Assembly: GCA_037178625.1 (NCBI GenBank)
Contig: CM074145.1
Span: forward strand, 496,001-560,000
Source: Skeletonema tropicum
Lineage: Eukaryota; Bacillariophyta; Thalassiosirophyceae; Thalassiosirales; Thalassiosiraceae
DNA: 64,000 nt
Direction of reading: 5' to 3'
This document shows, in pieces, positions 1 to 64,000 of the stretch. Numbering within the stretch: position 1 is the first letter of the stretch; each line of letters starts with the position of its first letter. Made by a program: the position numbers and the translations under genes. A model generated the notes under the pieces. That model ran no database searches. It saw only the letters and a list, made by a program, of their open reading frames with translations, and was not told the DNA's origin.

Positions 1-2189
1 CACTATTTGAGGTATTTCCGACAGCAGCAGTAGATGTGTCAAACTTCATACTTGACCATCTGGAACATTTCAGCGTTGAATTGCTGAGGGAACATTTTAA
101 CACAACAATGATAAAGCAACTAAATGAAGAGGTGAAAACCAACATCAACTTTACCGAAGACTCAGAAGAATTTCAACTGGTTGACAGATATCTCAAAAAT
201 CCACCATCATACTCAACGGTTGGGAGGTGGGTCGGATACCTTGGTTTCAAACGAGAGGTGTCAAAGAAATGCTACTACGTTGATGGCCATGAGTATGCCG
301 AACAGATAGAGCATCGGTCTCGGTTAACAGACGAATATCTATCAGTGCTTGAACCACGATCTCATCGATGGGTTCATTTGTCACAGACCGAATTTGACGA
401 TTTGAAAACAGCGCTCGAAGATGACAAAGATGGCGAGAAGGCGAAGGACATGTTAGATAAGGTTGCTTATAAGTTCAAGGGAGTTGATGAAAAAGTATAC
501 TTTGAGTTTCATGTGGACAAACACGTGCGTCTGCAGAAGATTGCAAACGATAAGTATGGAGCATTTGGAGGAAGAGTAAGCATAAGAAAGAAAGCTGAAG
601 ACAAACCTGTCATCATCTTTGGCCAGGATGAGGCTATTTTTAATGCTTTTCTGTCGCGGACTCACCAGTGGGTTGATCCGAATGGAAGGAGGGCAATTAT
701 GCCGAAGACTGTTGGTGCTGGTATCATGATATCTGCGTTTCAATCGAGAGAATTGGGTTGGGGCATTCCTATCACCGAAGATCAGCTGAAGGAGATTAAT
801 GCTGCTAGAGCCAATCAAGAATACTTCGACAAGGCAGCGGCAATTGCCGTAAATGGTAACACAAAAAAGCAACCACTTGAATCGTCACCTGGGATTCTTA
901 AGTTTGCATACGGGAAGAACGGGTACTGGACAGGGAACCACACGATCCTGCAAACGGAAGATATAATAGATTGCGTAAAAGTAATACTCGGAGATGAGTA
1001 TGAATATGTCTTTCTTTTTGATTCGAGCAGTGGTCATGCAAAGAAGCGTGTTGACGGTCTTGATGCAAAGGAAATGAACAAGAATTGGCACTCGACACCA
1101 TCGCAAGCTAGGAACACCAAAATTGAACGGCAGGAGGAATTTGTCGGGCCATACTACGATGCATCCAATCCAGCAATGGTGACTATCGGTCAAGAACAAA
1201 CGATGAACTTCACCAGTGAAGATGTCGGCCCATTTTGGCTGACAGCAGAGGAACGTGAAAGACAACGGCACGACCGAGAGGTTGAAATACCAGAAGACAA
1301 GAGGAAAGAGCGACATAAGGTGAAGAAAGAGCTGATATCGGAGCTGATGGACACCGAGTGGGGGAAAAAGGAAGGAGAAATAAGGTTATGGAAGATGACA
1401 CATGCTGAGCTAGCAAAAATGGCGCAAGCGTCTAGTATCGATATCAAAATAACACCTACCACCAAAATGATATATGGATGGGAGGGCAAGGGTAAGGGAC
1501 TTCTGCAGATTGCGTATGAACGTGGCTGGATCGATATAGCAACCTTCAGAAAGGGCAGCTACCAAGTGATGAAGTATGATGATGAGGGTAACTTGGTTCC
1601 TGAGCTTTCCCTCCGGCATTTGCTTGCAAACTGCACGGATTTTTTGTCTGAACAAAGCCAACTCGAATATGTTTGTGAATCTTTGGGAGTAAGAGCCTTG
1701 ATTACAACAAAGTACCATGCTGAATACGCTGGTGAGGGTGTCGAATACTCTTGGGGATTCTCCAAAGCTCTCTACCGAAGACATCCATTAGCTCAAAAGA
1801 AAACGACTGCTGATTTCCTTGCATTGGTCGACAAGTGTATTTCAAGAGAGGTTCTCACTGTGGATCTCATTCGTAAGTTCAGTGCCAGGGCAAGAGGTTA
1901 CATGGAGACATATAAGATGTTGGAGATTGAGGCAAAGAATACCAAGGAGACAGAAGGTAATTCAAGTGAGGATGCACCCATTCCGCACAAGAGAATTGAA
2001 ACGCTGAAGAAGGTTTTGAAATGTCATCGTGCTGCTATTGACTTTGACAAATCTTTCATTATGAAAACTGTCTACGCAAAAGACTTTGATTTCAAGAATG
2101 ATTTGCTCAAGAAGGAAGAGAAGCTCAACTTTAGTCTCAGAGTAAAACGAGAGAATACGAAGGTGGAAGCGACGGCAAAGAAGAAATAA
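1..2189 (+). CDS. DDE transposase-like protein (IS630/Tc1/mariner-type fold), 5' partial
   Basis: The frame is open through the left window edge, and the first possible in-window start (position 36) is a GTG inside that frame, so the N-terminus lies outside. Three acidic positions fit a DDE nuclease: QDEAIF (about nt 624-640), FLFDSSSGH (about 1012-1040) and GEGVEYSWG (about 1732-1758). The flanking text (a PDAL/MN-like stretch after the second Asp; a HAEY....YSWG..K..YRR block around the third acid) resembles the DDE proteins common in fungal and oomycete transposons. A basic tail ends in KKK before TAA. No internal stop or frameshift is seen, so it may be active or recently active. No inverted repeats were found downstream; the left end is outside the window. 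Family assignment is inference from motifs. Confidence 0.7.
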   Translation, partial: LFEVFPTAAVDVSNFILDHLEHFSVELLREHFNTTMIKQLNEEVKTNINFTEDSEEFQLVDRYLKNPPSYSTVGRWVGYLGFKREVSKKCYYVDGHEYAEQIEHRSRLTDEYLSVLEPRSHRWVHLSQTEFDDLKTALEDDKDGEKAKDMLDKVAYKFKGVDEKVYFEFHVDKHVRLQKIANDKYGAFGGRVSIRKKAEDKPVIIFGQDEAIFNAFLSRTHQWVDPNGRRAIMPKTVGAGIMISAFQSRELGWGIPITEDQLKEINAARANQEYFDKAAAIAVNGNTKKQPLESSPGILKFAYGKNGYWTGNHTILQTEDIIDCVKVILGDEYEYVFLFDSSSGHAKKRVDGLDAKEMNKNWHSTPSQARNTKIERQEEFVGPYYDASNPAMVTIGQEQTMNFTSEDVGPFWLTAEERERQRHDREVEIPEDKRKERHKVKKELISELMDTEWGKKEGEIRLWKMTHAELAKMAQASSIDIKITPTTKMIYGWEGKGKGLLQIAYERGWIDIATFRKGSYQVMKYDDEGNLVPELSLRHLLANCTDFLSEQSQLEYVCESLGVRALITTKYHAEYAGEGVEYSWGFSKALYRRHPLAQKKTTADFLALVDKCISREVLTVDLIRKFSARARGYMETYKMLEIEAKNTKETEGNSSEDAPIPHKRIETLKKVLKCHRAAIDFDKSFIMKTVYAKDFDFKNDLLKKEEKLNFSLRVKRENTKVEATAKKK

Positions 2190-3205
2190 ACATAGGACAA
2201 TGTTCATTTATGTCTCTTGGTGGAATATGGCATACGAGGCATTATTTACCATGGTCCGGTTGTTGTTCGCAATTGATAAAGACGGAACTTTTACGGGTAG
2301 AGTAGCTCCCCAGTTAAGGGGCTTTCAGTACGTTTGTACGTAGGAATAAAAATTCTGCGATTATCCGCCAAGATTTGCTAACAGCTGTAGAGATCCAGCG
2401 ATTTCATTCACGGTCGAACTGTATCATCTGGTAGAGAAGCAAGGTATGAATGCAAAGCGGGACCCGCTCAAACGCCTCGCTCCTCGGCTTGCAGGTTGCT
2501 GGCGCTGGCCGGCGCTCGCAAGCTGCCTGCATGCTGCCAGCTTGCTGCTTGCCAGGGATAAAAGAATCTGCTTGCTATCTAGTTATGTAGCTGGAAGATG
2601 CTGACTTTGACTTGATTGCTGTGAGGTGTCAAGGCCACTCGCTCCGTATCGTATTCATTTAGCTTGCTATCCTTGCACTATCACTATTATCCTTGACAGA
2701 CTGCAACAATAGTGCTACAAACAACGCCACTGCGGAGTTATTTCATGCGGAGGAGGAGGAGGAGGAGGAGACAGCGGTGAAATTGAGCAGGGAATCATCA
2801 CCTCTGAAAATAGCACCTCTGAAAATACCGACGGCCTGCCATAACGCGGCCTGCGGCATCAGGGGGCATCTTCCCTGAACGAATGCTCTGATGATGGACA
2901 AAGATGTCATATGGTTGTGCAGGATAATGAGTACATTCAATATGGTATGGGTATGGTATTACTCTTCTACTTCTAGAGTTAAGCTATCCATTACCATTTT
3001 CATTATCCATGATAAAAAAGATGTGAAGATTACAAATAACGTGCGACAATTTTTGAGGGTTAGCAGACTGACAATAAGGATTATCGTATCATGACTATAT
3101 TAACGATACTGACTCGGGACGTCGCTTTGGCTTTGGCAATATAATCAATTGACACAACACTCCAATAAAAAACGCTAAGAAGTTCAAAATCACAAATCAA
3201 ACATA
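2190..3205. other. Intergenic, no gene supported
   Basis: About 1 kb between the transposase-like gene and the convergent secreted-protein gene. It holds a GC-rich stretch (about 2450-2560) with repeated gctgc/cttgc words and a short GAG-rich run (about 2750-2770). The only structured item is one copy of a ~71-bp repeat (2944-3014), listed separately. The short ORFs here lack recognisable motifs. Confidence 0.6.
2944..3014 (+). repeat. Direct repeat, copy 1
   Basis: This ~71-bp block is repeated in the same orientation at 4652-4729. Shared words include ggtatgggta, ttactcttctacttctagag, atccattaccatt and ttatccatgataa. The copies differ by a few substitutions and small insertions. Together they bracket the chitin-binding-like gene. 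Confidence 0.85.
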
Positions 3206-4381
3206 TCACCACACGTCTGTGATCGATCCAAGTGAAAAACATTCTTTTCCCACTTCGAGGCGCGAATCGCAAAGCATCACTTTTGCATTGAACAAATCAA
3301 GGCGTGCAGTGTAAAAGTCACGTCCATTTTTGTCTTTCAGGTAAATGGAGTTAATATCTCGGTGGGATTCCTCCCAATGGAAATATCCGTTTCCATCAAA
3401 CTCGGTCCACTGATTCTTCCCATCTGATTGCCAGTATTCACCATCATATCCTTCATTCAGACCCGTGATATCACGCGCATCAACACCGAACCGATTACGT
3501 TTGTACCAGACACTGATGGTGCCAGTAACTTTGCATTTACCATTCACTGCAGCACAATAGAGCACAGTTTTGTCATTGAAGTCAAATCGTGTCATCGCGC
3601 CCTCACGCCCGTTCTTGTCCTCGAGATAAATTACATTGGCATGACGGCGCGTTTCTTTCCATTTAAGCACATGGCCACCGACAAGCTCTTGGGTCCATTC
3701 AGTGTTGTAAGACATCCAGTGAACGCCATTGTCAACGCGCAATTCAACCACGTCATCGGCTTCAAAGGCTTCAGTCTGTTTCCTCACATTCTGATCGATA
3801 TCGATATCAGTGTCGACGTCGACTTCGACATCCACATCCATGGCTGCCAGTTGAAGCTCAAGCTCAAACGCAAGCGCATCATCAATGTAGCTCTCTTTGG
3901 CCGTGATTGCAGGCTCGTCTTCGTCATCAATATTGCCATCGATAGTATTGGTATTGTTCCACATCCAATCATCATCCTCATTGTCATTGGGCTCATCAAT
4001 CAAGTCCAACACGTGAACGTCAACTTGCACTTCGGTCTCAAGGTCTAGGTCTCGGTCCAGGCCTTCTTCCGTCGCATTGTTGCTGTTGCCACGCAACATA
4101 CCTGTAATAATCATGCCACTGCAGTGCTCATGGGAAGATCCGCACCAGCCCCACTTCGAGCAGCATTTTCCATCCGAGCAGATGCCATTTCCACGATTGC
4201 CATTGCCACATGTGCCGGAGCTGGAGGGGACTCCTGCGGTGATTGCAGCATCAATCGCGTCAGGAGATACCGCAGCCGCAGCATCGCAATGTTCCATAGA
4301 GGTGGAAGCAAAAAGTGCAAGGAGGGTTAAAGCGGCGCCGGCGCTCTTCTTGATCTGGATCTTGATGTTGATTGGAGACAT
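3206..4381 (-). CDS. Secreted protein with hevein-type chitin-binding domain and two tandem C-terminal repeats
   Basis: The start is the ATG at 4381, which begins a signal peptide (MSPINIKIQIKKSAGAALTL, then a hydrophobic core). An upstream in-frame start at 4453 would bury that signal. After cleavage near AAAA comes a hevein-like chitin-binding type 1 module, with cysteines in CGNGNRG...C....CCSKWGWCG....C (about residues 60-90). A strongly acidic linker (Asp/Glu/Asn/Val repeats) follows. The C-terminal ~150 residues hold two copies of one module: W-T-Q/E-x..HWK/EE(T/S)xRxxNxIYLxDKNGR....RxDxxxxxVxxC. The protein is about 391 residues and likely acts outside the cell or in the wall, where it could bind chitin; diatoms of several groups make chitin. 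The repeat module is not one I recognise. The gene runs tail-to-tail with the transposase-like gene. Confidence 0.75.
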   Translation of the reverse strand: MSPINIKIQIKKSAGAALTLLALFASTSMEHCDAAAAVSPDAIDAAITAGVPSSSGTCGNGNRGNGICSDGKCCSKWGWCGSSHEHCSGMIITGMLRGNSNNATEEGLDRDLDLETEVQVDVHVLDLIDEPNDNEDDDWMWNNTNTIDGNIDDEDEPAITAKESYIDDALAFELELQLAAMDVDVEVDVDTDIDIDQNVRKQTEAFEADDVVELRVDNGVHWMSYNTEWTQELVGGHVLKWKETRRHANVIYLEDKNGREGAMTRFDFNDKTVLYCAAVNGKCKVTGTISVWYKRNRFGVDARDITGLNEGYDGEYWQSDGKNQWTEFDGNGYFHWEESHRDINSIYLKDKNGRDFYTARLDLFNAKVMLCDSRLEVGKECFSLGSITDVW

Positions 4382-4651
4382 GGTGTAATGTTCAAGTACA
4401 AGTGCAAGTGATAGTGCTGTGTTTAGAGTTAGAATGCTAGCAAGTGCTGTCAATGATTTTTGTTGTTTTGCTAGTTTGTTTCTGAAATAATGAGATGACT
4501 AATGAGTGAGCTTCCAGTGGAACAGCAAAGCATCAGTCTTGATCTTGATCGTTATTGTACTCTTGCTCTTGCTGCACGACTGATAAATTATTCTGCCAGT
4601 CGTCTGTCGTGCGTGGGGAAAAGCTTTCCTTAGGAGAGCGAGACCCAAATT

Positions 4652-4729
4652 GGTATGGGTAGATATTATTACTCTTCTACTTCTAGAGAGAGTTTAGCCA
4701 TCCATTACCATTACCGTTATCCATGATAA
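4652..4729 (+). repeat. Direct repeat, copy 2
   Basis: Second copy of the block at 2944-3014, in the same orientation and about 270 bp upstream of the chitin-binding-like start codon. It may mark an old duplication or insertion boundary around that gene. Confidence 0.85.
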
Positions 4730-4883
4730 TGCTCACTGTGTCCAACACATAGAAGGCGATGCATTGACTACGGCTGTGCAGAGATGCGATTGTACGACAC
4801 ATACATACACAACAAGAATTCAAGCTACCACAATTATTGCGTTTTATCATTTATTCGTCCGAGCATTATTTGAGAAACTTCAT

Positions 4884-5774
4884 TCACCAATCATCCAACA
4901 CGACAGTTGCCTTTCCCTCCCTCGCCTTCCAAAGTCCCGCACCCCTCTCCCTCACAGCCGCAGCCATAACCTCCATTACCATCTCACATCCCGCACGAGC
5001 ACATTCCAAAACTTCTCCAAACGCCTCTGCCCCACCCGATAATCGACTTTCACATTGAGATAATACCACCGTCCCCCTTTGAGGCATGGTTGCTACAGGA
5101 AGGTAGATTGTATCACTTGTCCCTCCACCACCACTATTGTTATTCCCACCACCACCACCAGAAGACCCGGTAGCAGCTTGAATCTCCCTCCGATTCAAAT
5201 CAACAACAATCTCATCACTCCCCCCTGCATTCCACCGTCCAGCCGAACAAGCACACACCATATCTTTCAAAGGGATACCCGCATCGATCAATGCAAGTGT
5301 ACATGCATTAATTGCCGCCTCAAGACGTCCCCCATCATCCGCCAATACCATTACAGTCACTGATATTTTCGACTTGGGATATAAATGCAGTAATATCGAT
5401 GCCGACATGGCCTTTTGGAGTAGATGAGACTGTTCAATCAATCGTCGATCACTTGTTGGATTCGTCGATCGTCGATCTCCCGGTGGAGCAAATGGAGCCG
5501 TTCTCATTGTCACTTCTAACGTTGCTCTATCTGGTAATTCCTCCGTACGTCTTCCTACGTCACATGGACCACGGACCGTGCATAGAACTTGGGTTAGGCC
5601 CATGGTGACCATGGCGCTGCCCGAGCAGGCACTTGATGGGAGCGCAGAGCCGCAATCGGTTGTGGAGGGGAGGGCGCCGAGATGGCAGGTCATGTGGCGG
5701 ATTTCGTTGGGGCGGCGTCCGTCGGAGCGGAGGTGGATTAGGGAGAGGATGTCGGTTCGTCGCAGTGATGTCAT
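4884..5774 (-). CDS. RRP41: Exosome complex RNase PH-like subunit RRP41 (EXOSC4)
   Basis: A 296-residue intronless ORF with the RNase PH fold of the exosome ring. The start MTSLRRTDILSLIHLRSDGR matches the family opening, where the Arg-rich pattern R.DGR.P.EIR follows. Next come the GSA...MG.T.VLC.V.GP block (about residues 46-70), the TMRTAPFAP segment, and the central S..I.V.V.VL..DGG....AI.A..LAL.DAGIP..D.V.AC.AG region. The C-terminal half has an in-frame Gly/Asn-rich insertion (SSGGGGGNNNSGGGGT) between the D-L-N-R.E and LPVA.MPQ..TVVL strands, typical of low-complexity loops in diatom proteins. In eukaryotes this subunit helps form the catalytically inert RNA-threading channel of the nuclear and cytoplasmic exosome. 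RRP41 rather than RRP46/MTR3 is chosen from the opening and the DGG..A..NA..LAL motif. Confidence 0.85.
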   Translation of the reverse strand: MTSLRRTDILSLIHLRSDGRRPNEIRHMTCHLGALPSTTDCGSALPSSACSGSAMVTMGLTQVLCTVRGPCDVGRRTEELPDRATLEVTMRTAPFAPPGDRRSTNPTSDRRLIEQSHLLQKAMSASILLHLYPKSKISVTVMVLADDGGRLEAAINACTLALIDAGIPLKDMVCACSAGRWNAGGSDEIVVDLNRREIQAATGSSGGGGGNNNSGGGGTSDTIYLPVATMPQRGTVVLSQCESRLSGGAEAFGEVLECARAGCEMVMEVMAAAVRERGAGLWKAREGKATVVLDDW

Positions 5775-6717
5775 GGTGGATTGTCAGCTGATGATATTAC
5801 GTCTGGTAGGGAGAGTTTCTCACTCTCGTCATGGTTAGTTGTGATGATGTGATTGGATGTCGGATGTCGGCGTTGGCTGGCGCGAAAAAAAATAAAGGGG
5901 CTGGAGATGAAAGATGGACATCTCTTTTTTGAGACGTCATCTTTTGTCCTTCTCCTTGTAACCCTAGCCCAGGCAGCGCAGCGAGCATTAGCACCCAGTA
6001 CACCTGTAGCTTGCTTACATACTGACTCATGGAGGAGACGATGCCAATGGGCCAGCATGTCGTGATCCTAGTTGGACTCATGTGTATGGCTATTTCCTCA
6101 CTTCGTCGGAGAGAGGAGATACTTATGAGCCTGGGGGGGGAGGAGAGCCAGCAGCAATGCAAGTTGGAGCAAAGTCAAAGTCAAAGTAAGTCTACTGCTA
6201 CTGCCACAGAATGCGAATGATGAAATTGGGTCTTCAGTGATGTGTTTCGTGGCTGTGTGGGCTTGAAATACGCGTATTCACTTTCAATACATGCCATCGT
6301 AGGTCGGCTAATCCTGTAAACTGTGGTCCTCTACTAACTGCGTAATGGCATGAGGATTGAAAAGGCTCAGGTGCATGGCAAACATGAGCACCTGTATCAC
6401 GCTTGAATATCGGAAAAAGCCTTTCGTGAAACAACACCTTATAGTCGAGGGCGAGCGTTAAACCCAATCTATCATTTTGAACTAAATCATAGATCAAAAG
6501 CTACAGAACTGACTCGCTCAAAAAAAGTACTATCTTACTCTATTTGTGTTCATCTTAGCTACGCTCCAGCTATGTGAATGTTCGCACATTTGAGTTGCAT
6601 TTGCATCTACAACTCTTCAAAATTTGCTGCTGTTGTTCAAAATCTTAATCTTTAAAACATAAATAGTACTCTTCAAAATCGTTTATACTTCTACAAAATT
6701 GCTGGTCTTCATGATCT
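5775..6717. other. Intergenic between RRP41 promoter and kinase 3' end
   Basis: Carries the RRP41 upstream region and the kinase downstream region. Small overlapping ORFs on both strands show no motif. At 6615-6725 the motif cttcaaaat or a close variant recurs about five times, close to the kinase stop and probably within its 3' UTR. Nothing else is supported. Confidence 0.55.
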
Positions 6718-8540
6718 TCAAAATTGCCTGTAGCACTCTTCGTGCTCACTTCCACATTTAAACATCATGCAACGCATAGACATGTTCAATAATTCGGTGC
6801 GAGCAGTCTCGTGGTTCAACCGTTTTCTCATGGAGCTAAACCCGTGATGAGATGTGTTCAAATTCCATTTCATGCCTACCTTCGATTGGCGGGTGGGTGC
6901 CATCATTTGGATTGACACAAATTGGCGAAGGTTGGAAATATGATAGGCAAAAGACTCGTACCAAATGAAGTCTTTCAACGACCTTATCATTCTCAACACG
7001 TCCACGATATCATCCCCTAAAATAACTGCATCCTTCATGATCTCAAGTACGTCAAGCAAAGTGGCAATCGTAACAACTTGCAACTTTCCCTTGTTTGTCT
7101 TGATATCAGTCAAAGGTTCTTCAATGGCCTCTCCACCAACGGCATTGCCATTCCTTGTGCATTCCTTCTTGTTCTTGCTTTCTTCCTCTAGCATAGTGAG
7201 CAGATGCCTTGCATTCTCCTTCGACAGCATGGTAGCCAAAATTGTTGTAACGCTGCGTTCAAACTTTTGATAGCCTAGATAAACGCTGTGCCTGCTGACA
7301 GATCCCTCGAGCAAAACAGACTTGGTGCATGCAGGAGTAGCTGGTGGTTCTTGCACATCGCTCGTTCCTCCCGACACCGACACTGCCTCCTCCGTGGCAT
7401 TATCTTGGGGATCGTGTTGGATATGGAACTGTGCGAATTCCCCACTCATCAACTGGCCTGCAGTTGACCTGATCTTGTGCTTGTACGCCAAAGCTCCCTC
7501 CAACATGTCATAAAATGAATCAGGCATGTTGTTGGGCATGTTGGGCAGTTGCCGCAAACGATCTTTCTTGGAACTCTGTAGTACATTGAATGTTTCTTGA
7601 AGTCTTTCAGCAGGATAACCCGCAACCAACACGTACAGAGTCGCCCCTGCTGACCACACATCAGTTTTCGGTGTGTAGTTTCGTTGAAACATTTCAGGAC
7701 TTATATAAAAAGCACTTCCAGCGAACGTGTGGTGTCTGCTCAGGTCTTCGTCATCACTCGGCTGCACAGAAACACCGTCACATGTTCCACTACCAAAGTC
7801 AATGAGACGTAGTTCGCTGTCCTTCTTCGAGGTGGCAAACATTACATTCTCCGGCTTGATATCTCTGTGGATGACGTTATGTTTGACACAGTGATTGACT
7901 GCACTCCATAGCTGGTAGCTAATCCGGCTAACATCCTCTGTACGTAAACCCCCCGCGTCCTTGAATGCTTTGGAGACGTACGGAATCATTTCTCCGCCTT
8001 CGCAATACTCGGTGATCATGTAGATCATGGATGGACTTTCGTAGACAGACACAAGTTTGAGATTGTAGCACTGAAACGATAAATGATGTACGGTAAATAA
8101 ATGGACATGAACAAGAATGTGTGAGTTTATATAAATATGGAGCGCATGGGCATGGCATGGGAAAACAAAAAATTAATCAGTAGCTGCGGCAATCCACGAC
8201 CACAGCTACGGGGCAAGGGCCGATCAATGACTTCTCCTTCTCTCACCTCTCCATTTAATCGGCGCAAAATTTCCACCTCTCCTTGCAACATCTCCTTCTT
8301 GAGCGGAGGGAAAAGTGTATTATCTTTGAAAGTGAACCCCTTTCTCAAATACTTGACCGCCAGATACTTGGCCTTCGTCATGTCGTTTGCCGTCGCCTTT
8401 ACATCGTGGACCAACTTGACTTCACCAAATTCACCCTCCCCGAGCTTTTTGGTTTCGAGGAATCTCTCTTGGTATTCCTTCTCTCCACCGGCGACAAGCT
8501 CGATGTCGATGTAGGAAGGCTTGGAGTTCATGCAACCCAT
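6718..8540 (-). CDS. Ser/Thr protein kinase, CAMK/CDPK-like catalytic domain, N-myristoylation-type start; two exons (8540-8247, 8070-6718)
   Basis: Exon 1 (8540-8247) encodes MGCMNSKPS, a consensus N-terminus for myristoylation at Gly2 with Cys3 available for palmitoylation. The Gly-loop LGEGEFGEV (residues 33-41) and the ATP-binding Lys in AVKYL (K63) follow. A 176-nt intron (8246-8071, gtgaga...tttcag) separates exon 2, joining NGE to CYNLKL in phase 0. Exon 2 has HRDIKPENV (about 166-174), DFGSG (about 189-193), a SPEM variant of the APE motif, and DVWSAGATLYVLV. The catalytic core ends near residue 310. The last ~240 residues contain no EF-hands and match no domain I know, so this is not a classical CDPK. 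The product is 548 residues and likely membrane-attached signalling kinase. Substrate unknown. Confidence 0.85.
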
Positions 8541-8629
8541 CTCCGCAGGATGTAATTATTCAACAAGATTAGGATTGGTGCAGATGGGCGGATTCGCTGA
8601 GCTTGAAGGTGGGGTTCGGTAATAACTAA

Positions 8630-8755
8630 TACTACATTTTCCAGAACAAATGTTTTTGCCCGCGCGTGTGGCGTTTTCGTCATACCATCCGTCATTTACG
8701 ACCCCTTTCAGATCTAATAGTCATTTCTACGTAGGAATAGTACAAGCCCGTAGAA
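8630..8755 (+). repeat. 126-bp direct repeat, copy 1 (transposon-end-like)
   Basis: Begins tactacattttccagaac and includes cccgcgcgtgtggcgttttc and catttctacgtaggaatag. A same-length copy with only a few substitutions lies at 10123-10248 in the same orientation, upstream of the broken Tc1/mariner-type transposase. This copy has no transposase attached and may be an orphan end or a non-autonomous relative. Confidence 0.85.
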
Positions 8756-8801
8756 TTCTGAATTCGAGCATACACATTACACAAGATAGATGCCATGAAC
8801 C

Positions 8802-8823
8802 AAGGGTAAATAAATAGGGTATG
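8802..8823 (+). repeat. 22-bp exact repeat shared with 12836-12857
   Basis: The word aagggtaaataaatagggta plus tg occurs here and at 12836-12857, just past the start of the broken antisense ORF cluster. Both copies follow a catg word (8794 region and 12830 region). This suggests the two flanks of the transposon-rich block share ancestry. Confidence 0.8.
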
Positions 8824-8939
8824 ACTCAAATTTTGGCGGGAAATCTCCACCGCGACGACAACCATACATAAGCGGGGTTCCAGACGCTCACCCGCCCCGT
8901 ACGTAGAACTCTGGTACAAAATCCACGTAAAAAAAAATC

Positions 8940-9423
8940 GACGAAACGTGACGCGCCCCCTTCCCGCCAATTTTTTTATTAGTGAAATGCTCTAGCTTTG
9001 GGTCCGAGCGGCCAAAATCGAGATTGAAAGAGTTGATGTACCGGCTTTAAAGGTACTACCATCCTTTTGTCGACCGTAATGGGGGTTCTGTACATATGTT
9101 GGTTGGCCGATAATTCCAACTCTCTGCTGAGAAATGCATGTGAGAGTACACTAGCTTTTTGCTAGACAAATTTGGCCGGCCATCAGCCATCATGACTAGC
9201 ATGAAGCTAGAGGGTACCTTCAAATGCATAGCTCGACGAAAATATACGCTTTCATCACCTACCCAGCACAGTATATACTCACATAATAGTCACCTAAAGG
9301 ATAGTATCTCGGGAATAGCATGTAAACCACTTCCCTGAAACTTAATTTTGGCCGCTCGGACCCAAAGCTAGAGCATTTTACTAATAAAAAAATTGGCGGG
9401 AAGAGGGCGCGTCACGTTTCGTC
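8940..9423. mobile_element. MITE-like element, copy 1, with 79-bp terminal inverted repeats
   Basis: The left terminal repeat (8940-9018) and right terminal repeat (9345-9423) are 79 bp each and inverted. They share gacgaaacgtgacgcgcc, cccgccaatttttttattag and gctctagctttgggtccgag. The interior has no coding capacity. Its sequence (ccatccttttgtcgacc, aatgcatgtgagagt, cacctaaaggatagtatctc, ccacttccctgaaacttaat) recurs in order at 49232-49763, so the two loci are copies of one non-autonomous family. The mobilising transposase is not identified. It lies between the two copies of the 126-bp direct repeat. Confidence 0.9.
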
Positions 9424-10122
9424 AAGGTTTTGAATTCCTACATATTTGGTTGAATTCCTACGGTGAGCAGTTTCTACGTGACTTTTGTACCAGTGGAACC
9501 TCTCTTATACGTGACCTCTCCCGGTACAATACTTACTTCTTTGACTCTCAAGTCGTGAAAGGAATGTTCTCTTCTTGCTACTGTACGTTTGATTTCAAAT
9601 CCTACATAAAAGTTTGAAAACCACTATTTGTAAATAGCTTCCAGAAGGAATTTTTCGAAAATTCTTTTCGACATTACCTCTGTCGGAACTAGTAGAATGC
9701 ACTGTCGAAGCCCAAAATTAATGATTTTGCACTCCTCTACTTCAAAAGTGGTTTTCAAAGCCTATTTTACCATACTCGAGAAAGATCAGTTTATTTTGTC
9801 TGTGTGACAGTAACTGGCACTCAAATACTAATTCCTAATTATCTAAGGTAAAACTAAGTCTTTTGCCCTGACTCACCTCCGATTATGGCATCTAAAACAC
9901 ACAACCATGGTGAAAATGGGCTCCCTACGACTAGCCATAACTCAGTAACTACTAGGATGTTGACCCTATTTCAAAGCGTCAATGTTATTCATATTGTCCG
10001 TAGAAGCTCATTGATACCTCACTTGTCCACTAACTCCCGCTATTGAAGTCAAAGGTAGGATTTGAGAGCAAACGTACAGTATCCGCGAACACAAAAAATA
10101 CTCCTCCATGCATTACTCCTCC
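9424..10122. other. Non-coding stretch between MITE copy 1 and the Tc1-type element
   Basis: AT-rich with no ORF of interest. The words ggttttgaattcctac/ggttgaattcctac occur twice close together (about 9425-9462). Nothing else supported. Confidence 0.5.
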
Positions 10123-10248
10123 TACTACATTTTCCAGAACAAATGTTTTTGCCCGCGCGTGTGGCGTTTTCGTCACACTACCCGTCATTTACGACCCCTT
10201 TTAGATCTATTAGTCATTTCTACGTAGGAATAGTACAAGCCCGTAGAA
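10123..10248 (+). repeat. 126-bp direct repeat, copy 2
   Basis: Same-orientation copy of 8630-8755. It sits about 260 bp before the first recognisable transposase codons and may be the left end of that element. A matching inverted copy was not found to the right. Confidence 0.8.
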
Positions 10249-10504
10249 GCTCAACGGCAATTTCACAAGCACTACATGACATGAACCATGTCGGCCCTGT
10301 AGAGCCGCTGCTATCCCTATTTTAGCTCATCCATTCGCCGAAAGATCCTAAGTATTGACAGGAGACTCCTCTCATTGTGTTGTTGATCGGTCGTAGTAGT
10401 CATAGGCGGCCGCTGTCATTGATTAAGTCTCGTCGGCTACTTTGCAAATTTTACGCTACACATCTCATCAAATCTGCACATCGCCGAGTTTATGTCTCAT
10501 CATC

Positions 10505-11606
10505 ATGGCCAGTGACAGCGATAGGATCGCGGCCGTCCTGAAATGGATGAGGGGTTCTAGAGTAGATGATCATAAACATGCTAGCCGTGGCGGAAGAGCC
10601 TACCCAAAAGAAGATCATGGGGGGGAACGGAATTGCATCCGTCAAGACACCAGTTGTGAGGCGCCTACTGGAACAAAAGAAGTTCCCTTCACTGCAGACT
10701 TGCAGAAGGTGGCTGAGACAGTATGTTACGTTGGGGAACATCTTGCCAAAGCGCAAAACCGGCAACAAGGCCGCGACACGGGAGATTGATGGGGAGGCTC
10801 TTTTTCAGCTTGCCCTGTATCGGATGGTAAGGCCTCATGCAAGGCTGTACGAGGTTAGAGCTTATCTCTCCAATAGATTCCCGACTGTTGAGCCCTACTC
10901 GGACTCACAAATATATCGAGGAGAACAGCGGCTAGGTCTCTCCCGAAAAGCTGCGTCGTCGACATCACAAGAGGCATACACACGAAAGAATCTACTCAAA
11001 CGCAAAATGTATTGGGAAGAACCGTACCCCCTTGGTGTCGCAGGCGAGAGTACGGCATCCATTATTGATATTGACGAAGCAAAATTCAAACTCGAGTCGA
11101 CGGACCGCTCTTACGGGAAGGTGGCCCGAGAGTTCCGATGCAATTTAAGAGGAAGCTACAAAAAGGGAGACCCGGAACCAATTTGATTATGGCCGTATCT
11201 GGAGATAATCAAAACCCAATCTCTTTCCATAAACAATTCACAGAGGGAGGGACGAGGGACAGATCTTCATTGGTTCTATTGCTTCATGGAGGATTTGATC
11301 GACTTCCTTGGTAACAACTACCCAGACCGGAGCTTCCTTTTCACATTAGACAATCTCAATATCCACAAACACCTCATCATCCTGAACTTGATTGAAGATG
11401 CTGGACATCAAGTCGCGTTTCGAGCACCTTATTGGTCGTGTGACGGATCTATTGAGTATGTCTTCAATACCATACACACCATTCTTGAGATGGGTGGCGA
11501 CAAAATGGAAGATGTGAATGCTTTGGTGAATCGGATTAATCTCATCATCGGAAGTATGGGATCTTTCCGTAGATACTTTCTACACGTAGGATTTCCTGAC
11601 AACTAG
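10505..11606 (+). pseudogene. Tc1/mariner-type transposase, frameshifted
   Basis: Three frames together give one transposase. The N-terminal part (about 10505-10570, then 10566-11186) has an HTH-like region (SLQTCRRWLRQY) and the first acidic motif IDIDEAKFKLES. A following segment around 11180-11270 is readable only in another frame (MAVSGDNQNPISF, then HKQFTEGGTRD). The last part (11286-11606) has the second Asp in LFTLDNLNIHK and the third acid in GSIEYVFNTIH. At least two frameshifts break the core, one before a TGA at about 11184 and one at about 11270, so no intact enzyme is made. The catalytic acids themselves remain. Likely a decayed cut-and-paste element. Confidence 0.85.
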
Positions 11607-11695
11607 TTATTCATGAAGTAGAATAATACAAATAATGATGTATAATCATATGAATTTAGTTCAAAAGAAACTATGCATAGCCTAATTCAAGCGCT

Positions 11696-12825
11696 TCAAG
11701 TGCTTGATAGAATCTGTGAGCAAATCTGCTGCCTCCGGAGTACTGCACAATTGAACTCTTCCAAGTGCTTCTTCTTTGCCTTCCAAGCTTTGGTGATTGA
11801 TTTATTCACCTTCGCATTATCGTCGAAATCAGGTTCTTTATCGCAGAGTGAATGGCTGCACTTCGGACATGGCAAAGAAATCGCTTTCCCTCCAAACTTA
11901 TTGTACTCCCGTTCCAACTTATCCGATGATAGCTTCACTGCCTTGCAACCTTTTTTGTTGATATATTTCTCCTTGTCCAACTTTGCCAAACAATACAGTT
12001 GAAAGTTCTCTACAATTGTGGTGAATACTGCCAACTCTCTCTCCAATGCCCTCGTCAAGAAATTATCATGTTGAAGCAGCTCGTTCATCAATACCCAGGC
12101 CTTTGCCATGGCCGCTGCAATCACCGACTTTTTTGTCTTCTGTGCGTATCTTTTGGTCGGAATTTCCGTCATAGCACGACGTTTTAGTGGATCACTGCAC
12201 TTGGCCGCTGCTTCAACGATAGAAGCTTTGTTTCCGAGAGAGTATTCATGTTTGTGAGGAGTTTATCTGCTGAATGCGTAGTAGATGTCATGTCTTCCTT
12301 TGCCGCAAGCCTTGACTCAATAGCAGACTGAAGAGATGGAGAAATTTTTCGAATAGTGGGAGATGGAATCTTCACAACTTTGGGAGGACGTATTCCCTTG
12401 TGGGAGGACGTTTGGAATCTGCACCAGCGGCGGCACCATCGTCATCATTATCATTGCTGCTCGGCGAGGCATGAGGGGAGGGGAGAAGTTCTACTGATGG
12501 GGTCGGCGAATCAACATCGGCCGATGAAAGACTCTCACTCTCTTTAGATTTTCTTAATCTTTCTTTTTCTCTGGCCTTTTCCCTTGCCGCTTTCTTTGCA
12601 TCAACTCTGGCCCACATTTCCCTATACAGAGGAATGATAGGAGGATGATTCGGATCCGGATGAGATGGAAATACCGTCATCTTTCTTGCCCTTTGGCGAG
12701 GCCAAGGGCGGGGCAGACGACATCTGTGTACTACTGTTGTTGTATCTAATATTATTGGCTCCCCCTATGAGCCGGCGATCCTTTTTCCGACTCCTCAATG
12801 GACCCGCCGGACGCTTTGATGACAT
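11696..12825 (-). pseudogene. Broken unknown ORF antisense to, and downstream of, the Tc1-type transposase
   Basis: Four consecutive minus-strand ORFs in alternating frames (12825-12622, 12680-12372, 12375-12184, 12172-11696) overlap or abut, as expected of one gene with several frameshifts. The first begins MSSKRPAGPLRSRKKDRR and is Ser-rich. The second has a charged helix (KKAAREKAREKERLRKSKES) and a Ser/Asp-rich stretch. The last contains a CPKC....LC zinc-ribbon-like motif and several Lys-rich helices. The phase change near 12220 is clear: the alternative frame reads ASIVEAAAKCSDPLKRRA straight into the last ORF. Function unknown. Its tail-to-tail position with the transposase pseudogene suggests it may be an accessory gene of the element or a neighbour trapped with it. 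Confidence 0.5.
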
Positions 12826-12835
12826 GGTTCATGGC

Positions 12836-12857
12836 AAGGGTAAATAAATAGGGTATG
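12836..12857 (+). repeat. 22-bp exact repeat shared with 8802-8823
   Basis: Second copy of the word described at 8802-8823, immediately outside the antisense ORF cluster and 20 bp before the foldback element. Confidence 0.8.
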
Positions 12858-12876
12858 TCACACAGAGTGTGACGCT

Positions 12877-13520
12877 TACCGTCTCGTGGTCAAACTCAAA
12901 CTGTGACTTGAGGCCATTTCTACGTATTCCTACGTTGTACCTAATACTGTCCACCGTTGTCCACCGAACACACACAATTTCCCTAAGTAGCAGTGCCGAT
13001 ACGACGTTTGATTACCTATAGTTGAGTCTCGCTTGCTTCATCGTTTCCCGTCATTGAAAGCTCGAACTGATCATTCACCGCTCAAAGCAACGGCAACCAT
13101 GGTCGACGTTGCCGCCGCTGAATTAGACCAAGTTAATAGCCGTAATATGGGACGATCGGTGGCTGATCGTTACTATGGATTATTATGGTTATGTAATCGT
13201 GCTTGGATCCAGTAGAAACGGTCATTGGGACGTTCAATAAGCACTGTTCAGTGGCCGGCGCTCGCCGGACGTCACCGTCTAATATTGCCTCCATGCTGCC
13301 TTCCCTCGGCGGATTTGCCTGCGGCGAGAGCTTCAACATTAACATAATAATCCATAATAACGGTCAGCCACCGATCGGACGATAATACGGCTATTAACTT
13401 GGTCTATTTCAACGGCGGCAACGGCGATCATGGTTGCCGTGCCTTGAGCGGCGTGGTTGGTGCTGATCATCCTGTTGACCGGCACTGACTTTCGCATCTG
13501 AGTTTGACCACGAGACGGTA
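12877..13520. mobile_element. Foldback-type element with 22-bp perfect ends and ~110-bp inner inverted repeats
   Basis: The ends are a perfect 22-bp inverted repeat (12877-12898 and 13499-13520; core ccgtctcgtggtcaaactca). Inside, about 13078-13195 and about 13337-13452 form a second, imperfect inverted repeat of ~110 bp sharing cggcaaccatg, gttgccgccg, agaccaagttaatagccgta, ccgatcggtggctga and tatggattattat (or close variants). The centre (about 13200-13335) is a GC-richer loop. No coding capacity. The layout is that of a foldback or MITE-like transposon. Confidence 0.85.
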
Positions 13521-14158
13521 AATCCTCTTTATTTTTTTACTGAATTCATTGGTTTGGTAGAGTGTATGATGTAATTAGTCGTAATAATGTATCTATTTCA
13601 GGAAGAAGGAACTTTCGGACAAAAAAGTGCCGGAGCCAGTGGCTAAATTAAAGCCTCTCTTTCAAGACGCGGTAGGACTCAAGCATTGGTAGGAAATAGT
13701 ACATGATTTTGCAAAATGAATGGAATCGAATTCTACGAACAACATTCGCATTCCTCAGTTCACACATCCGTGGGTATTACTCCAGAATGAGACAGAAGCT
13801 AAAGAGGTGTAAAAGTCACAAAAAAGTCACAAATACTTATATATGTGAGATCAGCGTTCGTTGGCCACGTCACGCTGCCAACAATAATCTACTTTTTGAG
13901 AGCGCGAAGATCCGCCATTATGATGCGTTGGAATCAGTAGGAAGGAAATGGTTGTGGAATTGTGAGTGAGCGACATGCGACTTATCTCCATCTATTTCAC
14001 AAAGAAGTAGCTCTCAGTCGACTCAAGAGTCTTCTCAGCCATCTACAGATACTTTTCTTGTTTACAATACCAGTGATACGTAGTTTACCGTAGCACAGAA
14101 ATAACCTAAAGCCCCACATACATCTGGTGATAAAATAGGATAAGTATTAGTATCGATC
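13521..14158. other. Non-coding stretch, no gene supported
   Basis: An 88-residue plus-strand ORF (13703-13969) has no motif and is probably chance. No repeat structure noticed. Confidence 0.5.
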
Positions 14159-16300
14159 GTAGATAGATAGATAGATTATTTTAGTCACTACTCTCTAGAC
14201 ACCGGTGTCAGTAGAGAAAGAAGAATTTAAACCTGGAGGGGCTCGGGCTGGTCCCGAAGACGCCTGTGCAGCCTGCTGGGAACTAACTGGTCGACGGATG
14301 TGGAAAGCGAACGCCTTGGTGCAGGCAAGGCCAAACTGTTGAAGGAAGTGGATCTGAGGGGTGGGTGCTGTGTAGGAGTGGCCATAAAATCGCTGGTGGG
14401 CTGGTTTGGAAGCAGACCATGAGGAATTGGCAAGGGGAAGGATGCCATGGGGGGCTGAGCTTTGGAGTGAGTCGCGGTACATCTTCGCTGCTTGAGGCTT
14501 GTTGGCTGAAAAGGAGAGTGGTTGGATGGGGTCGTCGCCGAATAGGAATCTGCGGAACATTGGGCCTAAGCCGCCATACGGGCATATTGCCCACATTTGA
14601 AGGTGTTTGGCATCGGAATGGAGGGTGCGAAGGACGTCTTCTCTCGACATTGTGTCGGCGGTGACAGTACAATTCCCCATTGTCGTGAACTTCCTCTTCT
14701 CTGCTTTTTGTAGACATCGTTCAGCATTGGCTGTAAATGAAGGAATGTCTTCAATAGCAGAGCTAGGAGGAGGGTCAGGGCAATGGTCAATTGTGATGTC
14801 AGCACCACAAACGGCGAATTGAGACGGTGGGAGGTTGGAATCCCCAAGGGTGTGGTTGGGCTGATACTCGATGTCGAATGGTCGGAGAAGGGGTTGCTGG
14901 GCGATGTGTTGGGGGGCTTCGGTTTGGACGATGGATGAGGGGCTGATGATTCCAGCGGTGGGAAGGAACGCTGGAGGGCTGGTTGAAGACCGTGTTCATT
15001 GATGTAGTTATGAGCGGCTTTCTTGCTGATGCGAGTGCAGCGGAAGTGGTGATGGCCGTATAGATGTCGTGGGTGGTGCCGCATTTACAAACAGGAGCTG
15101 AAGCTGGGTGGTAGATGGGGAGGACTAGTTTGCGTTTGAGCATGACAGTGAAGTCGAAGTTGCTGAGCCGATGTTTAACGTTGCTACGAGACATGTGGAC
15201 AAGTGTGTAGGACATGTGGGTGGAGAGGACCCCTGGGAGGATGTGGCAGAGATTTTCAGGAGTGCTGGCGTAGATGAGGGCGGTGGTTGTGGCGTTGGTG
15301 TGGAGTCGAAGGCGGTGTCTGGCACTGTTGGTGGACACTTTTGTTAAGAGGTGGTTCATGCGTTGGTCATGTGGGACACGGTGGGAGACGGCGATGGAAG
15401 CGATGGTGGGGAGGGCATGTTGGAACCGCTGGAGAGTGAGGGAGGAAGGATTGGAGGCAAGGTTGTAGAGGGAGCTGATGGAAGTGGAAGAAGGAAGTTG
15501 GTAGTTAGGGACTTCGGCATGAAAAGGGATGCCTTGCCCTGCAAAGTTGGTAGCTTTGGTCATGGTGAGGACGAAGTCGGGGATAGCTCTGGCTCCTGGT
15601 CGGTAGAGTCCTAGGCCCCCGGCTGGAATGCCTCCTTGGGCGATGTACAAGGAGTGGGATGGAAATGGTAGCGAGGCGTCGAGATTAAGGAGTTGTTTGA
15701 AGAAGTTGGACATGAGATGGTTGGTGGCATCGATGAGAGGCCCTCCCCAGCCTTCCCAGTTGAATCCTGACATGTCGTAGTCAAGGGGCAGGTGGTGGAG
15801 GACGTCATAGCCGAGGAGGTGCGGCAGTTTGTGGATGGTGCATTGGATGAAGAGGCGAAGGCGGGTTTGGAGGTTGGACACAGAAGAAGTGAGGGTGTGG
15901 GCATCGGCGGTGGCAGCAGCGACACGCTCAAAGCAGAATTCTCTTGCAAACTTGGCTGATCCTACTGCTACTGGGGCTCCGAGGAGGCGGTAGCCCTCTA
16001 CTATTTCGACAGGGATGGGCGGATCGGTGGGATTGGAAGCTTTGGAGATGGAGAAATTGTTGATGGCACGTTGGAGGGACTCGGCAAGGGCTGGATTGGT
16101 GCGACGAATAGACGGTATGGGAGATGAACCGTTAGTGGAAGTAAAAGGATGCGGGTTTTGAAGGAGTTGAGGCGGCAGCCTCTGGGAGGGGCAAGCTCGT
16201 TTAGTTTGGTGAAGAAGAAGTCGAAATCGACTAGAGGGATTACATTACTGTTGTCATCGACGAAGGCAGTGATGATGGAGACAGATCGTAAGTAGATGAT
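14159..16300 (-). pseudogene. 5'-truncated non-LTR retrotransposon: RT C-terminus to 3' end, frameshifted
   Basis: Reading the minus strand from 16300, the catalytic palm motif TAFVDDN (about 16268-16250) is followed by NELAPPRGCRLNSFKTRIL, the usual G...N..KT region after it. A frame change leads to a long post-RT region (15881-14799; e.g. HKLPHLLGYDVLHHLPLDYD), then a zinc-knuckle-like C-K-C-G...H....C whose second half (GHHHFRC) lies in another frame (15084 onward). Further frame changes end at SFSTDTGV near 14195. The 3' end finishes in a short (TCTA)n tract on the minus strand (14159-14175). Motifs before FVDD are missing, so the copy is truncated. At least three frameshifts make it non-functional. 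Confidence 0.8.
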
Positions 16301-16791
16301 AATACTAAGAAGTAGCGTATGTGCCCTGCTAAGAAGTAGTACATAATAAAGTTCGGCCCCCATGGCATCCTCCCTCTCGCAAACGTCCTCATCCAAACCA
16401 GCTGACCAGAAATTTTATGGCCATTCCTACACCTACACGGCACCCACCCCCAAAATCCACTTCCTCCAGCAGTTTGGCCTTGCTTGCACCAAAGCCTTCG
16501 CGTTCCACATCCGTCGACCATATCATATCACTTGGGAAATTAGGTAAATGTTGCATTATCGCTACCTCTAGACGTCATTGAACCAACAATAATTGGAGTC
16601 TTCATACGCCGAGGGCAGAACCAAACAGCGTCGCAGTCGGGACCACGCGTCGACCAATTCCTGCCCAGCAGGCACCACAGGCGTCTTCGGGACCAGCCCG
16701 AGCTCCTCCTGGTTTAAGTGTACCTTTCTCTACTGGCACTAGTGCCTCTAGAGAGTAGCAACTAAAATAATCTATCTATCTATCTATCTAG
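14159..16791. mobile_element. Pair of retroelement 3' ends in opposite orientation
   Basis: The left copy runs on the minus strand (3' end at 14159). The right copy runs on the plus strand from about 16354 to 16791. Both encode variants of KFYGHSYTAPTP.IHFLQQF and CTKAFAFHIRRP, and both finish with ctctagagagtag, ctaaaataatctatctatct and a (TCTA)n tail. The right copy has an ~80-bp extra segment after the HIRRP codons. The junction (about 16290-16353) carries ctaagaagtag twice. The layout means either two insertions of one family or one inverted duplication. Confidence 0.85.
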
Positions 16792-17082
16792 AGTGTCGTT
16801 AGAGAAAGCCCTAAAAAATGATGTACATAACAGAAGAAATTTACATGGATTATGTATGTGTTGTCTGCTTCCTACTTACTTATTAATTAGAGGGCATATT
16901 AATTAGAGGGCACAGTGTCGCAATTTCAAAGGTATTTGCTCTCTCTCTTTCCCTCTCTTTGCTATACCTTTCTGGTGGCGGAAGTTTAAGTTGTTCCTCC
17001 TGCGCCTCACAATCACAATAGATGTTAGATGAGTATGAATAATAGCAATAGTATCCAAGCAGGACTCTCTCTCTCTCTCTCT
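16792..17082. other. Intergenic with (CT)n tract at the CCB-like stop codon
   Basis: Holds a short direct duplication (attagagggca twice near 16886-16910) and a pure CT microsatellite at about 17065-17085 that runs into the stop of the next gene. Confidence 0.55.
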
Positions 17083-18102
17083 CTAGATTTTAGGTTCTAC
17101 TGCCAGCTGACCAATCCACCTTAAATCATTTTTGGTATATGCAGGAAGAAGCTTATCAGATCCAATAATCAGACATGATTTTCCACCACTGCCATACCCA
17201 ATATCAATACTTTGAACTAAAATGCACCTCGTTGCAGATGGCGGAAGTAGTTTCGACGCCGGATGTTCACTCGGAAGAGCTACTCTCCCTGCACGACTAG
17301 ATGTGGTTGCATCCAAAGCAGCTTTGATTATTGTCATGTAGTTGTCATCCTCATCATCGCCTCGAATAGAGTTGTCATTGTTGTCCCAAATCCCATACCG
17401 ATAAAGAATTCCATCCTCTTCATTTGCAACAAGAAAGTGTGTTGCTGGAGTCAAACTAACAATGGTCTGTGCTAATCGTTGTATCGACTTCATGGCAGAT
17501 GTATCCCCCTCCATTACAGATGAAAATCCATTATTATTGCTCACAGTAGGACTACTGTCGAGTCCAACACTATCCCCCTCCCCACTACTTTCCACAATCA
17601 ATTCCTCCTCCCCTCCTCCTCCTCCTCCTCCTCCCCGTTGTCGTCCCCCCACCCCCGACTCAATCAACCCCTGCAACAACAAAAACATTCCATACCCCGC
17701 CGCCAACACCTCCGCAACAACCTGTCCAACATCACCAACCTGACTCTCTGCAAATAATACATGATTCGCTCCATCGGCAATTAGTACTGTCATTCCGAAT
17801 AATAGACGGATACGTGGCCCTTCGAGTCCGGGGATGAAAAATCCGGATCCACGTTCGATTGCGGCGGATGGACGGGAGTAGATGCCCCGTTCTCTTGCGG
17901 ATGTGGTTGTGGTTGATGATGATTTTTCATTATTTGTTGTTGCGTGTAGGTGAGTAGTGTGGTGATGAGTGCGTGTTTGTAGCCGATGATGATTAGTTTT
18001 GATGGGTGATGGAGCGAATGCCGAAGATGACTTTTGTAGACAACATTGTAGCGAGAGGAGGAGAATGACAGCGCAGAGATGCCGATGAAGGAATGATAGC
18101 AT
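17083..18102 (-). CDS. Plastid-targeted protein, CCB2/CCB4-like (cytochrome b6f cofactor assembly)
   Basis: A 339-residue single-exon protein. The first ~30 residues are a signal peptide (LCAVILLLSLQCCLQKSSSA) ending in SSSAFAPSP, the classic diatom bipartite plastid import motif with Phe at the predicted +1; a His/Thr/Ser-rich transit region follows. Residues about 95-150 form two hydrophobic segments (RIRLLFGMTVLIADGANHVL and VVAEVLAAGYGMFLLLQGLIE) like the paired N-terminal membrane spans of CCB proteins. A Gly/Ser-rich insert precedes a soluble domain that carries LA.TI.SLTPATHFLV and a C-terminal DLRWIGQLA. In plants and algae CCB2 and CCB4 help attach haem ci to cytochrome b6 in the thylakoid. 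Assignment rests on topology and local pattern; the family is divergent. Confidence 0.55.
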   Translation of the reverse strand: MLSFLHRHLCAVILLLSLQCCLQKSSSAFAPSPIKTNHHRLQTRTHHHTTHLHATTNNEKSSSTTTTSARERGIYSRPSAAIERGSGFFIPGLEGPRIRLLFGMTVLIADGANHVLFAESQVGDVGQVVAEVLAAGYGMFLLLQGLIESGVGGRQRGGGGGGGGEEELIVESSGEGDSVGLDSSPTVSNNNGFSSVMEGDTSAMKSIQRLAQTIVSLTPATHFLVANEEDGILYRYGIWDNNDNSIRGDDEDDNYMTIIKAALDATTSSRAGRVALPSEHPASKLLPPSATRCILVQSIDIGYGSGGKSCLIIGSDKLLPAYTKNDLRWIGQLAVEPKI

Positions 18103-18876
18103 GATTACCTTCCTTGCTGGATAATGAATACGTAGGACGTTTCACTATTGTGGAAGCAGCTACTGCTTACAACTTGAGCAGCGAGGAGGTTTGTTGTTGT
18201 TTGTGTTTACTTAGTGTTTTGTGTTTTGGCTGAGTCTTCTCTCCCTTGTGGTGATGGACAGTCGAGACGGGTGTCTTCACTCCTCAGGTGTGATGGCATG
18301 GAGAGATAGATTTGTGGGCAGCTGTCATTGTCATTCTTACAGGAAAGCAGGAGAAGGGACAGTGTATGTGACTGCAATTACTTATTCCCATGTAAAATAT
18401 TATAATGTCCCCAGATAAAAAAGACGTCGTCTCTTCCTTGGCGGACATCAATCAATGACGACGTCATCTTCCTTCCTTAGCCTTAGACATCACTCTTCAA
18501 TCAAAACCAGTGTCCGAGTCAAACCCGTGTCCGAGCTAAAGTGTCAAAAGGTGCCAGCATAATGTCAGAGAGTAAGTAGTAGTAGTAGTAGGAGAGCATA
18601 GCGAGATCAGAGCTACGCTACTAAAATCTTGCAATATCGAATTCTAGAGTTCTCAATCTCAACATTAATCGTGGATACATATACATGCTGAACCGAAATT
18701 TTATGTTAGACCCGTGTCCAATCAAGTGGGCTGGGCTCTGTACTCTTTAGAATGATTCACGATCAGCAGCTTGTAGGCCTTTGCTTGACCGCGATCGCAG
18801 CTGTTGTTCAGACACATCAAATATTTCATCAATTTTTCGTCTCGTTAGCAACACTCATCACTATCACAATTAAAAG
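18103..18876. other. Divergent intergenic region
   Basis: Upstream of both the CCB-like gene and bestrophin copy 1. Contains a short (agt)n run near 18572-18590 and repeated words cccgtgtccga/agacccgtgtcca. No gene supported. Confidence 0.5.
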
Positions 18877-18912
18877 ATGAGCACTCGATTTGAATTTGAA
18901 TTTGAACATCGG

Positions 18913-19065
18913 CTACAACCTGTTCGGGATGGTCCAACGACAGCGCGTCAGTCGAGGCGTCAGCTACAACCTGATCGGGATGGTCCAACGACAGCGCGTC
19001 AGTCGAGGCGTCAGCTACAACCTGATAGGGATGTTACAACGACAACGCGTCAGTCGAGGCGTCAG
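18913..19065 (+). repeat. 51-bp tandem repeat, about three copies, in bestrophin copy 1 exon 1
   Basis: Encodes LQP(V/D)RDGPTTARQSRRQ three times (17 residues each, the last diverged to DVTTTT). The intact paralogue has a single, diverged version (LKPVRDGPTATPISRP). Confidence 0.85.
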
Positions 19066-19867
19066 TTGATGCTGATGCAGAAACAGCCATATCATGACAG
19101 GAACGCCACAGAGAGTGACAGTGATGTTGATGTGGGCCAGTCGCGTTGGCGCCACAAACTCGAGTATCTGAAAGATATGATTATAGGCGTCGACCTTCTC
19201 ATTGTAGCAGCCGTAGCTAGCATTATCACTTTCGGTGTGAGCCGTTTAGGAAGCGAAAGCGAGTGGATGTCCTTTATATCTGCTTCGAAGCCCGCCACAA
19301 GCATGTTGGGAGCCTTCTACTCTTTTGCACTCGTGTTCCGCACCAACATTTGGTAAGTTCAATTGTATCTTTGCAGTCATAGGTTGTTGTTGTACAGAGT
19401 CCTCATTCATTATGCTGTGCTCGCTGTCGTTGCAGTTATTCACGCTGGTGGGAAGGCAGGATTCTATGGGGATCAATGATTGTTTGTTCGATCCGTATTG
19501 CCCGGCAGGCCCATCTCTGGATCAAGGAGCCAGCGCTCGTGCACAGACTAAGCTGTCTAGCTGTCATCTTTGCCTATTGCAGCAAAGCACAGCTTAGAGG
19601 GGCTGGTGTAGAAGATGTCACGGAGAGTGGTGCCGAACTTCTTGAGAAGGGAGTTATTTCGCAGGAAGAGCTGGATATGATTTCTAGGCAAAGTGGATGG
19701 CAAGCGTTCTATTGCATTGATGCAATGAGAGCCGTAGTTTCGTCAGGACTTGAAGGTGAAGGTAAAGGAGATTCGAAACATGACGGGTGGAAGAACAATG
19801 CAGCTCAGACTGCTATGGAGGAAACCATATGCAAACTTGCTGACGGTATCGGAGGATGCATCAGAGT

Positions 19868-20702
19868 GTTAGAAATGATAAAGTCACTGACTTTATCATT
19901 TCTAACATAATGCTGTTAGAAATGATAAAGTCACTGTCCCAGTAATCGATTACTGGGACAGTGACTTTATCATTTCTAACATAATGCAAGTCACCAGTTC
20001 GAGTCCAGCGAGGTAAAAAGCCTCTATTTCCCACCTAGAGAGAGGTATGGATAAGAGGAAATACTACTGCGGGTAGGCGGACTAGGAGATAAAGATCTAG
20101 CTAGAGGAATACTAGTACTGTAATTCCCACTAGATGTAGGTGGACGCTGCAAGGTGTGACCTGCGCTAGCCTACTCCTGTCTCCAGTAATCGACTAGAGA
20201 TGGCATGGACTTACGGTCCTGTCAAGGCTCGTAATCCTGTCATCAGTCTAGGAACGGACTGGTGACTTGCATTATGTTAGAAATGATAAAGTCACTGTCC
20301 CAGTAATGGATTACTGGGACAGTGACTTTATCATTTCTAACATAATGCAAGTCACCAGTCCGTTCCTAGACTGATGACAGGATTACGAGCCTTGACAGGA
20401 CCGTAAGTCCATGCCATCTCTAGTCGATTACTGGAGACAGGAGTAGGCTAGCGCAGGTCACACCTTGCAGCGTCCACCTACATCTAGTGGGAATTACAGT
20501 ACTAGTATTCCTCTAGCTAGATCTTTATCTCCTACTCCGCCTACCCGCAGTAGTATTTCCTCTTATCCATACCTCTCTCTAGGTGGGAAATAGAGGCTTT
20601 TTACCTCGCTGGACTCGAACTGGTGACTTGCATTATGTTAGAAATGATAAAGTCACTGTCCCAGTAATCGATTACTGGGACAGTGACTTTATCATTTCTA
20701 AC
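19868..20702. mobile_element. Nested palindromic insertion element in bestrophin copy 1
   Basis: From 19915 to 20702 the DNA is a 788-bp near-perfect palindrome centred at 20308/20309. It is built from three 66-bp hairpin blocks P (19915-19980, 20276-20341, 20637-20702; each starts gttagaaatgataaagtcac and is itself self-complementary) separated by two 295-bp arms in inverted orientation (19981-20275 and 20342-20636). Each arm also begins and ends with inverted copies of ataatgcaagtcaccagt. A shortened 39-bp P block (19868-19906), missing its central 27 bp, precedes the palindrome. The word cagagtg flanks both sides (19862-19868 and 20704-20710), and the paralogue shows the uninterrupted site. 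No ORF of note inside. Arms differ at very few positions, so the structure is young or kept uniform. Confidence 0.95.
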
Positions 20703-20843
20703 ACAGAGTGAGAAGTACTGGCCTGCCTGTGGCATACGATGACCACCACGGGCGCAATCTTCTTCACTGCGGCGTGTTTGGCGTGGGCTCCTGGAGCGGG
20801 GTTTTACAATCCTATCGTTGTGCTCATTGTTTATATTACTTGT

Positions 20844-21248
20844 AAGATGATCATTGGCGTTGGCTCGGACATGGTAAGTTATTGGTATATCGAATACGAA
20901 ATGAATTCGTTACCAGGTTGTTATAGTTATAGGCTTGCTCTTGTCCTTGCTTACAATTGCTTTTCTCACTCTCACATGATACTTATCAACATCACTCTAC
21001 TCTCGCAGGAAGATCCATTTGGACATGACGAATCTAAGATGATCATTGGCGTTGGCTCGGAGATGGTAAGTTATTGGTATATCGAATACGAAATGAATTC
21101 GTCACCAGCATCAGGTTGTTGTTATTGTTATAGTTATAGGCTTGCTCTTGTCCTTGCTTACAATTGCTTTTCTCACTGTCACATCATAATTATTCTCATC
21201 AACATCACTCTACTCTCGCAGGAAGATCCATTTGGACATGACGAATCT
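20844..21248 (+). repeat. Tandem duplication of an exon-intron junction in bestrophin copy 1
   Basis: Unit 1 (20844-21035, 192 bp) and unit 2 (21036-21248) both begin aagatgatcattggcgttgg, contain a gtaagt donor and ctactctcgcag acceptor, and end in the codons for EDPFGHDES. Unit 2 has small insertions in the intron part. If both introns are spliced, the exon piece is duplicated in frame. Confidence 0.9.
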
Positions 21249-21449
21249 GACTTGCCTCTCGAGAAGTTCTGCCAAGAGATTCACAAGCAAATCACTGCTA
21301 TTGACGAAAGAGCCGAGCTCATCACGTATGATCTTGCACGTGGACCTGCTGCTCACAACCCTGCTCAGGCTCAGAGTCAGAGGCGTTCATCGTGCAGCAC
21401 CAGCACGTCACCAAACTCTTCCTCTTCTGATGAGGAAAGTCACGTATGA

Positions 21450-22187
21450 GTATGATATTGCTCGTGGACCTTCTCATTCTACTCCCTCTACGATGTTGCT
21501 TGAGTCAGTTTCAGTTGTTTTTCTATATCTATAAATGGACATCATTTGAAGCTTGACGGCTCAAAAACGCTTCCATTTTACGTCTTCACCTTCGCTGTAA
21601 TGAGTCATAGTTGTGGAAGTGGAAGTTTAGCTGTCAGTGTGTAATATGGCTGTTTAAGTAACGAATAAATATTCATGTTCCATTTCCATGTCCATGTGAT
21701 GAGTATCTATTTTCGTGTATCTCGTCAAGTGGCGGTGGCAGTGGACGTTTCATGTTGATTCTCCATTTTATATTGTTCTGTATTACAAAAATATCTTAGT
21801 TCACGCTAGCGACCAAGTCTTGAATGGCAATTCGATCATTCTTTTGACCGCTGTCATTGTCATCATCTTCATCGGAGTCTTCGTCCGCATCCGACTGAGT
21901 CCCATTGCTAGGATGGAGAAGAATGAGAGTCAGAGATGTCGATGAAGGAATGACATGATTTTCTTGAACGCTATGATCGGTTCAAGCAACTTGTATTGAC
22001 TACACATATGAATGTTGCTCAGCGTCATCGTCTGTGTCGGCAGATAAGTGATCCAGATCTCGCCCGTCTGTGATCATCGTCATCTTTCCCGCAAATATTC
22101 TGCACGCATCTTCAACATCCGATCTTCAATTCATATCAGCAAAGCGCAAGCAAAGCGCAAAGCGACGCAAAACTCAACTAACCGACC
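21450..22187. other. Intergenic; remnant duplications
   Basis: At 21440-21490 a second, diverged copy of the ITYDLARGP-coding stretch appears out of frame. At about 21914-21958 the sequence resembles the start-codon region of the CCB-like gene (18056-18103): gagatg.cgatgaaggaatga is shared. Otherwise no gene. Confidence 0.5.
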
Positions 22188-23504
22188 ATGACAACAGCAC
22201 AAGCACCACTCGACGAACCATCATGCTGGCTCTGCCTCGAAGAAGGCCCAGACACTCTCGGTAAACAACTAGTACGGAACTGCTCTTGCCGCGGTAGTTC
22301 TGGCTTTGCTCACATCTCATGCATCATCGGTTATGCTGAGAGCGAAAGCAAGAGGGCCTACATGTCGGGAGATATGGGAGACTCTCTTGCGTCATTCGAA
22401 GTGTGTCCCAATTGCAAACAAGATTATCAAAATGATGTGGCGTACGAATTATCAAAGGGTCAGGTGGCCTTTGTAGAAAGGGAGTTTGCTGGTCCCCAAC
22501 ACGGGTTTTTATACACGAATGCATTGACGTGCAGATTGGTGTTGCTTGATGTGAAAAATGAACATGATCGATATGAGGGAGAGGAGGTAATATCCAAAAT
22601 GTTGTCGACGTTCGAAGCAATGAAACATACTGAGCAGCATAGAAGTCATTTATTGCACCCAAATGCCACCAAAGGATTTGAGGGTCATGCAAGTGCTAAT
22701 ATTGCCACGTTTTATCATAAAATCGGATCAGATGATAGTCTCCGAAAGGCAAAGTTTTACTTTGAAAGGGCCAAAAGTATATTCGAGAGTGAGGGAAATG
22801 AACTAGGGGTGATGACTATTAATAGCTTAATTGAGAATGTCGAGGCAGAGATTGGTGGAGAGCGCAAGTATTTGGCACAAGCAGTTGAGGTGGGATTGGA
22901 ACTCAAAAAATACGAGCTGTTCATTAAAGAATTCGGTGCAGATGATAACACCACCATCGAAACAGGTGTACAGCTTGCTTTAGCACTTTGGAAAGAATTT
23001 CGTACAATTGAGGCAGAGCGATTACTTACAAAGTTGATTGCGACAAGTCGCCGGGTTCATGGCCAAGGACATGACTGCACGAGATTTGCCATATCTGCTA
23101 TGCAGCGGGTGCATGAGCGGAGAGTATTTCTCAAAAAAGATGGCGTAATCAATGAAGATGAAGTCTATCGTGTAGTACGGTACACAGCCGATGGAGAAAA
23201 ATGTGTCGTTCAGGGTCCGGTTCCAAAAGTTGTCTATGATCCGCGGAGCAATCGATCAGATCCTAGTGATAATGATGGGGGAGAAGAAAAAACGTTTGAA
23301 TTGGAACGTGCAAATGTAGTTACTTCCAAGGGGACGCCAGTAGTTTGTACGGGGTTGAAAAAGGCGACACATCTCAATGGTAAAATTGGAGATAGACGAG
23401 ATTATGACGAAGATACAGGCCGGTATGCAATTCATTTCGAAGATGGAAGATTAAAGCCTGTCAAGGTTAAGCCAGAGAACTTTCGCATTGCGTTTGATTT
23501 GTAG
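22188..23504 (+). CDS. RING-CH (RINGv) zinc-finger protein with helical-repeat region
   Basis: A 438-residue single-exon ORF from ATG 22188. Residues about 12-76 form a C4HC3 RING-variant finger: CWLC....LVRNCSCRG....AHISC....VCPNC. In MARCH-type ligases this domain recruits an E2 ubiquitin-conjugating enzyme. The zinc finger is followed by QNDV..EL.KG.V.F.EREF, closely matched in the TAZ/RING-CH protein at 44283. Residues about 110-320 are helical and TPR-like (paired helices with A..L, tetratricopeptide-like spacing around ALALWKEFRTIEAERLLTKLI). The C-terminal ~100 residues hold a beta-rich repeat (KGTPVVCTGLKKATHLNGKIGDRRDYDEDTGRY; L.G.IG..R.YD...GRYAI.FEDG), a pattern often found with MYND/RING proteins in diatoms. 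No membrane span is seen, so it is probably a soluble E3 ligase. Substrate unknown. Confidence 0.75.
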   Translation: MTTAQAPLDEPSCWLCLEEGPDTLGKQLVRNCSCRGSSGFAHISCIIGYAESESKRAYMSGDMGDSLASFEVCPNCKQDYQNDVAYELSKGQVAFVEREFAGPQHGFLYTNALTCRLVLLDVKNEHDRYEGEEVISKMLSTFEAMKHTEQHRSHLLHPNATKGFEGHASANIATFYHKIGSDDSLRKAKFYFERAKSIFESEGNELGVMTINSLIENVEAEIGGERKYLAQAVEVGLELKKYELFIKEFGADDNTTIETGVQLALALWKEFRTIEAERLLTKLIATSRRVHGQGHDCTRFAISAMQRVHERRVFLKKDGVINEDEVYRVVRYTADGEKCVVQGPVPKVVYDPRSNRSDPSDNDGGEEKTFELERANVVTSKGTPVVCTGLKKATHLNGKIGDRRDYDEDTGRYAIHFEDGRLKPVKVKPENFRIAFDL

Positions 23505-23956
23505 AGTCGACTCTTCTCAGGGATTACAGGCAGTTGTGTATTCTCATTGTGTAGCTTGGCAGCAGAGGAGGTGATATTAGATATTAGGCAAGATGTCCCG
23601 GACACTGAGCATTCAGTTTCGCAGCAGAGGAGAAAAGAAGAAACCCAAGAGTAAAGTAGTACTTTTATGAATCCAACTGTCCCGTTGAGGTGGGACATGC
23701 ATTCAATCATAAGATATGATACACACCACCTCCATAACTATGTCTCGCCATAACTATGTTGGCGTCTTGACTATGGATAGTCAGCAACTGGAGTAGAAAG
23801 AAGAAGTGATAGGTGGGTTAGTTTTTTAGTATTTGCTACGCACGTAAGTAGATTGATTGGAAATGGCGCGAAACATTAAAAATGGCGCGCTCGTAATCAA
23901 TCTGACGTATTTCCATCGTCAGCATACTGAAGCTCCATGAAATACTTGTAACGACC
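23505..23956. other. Intergenic, no gene supported
   Basis: 3' flank of the RING-CH gene and promoter of the glutaredoxin-like gene. The doublet aaatggcgcg.aa/aaatggcgcgctcg occurs near 23862-23892. No ORF worth reporting. Confidence 0.5.
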
Positions 23957-24592
23957 ATGACGTCCTCTCAACGACTATCCGCAGCCCTGGTGGCGTTGTT
24001 TCTTCTTCAATCTTTCCTCGGATGCAGCTCGTTTACTACACCGATTTCAACGACCCAAATCGGTCCAAACAATCAGCTACAACACCGCTCCTCTCAGCTT
24101 GCCTCCACAGCCGCAACAGATGATGACGGCGATGCTTCCTTCCTCGACAAAGTAACCAAAACCTACGAAACTTTCCAAAAAGCACGTAGTGACGGTTACG
24201 ACTTCAAACGAAGCGCAGCCATTGCAATCGCAGGCGAGTACGATGCCGATGCTATCAAGGCTGAAATCGAAGAACAAATCAATTCAGCACCATGTGTCAT
24301 GTTCACTTGGGAGGCGTCCCCTTCGTGCAAGAGTGCAATCAAATATCTTGATGTTGCAGGTGCCAAGTACAAAGTTGTACGGTTAGATGATCCTTGGGAG
24401 GAAGGAAATCCAATTCGTGCAGAATTGGGAAAGAAGGTTGGTCGATCGAGTGTCCCGTGCATTTTTATTGGAGGAGAGTATGTTGGTGGATTTGATGCTG
24501 GAGTTGGAGATGAGAGTCCTGGTATTTTGGAAATGGCATTTAAAGGAACACTGAGGGAGAAGTTGATTGCTGTTGGAGCTCTTGATGCTTGA
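23957..24592 (+). CDS. Plastid-type glutaredoxin-like protein with altered active site
   Basis: A 211-residue single-exon protein from ATG 23957. The N-terminus is a signal peptide (LSAALVALFLLQSFLGC) followed by SSFTTP, an ASAF-like plastid import motif. The glutaredoxin fold occupies about residues 107-211: CVMFTW....C.SAI.YLDVAGAKYKVVRLD, the cis-Pro loop SSVPCIFIGGEYVGG, and a GD.SPGI..M...GTL glutathione-binding region. The active site reads S121-P-S-C124 where dithiol and monothiol glutaredoxins have Cys in the first position. The usual nucleophilic Cys is therefore replaced by Ser, while the second Cys is kept. The protein could bind glutathione or act through Cys124, but normal Grx catalysis is doubtful. 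Confidence 0.8.
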   Translation: MTSSQRLSAALVALFLLQSFLGCSSFTTPISTTQIGPNNQLQHRSSQLASTAATDDDGDASFLDKVTKTYETFQKARSDGYDFKRSAAIAIAGEYDADAIKAEIEEQINSAPCVMFTWEASPSCKSAIKYLDVAGAKYKVVRLDDPWEEGNPIRAELGKKVGRSSVPCIFIGGEYVGGFDAGVGDESPGILEMAFKGTLREKLIAVGALDA

Positions 24593-24852
24593 GTTTGATG
24601 CATGCTTTGTGCTCGTGATATATGATACAAATCTTTAATCATTGCTAGTTTATCTTGCTCTAGTCTGCATGTCTACGAAAAGTGACATTTCATTGCATCC
24701 ATACAATAACAGGAAAGATTGGTGAAATTAGAGCTCAAGTTTTAAAGTATATATGCGCGAGATTCATTTCACAGACGAAGGCTTGGAGCCTGCAAAAGTC
24801 AAACTTGAAAATGCACTCATTTTGTTTGTAAGTGAGATTCTATCATCATCAT

Positions 24853-25887
24853 CTAACCATCCTCTTCCGGAGGAGAATACTTCTCACTCAAATCCGGAAT
24901 AGCTCCCAACTTATACAACAACCTCACACCCAACTCTCCCCGTTCCATCGCAACAATCTCCCAATCCCCACCCCGTCCCATCCACTCTGCCGGTTGGACC
25001 AACTTGGTTTGTACAAATTGCTGTACATCCCCCAAGGTTAAATTATTTGTATTGGGTAATACAACGAGGGAACCAGTGTCAATAATGTCTTCGGACATTA
25101 ATTTGCCCATTTCGGACCAGCATGTACGGAATAATTCCATTTCCCATTCGTCATTATTATTATTGGTGTTGGTGGAAGAAGTGTAATCATCTCCATCCAA
25201 AACATGAAATCGAGTTACCGCAATAACCCTCCGTCCCTCTTCTAAAAAGTGTAAATCATTATTTCCCTTTCCAATATCCTCTTCTTTTGTTAAAGTATCA
25301 ATTGGAATATCGAGTAGTGATCGTTGCCATTCATCTAAGAAGGTCCCAATGTGTGAGAGTGGTTGAGCGTCTTCGGGTTTCGAGGGGAGGAGACGCCATG
25401 GATTACGATTTTCTAGGGTGGATATTCCCCAGAGGGTGTCTTCGGATGATGATGATGGTTGTGGTGGTGTGTCGACATCATTAGTGGTGGTGGTGAGGAA
25501 GGAGTGAGCAAGGGAATGCTGTGTATATTTTCGAAATAATGGCATCCATTCATTATATGTTGTGAAGAATTCCTCGGGAGTTTGAGTATTGACAATCTCA
25601 GCAGATGTTGATGATGACGAGGATGATGATGAAGAGCCGTAGGATTTATCTTCAATTGTGTACTTTTGCTTCTTTCCCTTCTTCTTCTTCTTGTTATTAT
25701 TGTTGTTGGAGCCAAATCCCTCGGCAAATAGAGCAGAGGATTGTGGTAAGTTTAAGGAAGCATCTCGTTGGATTACATGGACGCTTTGAAAGGCCTGAGC
25801 GGTGTAGGAAGATGAAGAGCCGAAGCAGGCAATCATGAAGGCAGCGAGACAGCCTGCCTTGCTGATCGACTGCTCTGCGGATGCCAT
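24853..25887 (-). CDS. Unknown plastid-targeted-type protein
   Basis: A 344-residue ORF starting MASAEQSISKAGCLAAFMIA. The hydrophobic leader ends at YTAQAFQSV, an ASAF-like motif, which suggests a precursor with signal and transit peptides. Asn-, Lys- and Ser-rich tracts follow (about residues 58-95). The rest looks globular: TPEEFFTTYNEWMPLFRKYT, a W-G-I-S-T-L-E-N-R-NPW segment, GTFLDEWQRSLLDIP, and a C-terminal FVQTKLVQPAEWMGRGGDWE. I do not recognise the family. It converges on the glutaredoxin-like gene with a 260-nt gap, which holds nothing else of note. Confidence 0.65.
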   Translation of the reverse strand: MASAEQSISKAGCLAAFMIACFGSSSSYTAQAFQSVHVIQRDASLNLPQSSALFAEGFGSNNNNNKKKKKGKKQKYTIEDKSYGSSSSSSSSSTSAEIVNTQTPEEFFTTYNEWMPLFRKYTQHSLAHSFLTTTTNDVDTPPQPSSSSEDTLWGISTLENRNPWRLLPSKPEDAQPLSHIGTFLDEWQRSLLDIPIDTLTKEEDIGKGNNDLHFLEEGRRVIAVTRFHVLDGDDYTSSTNTNNNNDEWEMELFRTCWSEMGKLMSEDIIDTGSLVVLPNTNNLTLGDVQQFVQTKLVQPAEWMGRGGDWEIVAMERGELGVRLLYKLGAIPDLSEKYSPPEEDG

Positions 25888-26309
25888 GGTTGTTAAGTAT
25901 TCTGTGGCTGTGAGCTAGCGCATAAGTACGAGGAACGAGGGAGGGGAAGGGAGGTTTGTGTCATTTTACGTGTCAGAGGCATTCTCATTCATGATGCTGT
26001 CATTTGTTTATGTCCCAAAAATGGCGACTCAAAATTTCCAGCGCAAGCTCCATCCACATGATTTGACGAAGATGAACGTTTGCTGATAATGAACGTCTAT
26101 CTTCCTGAACGGCAAATGTCAGATGTAGATCCGTTCGAACTTGGCCGTTGCTTGACAAAAGATGAGGTTCAAATTGTGGGCTAGCAAGGCAGCATCTTTA
26201 GTAGCAAGTAACTAACAGGGCATACATAGGACATTTGAACATACAGCTGTGGAAGAATTTGGTTCGAAAGAAGATACATTATACACCATATAAAAGCACT
26301 CGTGACAAT
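25888..26309. other. Divergent promoter region
   Basis: Lies between the unknown plastid-type gene (minus) and the PT-rich gene (plus). No gene; the frame upstream of 26310 opens only with a TTG (26235), so ATG 26310 is taken as the PT-rich start. Confidence 0.5.
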
Positions 26310-29300
26310 ATGGCAGCAACATGTAGGCAACCACGGTGGCGCTCCATCTGTATAATACTCTTATACCTTAGTCAATATAGCATGTACAATGCAGAAGCAA
26401 CTGCTTCTTTTAGTCAAGAAGGAGCAGAACGTCACAAAAAGTCTAGAAGAAGGAGGCTACTGCAGTCTCCTCTCAAAGGAGAAGACTACTCCTCGGAACC
26501 ACCACCATCATCCACCAATAATGCGGTCAAGTTAGAAGAAGTCATGATGAAAACAACAACAACGACAACGAATGCAGTTACGAAACAAAATAATCGAGCG
26601 GAACGAAAGAGGATGAAGAAGTTGGCAAGATTGGAGAAGAAGAGGGCAAGAATTGAGTTGAAACGAGCAAACCGGCTCAGTAGGCAATATGATGCGACAC
26701 AACAACATGATGGAGTAGTGGGATCAACATCGCAAGTACCGCCATTGGGACCTCCTCCACCTCCTCCATTGATGGAGGGTGGACAATATGGACCTCCTGA
26801 TATGATGGGCCCACCACCTCCTCATATGATGGGCCCACCTCCTCCACCGCCGCCGCCGCCGCCACCACCAGACGAAGGAGACGAATATGGACCGCCACCT
26901 CCTTTCATAATGGGACCACCATATCTACCAGATTTGCAGCCACCAAGTGGATGGAGCAGCAACAATTACAATCACAAACAATATGGATGGTATGGCCGTG
27001 GTTCAAAATCAAGTAAAGCTCTCTATCCAAATGTTGTGCCACCCCACTATCATCCACCACCGCATCATCATCCAACTCCTGGGCCTGCTCCATACAAGCC
27101 GACATTCTTTCCAACCTACTCGACGTCACATAATCCATCGCACCAACCTACTGAAGGTCCAACATCGCAACCGCCGACATATCCTCCAACATCGCAACCG
27201 CCGACATATCCTCCAACATCGCAACCGTCATCTTATCCAACATTGCAACCGTCGACTTATCCGCCAACAACTTATCCACTAACTTATCCACCAACAACTT
27301 ATCCACCAACATATCCACCAACATATCCACCAACATACCAACCAACCCAACAACCAGACCCAATTTTAAAGTATTCCAGAGAATCACTTCGTTTCTCAAT
27401 TGCAAGTCTCATGAAGTCCTACGGGATTGTATTTCCTACATCTCGTGAGGAGTATACTGCCTTGGTTAAAACTTTGGAACAAACCATCTTCGATACTGCA
27501 AGAGCTCCCTTGTACATTTACCAGAAGGTGGTGGAGGTGAAGATTATTGAAATTGAGGGGATTACACCTCGAGAAGACCGTATTAAGAAGAAGGAGACGA
27601 ACAACTTTCGTAGACGACAACTTCAAAGTAGGCATGGTGTTGAGGAGGAAGAGGCAGGAGGAAGTCGACGTATCCGCTTTGACATTGTGGCTGAGCAACG
27701 GCTGACTGAGTCAGGAGGAGGGAATGACGACCTTCCATCATCTCCCGGAGCAGAGAATTCCATGCAAGCTATTGTTGACAATCTCTACGGCACCATCACA
27801 TCCTACGTAACTGAACAGGTTGTAAGTGGAAACTTCACCATTGACCTAAGAGAAAATGCCAAACATTGCGGTCGTGTCTGTCTAATGACAATGGCAAATG
27901 CGTCTGTGACGAATGTAGGTTTTTTACCAGCAACAGATATTTTGATTGCCATTCCGACCCCTGCACCAACAAAGCCTGTAACGAGACCGCCACAACTACC
28001 ACCATCACATCCACCGACCACACCGCTGCCTACTTATCATCCAACGACGGAAGAACCTACGGGGGCACCTACCTTGTATCCGACACAATCGCCGACCTTG
28101 TTTGTGAGTATCTCATGTTTCACTTAAAAAATTATTCTTGTCTGTGACGATTCAAAGAAGCTAACATTTTCTATATATATGTGTTTTTGCAACTCTAGCC
28201 AACTCGTTATCCGACAGGAGATCCTGTAAGTTTTGATCAGAACTGCCTTCTGCCTGCTGTGACGACAGGTATATATTCGAATGAAGTCCTTCTGCTAACG
28301 CGATACGTTTTCTTACTATCTCGCTCTTCTCCAGACTTTGAATCCAACCTACAGTCCTCCCACCTTGTACCCAACAGCGTCTCCAACACAGAGTGTAAGT
28401 TGTTTGTGTGTGTTTATGATACAACTACATCGTTTTTTTGTTTTGGATAAATCTCATCAATATTTCATCTCATGGCATCAATCACCTTCATAAAACGAAC
28501 ACAGCCGTTGACGCCGACATCATCTCCTACGCTGTCTCCCACTTTGTACCCGACTCAGGATCCCACCTATTTTGTAAGTACCCAACTCTACAAGCGATCG
28601 CGTTGGAGCTCTACAGAGCTATTCGACTTCACTATGTACTCTTCTTTCGTCTCTCTCTATTGGTATCCGCTAACTGTTACCTTCTCTCCTCGATCCCACG
28701 CCACAGCCCACTCGCTCTCCAACCATATCGCCTACACTCTCACCGACTCTTTCACCAACAACAAGTCCAACGTTGAGTCCAACTCTTTCTCCCACTCTTC
28801 GACCGACTGGCTCGCCGGTGAGTGATTGTTGCTTTTTGTTTATGAAGCTCACTATGTGTCTCTCAACTAACTCTTCTGCATTTAATGTTCGACATCCTCT
28901 TGTTCTTTACATAGACTCTTTCGCCCACATTTCAACCGACTATCTCGCCGGTGAGTGATGTGATTCACAATTTTGTTACAGACTGTATAATGATCTCTCT
29001 ATCTCCTTGCTGACACTCTTCTGTGTTTCTTCACTCTTTCTACGCTATCTCCTTTTATCTTTACTAGACTGATTCACCGACTCTGTCTCCCACTGTTTCA
29101 CCGACACATTATCCAACAATATCTCCGACACTTTCTCCAACGACTACTAAATCTCCAACTTTTCATCCCACTCCCAGACCGACTAAGCCACCTACTCCTG
29201 CTCCCACAACCTCGCCGACTAAGAAACCTACTCCGGTTCCCACTGACAAACCTACTCCTGTTCCCACGGCCCCGCCGACTCACAAACCTACTCCGGTTCC

Positions 29301-29400
29301 CACTGACAAACCTACTCCTGTTCCCACGGCCCCGCCGACTCACAAACCTACGCCGGTTCCCACTAACAAACCTACTCAGCCTCCCACAAATCCACCATAG
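26310..29400 (+). CDS. Secreted Pro/Thr-rich (PT-repeat) protein, seven exons
   Basis: ATG 26310 begins a signal peptide (RSICIILLYLSQYSMYNAEA). Exon 1 (26310-28103) encodes a basic coil, a proline-rich block (GPPPPPPLMEGG-type), a PTYPP/PTSQP repeat region, and a globular part (ILKYSRESLRFSIASLMKSY; VVEVKIIEIEG; ENSMQAIVDNLYGTITSYV). Six more exons follow: 28199-28225, 28335-28394, 28505-28573, 28707-28817, 28915-28950, 29068-29400. Every junction is gt(a/g)ag(t)...ag and every exon has a length divisible by three, so all introns are phase 0. These exons encode only (S/Y)PT(L/I/x) and KPTPVPT repeats. Joined length is 809 residues. Likely an extracellular wall, mucilage or adhesion protein; the PT region is a probable O-glycosylation tract. 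It stops 125 bp before the ATM stop on the other strand. Confidence 0.85.
29161..29385 (+). repeat. 60-bp tandem repeat in the last PT-rich exon
   Basis: Three full units and a partial one with an exact 60-bp period (e.g. 29221-29280 and 29281-29340 nearly identical). Encodes KPTPVPTDKPTPVPTAPPTH. Confidence 0.9.
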
Positions 29401-29525
29401 TTGTTCGAAGTGATAACGATACAGAATCTTTGGTGATATCAGTGACCAGGAGTGCACAACGCATTCTCTTGAGAATTTGCTTAATTTATACTTAAATGTC
29501 AACATAATATGAGAGTTATTTCAAG

Positions 29526-32500
29526 CTACAACCATGGTGACCATCCTACAAACATCAGACCAAGATTGTCTGGATCTCGCGCCTCATTAATTAGCAACTT
29601 CACCTGGCCAGCGACACTTTTGTCGAAGGAGGATGAATCTTCATATCCTTGGAGTTTATTTGTGATTTTGGAGATGGCCCTCGCAGCGGCATCATTCCTA
29701 TTTTCATCGTCTTCTGCGTTAGAAGAAGCGCCTTCTTTACTCTTACACTCATCATCTCCTTCTTCTTCCTTGATAGTTTGCTCTTGTTGTAGCTGTCTTG
29801 CTTTCTGTGGACTAATACTCCACTTGTACAGAGGATCGGACACAACTGCCGAAAGTATAGTTAGCAGAGTGTCTGCGTTATTGCGAAGGACACCAAGCGT
29901 CGCCTCGGCAGCTTTGAAGAACACTCCATCCGTACCTGACGGGCCCATTCCATCGACAATATCTCGAGTCAAGCGAAATGGTACCAATTCAGGAATTTTC
30001 AGTGTCTTTCCTTGCTCGAATACGAAACCGAAATCGATGTGAACAACTTCCCCCGTCTTTGTATGTACAAGGATATTCGATGTATGGCGATCTCCAATTC
30101 CCAAAATATGTCCGACAATTGAATTCACTGCGCAAGACCGAGTGTATGCTGTCCTTGCTGTATGCCACGCTTCCATTGATGAATTAAAGTACTCTAAAAA
30201 GAAGAATCGAAAGGCTGAATAAAAAGCGACACAAGTTAGAATCAAGAAATCATCACATATTCGCACGATGAAACTAGAACAAATCTATTTCCTTACCGGG
30301 AGAGAAATTTTTACAAATTTTTCTGTAGGCTTCTCGACGTGATTGCTTAGTAGCAGCAGCGTCTTCGGCTGCTGCCTTGTAGATTCTTCCACAATCACTA
30401 CTGCCCCATTCACCAGGGTTGTATCTGCTATGAGCACCAATTCCTCTGTTATCGTCGACGTATTCTCCGAAACACATTGTATCATTGACCCATTCGAGGA
30501 CACCACAAGATGGGGTCAAGGGCGTGATGCCATACGTAATGAGCCGTAGATGACGAGAGGAACATGGCGTCGCAGAAGTTCCTAATGATTGTTTGATGGC
30601 GTTGTTCCCACCTGCTCCTTCGTGTCGAAGTAAGTCATTAACTGTCCCGAACACCTGCTCCATTATCGCATCTTGTCGAAGATCGTCTTCGCCTTTCACC
30701 AACTGCTTGAATCGGCCACCTTTAGATCCGATACACTTGACAATCTTAGGACGGTGAAGCCCTGTAGGTGTCAAGTCAAACTTTGACTCGAAGCTCAGCA
30801 CTCTCTCAGCTCCAATGGGATCATCTATTCCATTTCCATACTGTGCATCAGGTCTAATAGGAGGCGGGTTGGTGAAAATTACAGGCTTGTTTTCAGCTGA
30901 TGTATTCTTCGATCCCCTGCGCCCACTAGAAAAGCAAGTGTCAAGAGTGAGCTTGAATTGAGAGAACGAGAGTCCTTTATATTGCCTTCTCTCGAAGTTT
31001 TTGGTGGGTAGCATCGCTAATCTAATGAAAGCATCAGAAAGAGTTGTGTAAGATTCCACCAATGCAGATACATATCCCTTGCGTTTACGCAGGTCATCAA
31101 GGATATTCGCAGCGGCTTCAACCTTCGAACCGCCTACATTCTCAAGGTATGTATCTGCATTTCTACCATCCACACCACCCCCTATACGTTTCCCATTTGC
31201 CAATGCGACCAATTGAACAATACCATGATACGGATGCTCGCTGCAAATTTTCAGTACAATGTCACGGAGAATATTCTGAAAATCGTTTAGTTCCTCGCCT
31301 TGCGAGCTATCGATACGAGAGAACAATTGGTATGTCAATGGAACGAATCGATAAGATGGAATACCCAGTGCATTTGCTTGCATCAGTTCGTTCACGACGT
31401 CACTTGTCTCTGCTCGTGCACAATTTTTGAACCACAGGCTCACGAGTTGAAAGACGTGCGATGAAACATTCGCTGCTATTGTAGTTGGGCAGAGTTTCAG
31501 CGCTGAACAATATGATTCAACAGACATTTTCAAAAACTGCCGCAGAGAGGCTGTCATGCCCTGCATTTCCTTTTCATCCATATCTACTTCCTTCTCCAGC
31601 ACTGCCCGCACGGTATGGGCACCGAGGAAGAGTTGCTCGTCCGCATTAGACCTGGACCTTTTCTTCTCAAGGTTTTGCTCTTTAATTCTTGCCAAGTCAA
31701 GCTCTTGATTTCGTTCATTCGCAGCAAGGCAACGCTTTTTCCACGCTTCGCTAGATATTCTCATGTCCACAGAGTAATACAGACTCGCAGCGAATTCTCC
31801 GAGTTTAAAACCCGCAATTGACGCTTTCTGAATAAATGATGTATTCAATGTATCCATCGCTTTCGCGTTTTTGTGCACTTTTGTAGACAGACTAGCTGCC
31901 TTCTGGAAGGAAGAAAGAATAGTTGTCGCGGCGTCGACATTTTGTTCAGCCATCCATAAGCTCCCAAGCAACAGCGCATCTGCATGTAAGCTTCCAAGCT
32001 CAAGACTCGTTCCGTCATCGTCAACGCTATCAAGATGGCTGGAGATGATTTTGCAGCGCATTACGGCGGTGTCGAGATCATTTTGACACTTCATCAGTTT
32101 TGCATCTTCCAAGTGAAGAACCAGTGGCAGATTGGGTGAATATACCATTCCTCTTTGTTGGAAGACCTGTACCAATGATCGCAGCCGATTTAGTGAAAGA
32201 ATGGCAGCATCAGTACGCCCCAGTTCTCGGTAAATATGGGATGATTTGAACACATGTGAAGTCAAAGCCTCGACGATGTCTTTTTCATGCGATTCAAACT
32301 TTGAAATGAGAAGCTTCAACTGTGTCTCCTGTACAGAAAATTCAGTGAAGACTCTACGGGCGAGAATGTTATCAACATCCGTAACATGATCTTTCATGTC
32401 AAATGAATAATTGTCACTTTCAAGCAATAAAGACTCGAACTTCTCGATCCCCGCTTCGTTCCAAAACCCCCATCGTTTCAATAAAAATGTTACAGGGCTC

Positions 32501-35500
32501 TTTCCTTCCAGAGTCCTTGCGGTGAGTTCCAAGTTACCAATTATAGACAATCTTGAAAGATGAGTAGCCAATCCTTTCAACTGAGATTCAGATCCAACCA
32601 ATGCTTCCATGTCTGCCAAGATTGACCTTCGTGCCTGAGTCACGTTGTTTAAACCTCCTACTATGTCATCCTTCTCCAGACTAAGAAGTGCATGATTCAC
32701 TGATTCATAAAATCCACTTGATGCATTAGTTTTCAAAGGAGGGGCGTCTCGAAATTTGTCCGATGCCGATGGAAGGAATTGATCAGTTTCAGTCGATTTT
32801 GGTAAGAGAGTGTCATCCCATCGGCTTGCTGTGTTTAGAGAATCCTCGAACCATTTCTCACGCAAGAAGTGTCTGCTATCATCATCTTGGTCTGTGCTCA
32901 ACATTTTTTCAACTCCTACGAGATAATGGTGCTTTGTGTGGTTAAGACCCAAGTCTTCAAGACAACTCGTTATGGACTCAAATCCTTCCTGAGAAATCGC
33001 TGGTTTTTCTTCAAGACGAATGTCGTGATCTTGTAATGCAGCCAATTTTTCATTGCGCAATCCCCCAAGCGTTTTGAAAGAAGAAATATTCTGCTTCAAG
33101 CTTAGAGCTGCACCCTGCGAGAGAACGCCATTTCGTTCATCGTTTGCCTCCAGTTCTGAGAGACAGCTCGCGATGATATCCTTGGCGACTAACGCTCTAT
33201 CTAAAACAGATTGGCCCTCATTTTGCGAAGGGACACCGAAACCACTGATGTCACAGACAATAGCCTCGCTCCTTTCAACTTTACGTGCATTGTCGCCAGA
33301 AAGCTGCTCGAAGAAGCTGCCGGAACCTACCATATTTTGCATGCCCATCTCTGCATAGTACATTGCAGAGAAATATCGTTTTGCGTGATAACACGCTTTT
33401 GCCACGTCAACGCCATCAAGATGTAAGACGACCCCATACATGCACCCATTCCACTGTGGAGAAGATTGTATGTCATCAGGATCGGCACCTTTGGAACGCC
33501 GCCTCTTCAGCGTTTTACCTTTCTTCTGAACTGCCACCGTGGTATTTTTCTGGTGGTCCGCCGTGAGAAAGCGATGCTCTGTAATTGACTTCAGCCAATC
33601 CAATGAGGACAGGATGGCATTGATAGCCTGACTATATATTTCCATTTGTTCTGCGTTTAGATGGAGAAGACCGGAGAAGCAATTCGAAATGGTTACATTC
33701 ATTTGACTGTTGGCGGTCCCAATCGCAGTATGAGATAGTATCAAGTCTCGAGCAGAGGCATTCTTTCCTTTGAATGCTTCTCTTGGATCAGAGTCTAGCA
33801 GACTAAATATTAGGTATGGAAACATCTCAGCTGCAAAGCGTGCCTCTTTTGCACACATCCCCTGACAGATCCGAAAGAATCCCTTGTTGCGTACTTTGGA
33901 ATCCTTTCCAAGACAGCAACTGATGATTGCACAAACGATGTTTTTTATCCACAACTCAACAGAATCTTCGCCATATTCAGCGACATTCCAAAGTCCCTCA
34001 CTAAAGCACCAAAGATTGCCACTGCCACTACCAAGTCTCCCACTAGTCCGAGCCTTTAGCTTCTCCTTACAAGAATCAGAAATAAGAACGCTTGTATGCT
34101 GCTGGCCTTCATCATTCATAACGAAAGGACGGAAGAGTGCTTGGTCTGTCTCACTCAAGATCTTCCAGCATTCCTTTCCTGCACCTGAACTTAGCAAGGC
34201 CCTCGCAGTCTTCATCGCTACAAGAGAAGTTTCTGCGCATCCAGACACAAGAAAACCACCAACAGATGCTAAAATGTTTGTCATCATGAGCTTATATGGT
34301 GATCCATCATACTTATCTAATTTTGATTGAATTGACATCGTCTGTGAAGGCGTTGTGAGAGTTGTGAAGTCGCCTAAAGAGTTGATTTCGCCAAGACATC
34401 GGCTGCTAACCAGTCGACTTTCCTCGGGATCACGGGAATAACATATCTTCATTAGCCAATTTTGCACTTCGGCAGGAAGTTCGGATGATGATTGGGTAGA
34501 GTCTTGCCGCACTAAGCTCTTTTCCAGCCGCCGCAGGGCTAGGAGACGAGCATGAGCCTCAATGCTTTGCAAGGCGGCAGTGTTCAAAGTAGACACACTT
34601 GCTCGAAATGGATCAACCGAGATAGGATACTCGTTCATTATTTGTACAAAATATTGGGCCTCATCGTGCAAGCTTGAAATCGCATCCGAATCGTTACGGT
34701 GCATCGAAGAGAAAAGAGATGTCAACGAATACATTCTGCTTACTTCATCGAAGAGATCTTGGTTGCGTTCGACTTCAAGTTGAAGACCCATTTCTTGCGC
34801 CCCTAAGATATCCTCCAAAGACATTTTTCCACTCTTCGCCATTGTTGCTACAATATCAAAACTACGCATGAGAGTTTCATGATGCGTTCTTTCCACAGCA
34901 ACTTTTGACTCTATCAAACGCTGCAACAATTCATCTCTCTTAGATGAATCTCCCGAAGTATCCAAAGATTCGTCCATTTCGTCCGAGTCCCCAAGCAAGC
35001 CTTTACTTGATCTTTGCTCAAATTCCAAGCATCTGAGCGAGGAGTTGCATTTTGAGTAAAAGGATTTGAAGGACCTTTCATGGACCTGTAGCAACGCTAG
35101 ACAAAGCTTCCGGAGAGTAGGCAAGACACCCTCAACCAAATCTGACTTCGATGATTCGTGAAATAGCGATCCTAGGACACACTTCAATGAATCCAATATT
35201 GTTGGTAGAAGCTTGCTATTATTCTCATCCAACATGATGGTGATGAAAGCATTGAAAGCAAAGCCCAGCTCTGAATAGGAAATTGTGCCATCGTGTAGAT
35301 TTTCTTCCAGAATTGTGCATAACAGCTCAAAGACTCTCCACGAATCTTCTCGCTGTGTAATAGTCAGGCTAGAAGAGAGCCAGTACTTGGCGATCACGAC
35401 ACACTCAGTCATACTACTGCCGGCGTATTCTAGAAAGCTCAGCTTTTCGCCATTGCGCGATGTCCTTTGAATTTGTTTGGATATCATCTTCATTCCATCG

Positions 35501-38500
35501 ATGAAGGTCTTGGAATCCAGGTCCAACGCTGGACTTCCAACCACTGATACCCCTGTCCGACGCAAAACGAGCATGTGCCTCAAAACTCTGTGGGCATTTT
35601 TTGAACCATCCTTCTCTATGTGCTTCGGTGACACACATCGCTTGAACATTTCCATTGCACTGTCACTCTCATTTGGCATACTGTCGTGAAAGATGAATAT
35701 ATATCCGCAGATTGCGGCGATATCACGTCTGAGAATTTTTGCAATACTCTCATCGTTCTCGGCACCAGTCAGTATTAGCGCACATTCGGACAGATACTTC
35801 ATCGAGTCAAAGTCATCTTCCGATGTTGATAAGAGAATTGATGGTATTAGGCTGTGTCGCAGGAGTAAACTTTGAGATTAGTTGCCCTCTCTGCAAACTA
35901 GAGAATGAAATATCAAAAGCAACAATGGGTACTTACAAATCAGTCACATCATGTATAAAGGAGTGAAACACCCTTTCTTTGAGAGTTTCCGACGTGTCCA
36001 CAAATGTAAAATAGCCATCGTCCCAGCCATCTTTTCGTAGCAACATAGATGAAACATCAACTGGGAAATAGCGACATGTCCTATCCAACGCAAAAGGAGA
36101 CGTTAACAACAGTGGTATATCGTGCAGACTTCTTCGGGTCTCCAGCCACTTAACAAGAAGATGAGGCATCGCGTCGTTGAACAAGTCGCTTAAATTGTTG
36201 TATCCGAGTAAGAAGGAAGCTCGCTTCAATGCCCGCAAACACAATAATGATAACGATGGTATTAGAAAAGCTAACTCGATGAGCTTCCACACCATTTCTC
36301 TAGAAATTGTTGCATCTTTCGTTGCACCTGCTATTAGTCCGATGCTTTCAATGTAATGGAATTCGAAAGATGCCACGGCGTCGTCCATTGCAACTAGATC
36401 TTGTTCCGTGAGATTGTCTGGGAGTCTCGGATCAGACAAGGACTCACGCCATTTTTCAAACTTTTTTAGGCTGTATATTTTTGGAAGGCAACGTTCGAGC
36501 TCTGAAACGATCGGGCTTGAATCAGTGTACAAGTCTAGGGCTGCGCCTGCGGCATCAGGAGCAAGCTCTCTAATGCTCTCGTCAATATTTCGGAGACTAG
36601 CCTTGACAAAATGATTTGAAAATGAGTCATCGATAGCTTTGTGTAGATTTGTCTTGGCAAAGAGGAAGACGAGGGTAGCGCATCGTAATTTCTCTGCATT
36701 GTAGGAGCTCTTCAATTTCAAGATTTTCATCCATTGCCGCATTTTGCGATAATCATCGTTATCCGTTTCGATGCCTTCAGGATACAATACATCAAGGATC
36801 GCCTTACTCTCTGATTTATTTATGGGACGACAACAATCGCCATATTCTCTAATTTCAACGAGACTGGCTGCGATTCCATGACCACACATAAAATATTTTG
36901 ACGACGGAGTCGAATAACGCCTTGCCTGAAAGATCATGTCTGCCACAAGAATCAATGCTGAAGTTTGATCTTCGTCACGGCCCACATTAGCTACCGCAGA
37001 GAATGTCAGAAGAAGACGATCATGCCTCAACACCACAGATTTTTGACAGAACAAAGAGGCGCACACCATTGCGCAGTGAGGATCCGGAGACTTTGAGGTG
37101 GAAACATAGCCAGCTTTGCCATCATACTCATCTGGCCAAACTAAATGCCCCGCAATCATCTCCAAGCATTGAAAAGAAGGTTGCAATAAGACCATCAAAG
37201 ATGCACACGAGAAGGCCGCTTCAGCATCTATATATGTGTGAATGCTGCCATTGCTTTTGAATGAATCTGTCTTCGTATTCCTGCTGCTGATCTCGCCCAC
37301 TCGCCTTCTCTTACTAGGAGGTAAATGTTGCACCCTTCCACCGAAACGTTTGCTAGGCATGTCGTCATCATCGTCCATCATGCCGTCACTATCATCATCG
37401 AAAGCAACAGAGGAACTGGTTGCTCGTTGGATTGGCGCTTGAATGACATCGTCATCAGATTCATAGTCCTGAAGAGACCTTCCATTCGGTAGTGCCGGGC
37501 TTAACGGTGACGTGTATGTTTCCTTCCTGTGCTTCTTCAACATCAACTTACACAGTTTGAAGAAGGATTTGGCATGATCTCCAATCAATTGTGGGATAAC
37601 CGATTCTCCAACCCCTTCTACTGCGGAGATCTTCACTAAAACTCTTACAATCCCGTTTAGATGATTCAAAACAGCTACCCGATCCGCAGGGTGGCACACA
37701 AGTGATGGCAAGCATGCTGAAATAATATCAAACGCAGGAGCAAACAGATCTTTAAAGACATCTGCAACACACTTCGCAATCGTTTGACTGTTCAAATTAT
37801 TGGAGATGATTGCCGTCAGGATTAACGAAAGGTAGCCGGTCAACTGGGGAAGGACGAGGGATTTGTTGTCCCCGATCGTAGCAGTATCCATTTCATTTTC
37901 ATCGTCACTGCTATTTTCGCCGTCGTATTTGACTTGAAATATTTTTGCATCGAAGAATACTTTCATTTTTTGCAGAGCCACATGTCCAAGCTGAAGCGTG
38001 GAAGCAGGGAGTGAAGATTCAATACTGGAAACCCCAATGCCTTTCCGATAAATCTGCATTTTGTCTCTCTCATAGCTAGCATCCAAGAATTTGCTCAAGA
38101 GGGCACCTCTTCCTTGATATATTCGACGTGAAAATCCAGCATCCATTTCCTTCACTCGATCATAACCTATTGATTCAGCCCACAAGTCATCCAAAAGCCG
38201 ATGAAACAAGCTTGTAGACTCAATGTCTCCTCCGTCAGGATCATGACGGTAAAAGATTGGTTCTACGTCCTCAGTGATCCCAAAGCGTGTCAATCCATCT
38301 AGCTCGTATGTACTGGTACTTGTGACAATGCCCCCATTGCTAAGTAAAGATGCGAGACACATGCTAACGTAAGGGAAGAATGACCGTTGGATGTGAGACT
38401 CAGGCGCATCAATCATGGCTGATTCTAAGAAGCGTAAACAGAAAGAGAGAAAATAGCTGAGATCTCTTGATGACTCTGTGCCGACGGCACCAGTATTCGA

Positions 38501-41500
38501 ACCGACCACACCAGAAAAACCAACATGTTGAATGATAGCGGTGATGAGCTCAAAAGGCGCACTCGAAAGTGATATTGCAGTATCATCAAATATAGGCAGT
38601 TTGTGTAGATGCTCTTGTTCAGCATAAACAAACGGTGACGATGGCGTAGCTGACTCCTTTGCTGACAAGCTTGATGGTCCACAAGAGAACATTGTCATTC
38701 TATCTGCGCAGTTGTAGCGGATCATCTGGGTCAGTAGCTGCAGCACAAGTTCCCCTGCATTTGAGTCGTACGCCCCCTGCGTGTATGCTGCGTATCGAAG
38801 GTCGTAACGAAACAGAACTTTCCAAACATACTGCCAAGCTACTCGAAGTACTTTCATTGCAGATGGAGACCCAAACGAGGTGTTATCCAATCCCTCTCGT
38901 GAGCAAATGATAGCGCTAGACTCTGTCATCTTCAACAATGCCATTAATGTCCACAACTGCACGGATTCGTCTCCGCCAGTGCCTCCAAAGCGCTCTAACG
39001 TCGTTCCAAGCAGATAAATTACCGCTGCTGCATCAGCAGGAGATGACCCATATCGCTCCAGGATGTTCGCCGATGTTCCATTTGGATAATGGCGATCGTC
39101 CAAAACAGTCGACCAATAGCTTCGTGAACTTGATGTCCAGCACTCCCCTCGAGGGAATGATTCAGCACTGGCGCATAGTAATTGAAGAGTTGCTGTTGCA
39201 GTTGGACGGACAGAATCTTGCCCTTTGAATGCTTTGTCGTTGGGAAGGAAAGAAGTGGGTTGTGTAAAAGTTGATGAAGTATATGTTGATGTAGGCTCGA
39301 TCGAAGCTGTCTCCTCTGCAGTTTCAATTGTCAGAGCTTGAAGCATGGGACAACCTTCATAAAGTAAACGATCCATCGAGGCCATATCATCTTTCCTTTC
39401 CATAGACACATTCTCAGGAGAACTGTGATGCTGTGTGAAGAATTGTGAGTTGCCTGTTTCATGCTCAAGAGATACATTGACTCCAGGTTGGACCAATTTA
39501 CCAAGCTTCGGATTCAAATTATACAAATGACGACACACCATGCGAATCCACGGGCTACAAGCCAGTGAATCTGGTGATGCTATCACTGATGACTGTGAAT
39601 TCTCATCATCTCTTTCAATGTCAATCTCTCCCTTCTCAATACTTGGCTGATTTCTCAGATCATTCGCCTGCTCTATGAGCAACTCCAACGAACCAATTGA
39701 TCCTTCCTTCACATCCTCGGCCTCGGAAAGATAAAGTCTTTGAGACACACGCATCAAACGAGCCAACAATTCCAAATATCTTCGCTGTCTCCGATTCAGA
39801 GGAGTCCATGACGCTCCGCCTTCAGATACCGATGGTGACTTTTTGCCCCCAGCAATCCCCTTCTTGCCTCCGGGGAAGCTTCTCCGACCAGATTTCTTTC
39901 GTCTCTTCTTCGAACCATCATCTCCAGCCGCAAACATCCCCTCCCAAACCTTTTCATTGCGTATCATATCCAACAAACTCAAAATAGTTTTCCCATCCAA
40001 CGTCGCACCGTTCCTCTTCTTCTTCTTTCGTTGCTTCTTCTTCTTCTTCTTCTTCTTTGATGAGTGGTCCTCATCATCTTCAAAGTCCCCCTCCTCCTCC
40101 TCAGCCGGAGTCTCATCTTCCTCCTCATCTCGTGGTTCCAACGGACCCAAATCACCCTCAGGAAGACCACAAAGCCTCCCACTCGTCTCTGCAACCAACA
40201 AATGAGCACCAATATACTCCGTCAACGCATCCCGCGTTGCCTGAGGAGTAGACACTCTTGTATAATACCTTCGTGCCAAACGTAACAACGCATGTCCATG
40301 TTCCGACAATACCGATACACATTGTTCTGGATGGGCCGCAAGCAATTGTGTAACTGCCGAATACAAATATGGCATGAGTGCTACAATCTCTTGTTCACTC
40401 CGTATACCACCACCCTCATTATTCCTCCATGCCATATCTGCCCAAACACCCACCAGTTCAATCACTGGCCGTGTATATAGTTGCATCGCCATCCCCAACC
40501 TCGTTGTTAAATTGTATACCAATGCACTAAGACACCTCACTGACTGATTCAAACTCTCCCTCTGCACCACACCCACCCTATTACTACTACTTCCATTACT
40601 ACATTCAAACGTTCGTCGAATCCTCCTCCCCACCTCCTCCAAAATATACGACACCTGATAATACATGGGCAAAACACTCACATAATCGACACGTGAACAC
40701 AAATGTCCCAACCATTTCAACAATTCTGCCTCTGCCAATGAGACACAATCGACATCATTCAAATATTGAATACAGTAATCGACACATGCGACTATTTCCT
40801 TGGTGGAGAGGCGTGTTCCTCGATCATCATCTGTGTAGGTGTGTGGTGTATAAAATGTTGCCGAGAATACACCATGATGTTGTTGTATTTGTTGTTGTTG
40901 TTGCATCATTGATGATGATCTACTACTCTTGACACTACCAGTATCACTTAATGGACGTGTATCCAAATGATGTCCATATCGTGGTCTCGATTTCCAATCT
41001 ACCTCCCATGAAGGTGGACTTCCATACCCCCCATCATTCACTTCCAATCCCTGTTCATCAATTTTGAGGAATATACGGTAGGGGAATAAAATGTCATTGG
41101 CGGTGAATTTGAGCTTGGTGGTGGAGGTAAGTCCGGTTTGATTGGCGGTTCGTTTGGTTCGTTTTTTGTTGGTGGGTTCGTTACCACCGTCAATGATGAT
41201 CTGGGAGGTGACCAAGACTTGATCCATTAGATTGCGAAATAGTGATGATACACGATCTCGTGGAAATAGTGACGAATTATCACCAATGTGTGTGGCGGTA
41301 CCCAGAGTGGTACCACCACCCCCACCACGACGGATGTAGGTGTCGAACATGAGCTGTGCTTCGTATTCGAGACGTTTGGTTGTGGATTTGTCTTGAAGTT
41401 TTTCGAGCAGTTCCTTGCAGGCGGTGGAGCGATCTTTTTTGTTTTTGGACGAGCGGAGTTTTTCGCGGAGGGAGGCTAGGGCTGTGTAGGTGGGGGTGAT

Positions 41501-41548
41501 GGTTTGAGAGGAGGACTGTTGGGTGTGGTGGCGGTTTCGAGAGGCCAT
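29526..41548 (-). CDS. ATM: ATM/Tel1-type PI3K-like protein kinase, three exons (41548-35937, 35869-30297, 30214-29526)
   Basis: Exon 1 starts at ATG 41548. Intron 1 (35936-35870, 67 nt, gtaagt...caaag) restores the frame as DVTDFLLLRH; an in-frame TAA just before the acceptor excludes earlier AGs. Intron 2 (30296-30215, 82 nt, gtaagg...ttcag) joins NFSP to AFRFFFLEYF, matching the FSP.FR.F..E.F element of ATM. Joined exons are 11,874 nt, giving 3,957 residues, longer than most ATM proteins. The kinase domain has GSKGGRFKQLVKGEDDLRQD (about residue 3590), GIGDRHTSNILV (catalytic loop) and HIDFGFVFEQG. A FATC tail ends INEARDPDNLGLMFVGWSPW. The N-terminal half is helical-repeat-like with acidic and Lys-rich inserts (about nt 40,020-40,120). 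ATM signals DNA double-strand breaks in the nucleus. Confidence 0.93.
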
Positions 41549-42079
41549 TTTTGATAATGTTTAATGATGAGACAAGAGGTGATGTTGGCCGATGCGATGT
41601 TGTCGGTGCACGTCAATAATTTACTCTCTGGCTGTACCAAGATCGCTTGAGAGATCAATACCACTCAATGTCATAGAATGCAAGCAGCCAGTAGCAGTAA
41701 CAGCAGCAGCCTTCCAGTGGTCAGTAATGCGGCTGGGTGTTTGTGATCAATACAGCACAGCCCAGTTCAGAGTTGTTGCGGCGAGTGTCAAAAATGTGTC
41801 ATTGAGAGCCATTTTTGGCTAAGTGCAAAGATGGCGCGAAGTGACTCCAGGCCTCGTTTTGGTGTGGCAAAAACTGCTGCCAACTCTGTCGTTTTTGGGA
41901 GGCCTCAAGTGAGGCCAGCTAAATCTTCCACCTCCACGCGATCTTTTGCCGCCAATGACGATGAGTTGGCCTCATGTTCTGCATGGCAATCGTAGCTAAC
42001 AATATCATAATATTTACTACCAAGCGAGGCACCAACAACAGTCAATACCAATCATACCATCGCTCTTCCAGCAACTGCT
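41549..42079. promoter_or_regulatory. 531-bp divergent promoter region of ATM and M32 carboxypeptidase
   Basis: The two start codons face away from each other across this gap. A (cag)n-like stretch (about 41690-41715) and the palindromic pair gaggcctcaag / actccaggcctcg occur here. No defined factor site can be named. Confidence 0.5.
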
Positions 42080-43915
42080 ATGATTCTATCCTTCAAAAAA
42101 TTCGTCCGTGCTTCATTGATTCTAAGTGCACGTCACGTACTCATCTCTTCAGCCTTTGTTGCTCAAAAATCTTTCGCCACCTCCACCACCACCACTGCTC
42201 ACATGACTGCGACAACTACCACACCCGACTGTAGTGCTACTACCGCTACAATCAATTTCGAAGAGCACTCCAAACCCTACGGTGATTTACTCAAGCGTCT
42301 ACGTGAAATTACTCATCTCAACCATGCATCGGCCGTATTGAATTACGATCGACAAGTCTTCATGCCCCAATCGGATCGACCCCAATCCTCACGGGGGAAG
42401 CAATTGGCCGTCCTTGCAACCATTGCCCATCAAAAATCAACTGATCCCATCATTGGAAAGCTTATTGAAGAGGCCACAGCCGACCTCAACGAATTGCTAA
42501 AGACGTCTGATACTACCAATAATGAAGCATTACTCACCGCCAAACGCATTTTGGAATTAGAACAAGACGCCTTCACCAAATCAACCTGCATCCCCGACGA
42601 ATTAGCCGCCCGGAAGGCATCATTGGAGGCATCCGCCAATCACGAATGGGTCAAGGCACGTCAATCCAATGATTTTGCCGCCTTTGCTCCCGCACTGAAA
42701 GATTGTTTTGATACCGCCAAGGAAATTGCGGCGTTGCAACGTGGAGATGATAATTCTGATGTATCATTGTATTCTCAAATGTTGGATCAATTTGAAATGG
42801 GCATGGCATCATCTCGTATTGATGAATTGTTTGATCAAGTGCAGAGTGCATTAGTACCATTTATTGCCAAAATTCGTGCGAGTAGTGAGGAGAATGCACC
42901 AAGTTTGGAGGCCCTGTCGGGGAAATTTGATATTGATGCACAAAAGGCTGCTTGTCAGAAGATTGTTACGGCAATTGGGTTTAATGAGGGTCATGGACGG
43001 ATTGATGTGAGTGTTCATCCGTTTACCATGTCGTTGAGTGGGGCGGATGTGAGGATTACGAGTAGGTTTAGTGATGATGAATGGTATCAGGGATTGATGG
43101 TAAGATTTTTGCTCTTTGTTGCTCTTATTATAACGTATTCTTTGATGAAATTATGATACTAACAATGTACTATTTTACTGCAGGGGACTATTCATGAGGG
43201 AGGACATGCAATGTACGAACAGAATCTCGGTGATAGCGATCTCAGCCTTGACTCTGCCCTCTCAATGGGAGTACACGAATCTCAAAGTCTCTTCTGGGAG
43301 CGTCACATTGGAAAGAGTAGGGCATTTTACGAGTGGGCTCAACCTATTTTGGTAGAGGCATTCAATACGGATGACAACAAATTTGAGTATTCGGCAGAGG
43401 AATTGTATGGTGCAGTGAATGCGGTGGATTTCAATAACTTGATCCGAGTTGAAGCCGATGAATTGACCTACCCCCTTCACGTTATTCTACGATACAATAT
43501 TGAACGTGATGTTGTTGCCGGAAAGCTTGATGTGGCGGATATCCCTGCCAGGTGGAATGCTGATATGAAGAGTCTACTCGACATTGACGTTCCAGATGAT
43601 ACCAAAGGATGTCTTCAGGATATTCACTGGAGTTGCCTTGCCATCGGATATTTCCCAACCTACCTCCTCGGTTCAATGATGGCAGCTCAATTGGCTCATT
43701 ATTGCAAGCTAGCAATTCCTGATATGGATGACAAGATTAAGGCTGGAGAGTTTGATGAAATCAGGAGCTGGTTGACGAAGCGTGTTCATACCCACGGCAA
43801 GAGGTACAAATCTCTGGATGACTTGTTGCTGGCGGAAGTAGGAGAGGAATTGAATCCGCAATACTTCCTTCATTATTTGAAGGAGAAGTATGTTCCGTTG
43901 TACAAGGTTGAATGA
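42080..43915 (+). CDS. M32-family metallocarboxypeptidase (carboxypeptidase Taq-like), two exons
   Basis: Exon 1 (42080-43099) and exon 2 (43184-43915) flank an 84-nt intron (gtaaga...tgcag) that joins QGLM to GTIHEGGHA. The product is 583 residues. The active site H344-E-G-G-H348 is the HExxH zinc motif, followed by GVHESQSLFWERHIG, which supplies the third ligand region (ESQS). HPFTMSLSGADVRITSRF is also characteristic of the family. M32 enzymes remove C-terminal residues from peptides using one metal ion. The first ~60 residues are not part of the mature family length: they are hydrophobic and Ser/Thr-rich with SSAFVAQKS, which suggests an organelle-targeting presequence. M32 is best known from prokaryotes and a few protist lineages. 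Confidence 0.92.
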
Positions 43916-44282
43916 ATAAGATTTAAAATCATGTAAATATTAGAAGTTCTGGAAAATGTAAGTAAGTAGCAAATTCAAATGAAGGTTTTTCTCGTGATTG
44001 ATTGATGAGAACCCGTGATATCTTTTGAGAAGGTCCCACGAGGGCCAGACCAGTGCACATGAAACGATATCTTCCACTGTGGAAGAAATCAAGTACCGTC
44101 AATTGACCGAACACCATCACTGTCGCTAAACACGAACATTTTGTGGGACAAGAGTTTCAAATACACATGATGATGTGCCGCCCTCTTCCAGTACGACGCA
44201 CGCTTAACGCATGCGCGGCAAGGAGAACGCATGCTATCAAAAGAAATAGTCATGTTGTTGGCAACGCAGCGCTACCAACAAC
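43916..44282. other. Intergenic with hairpin at the next start codon
   Basis: 3' flank of the M32 gene and 5' flank of the TAZ/RING-CH gene. It contains acgcatgc twice (44208-44232 region) and the hairpin listed separately. Confidence 0.5.
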
Positions 44283-44288
44283 ATGACT
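44248..44288 (+). promoter_or_regulatory. Perfect 14-bp stem-loop enclosing the start codon of the TAZ/RING-CH gene
   Basis: The left arm agtcatgttgttgg (44248-44261) pairs perfectly with the right arm ccaacaacatgact (44275-44288) across a 13-nt loop. The ATG at 44283-44285 lies inside the right arm. If present in the mRNA, this would hide the start codon. Confidence 0.7.
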
Positions 44289-45281
44289 ACACCAAGGGAT
44301 CATCTTGATGATGGCAGCACCGGAACTGGAGGTGGAGGTTGGTGGGAGCAACCAGTAAGTGATAGTCAACACAATCGACGGAAGAGGCTTGTTCTCTTGC
44401 ATCATGCTTCGAAATGTCCAACTGCTGAAGGGCGCTGTAAGATCGCTCACTGCTCTGCTATGAAAAGGGTGTGGAAGCACATAGCCACATGCACGTGCAA
44501 GGGTGATAAATGCGATTTTCCTCACTGCAACTACAGCAGAGTCGTTTTGAGCCACTATCGCAGATGCAAGGATCAATCTTGCGTCGTATGCGGCCCAGTT
44601 AGGGAAGCAGATGAGGTGCAGAAGGTCAATAAGAAGAGGAAAGTATCCACTGCTGGATTTAATCAAGATGATTCATCGTGCTGCCGGTTATGTCTCCAAG
44701 AAGGAGATGAGCCGCTGGTGCGTGATTGTTCCTGTCGGGGCAGAAGAGGCTATGCGCACCTCCAGTGCATCGTCGACGAAGCAGAGGACAAGAGCAGACA
44801 AGCTCCCGCTTGGAATCGTCAGATGGCCACTCGAGAGGCCTTTAATACTTGCCCTATTTGTAACGAAGACTTTCAAAACGATGTTCGCAATGAACTGCTG
44901 AAAGCTCGTGTGATTTTTGCCGAGAGGGAGTTCAAGACAGATCATATGTTGTATCTTCATGCAATGGTTGACAGGATGCGTGCACTCATCGGAGAGAGGA
45001 GTGAATCAGAGAAAGCAGAGGGAGAAGAGATGTGCACAAAGATGCTAGCAGTCATCGAAGAAATACGAAGGACGAACACTCAAAACAATGCCTTCATGTT
45101 GAACATAGCTACTGCTTATAGTGTAATGGGAAGCTTTTCATCTGTAAGAGCGGAGGAGTATCATGAGAAGTCAAGGGAGATTATGGAACAGTTAAAAGAA
45201 GTAGAAATCGAAGCAATGACATTTGAAACCAAACACTTTGGTTTACGAGAAGGAGACAACCCAGAGACAAGGCAATTTTAA
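44283..45281 (+). CDS. TAZ zinc-finger plus RING-CH protein
   Basis: A 332-residue single-exon protein. Residues about 36-100 form a TAZ-type finger with three HCCC modules: H....C......C....C in HHASKCPTAEGRCKIAHC, HIATCTCKGDKCDFPHC and HYRRCKDQSCVVC. TAZ domains of CBP/p300 bind transactivation domains. A basic VNKKRKV follows, possibly nuclear localising. Residues about 130-198 hold a RING-CH finger (CRLC...LVRDCSCRG....AHLQC...CPIC), suggesting E3 ubiquitin ligase activity. The next part (FQNDVRNELLKARVIFAEREF) is the same as in the RING-CH protein at 22188, so the two are paralogues over this part. The TAZ fusion is unusual and could couple ubiquitination to transcription factors. It ends 119 bp before the convergent neighbour's stop. 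Confidence 0.85.
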   Translation: MTTPRDHLDDGSTGTGGGGWWEQPVSDSQHNRRKRLVLLHHASKCPTAEGRCKIAHCSAMKRVWKHIATCTCKGDKCDFPHCNYSRVVLSHYRRCKDQSCVVCGPVREADEVQKVNKKRKVSTAGFNQDDSSCCRLCLQEGDEPLVRDCSCRGRRGYAHLQCIVDEAEDKSRQAPAWNRQMATREAFNTCPICNEDFQNDVRNELLKARVIFAEREFKTDHMLYLHAMVDRMRALIGERSESEKAEGEEMCTKMLAVIEEIRRTNTQNNAFMLNIATAYSVMGSFSSVRAEEYHEKSREIMEQLKEVEIEAMTFETKHFGLREGDNPETRQF

Positions 45282-45400
45282 GACTGATGTACAGGTAAAA
45301 AAGCATCACATTATATGTAAACTAATACTGTTTAAACACTCCTCACAAACAAAGAAAACGTATACACACACGTGAATCTGAGGTCTCTTTCTCCCAAACA

Positions 45401-48400
45401 TTAATCTAGCGACAGCACAAGCTGAGCAAATGGATTGAATGGATCGTGTCGATCACTGCTTGGGACTGCCGACGCTGGCGAGACAAAGTTTATCTTGTCA
45501 GACTGTTTGCCTGCTGCATCATCAACTTCCCAATCTGTCCAATCGTTAGCACCCCACTGAATCTCCGAAGGGAAACTGGCATCATCTCCAAAGTCATCAC
45601 CAAAGCCATCATCACCATTGTTCCCCCAAGAATCGAGTTGGAATGCATCATTTCCAGAAGACTGTTGAAATGCGCGCCATTTAGTATCATCCGCCATACT
45701 CTGATTAGATCTCTTCTCGACAACAAAAAAGTCATCCTCTTCCTCTTCTTCACCACCAGGAGATGACAAAAAGTTATTCAGCGACTCATCTGCTGATGCA
45801 GCACCCACCGAGGTTGATGCCGATGACATTACATCCATAGCAGCCAATCGTACTGCTTCATCCACGACATCATCATCAAGGATACTTCCTCTAGTAATAT
45901 GATTTGGCATCTTGAACATGAGTGAAGGATCTTCTTCCTCATCTTCCTCCTCCTCCTCATCATCATCATTGTCACTTTCCTGCGTGACAGTCGGACCTTT
46001 GCTCACCATATCATCAAACGATTCATCATCGACATCTCGAATCACATACCTCCCCGTACTTTCATTCCATACCAGTGTCGACGTGGACTTACCAACACCA
46101 CCAACCCCAGCATTCTTGAGTTCCGATATGGAGGCTTTCAGTTCATTGATGGATTCAGCGAGACTATTGGTAGGTGAGCCAGAATTTTCGGGTGTTACTG
46201 TACCACCTCGCGGGGGTGGGGGTGGTGACGACGATGCATATGATTCTTGAGGCGCCGTTGGTGGTGGTTGTACGGTATTGTTGTTGGATGGACGTCCTGG
46301 ATGATACAAATCGAAGTCGTTGGTATTGGCTGTCGTTTCATCCCTTGTTATCATGTCGGATGAGTACAACCCAGAAGATGATGAGTTCGAGGGGCCTGTT
46401 CTAGTGAAAAATCCTTTTCCACCTCTGATAGGACGTACTGACGACTCTCGCGTAGTGTTGGTATTGGTAGTAGAAGTCGTAGCGATTGAAGTAGAAGGGG
46501 TAGTATGTTTGACAACCACCTGTGCAACATCATCATCATCATCAACAACTTTATCATTGGTCATCATGGTCGATTTCGAAACCATTTGTCTAATTCTCAA
46601 GCTATGCAGATCACGTCGAGATGGTGCCAACAACGCCGGTGTCTTCTTCGAAGAATTGACACCATTATTATTTGTCGCCACTGACGCTTGTTGTTTCGAC
46701 ATTCGCTGTTTCTGCTGCTGTTTGCTCTTACTCCCAAATGAAATACTCGACGGGGGGAGTCTATTACCACCACCACTTGACGAAGATCTCAACGGTTTTG
46801 GTTGTTGTTGATAATACTGCTGCTGCTCCTTTGAACTACTCAATTCACGTAGAATATCCGAAGCTGAGGCATTGTCATTACTCTGCCCTCCTTCGTCTCT
46901 TGAGTCGTCGTGATCATACGAATTGTTCAATTCACGTAGAATATCTGAAGCTGAGGCTTTTTTGTCACTTGGTCCTTTATCTTTTGAGACGTGATCATCA
47001 TTGCTACTACTACCGTTCCCTAGCACTAATCGAATTTGATGTTCGAGTGATGAACTCTTGTTACCGCTACCAACACCATTTGTGAAACGCTTCTTCTTTG
47101 GCTTTCTTGAACGTTGTGATGGTACTTCTATTGTTGTTGTTGCTGCTGTTGCCGCTGGTGTAACTTCTGCTGTTGCTACAGCTGCTGTGGTGGTAACAAG
47201 GGCAGCAGGATTAGATTCTACACTAACCTTTTGCCACTCGGGGTGGAATTGATATTGCTTTCGCTGCTTTTGTTGCTGCTCAGGACTTGCAAACAATTGA
47301 TCACTCTTTCTTCGAATCATACTCGGCGACCTAGACTCCGACTCTTCTTCTTCCGCCCCATCATTTGTCTCATACCGTCCAATCGTATCACGAACTGACG
47401 ACTGACGATTGTCATTTTCTCCTTGTTGTGGCTGTAAAAACGGTGGTGGTGGTGGAGGAGCTACAACCTCCGCAATACTTTCTTCCTCATCCACTTGAAT
47501 CGAAGTCATACTATCAAACAATGTCACCCCCTTCAAAGCACTGACATCCTCTTCGTCCTCATCTTCATACACTGCAAGTTCCTCCTCGGCATCATCTACA
47601 TTTAACAATGCTCTCGAGACTCCATTCTCTTCCTCTTCCTGCTCCTCCTCCTCTTGTTCGGATGTATCATCATAATTTAAATCATCATAATAGTCATGAT
47701 CGGACAATGGTGATATCAAGTGATCCACTCCCTCTCTCCCTCCTCCTCCTCCTCCAATCACCTCCTTTGACGCTGAGGCAGTAGTAGTCGTCGTAGTAAT
47801 CACCGGAAACAACGGAGGCCTATGATCCCCACCACCACCACTCGCACTCCCCAAAGGAGGACTTCCACTCAATGCAATAGTCCCATCATGATGCCCTTCA
47901 CCACCACTACCACTACCCGGATGATTTCCAGCAGCAGCACCACGTCCTCCAACATAATACTGAGTAATATCCACCGAAGTACCATTACTCGTCAATCCAC
48001 TCGTGACACTCATCCCCCCACCCTTCCCATCACCATCCCTAACATTGGAATATTGTATAAATCCCAAACTGTGACTACCACAACTTCCCACACTACCCGA
48101 ACTTCCTGTACGTTTTCGATGATGATGGTTTCGTCTTCCTCTCGAATCGACACTACCACCTCCACCTCCACCACGATTGGATTGTTTCAATGAACGTACC
48201 AATTCCTCCCAAGCACGTGCCTTATCCTCTTTTGTTTTGGCATTGAGAAAATTGTTCATGGCCGTTTGTTGTACCGGATTGAGTGGTCGTTTCGTCGTGG
48301 GTGTGAGTGGAGTAGTATTATTGGTGGGTGTACGAAGGGAGGAATTGTGGGAGGATAGTTCCGAAACTGCCGTGTTCATGGAGGGTGAGTCGGTGTTGTT

Positions 48401-48799
48401 GAAGGAGGCTGTGGTTGGGATGTTGATTACTTGATTTGATGGATGATGGATAATGTCGTCTGTTAGTATGTTGTTGGATGTAGAACGAGTTGTTGTGGGT
48501 CCTAGTGGTGGAGTGGATGGTCTTGGTGGTGGTGCTGTTCGTGTGTTTGTAGTGTTGTTGTTGTTGGGTGTCTTTCGTGGAGGTGATCGTCTATCGAATG
48601 GAAGTGCATTATTTGATGATGATGATGTAATGTTGTTTGCGCCGATTCGTGTATTTGGGGAGACGCCGCCTTTGATAATATTATTGCTGCTGTCATCGGT
48701 GAATTTGAAGGCAATCGATGGAGATTGTGGTGACGGTGGAACTACTAATTGACCACCATTGCCAAGAAGTGACGATGATGATGGGTTTGCCTCTTCCAT
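45401..48799 (-). CDS. Large low-complexity protein of unknown function
   Basis: The frame opens further upstream (to 48850) only with a GTG, so the ATG at 48799 (MEEANPSSSSLLG) is chosen, giving 1,132 residues. Composition is dominated by Ser, Asn, Thr, Gly, Pro, Asp and Glu, with homopolymer-like acidic, Gln and Thr runs. A small possible helix lies near residue 185 (AMNNFLNAKTKEDKARAWEELVRSL). ASDILRELNNS and ASDILRELSSS are a repeated motif. An FDDDASFPS...WGANDWTDWE acidic/aromatic tail ends near DPFNPFAQLVLSL. No catalytic domain is visible; a scaffold or adaptor with short binding motifs (WxxF/DPF-like) is possible but not shown. Confidence 0.65.
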   Translation of the reverse strand: MEEANPSSSSLLGNGGQLVVPPSPQSPSIAFKFTDDSSNNIIKGGVSPNTRIGANNITSSSSNNALPFDRRSPPRKTPNNNNTTNTRTAPPPRPSTPPLGPTTTRSTSNNILTDDIIHHPSNQVINIPTTASFNNTDSPSMNTAVSELSSHNSSLRTPTNNTTPLTPTTKRPLNPVQQTAMNNFLNAKTKEDKARAWEELVRSLKQSNRGGGGGGSVDSRGRRNHHHRKRTGSSGSVGSCGSHSLGFIQYSNVRDGDGKGGGMSVTSGLTSNGTSVDITQYYVGGRGAAAGNHPGSGSGGEGHHDGTIALSGSPPLGSASGGGGDHRPPLFPVITTTTTTASASKEVIGGGGGGREGVDHLISPLSDHDYYDDLNYDDTSEQEEEEQEEEENGVSRALLNVDDAEEELAVYEDEDEEDVSALKGVTLFDSMTSIQVDEEESIAEVVAPPPPPPFLQPQQGENDNRQSSVRDTIGRYETNDGAEEEESESRSPSMIRRKSDQLFASPEQQQKQRKQYQFHPEWQKVSVESNPAALVTTTAAVATAEVTPAATAATTTIEVPSQRSRKPKKKRFTNGVGSGNKSSSLEHQIRLVLGNGSSSNDDHVSKDKGPSDKKASASDILRELNNSYDHDDSRDEGGQSNDNASASDILRELSSSKEQQQYYQQQPKPLRSSSSGGGNRLPPSSISFGSKSKQQQKQRMSKQQASVATNNNGVNSSKKTPALLAPSRRDLHSLRIRQMVSKSTMMTNDKVVDDDDDVAQVVVKHTTPSTSIATTSTTNTNTTRESSVRPIRGGKGFFTRTGPSNSSSSGLYSSDMITRDETTANTNDFDLYHPGRPSNNNTVQPPPTAPQESYASSSPPPPPRGGTVTPENSGSPTNSLAESINELKASISELKNAGVGGVGKSTSTLVWNESTGRYVIRDVDDESFDDMVSKGPTVTQESDNDDDEEEEEDEEEDPSLMFKMPNHITRGSILDDDVVDEAVRLAAMDVMSSASTSVGAASADESLNNFLSSPGGEEEEEDDFFVVEKRSNQSMADDTKWRAFQQSSGNDAFQLDSWGNNGDDGFGDDFGDDASFPSEIQWGANDWTDWEVDDAAGKQSDKINFVSPASAVPSSDRHDPFNPFAQLVLSLD

Positions 48800-49231
48800 G
48801 ATATGTGTGTTGCTTGGTCTTGTCTGGCTCAACTGGGCAAGAAGAAGCACCGATCAGCACACACACGGCGGCGGCGGCAAGTTTGGACGACACAACACAC
48901 CTATTCAATCAATGTGAAGGTGCACCAAAGTCTATTGTATTACATCTCATGTCCGTCGGTGTTGCACTGTTGCACATGGTTTCATCGTCGATGTGGGCTG
49001 AGTCTTTTGAACGTCAAAAGTTCGAGTGTTCGCGATTTTCTCAAGCGGTTTGAAGTTGATTTGCATGTGTGGGCCTTGGCGGCAGGCTGTGCGTGGCCTC
49101 TTTCTGAAGCACGACAGGATCTGAAGATTTGCAAACGGGCACCACTCACATTTTACCGTAGCACAGAAAAAATCAGTACAAAGTAAGTACGATACCTAAG
49201 TACCTATATACTTACTCCTAGGTACATAAAG
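48800..49231. other. Intergenic, no gene supported
   Basis: Upstream of the low-complexity gene, up to MITE copy 2. A run of related words (agtacgatacctaagtacctatatacttactcctaggtaca) sits just before the MITE. No gene. Confidence 0.5.
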
Positions 49232-49763
49232 GCCGTGCGCCGCGCCAAAATCTTCGTTTTTTGGAACCGGAGCCTTTTTTCAATTTTTTTTGTTAGAGTG
49301 AAATGCTCTAGCTTTGGGCCACAATGGCCAAAATTATATTTTGGGGAGTTGCCGAATATGCTTTTCCAGTATCACCATCCTTTTGTCGACCATAATGGGG
49401 GTTCTATACATGTGTTGGCTGTAAAATAATTCCAATGCTCCGCTGAGAAATGCATGTGAGAGTCCACTAGCTTTTTGCTGCACAAATTTGGCAGGCCATC
49501 AGCCATCAAAGCTAGTACCAAGCTAGAGAGCACCTTCAAATGCATACAATATCTCGACAAAAATATAAGGCTTCATCACCTGCCCCTCAGTATATATACT
49601 CTCATAATAGTCACCTAAAGGATAGTATCTCGGGACAAGCATGTAAACCACTTCCCTGAAACTTAATTTTGGCCACCATGCACCATGGCCCAAAGCTAGA
49701 GAGCACTTCACTAACAAAAAAATGCGGGAAAGGCTCCGGTTCCAAAAAATCGACGCGCACGGC
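49232..49763. mobile_element. MITE-like element, copy 2, with ~100-bp terminal inverted repeats
   Basis: Left end gccgtgcgc (49232) and right end gcgcacggc (to 49763) start inverted repeats of about 100 bp that share ttttttggaaccggagcc, ttttttgttag, gctctagctttgggcc and tggccaaaatta (or variants). The interior is collinear with copy 1 at 8940-9423, in the same orientation: ccatccttttgtcgacc, gctgagaaatgcatgtgaga, ggccatcagccatca, cacctaaaggatagtatctc. The outer ends of the two copies differ. The flanks read ataaag on the left and ataaaa on the right, possibly a target duplication. No coding capacity. Confidence 0.9.
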
Positions 49764-49912
49764 ATAAAAAGAACGCCGGAAGTTGAACCTACTTGAAGAG
49801 AAAGAATCGGCAGCTAGCAGCAGCAAACTTCCTGCGCAATGCAATCTACTTACAACATAAAATAATGTGTTACTTTTTCGCCAACAAACCACGTTCACGT
49901 TGGAGTTAGAGG

Positions 49913-51394
49913 ATGACCAATCATTGGCTAAAACCTGTTCGGGATGGTCCAACGGCAACACCAATCAGTCGTCCACTACTGTGGAAACAGCCATATCGTG
50001 AGAGAAACGGCGCTTCGACTTCGACCGACTCCACAAAGTCAAAAACTGTATCTGTAAATGATGCTTATGCGGGCCAGTGGATTCACAAACTCGAGTATCT
50101 GAAAGAAGTGATTATAGGCGTCGACCTTTTCATTGTAGTAACCGTAGCGAGCATGATCACTTTCGGTGTGAGGCTTTTAGGAAGTGAGTGGCTATCCTTT
50201 ATATCTGATTCAAAGCCCGCCATTGGCACGTTGGGTGCATTCTACTCTTTTGCACTTGTGTTCCGCACCAACATTTGGTAAGTTCACAATTGTATCTTTG
50301 ATCTTTGCAGTCAAAGGTTTTGCAGAGTCCTCATTCATTATGCTGTGCTCGTTGCAGTTATTCACGCTGGTGGGAGGGCAGGGTGCTATGGGGATCAATG
50401 ATTGTTTGTTCGATCCGTATTGCCCAGCAGGCCCATCTCTGGATCAAGGAGCCGGCGCTAGTACATAGACTAAGCTGTCTAGCTATCATCTTTGCCTATT
50501 GCTGCAAAGCACAGCTTAGAGGGGCTGGTGTAGAAGATGTTACTGAGGGTGGTGCCGAACTTCTTGAGAAGGGAGTTATTTCGCAGGAAGAGCTGGATAT
50601 GATTTCTAGGCAAAGTGGATGGCAACCGTACTATTGCATCGATGCAATGAGAGCCGTAGTTTCGTCAGGACTTGAAGCGAATTCGAAGCATGAGGGGTGG
50701 AAGAATAATGCAGCTCAGACTGCTATGGAGGAAACCATATGCAAACTTGCTGACGGTATCGGAGGATGCATCAGAGTGAGAAGTACTGGCCTGCCTGCGG
50801 CATACGATGACATCTTGAACACCACGGGCTCAATCTTCTTCACTGCGGCGTGTTTGGCGTGGGCTCCTGGAGCGGGATTTTACAATCCTATCGTTGTGCT
50901 CATTGTTTACGTTATTGTGAAGATGATCATTGGCGTTGGCACGGACATGGTAAGATATTGATATCGAACATGAAATATATTTTTTTCATCGTCATCAATT
51001 TTGTTATATGCTTACTCTTGCTCACAATGGCTTTTTTAACTCTCACATCATACTTATCAACATCACTCTCACTTCGCAGGAAGATCCATTTGGACATGAC
51101 GAATCCGACTTGCCTCTCGAGAAGTTCTGTCAAGAGATTGACAAGCAAATCACTGCTATTGATGAAAGAGCAAAGCTCATCACGTATGATCTTGCACGTG
51201 GACCTGCTGCTCACAACCCTGCTCAGAGTCAGAGGCGGTCATCGTTCAGGTTCAGCACCAGCACCAGCACCAGCACTAGCACGCACCCAAACTCATCATC
51301 TTCCTCTTCTGATCAGGGAAGTCTTGCAACAAGTGAAGACGATGATATTGAAAGCGGACGAATGCCATCTGAAACAGATCGATTGATTTCTTGA
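49913..51394 (+). CDS. Bestrophin-family anion channel, intact copy, three exons
   Basis: Exons 49913-50277, 50358-50949 and 51080-51394; introns of 80 and 130 nt with gtaag...cag ends. The joined frame is 423 residues. Family features in order: a hydrophobic first span (IIGVDLFIVVTVASMITFGV), FRTNICYSRWWEGRVLWGSMI across intron 1, VHRLSCLAIIFAYCCKAQLRG, a helical middle with GWKNNAAQTAMEETI, spans SIFFTAACLAWAPGAGFYNP and IVVLIVYVIVKMIIGVG, and EDPFGHDESDLPLEKFCQEI, the PFG.D..DLPL element of bestrophins. The Ser/Thr-rich tail is probably cytosolic. Algal bestrophins have been linked to anion or bicarbonate transport at thylakoid or other membranes; which membrane applies here is not visible. 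Closely related to the pseudogene at 18877-21449. Confidence 0.92.
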
Positions 51395-51475
51395 GCCCGG
51401 GAGTCCCACCAGACGTAGTTCAAAATTAATGTTACACATTGATAAGTCTTCTGTTAGATCATCAAGTATATTATT
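51388..51475 (+). repeat. Direct repeat, left of retroelement fragment (overlaps bestrophin stop)
   Basis: Shares tcttgag, cccaccagacgta, aaaatt..tgtta and tagatcatcaagtatatta with 52689-52753. The left copy has an ~18-nt extra segment. Confidence 0.8.
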
Positions 51476-52551
51476 ATGAGGGATCGAAGGCAGTGTTGAA
51501 AATTGGGGAAAAGTGGATAACAGCGCGAATGAAGAAGCAGCTTTACAACGCCAGACGTGGACCAATCCTACGGGAGTATATCAAACGTCGACATAACTGG
51601 TCAGACGGACAGTTTGATGGGGTGCATTGGCACACAATTGGAGCAGTGAGGAGACGAAGTGATCTGAGTAAACAGAGGTTTACATGCAAATTGATGCATG
51701 GCCTCTTACCTGTCAATCATGTCAGACGACATGTCACCTCGGTTTCCCAATGCCCTGGGTGCCCGTGTGGAGATGAAACAATAGCGCACGTCTTCAAATG
51801 TCCCCACCCACGGATGGTAGCGAAGCGTCAAGAAATCATAGCAGCTTTAAGAAAGAAAGGACTCAGAAAATTATCAAGGCAAATACTTCGGACTGTTGCC
51901 GATATCATGGAACAGTATGCAGAAGGAGAAGATATACTTCCCGCAACCCGACATCCAGCAGTCCGTGCAGCAGTGCAGGCACAGAGTGAGTTGGGGTCGT
52001 GGGAAGATTTCTTCCGAGGATATCTAGTGAAGGAGTGGAAAGAGGCGTTCCAAGACACCCACACTAGCGATGCCGATATGCAATTCGATCAATTTCAACA
52101 AATGATTTGGTTTGACATTGCATGGCCTCAGTGGATGGAACGTAACAGGGTGGCTAAGGGCCGGGGAAGTAATGCGGATCAATTGGAAAGTGAATTGCTG
52201 ACAAGGAAACTAGTGTGGTACCATAAACATCGTCATGAGCTATTACCAGCACATCAACGAGAGATGGCGAAAATGCAATTACATGAGATTTTGCGAATGA
52301 GACCAGCTACAAGACGATTATGGCTTCACCATATCGAAGAGGCGGTAAAGGCATGGGAACGTGATAAGTACACACTATTGCCAGGGCAGCGACTCATCAG
52401 TGATTACTTTCCAGAAATCGAATCGGCGCCACCACAACCTCCACCACCTCGCAATATTGTGAGAGAAGCTAGGGAGCAAGCAGACAGCGAAGTGTTACGC
52501 CTTGAACCAAACCAAGTGAGAATAGATGAAGTTTTCGACCCAGTCGAGTAA
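51439..52551 (+). pseudogene. 5'-truncated retroelement C-terminal (post-RT) ORF
   Basis: An open frame of 370 codons whose first codon is TTG with a TAA close upstream; the first ATG is at 51529. The protein has a zinc-knuckle-like CPGCPCGDETIAHVFKC and long helical segments such as SWEDFFRGYLVKEW and PQWMERNRVAKG. The same order (C..C.C....H...C, then a W-rich helical region, then a QW..RN..KG-like element) occurs after the RNase H domain in the retroelement at 59264-64000. No RT or RNase H motif is present here, so this looks like a fragment of a related element, yet the frame is uninterrupted. Flanking ~65-88-bp direct repeats support an inserted segment. Selection for a host role cannot be excluded. 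Confidence 0.6.
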
Positions 52552-52688
52552 TCGACACCACAAACGACCTGAATAGGTTGACGTTGTTAATCCTGGCCTG
52601 CTTGAAAGATAGCAGGCTTGGGGTGCGATCTGGGAAATAATAGCTACTGCAGCACATGTTCGTTATCACTTAGCGTAGATAATGTCGC

Positions 52689-52753
52689 CTCTTGAGGGCC
52701 CACCAGACGTACTTTAAAATTTCTGTTATATATAGATCATCAAGTATATTAAT
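52689..52753 (+). repeat. Direct repeat, right of retroelement fragment
   Basis: Right copy of 51388-51475 (see there). Matches the bestrophin 3' UTR, so the segment between was probably inserted into or duplicated with that UTR. Confidence 0.8.
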
Positions 52754-54825
52754 GCAGATCTCGTTGGTTCAATGATAGTTTTGATGCATCCTCCCCTTTT
52801 GGCGGCGGCATGACGGGAGATGTAACCTCCGTCCTGTCATCCTCCGTCAAAGTAGCCAAATTATATCTTGCTTTTGTATTGCTAGCTGCTGGGTCACCCG
52901 CGGCGGAGTCGGATCAACTTACCTCTGCGTCGTGATACTTGCCCAAAAATGATAATAGATAGGTAGATAATCACTCCACAAGTCCATCTCTGGTAGATCA
53001 AGAGTCTGTTCATCATAGAAACTTCTTCCAAATAAATACCAACGCTACCAAGCTCTTAACGCAACCAAGCTCTTCCGTCCTCGCAGGATTTCTAGCAAAG
53101 GTTTGTAGGAGGCACATCCTCACTCAAAGTTCTCTTCTTACATCAATACATATCTCTGGCCGGTATCTACTTACTGGTTCTTGAATGGTGCTTCAACTTT
53201 ACAGTTGCTCGACATACTAGCCTCGAGCAAGGGTGGATCCTACGTACAGAGAAAAGTCAGTCTGAGAAGACACTAACATAACACCTAGATATTAGAAATG
53301 AAACTCCAATATCGCCAAGAGACCCATCTCTTGGTAAAAATAAAGCCCAACGTAGATCGTCATTCCAACCATAACAGATCCACAATAACTGAATGGGGTT
53401 ACCCTGCCAGAATTTCTATCTTGAAAGGTACTTGCGACAAGAAGGATGGCTGAAAATACCTACATGAGACATGGGATTACGCAGTAGACGTAGTCATAAG
53501 TGACTAGCCTACCAACCATAATCTCCTGCGGCACACCAAACAAATCAGTTCTAGGCCAGGCTGGTAGACTCCTTAGTGAAGTGCCACCTTTGACCCGCAA
53601 GAGGAGACCAATGTGAAATACTACAAACTGTTGATCTGATCCCTCGCGTTTAAGTAGTCAAAGACTTGCCCGATACCAAGAGAGCAGTCAGGATGAGTTG
53701 AAGCACCAAGACGCTATCTGCTCTGCCAGTTTAAACAGGACCCTTTCGAAACAAAAGCACGAATAAGAAACCCCCATATCCTAATTCCCGGGACAGCTGA
53801 TTTGTCCCGGTGTGGCCGAAATCTCATGCGTTGAATATGCCTTGTTCTCTCCCCGTACAACACACTGGATATGTTGCCTCATCTAAAGGGCATAAGAATT
53901 TCGCCACGTGTTTGATGTCTCAGAGACTGTGGATAGGAATAGCATGCTTACATATCTCACATCTCTTTCCACCTTTCCTCGGTGATTGGTTGCATCCTCT
54001 TTATCTTCAAAATTAAGTCAGAGTAAAGTAGGCAACATATTGCAGTCAAGTGCAGATCAAGGATGGATGAATGTATCGTCCATTCTTCTTGACTCGACAT
54101 TAACTTGCTCAACTTCTCCCAATCACCTCCTCACTATTGGGTCTTAAGCATTGATACATAATGACCAACAAGTGATAATCCGTTCAAGCCCCACACCACA
54201 ACTTACTCTAGCTACAGATCAATCGCAGCCCAGGCTCTCCATTTTTTTGACTTGCAATTTTATCACTCTTCCCCTCAACTCACGTCGAAGTGCATTCTTA
54301 CATCACGATAAAGAGAACCCCCCAATCGACTCTTTAGCGCGGTCGGGCTACGCAAGGCAGGGGTCTCTTCTCGTGATGCCAATGCTTTGATGGGAGGAAA
54401 AGCGGTAACTGATGCAATATCAATCGACGGCCTAGCCAGACTATAAGTTCCCCTCCACTCTGTCTAGCTTGCAAACGATGACCAACAAAGAATAACTCTT
54501 CCTCGGATTCTCTTCCCGACCTATCCAAATCAAATCAACGTGTGTATCATCGGATGATCGAGAGAAATAACATCGCTCACAAGTTCGATGAATATTTTTC
54601 TTCCTCTCCTCCTCTCCTCACTTCGAATTCAAGAGAGACGGATCCCTCGTCAGATTTACAATCCGTCCCTCCCATCACCATCTAAGTTTGGGTCAGCTCA
54701 GATGATTCAACAACACCATATTGTCCCCCAACTTACTATTTTTCCATAGGTGGGAAAGGCGGCATTCATCATCCCAATGAAACCGAAGGTTGGTAGGAGG
54801 AGGAAGAAAATTGAGTAATGAAAAG

Positions 54826-55204
54826 TAGATTGCAGCACTCTAAGAAACTTGGTTCGTGGTCAGTAGTACATAGGCAAAAGCCTATCAGTTGCGAGCAGCG
54901 GAATCAAAGCTTGATGCAACCTCCAGTTGATTAAACTCAAATTTGCGAAGGGCACTCCTCTTTAACCCAATAACGTAGATCGATTGAGTGGGCTTTTATC
55001 AACAACAACTCCCAGCCCCCCCCAGCCACTAGTTACCGCCAAGCGGCACAGCCGAGAGGGCGGAAGCCCCAACTCAAGAAGAAAACTCGCTGCACTCGAA
55101 GAGAAGGAGAGTGTGCTACGAAAAAAAAAAAAATAGATTGCAGCACTCTAAGAAACGTGTCTCTTGACCAATATGAGCAGACGAATCGAAGCTTGATGCA
55201 ACCT
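54826..55204 (+). repeat. Short imperfect duplication
   Basis: tagattgcagcactctaaga (54826 and 55134) is followed in each copy by gaatc.aagcttgatgcaac (54901 and 55183). Spacing within the copies is 75 and 49 nt, so one copy has lost or gained sequence. Confidence 0.75.
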
Positions 55205-56173
55205 CTTGATTTGATTTGAAAAGTTGTGAGCTTGCTTTGTAGTGTTCTGTGTGTTCGGAAGCTACAGGCCGAACATGACGGCAGATTCAATGACAAAAAA
55301 TGACCCACAAAGTGCCTTCTCAGAAGTAATCCGTGGCGTGCCGGGACCCCGAGCATTCTTCGGAAAAAATAAAATGGCCATCTCTCTAGAGGGAGAAATG
55401 ATTGTGTCACTCCGCGAGTAATTTGGCACTTGGATTTGCAGTCATCAAGCCTGGCCTCCACATCATGGACTCCAAGACTACGCTGTACAACATAGGCTAG
55501 CTCTCCTTTCCCATCGGGAAATATCAGATAATCGTATGTTCAGATACCACAGCCTGGCCTCTCTCCACATGTTCCTCCGCCTGACTTTTCTCTGCTCGGC
55601 GGTTCACCAGCTTAACTTGGGGTGTACGAGGTGGCGGGCCCTGTATTCTATTTACTTAACATAACTTAAAGCTCAACAAGACTCACCCTTTTCGACCACG
55701 CTAAAAGCAAAAAAGTGACAGAAGGTCCAGGAAGGTCTCCTACTTTTCTCTCTCCAGCTAGAGAGAGCCGGCCAATGAAGGCGATGAGTGCCCTTCTGGA
55801 AAGCTCTTATCGAGCTCCATCGTTAGACGTACTTACGCCCTGATGGGCGACTTTTGGGAATCAATCATGCTATGGTTCTACTTTCCCACAGTTCGGCCGA
55901 ATCCACTGCCAGAGCCGATTTTGAAAGTACATAGAAAGTAGGGTCAGAATAATCAAAATCGACAAATTATACGCCATTGGATAGCTGAATCAATTATTGC
56001 CAATGTTGCTATATCAAAATGGATAAACAGTGCACGGAGCAAGGGCCCTCGCGGAAGACACTTGTAGAGACACGAGTTGAGAAAATGACAGTTGTTGGCA
56101 CTTTTAGATACAAAAACACACTTAAAATCTTGCAATGCTATAGAGTATCCATTAATAATCACTGGTTTGGGTT

Positions 56174-58227
56174 TTAACCAATAATTGGTCTAGACTTGGG
56201 GCAATTGGAAGCACAGAATGGACCTCCTTCTGAATGTGTTGGTGTGCGTTGATGGGTGCAGCCTGAATCACGAAAGATATCAATATCTCCGCGGAAGGGG
56301 AACAATTTGCACATTTTAGTTGTGCAACTGTAAGGGAAGTTATCCTTCCATGCACACAGATTCTGGTTGAATAAAGTTGCTCCATCGAACATCCAATTCA
56401 TATTAGCACTGACACCGTGTCCCAAGACGAAATGTCGCCATTGAAGGACGATGCTCCTTCGAACATACCACTCATAGAAGTTACTGCAGTCGTATTCCAA
56501 GATGAGGTATCGCCATTAAAGAATGATGCTAGATGAAACATACCACTCATATCAGTCACTGCAGCAGTGTTCCAAGACGAGATATCGCCATTAAAGGATG
56601 ACGCACTATTGAACATGAAACTCATATCAGTCACTGCAGCCGTATTCCAAGACGAGATGTCACCATTAAAGGATGGTGCTCTATTGAACATGCCACTCAT
56701 ATCAGTCACTGCAGCCGTATTCCAAGACGAGATGTCGCCATTAAAGGAAGAAGCTAACCAGAACATGAAACTCATATCAGTCACTTCAGTCGTATCCCAA
56801 GACGAGATGTCGCCAATAAAGGATGATGCGCTATTGAACATGTGACTGATATCAGTCACTGCAGCCGTATTCCAAGACGAGATGTCGCCATTAAAGGATG
56901 ATGCTCCAACGAACATGTACCTCATAGAAGTCACCGCAGACGTGTTCCAAGGCGAGATGTCGCCATTAAAAGATGATGCCAAAGTGAACATGTGCTTCAA
57001 ATCAGTCACTACAGATGTATTCCACGTCGAGATGTCTCCATCAAAGGATGATGCTGAAGAGAACATGTGACTCATATCAGTAACTGATGAAGTATCCCAG
57101 TGAGATGGATCTTCTTGGTTGAAAGATGACGCTACATGGAACATGAAACTCATATCAGTCACTGCAGACGTGTTCCAAAACGAGATGTCACCATTAAAGG
57201 ATGATGCCGAAGAGAACATGGATCTCATAGAAGTCACTGCAGCCGTATCCCAAGACGAGATGTCGCCATTAAAGGATGATGTTCCCCAGAACATGCGTAA
57301 CATAGAAGTCACTGCAGCCGTGTTCCAAGACGAGATGTCGCCATTAAAGGATGATGCTCCATCAAACATCGACTCCATAGTATTCCCAGCTGAAGTATCC
57401 CATCGAGAAAGATCCTGATTGAATGATGACGCTCTACTGAACATGCCCGCCATAGTCGTTACATCTGATGTATTCCAAGAAGAGATGTCGCCATTAAAGG
57501 ATGAAGCTCCATCAAACATCGACTCCATAGTAGTCGCTGTTGAAGTGTCCCACTTCGACAAACGTTCTTGGTTGAATGACGAAGCTCCATAGAACATGTA
57601 ACTCATATCAGTCACTGCAGCCGTATCCCAAGACGAGATGTCGCCATCAAATGCTGTTGATCCTTCGAACATGCCGCTCATATCTGACACTGATGTAGTA
57701 TTCCATCTCGACAAATCCTGGTTGAATGATGAAGCTCCCGAGAACATTCCACTCATATCGGTAACTTGACCAACTTCCCACCCAGATATATCTTCGTCAA
57801 AGGTGTGCAGACCCTCAAATAAGCTTGCCATATTAGTTACGTTTACAACACACCATGATCCAATCGGCCATCCATACTTGTCAACAATATTAGCAGGACA
57901 AAAGTCTGCCCCTTCATTATCACTACATCCAGCTCGGACATACTGGTCAATGGCAGACTTGAGCATATTACGATTAGTGAAGCATGTAATTGTCATCATG
58001 TCAAATCCATCACTCTTCAATAGCGTTCCAAGACAAACAGCCACTACTGTAATCAGTATAAATATGAACACCAAGAATACTTTGATTCGCCTCTGTTTCC
58101 ACCACGGAAGTTCATTGTTACTACCGTCATTCTGATGCACTTCTGCCGCTGCGACGGTAGCTTTGCTGTCCTCTGCCATTTTTTCTGTTGCTCTTAAATT
58201 ATTGTTGGTGATGTTGTCGTTTGTCAT
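56174..58227 (-). CDS. BspA-like (DUF285-type) membrane-anchored surface protein, C-terminal frameshift
   Basis: ATG 58227 is preferred; an upstream in-frame start (58380) gives a long non-conserved extension. Residues about 49-70 are a membrane span (FLVFIFILITVVAVCLGTLL) after a basic WWKQRRIK, so the protein is probably a type II membrane protein. A Cys-containing spacer precedes 19 consecutive 24-25-residue repeats of the form MFxxASSFNGDISSWNTxxVTDMS. The frame then hits TGA at 56398 (DTVSVLI). A +/-1 shift there continues as ANMNWMFDGATLFNQNLCAW and a Cys-rich tail (GPFCASNC) ending at 56174, which is the usual C-terminus of such proteins. A single-base loss is therefore likely. BspA-type repeats are abundant in diatoms and some bacteria and protists; function is probably cell-surface interaction. 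Confidence 0.85.
56410..57790 (-). repeat. 72-bp tandem coding repeats of the BspA-like gene
   Basis: About 20 units with a 72-75-bp period. Adjacent units share long identical words such as gacgagatgtcgccattaaa on the plus strand. High DNA identity between units points to recent unit duplication or gene conversion, and makes slippage in this tract plausible. Confidence 0.9.
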
Positions 58228-59045
58228 CTCTCGAAGACATACATTAATACATATTATGAGGAGAGGAATGATTGAAGGCTCCTCTCTCCAGGGCACATAA
58301 AAGAATGGGCTGCGTGTCGATTTGATTAGGTTATCCCCTATTTGATTTTGGTAGAGGAAAAATCTAGATATGCAATGCAAGAAAGGCTGTTTTGGGTGAT
58401 CCCCTAATAGTAAGTTGTTTGTTCTTCAATCACATCACCCATGAGGCCCCCCACCTCTGAAAATCCATCAAAATGCCTTCACCATGGTAGACTACTAGTA
58501 AAAATGAGGTCAATGAATATGCTTCTATTAGCCGAATAATCGACATTCCCCTCCCCTATTATGGCATAGGATCTCCGAACCGCCGTTTATTCTGCTAATG
58601 GGGCATCTTCTGTTGTGAAAATGACTATGAACATAACCATCATCGTCGAGTTGGTCGGATGATGCAATTATATTCCTACCATGTCAACGACAACACCATC
58701 GCCGTCGACGAACACCGAACAACTCCGCCGAACCGACATCAAAAATAATATCCACTATTGGGGAAATATTCTGCTCGACAAGGCTTGTTATTTATTAATG
58801 GCGGCCGTTTACAGTGACAAGTAATGGTGCAAAAATAATGTGTGGGTGTTGGGATCATTATTATTTGTACAGCCCATGTTGACGCATCCCAGCAACAACT
58901 AATGACTGGTTCTTCATTACTTAGTATTGGAGAGTAGTGAATCTGCGTTAGTGCCTTGAAGAGGGGGGGGGGGTGTTAATTGCAGTGGGTATTCCGTAAA
59001 ACTAATTTTGAACACAAGATACTACTTAGAGAGAGGGTGAGTTCA
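58228..59045. other. Intergenic, no gene supported
   Basis: Upstream of the BspA-like gene, up to the 3' tail of the retroelement. A G-run (11-12 nt) near 58962-58974. No motif-bearing ORF. Confidence 0.55.
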
Positions 59046-62000
59046 ATAAATAAATAAATACAAAATTAATCAGATTAGATATCTACACGAGTATAATCTG
59101 GACCTGCTTAGGTACAATGTACGGTCTTTTACTGCCGAAAGGCTTACCAGACAGCAAGACGGGTGCCCCCGTAGGAGCCGGGTGCTCCTCTTAAACGCCG
59201 GAGCGTTCGAAACCAGGTGAGAGTGCATCTGCTAACACGAAGGGAAATAGCCTGCATGTGGCCTCAGGTTGGCAGCTTCCGTTTCTTCCGCTTGGGAGGT
59301 GCGTGTCTTTGGGTAGTGGCCTGAAGTGTTGAATCCCCAACAGCGAGCGATGCAGCGCTCCTTTTCTGATTAAGGAGGGACTCTGTCTGCTGCATTGGAG
59401 TTGGGTCGTCCCCGTGGACTTTACCTCTAGTTTTGGGGCCGCCTGGGATAATCCGCTTGTCCTTTCTCCGTCGTTTATTGCGCTCCTTGCACGATGAACC
59501 TGAGCCAGCCGTCTTTACCCTGACCGGCTTGGGGATAGGCTTGCCCGCTGCGAGGTGACCACTCTTGCGCTTGCCACCCGTTGAATTCGATCGGCTAGGC
59601 AGTCTTGCTGCGGCAGGAGCTCTTGGTTGATTCCTGCTGCTAGACCACAGCAACATTGCGATCCTCATCCTAGTCTCTTTGAGGAGGAAGTCCGCCTGGT
59701 TGTAGGAATTCTCGCACAGAGGGATGTTTTGTGCCAGTAGGGTTGCGTTGACGAGGACAAAGAGACCACAATCATATCCGTTGGTCTGCCGTGGAGAGTT
59801 CATTGAGTCATCGATGAGTCGCCAAGAGTTGTCCCAATCAGCGTTCACCTCCCCATGTATTTCTCGATACTTATCCTTGAGATACTGCAGCATAGCCCTT
59901 AGGTACCGCTGGTTATACTCCTTCCTGCCCTGGGAATCCCACAGTTTAATCTCCTTGAGGACGGTGTCGGCTCTGAGGAGCAACCAATGGCGATTACCCC
60001 GGTTAATCGGCACGTATATCTCCCGCACCCCCAAGATCCCGTTCTTCCGTCTCAACGTATTGCCCCAGGAGCGCACATTGTTGTAGTTGTAGATGGGTAT
60101 TGATTGCCCGTCTGTCCCAGTCTGAAGGAGTGCTGACATGAAGAAGGAGGTGAAGAAGTAGACCCGTTGGGAGTTCACCTTTGGAAAGAGAACCCTGCGG
60201 AGGAAACTGTTGATGATTTCGTCGTTTAGCCATTGTGGTGGTCGCAGTGAGAGCATTGCTTCCCGGTGAACCTTATCTCCTCCTGCCATGTCAAGGGTGA
60301 AAGTCTCGGGGACCGCTCTGAAGAGGTCCCTGGGGGAGAATGTCCTTGTCTCTTCATCCGTATTACGTCGTAGCAGCTCCAGACAATCGGTGCGTTGCGT
60401 CCCTAGGTCTGGCGGTAGCCTTGGCCTCTGCCGGGTGGAGGAGGCCCGAGCTTCTGCCCGAAGTTGCTGCTGAAAGATAGGGGCAAAACGCAAAGGAGCC
60501 TTCGTGGCAGTCGTCTTGTCGGTGCTAGTGGCTGCTGTCACGTCTGTTTCCTGTGGAGCGGTCCTTGGTTGAGCCATCGACGGATTTTCATTGTCCAGTC
60601 TACCTCCCGTGAGGTCTCCGGCCGCTTCTCTACTCGCCACCGCCGCATTCAACCAATACTGTTGTTGCTCAGTGCTCTTGGCAAAAAGTTCCTCCGGTTG
60701 GATTTCCAGCAGACATCTAGCTTCTTCCGGCAGGCCGTCAGTTCCTAAACTAAGTTGGTGCTCTATCTCTTTCTGGATTTGTTCTCTCGAAGCCAGGACC
60801 TTCGTGCCTTTGGTTTTGTGGTGTTTGGTGAGGTTCCTGCAAATCCATTGGGTGTGCGTGAGGGAGAGTAGCTGGTCCAGGAAGCCCTTCGTCCAACTGT
60901 CGATGGTCAGCCGGAGCCGCATGCCCAGAAGATAATTTTGTTGCAGTTGTAGAAGCCCGACGGACACTTTCCCCTCCGTGAAATGTCTCCATCCGATTCT
61001 ATCCAAACTATTACCAACTTGTCTCGTTTCCTGGGACATACTGTCGCCATACTTGTCCGGCAGGTCCACAAACAATCGCTTGCCTTGGGCTGCAATAAAC
61101 CTTGGGATCCAAATCATTAGGTCGGGGTGGGTGTGGTGGTCTCTCATCCAGTCCAATAAATTCTCAATGCAGTCGCTGAGTAATCCCCGTCTAATGTCAC
61201 TTGTACACCGATTCAGGTGGTCAGCCGTTTCGTAACACCCGCAGTTGGGACACAACGCTGAGGCTTCCTTGTCCCATCTAGTAATCATTTGGCCAGTGCC
61301 GCAGAAACCAGAACACTGCTTGGCGTACCAAAGTCTGAACATCTGAGGCCGACGCCCTAGAAGATCCCGCAGGGGCTCCCATGCCACGGTGTCGAAGATA
61401 GAGGGTGACATGAGTCCTTCATCGGAGTAGAACTGTTTTGCTCTTTCTTTGCCAATGTAGTAACGGAGTTCTTTGGCCATATCCGCGGTTTGCTTCTCAT
61501 TGCCGATAATTACCACCGCTGACTCGAGAGGGAGCGATAGCGTTGCAGGGTGGGCTGCCGTCGTATTCACTGCCCGCCGCAAAGCCCGTTTGGCTCTGTC
61601 ATCACAGATAACATTGAGCTGTGCCTCTATCGACAATGCATCGTAGCCCACTATGTCGTCCTGATGTGCCTTAACGTGAGACAGTCTGTGAACCAGTTTG
61701 GAGCGAGACTGTATCTTCCGCAGCACCCGTAGAATATCGTTGTTCTTGGCCGCAGCTGCGATCCTGGCATACTTCGTCGAAAAGGTGTGGATTGTCCCTA
61801 GATTGTCGCAGAAAATGTTGGCGTTGGAAAGAATCTCGTAGTGCTCCTCGGCCGTCAGCAGTAAGATATGGATGGCTAACATCCCCAGCTGCTCCCCTCT
61901 ATAGCTGCCTGCCCATTTGGATCTCTCCGTAAAATCACCTTGCAATGACTTCCCCGTCTCCTCGCAGTACATAATCCAAGCCGCCCCGCAGACGTCCACT

Positions 62001-64000
62001 GAAATCTCTTTGATATAAGAACCATCTGTGCAACAGAAGAGAGATCCTCTGTGTATGGCCTCCACTATCCCTGCTGGATCTTCCTGACCTGCCAAATCCT
62101 GCCACATCCACGTGCCTCCTTTGCTAAATAGCCTCTCCCAGAATGAAGCAAAGACTGTATGACCTGGTGCTGCCACGAGAGGTGGGCCTCTCTGCATCAG
62201 TCTAACTGAACCATTGTCGTATTCAAGGATGGTAGCTGGAGCCAAGGTGGTGGAGGGTCTATCTAGCTGTCTTGACGGGTGGAGCACGTGTGATCTATCT
62301 CCGGAGTCCCTGTCGTGCACGTATTCCTGGATCGTGCTGTCAGTATGTATCTCCACTGCGAAGGTTTCGGTGTTCCAGAAATGCCTCCATTTCCTATGTG
62401 AAGGATGTAGCCATTCCCTCAACGGCTCCTCCAGCCTCAGATTGAGCGGTGCGATCTGGAGCAGATATTTTTTCCATAGTTTGAAATCTGCCGCAGTTGG
62501 AAATTCTGGGCCGAAGAGCAGTCCAGACCTATGCTTCCCTAACAGTCCTTCTTCAGAGTCCATCCAGTGCCCGTCCAGTAAGTGCTTCTCCAGGTATTTT
62601 CCATTGGCCGAAGTGATGTCAGAGAGGAAGAGAGCCTCTTGTGCCTTTCTGACTCTGTTAACACGCAACAGATCTTTCCCTCGTAAGCCCATTTCAACCA
62701 TCATGTGCATGATGACCTTGTCCCCTCTCCGAGGGAGTGGGATATCGTCACACCGCAAGTCAAGAGTAATCCCCAGCTCGTCAAGTTTTTCCCAAAATGA
62801 TTTGATCCACGAGTCGGTTGCAAGATGCCCCCACGTACGGAAGTCATAGCTAAAAGGACAGTCCGGTACCCCCAATTCAATTTGCAGATGACGAATGACC
62901 ACACTCAACGTAAATCCAAGATGACGGTCCTTCACCGCTGGATGGGGTTTGTCATCGTAATGCTGAAGGAAAGACGCGAGTGTAGCGGCCGTTGTCTCGA
63001 TTGTCAGATCATTGAGGCCCATGCCTCCAAATGCTGGTGGAAGATACCTCCATTCTCTGGTGATAGAACGGGTAACCCCGAGGCTGCTGAGAAGGTAGAA
63101 ATCCGCAGAAGACAATCCCTTTTTTAGCTCAGCAATTGGTGCCGAGCATGCCCCAAGACCATAGCGCAGTCCTGACCACAGTTGGCAGGAGTAGCTCATC
63201 CAGACCGACCTAACCGGGATGTGCCCACTTTTAATCTGAGCGGTCCACGTTGTCACTCTTTCTTTCATCTGTTCGAAATGCTGATCCGCCTTTCCATCTG
63301 GTCTGGCAAATAATCCGAGGTTGTTGTCTGCCTTATTGGTAGGGAGTTTGTCGATTGGTTCCGTAGCTCCTGAGGTTGTCGGGACATGGAAGGCTAGCGA
63401 GGACAGATCATTGTCCTCCATCTCGGCTCCGTCTGTCTCTCCCTGCCGTCGCTGTTGCTGATCAGTATACACCCATCCCCCTTTGCCGTCCGCTGATTGA
63501 TGATGGATAGTTACCCCACACTTCTCGCCTTTTAAAGCACCCCCTGTCGCTCCGAGTAATCCCCCCCAATCCGAGATTGAGGCTTGGCCTTTAGCTGCTG
63601 TCGAGAACAGGTCATCATCTTCGTCCAAACCAGCCCAAAGGTTGGTGTCGTCAACGTACAGGATCCCCACCTGCCGGACAGATTTCCTAGTTATCGGGCA
63701 TTCTATCGTAACACCGTGTCCGCTCCGACGTTGCACATTTACTATCGTGGTACTCGTCTGTTGCCAAGTGGCAGGAGCCGCGCCATTACCTTGAGCGAGC
63801 CCCTGCTTGCCGTCCTCTTTCCCGCCGAAGTAAGATTCAGATTGCCCGTAGCCTGTACGCAGGAAGAACTCCATGTTGTGAAGGGGACGTAGCATCGACA
63901 GTACTGCACAGTTTGGAACTTTGAACGCTTGGAGGGTGAGACTAGCGGCTGGAAGGGCCACCCTGTCATAGCACTGTGCCGCATCGACTTGAGCAACTAG
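59046..64000 (-). mobile_element. Non-LTR retrotransposon, 3' end in window, 5' end beyond the right edge
   Basis: The ORF below runs off the right edge. Downstream of its stop is a ~200-nt 3' UTR that ends in a simple (TTTA)n tract on the minus strand (aaataaataaataaa at about 59046-59061 on plus). The other retroelement in this window likewise ends in a simple tetranucleotide tract. No LTR seen. Confidence 0.8.
59264..64000 (-). CDS. Retroelement polyprotein: RT, RNase H, zinc knuckle, C-terminal Ulp1-like cysteine protease; 5' partial
   Basis: The frame is open to the window edge; the codons at 64000-63962 read VAQVDAAQCYDRV, which is RT motif A with its catalytic Asp. GLAQGNGAAPATW (motif B region) and ILYVDDTNLW (motif C, about 63645-63670) follow. 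RNase H follows: CCTDGSYI (about 62040-62015), SYRGEQLGML, IFCDNLGTIH and HVKAHQDD supply D, E, D, D. A zinc knuckle CPNCGC...DHLNRC is next, then helices. The last ~300 residues are a Ulp1/SENP-type (C48) peptidase: PPQWLNDEIINSFL, NRHWLLL (His), LWDSQGR (Asp) and RQTNGYDCG (Gln and Cys), so the whole catalytic set is present. A Lys/Arg-rich tail ends at PKRKKRKL. No frameshift or stop over 1,579 codons, so the element may be recent. Such proteases cleave SUMO-like proteins or their conjugates. Confidence 0.92.
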   Translation of the reverse strand, partial: LVAQVDAAQCYDRVALPAASLTLQAFKVPNCAVLSMLRPLHNMEFFLRTGYGQSESYFGGKEDGKQGLAQGNGAAPATWQQTSTTIVNVQRRSGHGVTIECPITRKSVRQVGILYVDDTNLWAGLDEDDDLFSTAAKGQASISDWGGLLGATGGALKGEKCGVTIHHQSADGKGGWVYTDQQQRRQGETDGAEMEDNDLSSLAFHVPTTSGATEPIDKLPTNKADNNLGLFARPDGKADQHFEQMKERVTTWTAQIKSGHIPVRSVWMSYSCQLWSGLRYGLGACSAPIAELKKGLSSADFYLLSSLGVTRSITREWRYLPPAFGGMGLNDLTIETTAATLASFLQHYDDKPHPAVKDRHLGFTLSVVIRHLQIELGVPDCPFSYDFRTWGHLATDSWIKSFWEKLDELGITLDLRCDDIPLPRRGDKVIMHMMVEMGLRGKDLLRVNRVRKAQEALFLSDITSANGKYLEKHLLDGHWMDSEEGLLGKHRSGLLFGPEFPTAADFKLWKKYLLQIAPLNLRLEEPLREWLHPSHRKWRHFWNTETFAVEIHTDSTIQEYVHDRDSGDRSHVLHPSRQLDRPSTTLAPATILEYDNGSVRLMQRGPPLVAAPGHTVFASFWERLFSKGGTWMWQDLAGQEDPAGIVEAIHRGSLFCCTDGSYIKEISVDVCGAAWIMYCEETGKSLQGDFTERSKWAGSYRGEQLGMLAIHILLLTAEEHYEILSNANIFCDNLGTIHTFSTKYARIAAAAKNNDILRVLRKIQSRSKLVHRLSHVKAHQDDIVGYDALSIEAQLNVICDDRAKRALRRAVNTTAAHPATLSLPLESAVVIIGNEKQTADMAKELRYYIGKERAKQFYSDEGLMSPSIFDTVAWEPLRDLLGRRPQMFRLWYAKQCSGFCGTGQMITRWDKEASALCPNCGCYETADHLNRCTSDIRRGLLSDCIENLLDWMRDHHTHPDLMIWIPRFIAAQGKRLFVDLPDKYGDSMSQETRQVGNSLDRIGWRHFTEGKVSVGLLQLQQNYLLGMRLRLTIDSWTKGFLDQLLSLTHTQWICRNLTKHHKTKGTKVLASREQIQKEIEHQLSLGTDGLPEEARCLLEIQPEELFAKSTEQQQYWLNAAVASREAAGDLTGGRLDNENPSMAQPRTAPQETDVTAATSTDKTTATKAPLRFAPIFQQQLRAEARASSTRQRPRLPPDLGTQRTDCLELLRRNTDEETRTFSPRDLFRAVPETFTLDMAGGDKVHREAMLSLRPPQWLNDEIINSFLRRVLFPKVNSQRVYFFTSFFMSALLQTGTDGQSIPIYNYNNVRSWGNTLRRKNGILGVREIYVPINRGNRHWLLLRADTVLKEIKLWDSQGRKEYNQRYLRAMLQYLKDKYREIHGEVNADWDNSWRLIDDSMNSPRQTNGYDCGLFVLVNATLLAQNIPLCENSYNQADFLLKETRMRIAMLLWSSSRNQPRAPAAARLPSRSNSTGGKRKSGHLAAGKPIPKPVRVKTAGSGSSCKERNKRRRKDKRIIPGGPKTRGKVHGDDPTPMQQTESLLNQKRSAASLAVGDSTLQATTQRHAPPKRKKRKLPT

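Follow-up and report, generated by a model that had tools for sequence, protein, structure and literature searches.

An inserted palindrome and its empty site

The window, that is, the whole stretch of 64,000 nucleotides of Skeletonema tropicum DNA that was analysed, carries at 19867-20703 an insertion with the layout deleted P, TAATGC, P, A, P, A', P. P is a palindrome of 68 bp with zero spacer, A is a non-coding arm of 293 bp and A' is the same arm inverted. The features, in order along the window, are as follows.

19862-19866, plus strand: left target-site duplication CAGAG; the same 5-mer stands at 20704-20708
19867-19907, no strand: centrally deleted P, a 41-bp hairpin with 20-bp arms and a 1-nt loop (inverted-repeat and module analysis)
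19908-19913, plus strand: TAATGC, interpreted as what is left of an arm A reduced by deletion to 6 nt, as A begins TAATGC
19914-19981, no strand: P1, perfect 68-bp palindrome TGTTAG...AATC/GATT...CTAACA (palindrome scan)
19982-20274, plus strand: arm A, with TAATGCAAGTCACCAGT inverted at its ends (inverted-repeat analysis)
20183-20193, plus strand: CCAGTAATCGA, a copy of the P centre within A, where a short derivative rejoins (sequence reading, arm alignment)
20275-20342, no strand: P2, the central palindrome shared by both halves, its middle reading GG in place of CG (sequence reading)
20343-20635, minus strand: arm A, with the single difference C101G (arm alignment)
20636-20703, no strand: P3, perfect 68-bp palindrome (palindrome scan)
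20704-20708, plus strand: right target-site duplication CAGAG, the same 5-mer as the left flank
50772-50776, plus strand: empty target site CAGAG, present once, in a bestrophin paralogue (paralogue comparison)

An earlier note on this DNA had described a long, nearly exact palindrome whose paired positions sum to 40617, and this is borne out: the inverted arms (19914-20307 and 20310-20703) are 394 nt each around a 2-nt centre. Its block and arm lengths of 66 and 295 bp need correction to 68 and 293 bp, at the coordinates given above, but the near absence of mismatches was rightly seen, the departures from symmetry being the one arm difference and the GG for CG of the middle block. Also confirmed are the inverted ends within each arm and the fourth, centrally deleted block at the left edge. 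Only two of the three P blocks appear as perfect zero-spacer palindromes of at least 26 bp in the window, and there are no others. The 429-bp unit P-A-P has inverted ends of 88 nt (98%) and folds with a z-score of -22.9, none of 100 shuffles folding as well. No stop-to-stop frame lying wholly or nearly so inside the insert exceeds 57 aa, and the frames of 175 and 102 aa enter from the host flanks. Tandem Repeats Finder returned no rows over 19867-20703.

The paralogue does hold the exact empty site, with CAGAG once. The flanking repeat had been given as CAGAGTG; its first five bases are the target duplication, whereas TG is the first two bases of the element. The frame of the paralogue is that of a bestrophin relative (Pfam Bestrophin_2, E 3.1e-10), and it weakly matches bestrophins of known structure (best E 0.0019). 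The description of the site as a bestrophin exon thus holds for the frame of the paralogue, but the insert-bearing copy is also frame-shifted: relative to the paralogue it has a small frame-shifting deletion to the right of the insert, so this gene copy was broken before the insertion or has been since. Elsewhere in the window, long frames at 51430-52551 (plus strand) and 14195-16244 (minus strand) look retroelement-like by eye and have no Pfam match at E 0.001. A carboxypeptidase frame in the window has its best organism-labelled match in Skeletonema menzelii (81%), behind six other matches with higher scores.

Copies of the family and their target duplications

All searches concerned a single genome, the S. 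tropicum assembly of 78,392,479 bases in 125 contigs, which is described as assembled from PacBio CLR data, with short-read polishing (PMC11032307). Exact half-ends of P number 165 genome-wide (80 + 85; reversed control 0). There are 106 P-A junctions with up to three mismatches, and among the best 100 of the 106 in mismatch order 95 are exact, four of these belonging to one tandem repeat on C11. Further copies are therefore found, and the possibility raised earlier that none existed anywhere else in the genome is excluded. The loci fetched for comparison (numbered with L) comprise every place among the matches listed for the A and P-A queries, together with four finds of P only (L032, L061-L063). 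They contain, with the query included, 37 full-length arms, of which 15 are identical to the plus arm of the window, 8 have one differing alignment column, 9 have two and 5 have more. With P-A junctions mostly exact and many arms identical to that of the window, the insertion appears to be very young, one of the options named in the earlier note, while the near-identity of copies may be inflated by the short-read polishing of a CLR assembly.

The unit P-A-P also occurs alone (L017, L018 and L019), a possibility raised in the earlier note, at a size of 429 bp and not 427: L017 has 429 bp between copies of GTTGC, and L019 has 433 bp between copies of GCCTT. L063 has GAATT on both sides of a P to which another half P is added. 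An older form of P has TGTTGAAGAATGATAAAGTC in place of TGTTAGAAATGATAAAGTC, altered in both halves, and occurs as an exact perfect palindrome in L036. Perfect zero-spacer palindromes of at least 48 bp number 85 in 325,296 bases (63 centred as in P, 20 as in Q, which is described below, and 2 others), a total that covers the window and the fetched loci, near-duplicates included, and that is not a genome-wide rate as these loci were picked for P or Q. Five copies (L024, L037, L041, L043 and L045) end at the P centre, which would be expected if palindromes break centrally.

Several loci have neighbourhoods of their own. Four near-identical copies of P-partial A-half P at C11:2082140-2100698 (L029-L031), at intervals of 7.04, 5.65 and 5.65 kb, belong to a larger tandem repeat; a location in an rRNA spacer was considered and set aside, as Rfam found nothing in L029. 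At L062:1222-1255 half of P stands in a repeat whose other copy, in L058, resembles the empty site by eye, and the junction is consistent with deletion between TCGA repeats. At L043:2564-2593 (C19, around 1589463) half of a P, broken at the centre, gives way directly to TTAGGG-type repeats that meet CCCTAA head to head, resembling a healed or fused chromosome end inside a chromosome. L045:901-992 is a perfect 92-bp palindrome of AGGGTAAGAATC repeats with no relation to P or Q.

Target duplications were compared at the other copies, as the earlier note had proposed. A script divided the fetched loci into 58 clusters. Both canonical ends were present in 27 of these; the other 31, which are truncated, have a changed end or run beyond the fetched stretch, are outside the count. 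Identical 5-mers flank 22 of the 27 places (21 by script, and L022 by reading, with TTCAT on both sides), where chance would give 1 in 1024 per place. The five without a duplication are L010, L012, L032 and two L029 copies of one tandem repeat; L012 sits inside an exact palindrome of 4,740 bp, and L032 is a lone P truncated on one side. L015, L018 and L024, each with one end altered, have matching 5-mers by eye. Old lone P blocks, also judged by eye, have no clear 5-bp duplication. Whole chains of several units lie within duplications at L014, L016, L021, L034 and L064.

Chains, a short derivative and a second family

The longest P-A chain is 1,849 bp (L014). Neighbouring arms are joined 44 times at 20 loci, in direct orientation in 28 cases and in inverted orientation in 16, and internal orders and joins differ among these chains. 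In 10 of the 44 the arms are connected by a single whole palindrome (nine exact and the one-base variant of the window), in 5 by a whole palindrome with additional sequence, and in 29 by a partial palindrome or something else. Seven of the ten clean single-palindrome joins are direct and three inverted. L012, where two P stand side by side, is outside the 44; there an exact 4,740-bp palindrome centred on P/P, flanks included, occupies positions 550-5289 (C9), and it is suspected to be a fold-back assembly artefact or a very recent inverted duplication.

Could the window palindrome itself be an assembly product, a single P-A-P unit folded out by chimeric CLR reads? The assembly is of the CLR kind, and the palindrome of L012 could be just such an artefact. 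The window arms and the central block, however, differ at single bases, and chains at 20 loci have varied internal orders and joins, many with outer 5-bp duplications. Such an origin is thus unlikely at the window locus, and as an account of the structure we regard it as highly improbable.

Variants shared or not shared within a chain bear on how chains grow. Two oppositely oriented arms in L035 have C137T and T138G in common, changes absent from all other aligned arms, and this points to copying inside the chain. The two arms of L012 share G119A, but within the suspected artefact palindrome. The window, L015, L016 and L039 each have chains whose arms differ from one another, which weakens growth from a single unit.

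In a short derivative, half of P continues into A from around position 196-216, with the junction at CCAGTAATCGA, a sequence present in both the P centre and A. The derivative is found in the chains of L010, L014, L016, L025, L034 and L035, and in L043 as P-short-half P. The same derivative in several chains could mean that chaining comes before insertion. Ten copies of it lack a base (T201-), and nine of these carry C213T; the copy without C213T is in L034, so that crossover points probably differ. The T201-/C213T form also occurs in the old-type copy L038 and may accordingly be an old inherited lineage rather than the outcome of repeated switching.

A scan of the fetched loci for palindromes revealed Q, a 74-bp palindrome that starts TGTTGATGAATGC and has 155 half-ends genome-wide at up to two mismatches. 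Q palindromes lie at L049:1238-1311 and L041:564-637, and ten Q places (L064-L073), hand-picked from 100 among the matches listed, were fetched for Q and its arm B. Arm B is 294 bp long and forms direct and inverted chains of up to 1,962 bp (L064). Both canonical ends are present at six Q places, and all six have identical flanking 5-mers (L064-L068 and L073). A and B align colinearly over two stretches: at their left ends 21 of 25 nt agree, and around the copy of the palindrome centre that lies inside the arm 39 of 53 nt do. In both arms a degenerate half palindrome comes after CATCTCTAG, and a short derivative of like kind exists in both families. The interiors of P and Q differ almost completely, yet each is still a perfect palindrome, and between older P and Q the only common part by eye is the outer TGTTGAwGAATG. 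Comparison of the P/A and Q/B families thus shows the layout to be conserved but not the sequence of the palindrome. A genome search with AACATAATGKAAGTC for a third family sharing the inner end gave no matches.

These chains and drifting palindromes could also be read as the legacy of a hairpin-ended replicon, single-stranded or linear copies of which would self-prime at P and be inserted as inverted dimers; rolling-hairpin self-priming is the mechanism of parvoviruses. P-A-P-A'-P is the inverted dimer expected, with one palindrome shared, the palindromes remain perfect despite sequence change, and the L035 variants are common to opposite arms. Rolling-hairpin replication alone, however, gives inverted joins, and direct joins outnumber these by 28 to 16. 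An exact search of IMG/VR with one 23-mer returned nothing, and viral origin was also set aside as an identity for the family. Descent from such a replicon is quite improbable.

Mobilization, proposed upkeep of the palindromes and known systems

An autonomous partner was sought through shared ends. BTGTTAGAAATGATAAAG gave 54 genome matches and no convincing element; three of its new places were fetched, and each proved to be a fragment of the family or a P with half a P attached, with no longer element among them. The six genome matches to TGTTAGAAATGATB, of which the two examined lie in known family copies, gave no convincing partner, and neither did those to TGTTGAWGAATGK (137 + 58, against 24 + 15 for the reversed control). 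Many of the latter, among 100 matches listed, fall in a tandem repeat of about 2.24 kb. This repeat contains TGTTGATGAATGG and occurs at C8:3292259-3305715 (near a contig end), at C22:1458145-1492894, and on C34 and C44. Matches to the integrase domain (rve) number 79 in the genome, many in long open frames, and none is linked to the family ends. An integrase-bearing element with a frame of 1336 aa was rejected as the partner, a reverse transcriptase being visible by eye in L074 and any LTR ends in L075 being putative.

The block TAATGnAAGTCrCyAGTTCGAGyCC resembles, by eye, what we take to be the 3' half of a tRNA and a pol III B box. A tRNA gene or tRNA-derived element was rejected, as ARAGORN found no tRNA in the window and the 29 Rfam matches at E up to 1 include no tRNA model. 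The Rfam matches to miRNAs were likewise dismissed, being below gathering scores and arising from perfect hairpins.

The insertion is accompanied by a 5-bp duplication, its ends are TGTT...AACA, the units form chains, and the halves of each palindrome are identical. One could see in this a TRIM-like non-autonomous LTR retrotransposon, with P and Q as very short palindromic LTRs, A and B as the internal parts, lone P as solo LTRs and chains formed by LTR-LTR recombination. The TG...CA ends and 5-bp duplications suit such an element, as do the direct chains in which neighbours share a single P (7 of the 10 clean joins), the lone P-like blocks, the conserved 25-bp block just inside the left palindrome, in the position of a primer-binding site, and the integrase-domain matches just mentioned. 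Inside either palindrome, however, the first 25 nt contain no TGG, the usual primer site for a tRNA 3' end. The opposite end of the arm, GACTTGCATTA before P and GACTTTCATTA before Q, is no polypurine tract; it repeats the same 16-17 nt in inverted form, which makes an inverted repeat of the transposon type. Moreover, 16 of the 44 joins are inverted, and no reason is known for LTRs to be perfect palindromes. A retrotransposon of this kind is rather unlikely.

The reading that we prefer is that P/A and Q/B are probably two related families of non-autonomous transposons, moved by a transposase or integrase acting in trans and chained through their palindromes. They are termed MITE-like on account of the short non-coding unit, terminal inverted repeats and a duplication fixed at 5 bp. 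The basic unit would be a palindrome, an arm of 293 or 294 bp and a second palindrome, moved by an enzyme supplied from elsewhere; judging from the ends and the duplication, that enzyme is perhaps an integrase-type DDE transposase of the Ginger/LTR kind. A palindromic end may serve as left or right end and, in either orientation, as a point of crossover or template switching. With its ends symmetric in this way, a unit can grow into direct and inverted chains through whole or partial palindromes, and the chains may arise by recombination or template switching at P, before or after insertion.

Palindromes that are perfect and have no spacer are commonly regarded as unstable. Hairpin repair or self-priming might copy one half of the palindrome onto the other, and such copying would keep the palindrome perfect as its sequence drifts, a view suggested by P, older P and Q. 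It is possible, if doubtful, that the palindrome is a self-renewing working module, blind to orientation, one half of which is rewritten in each cycle, and that chains are mobile as wholes. If true, the elements would form a class of transposons whose palindromes are propagated by the element itself. With about 320 half-sites genome-wide in two related families, and 83 perfect P or Q palindromes of at least 48 bp in the fetched loci, the birth, upkeep and recombination of palindromes become testable in a diatom, which also offers a series of naturally occurring chains bounded on both sides by the target duplication.

Searches of the open-access literature found no named family with this layout, in agreement with the earlier note. 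Its term foldback element holds as an analogy only. Galileo and foldback elements, as described in PMC4168063, also have long inverted ends of variable structure and mostly non-autonomous copies, but their duplications are of 7-8 bp and their inverted repeats are long, some with tandem units, whereas the ends here are short perfect palindromes and not long inverted repeats of tandem units. Ginger2/TDD elements are given TGTNR termini, inverted repeats of about 50-180 bp and duplications of 4 bp, or of 5 bp in TDD-4 and TDD-5 (PMC2836005). TGTNR, the terminal pattern given there for Ginger and Gypsy elements, fits both TGTTA and TGTTG, the termini found here, and the 88-nt inverted repeats are a further likeness. 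The duplication has 5 bp as in TDD; the RTATAY target preference given in PMC2836005 is not seen here, ATATC alone among the duplicated 5-mers coming near. That account makes, as far as consulted, no mention of palindromic ends.

Chains of non-autonomous elements are known elsewhere. Coral CMITEs form tandem chains and have internal parts better conserved between families than their terminal repeats, as here; unlike here, they have piggyBac ends, and palindromic termini are unmentioned in the part of the account consulted (PMC2872659). Rice MITE multimers, as cited in PMC10664404, also have MITEs side by side, whereas the neighbours here are joined through whole or partial shared palindromes. 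What we describe is a MITE-like element with self-palindromic ends, and the nearest known layout is that of the pithovirus repeats, palindromic chains of the form (M1-M2)1-8-M1 that are likewise MITE-like, that are more alike within one region than between regions and whose autonomous partner is reported there as not found (PMC10664404). In those repeats M1 and M2 are both palindromic, with internal parts of 37 bp and a putative TA duplication, according to the same source. Here, by contrast, P has zero spacer, the arm occurs in both orientations, the duplications are of 5 bp, and the host is a eukaryotic nuclear genome.
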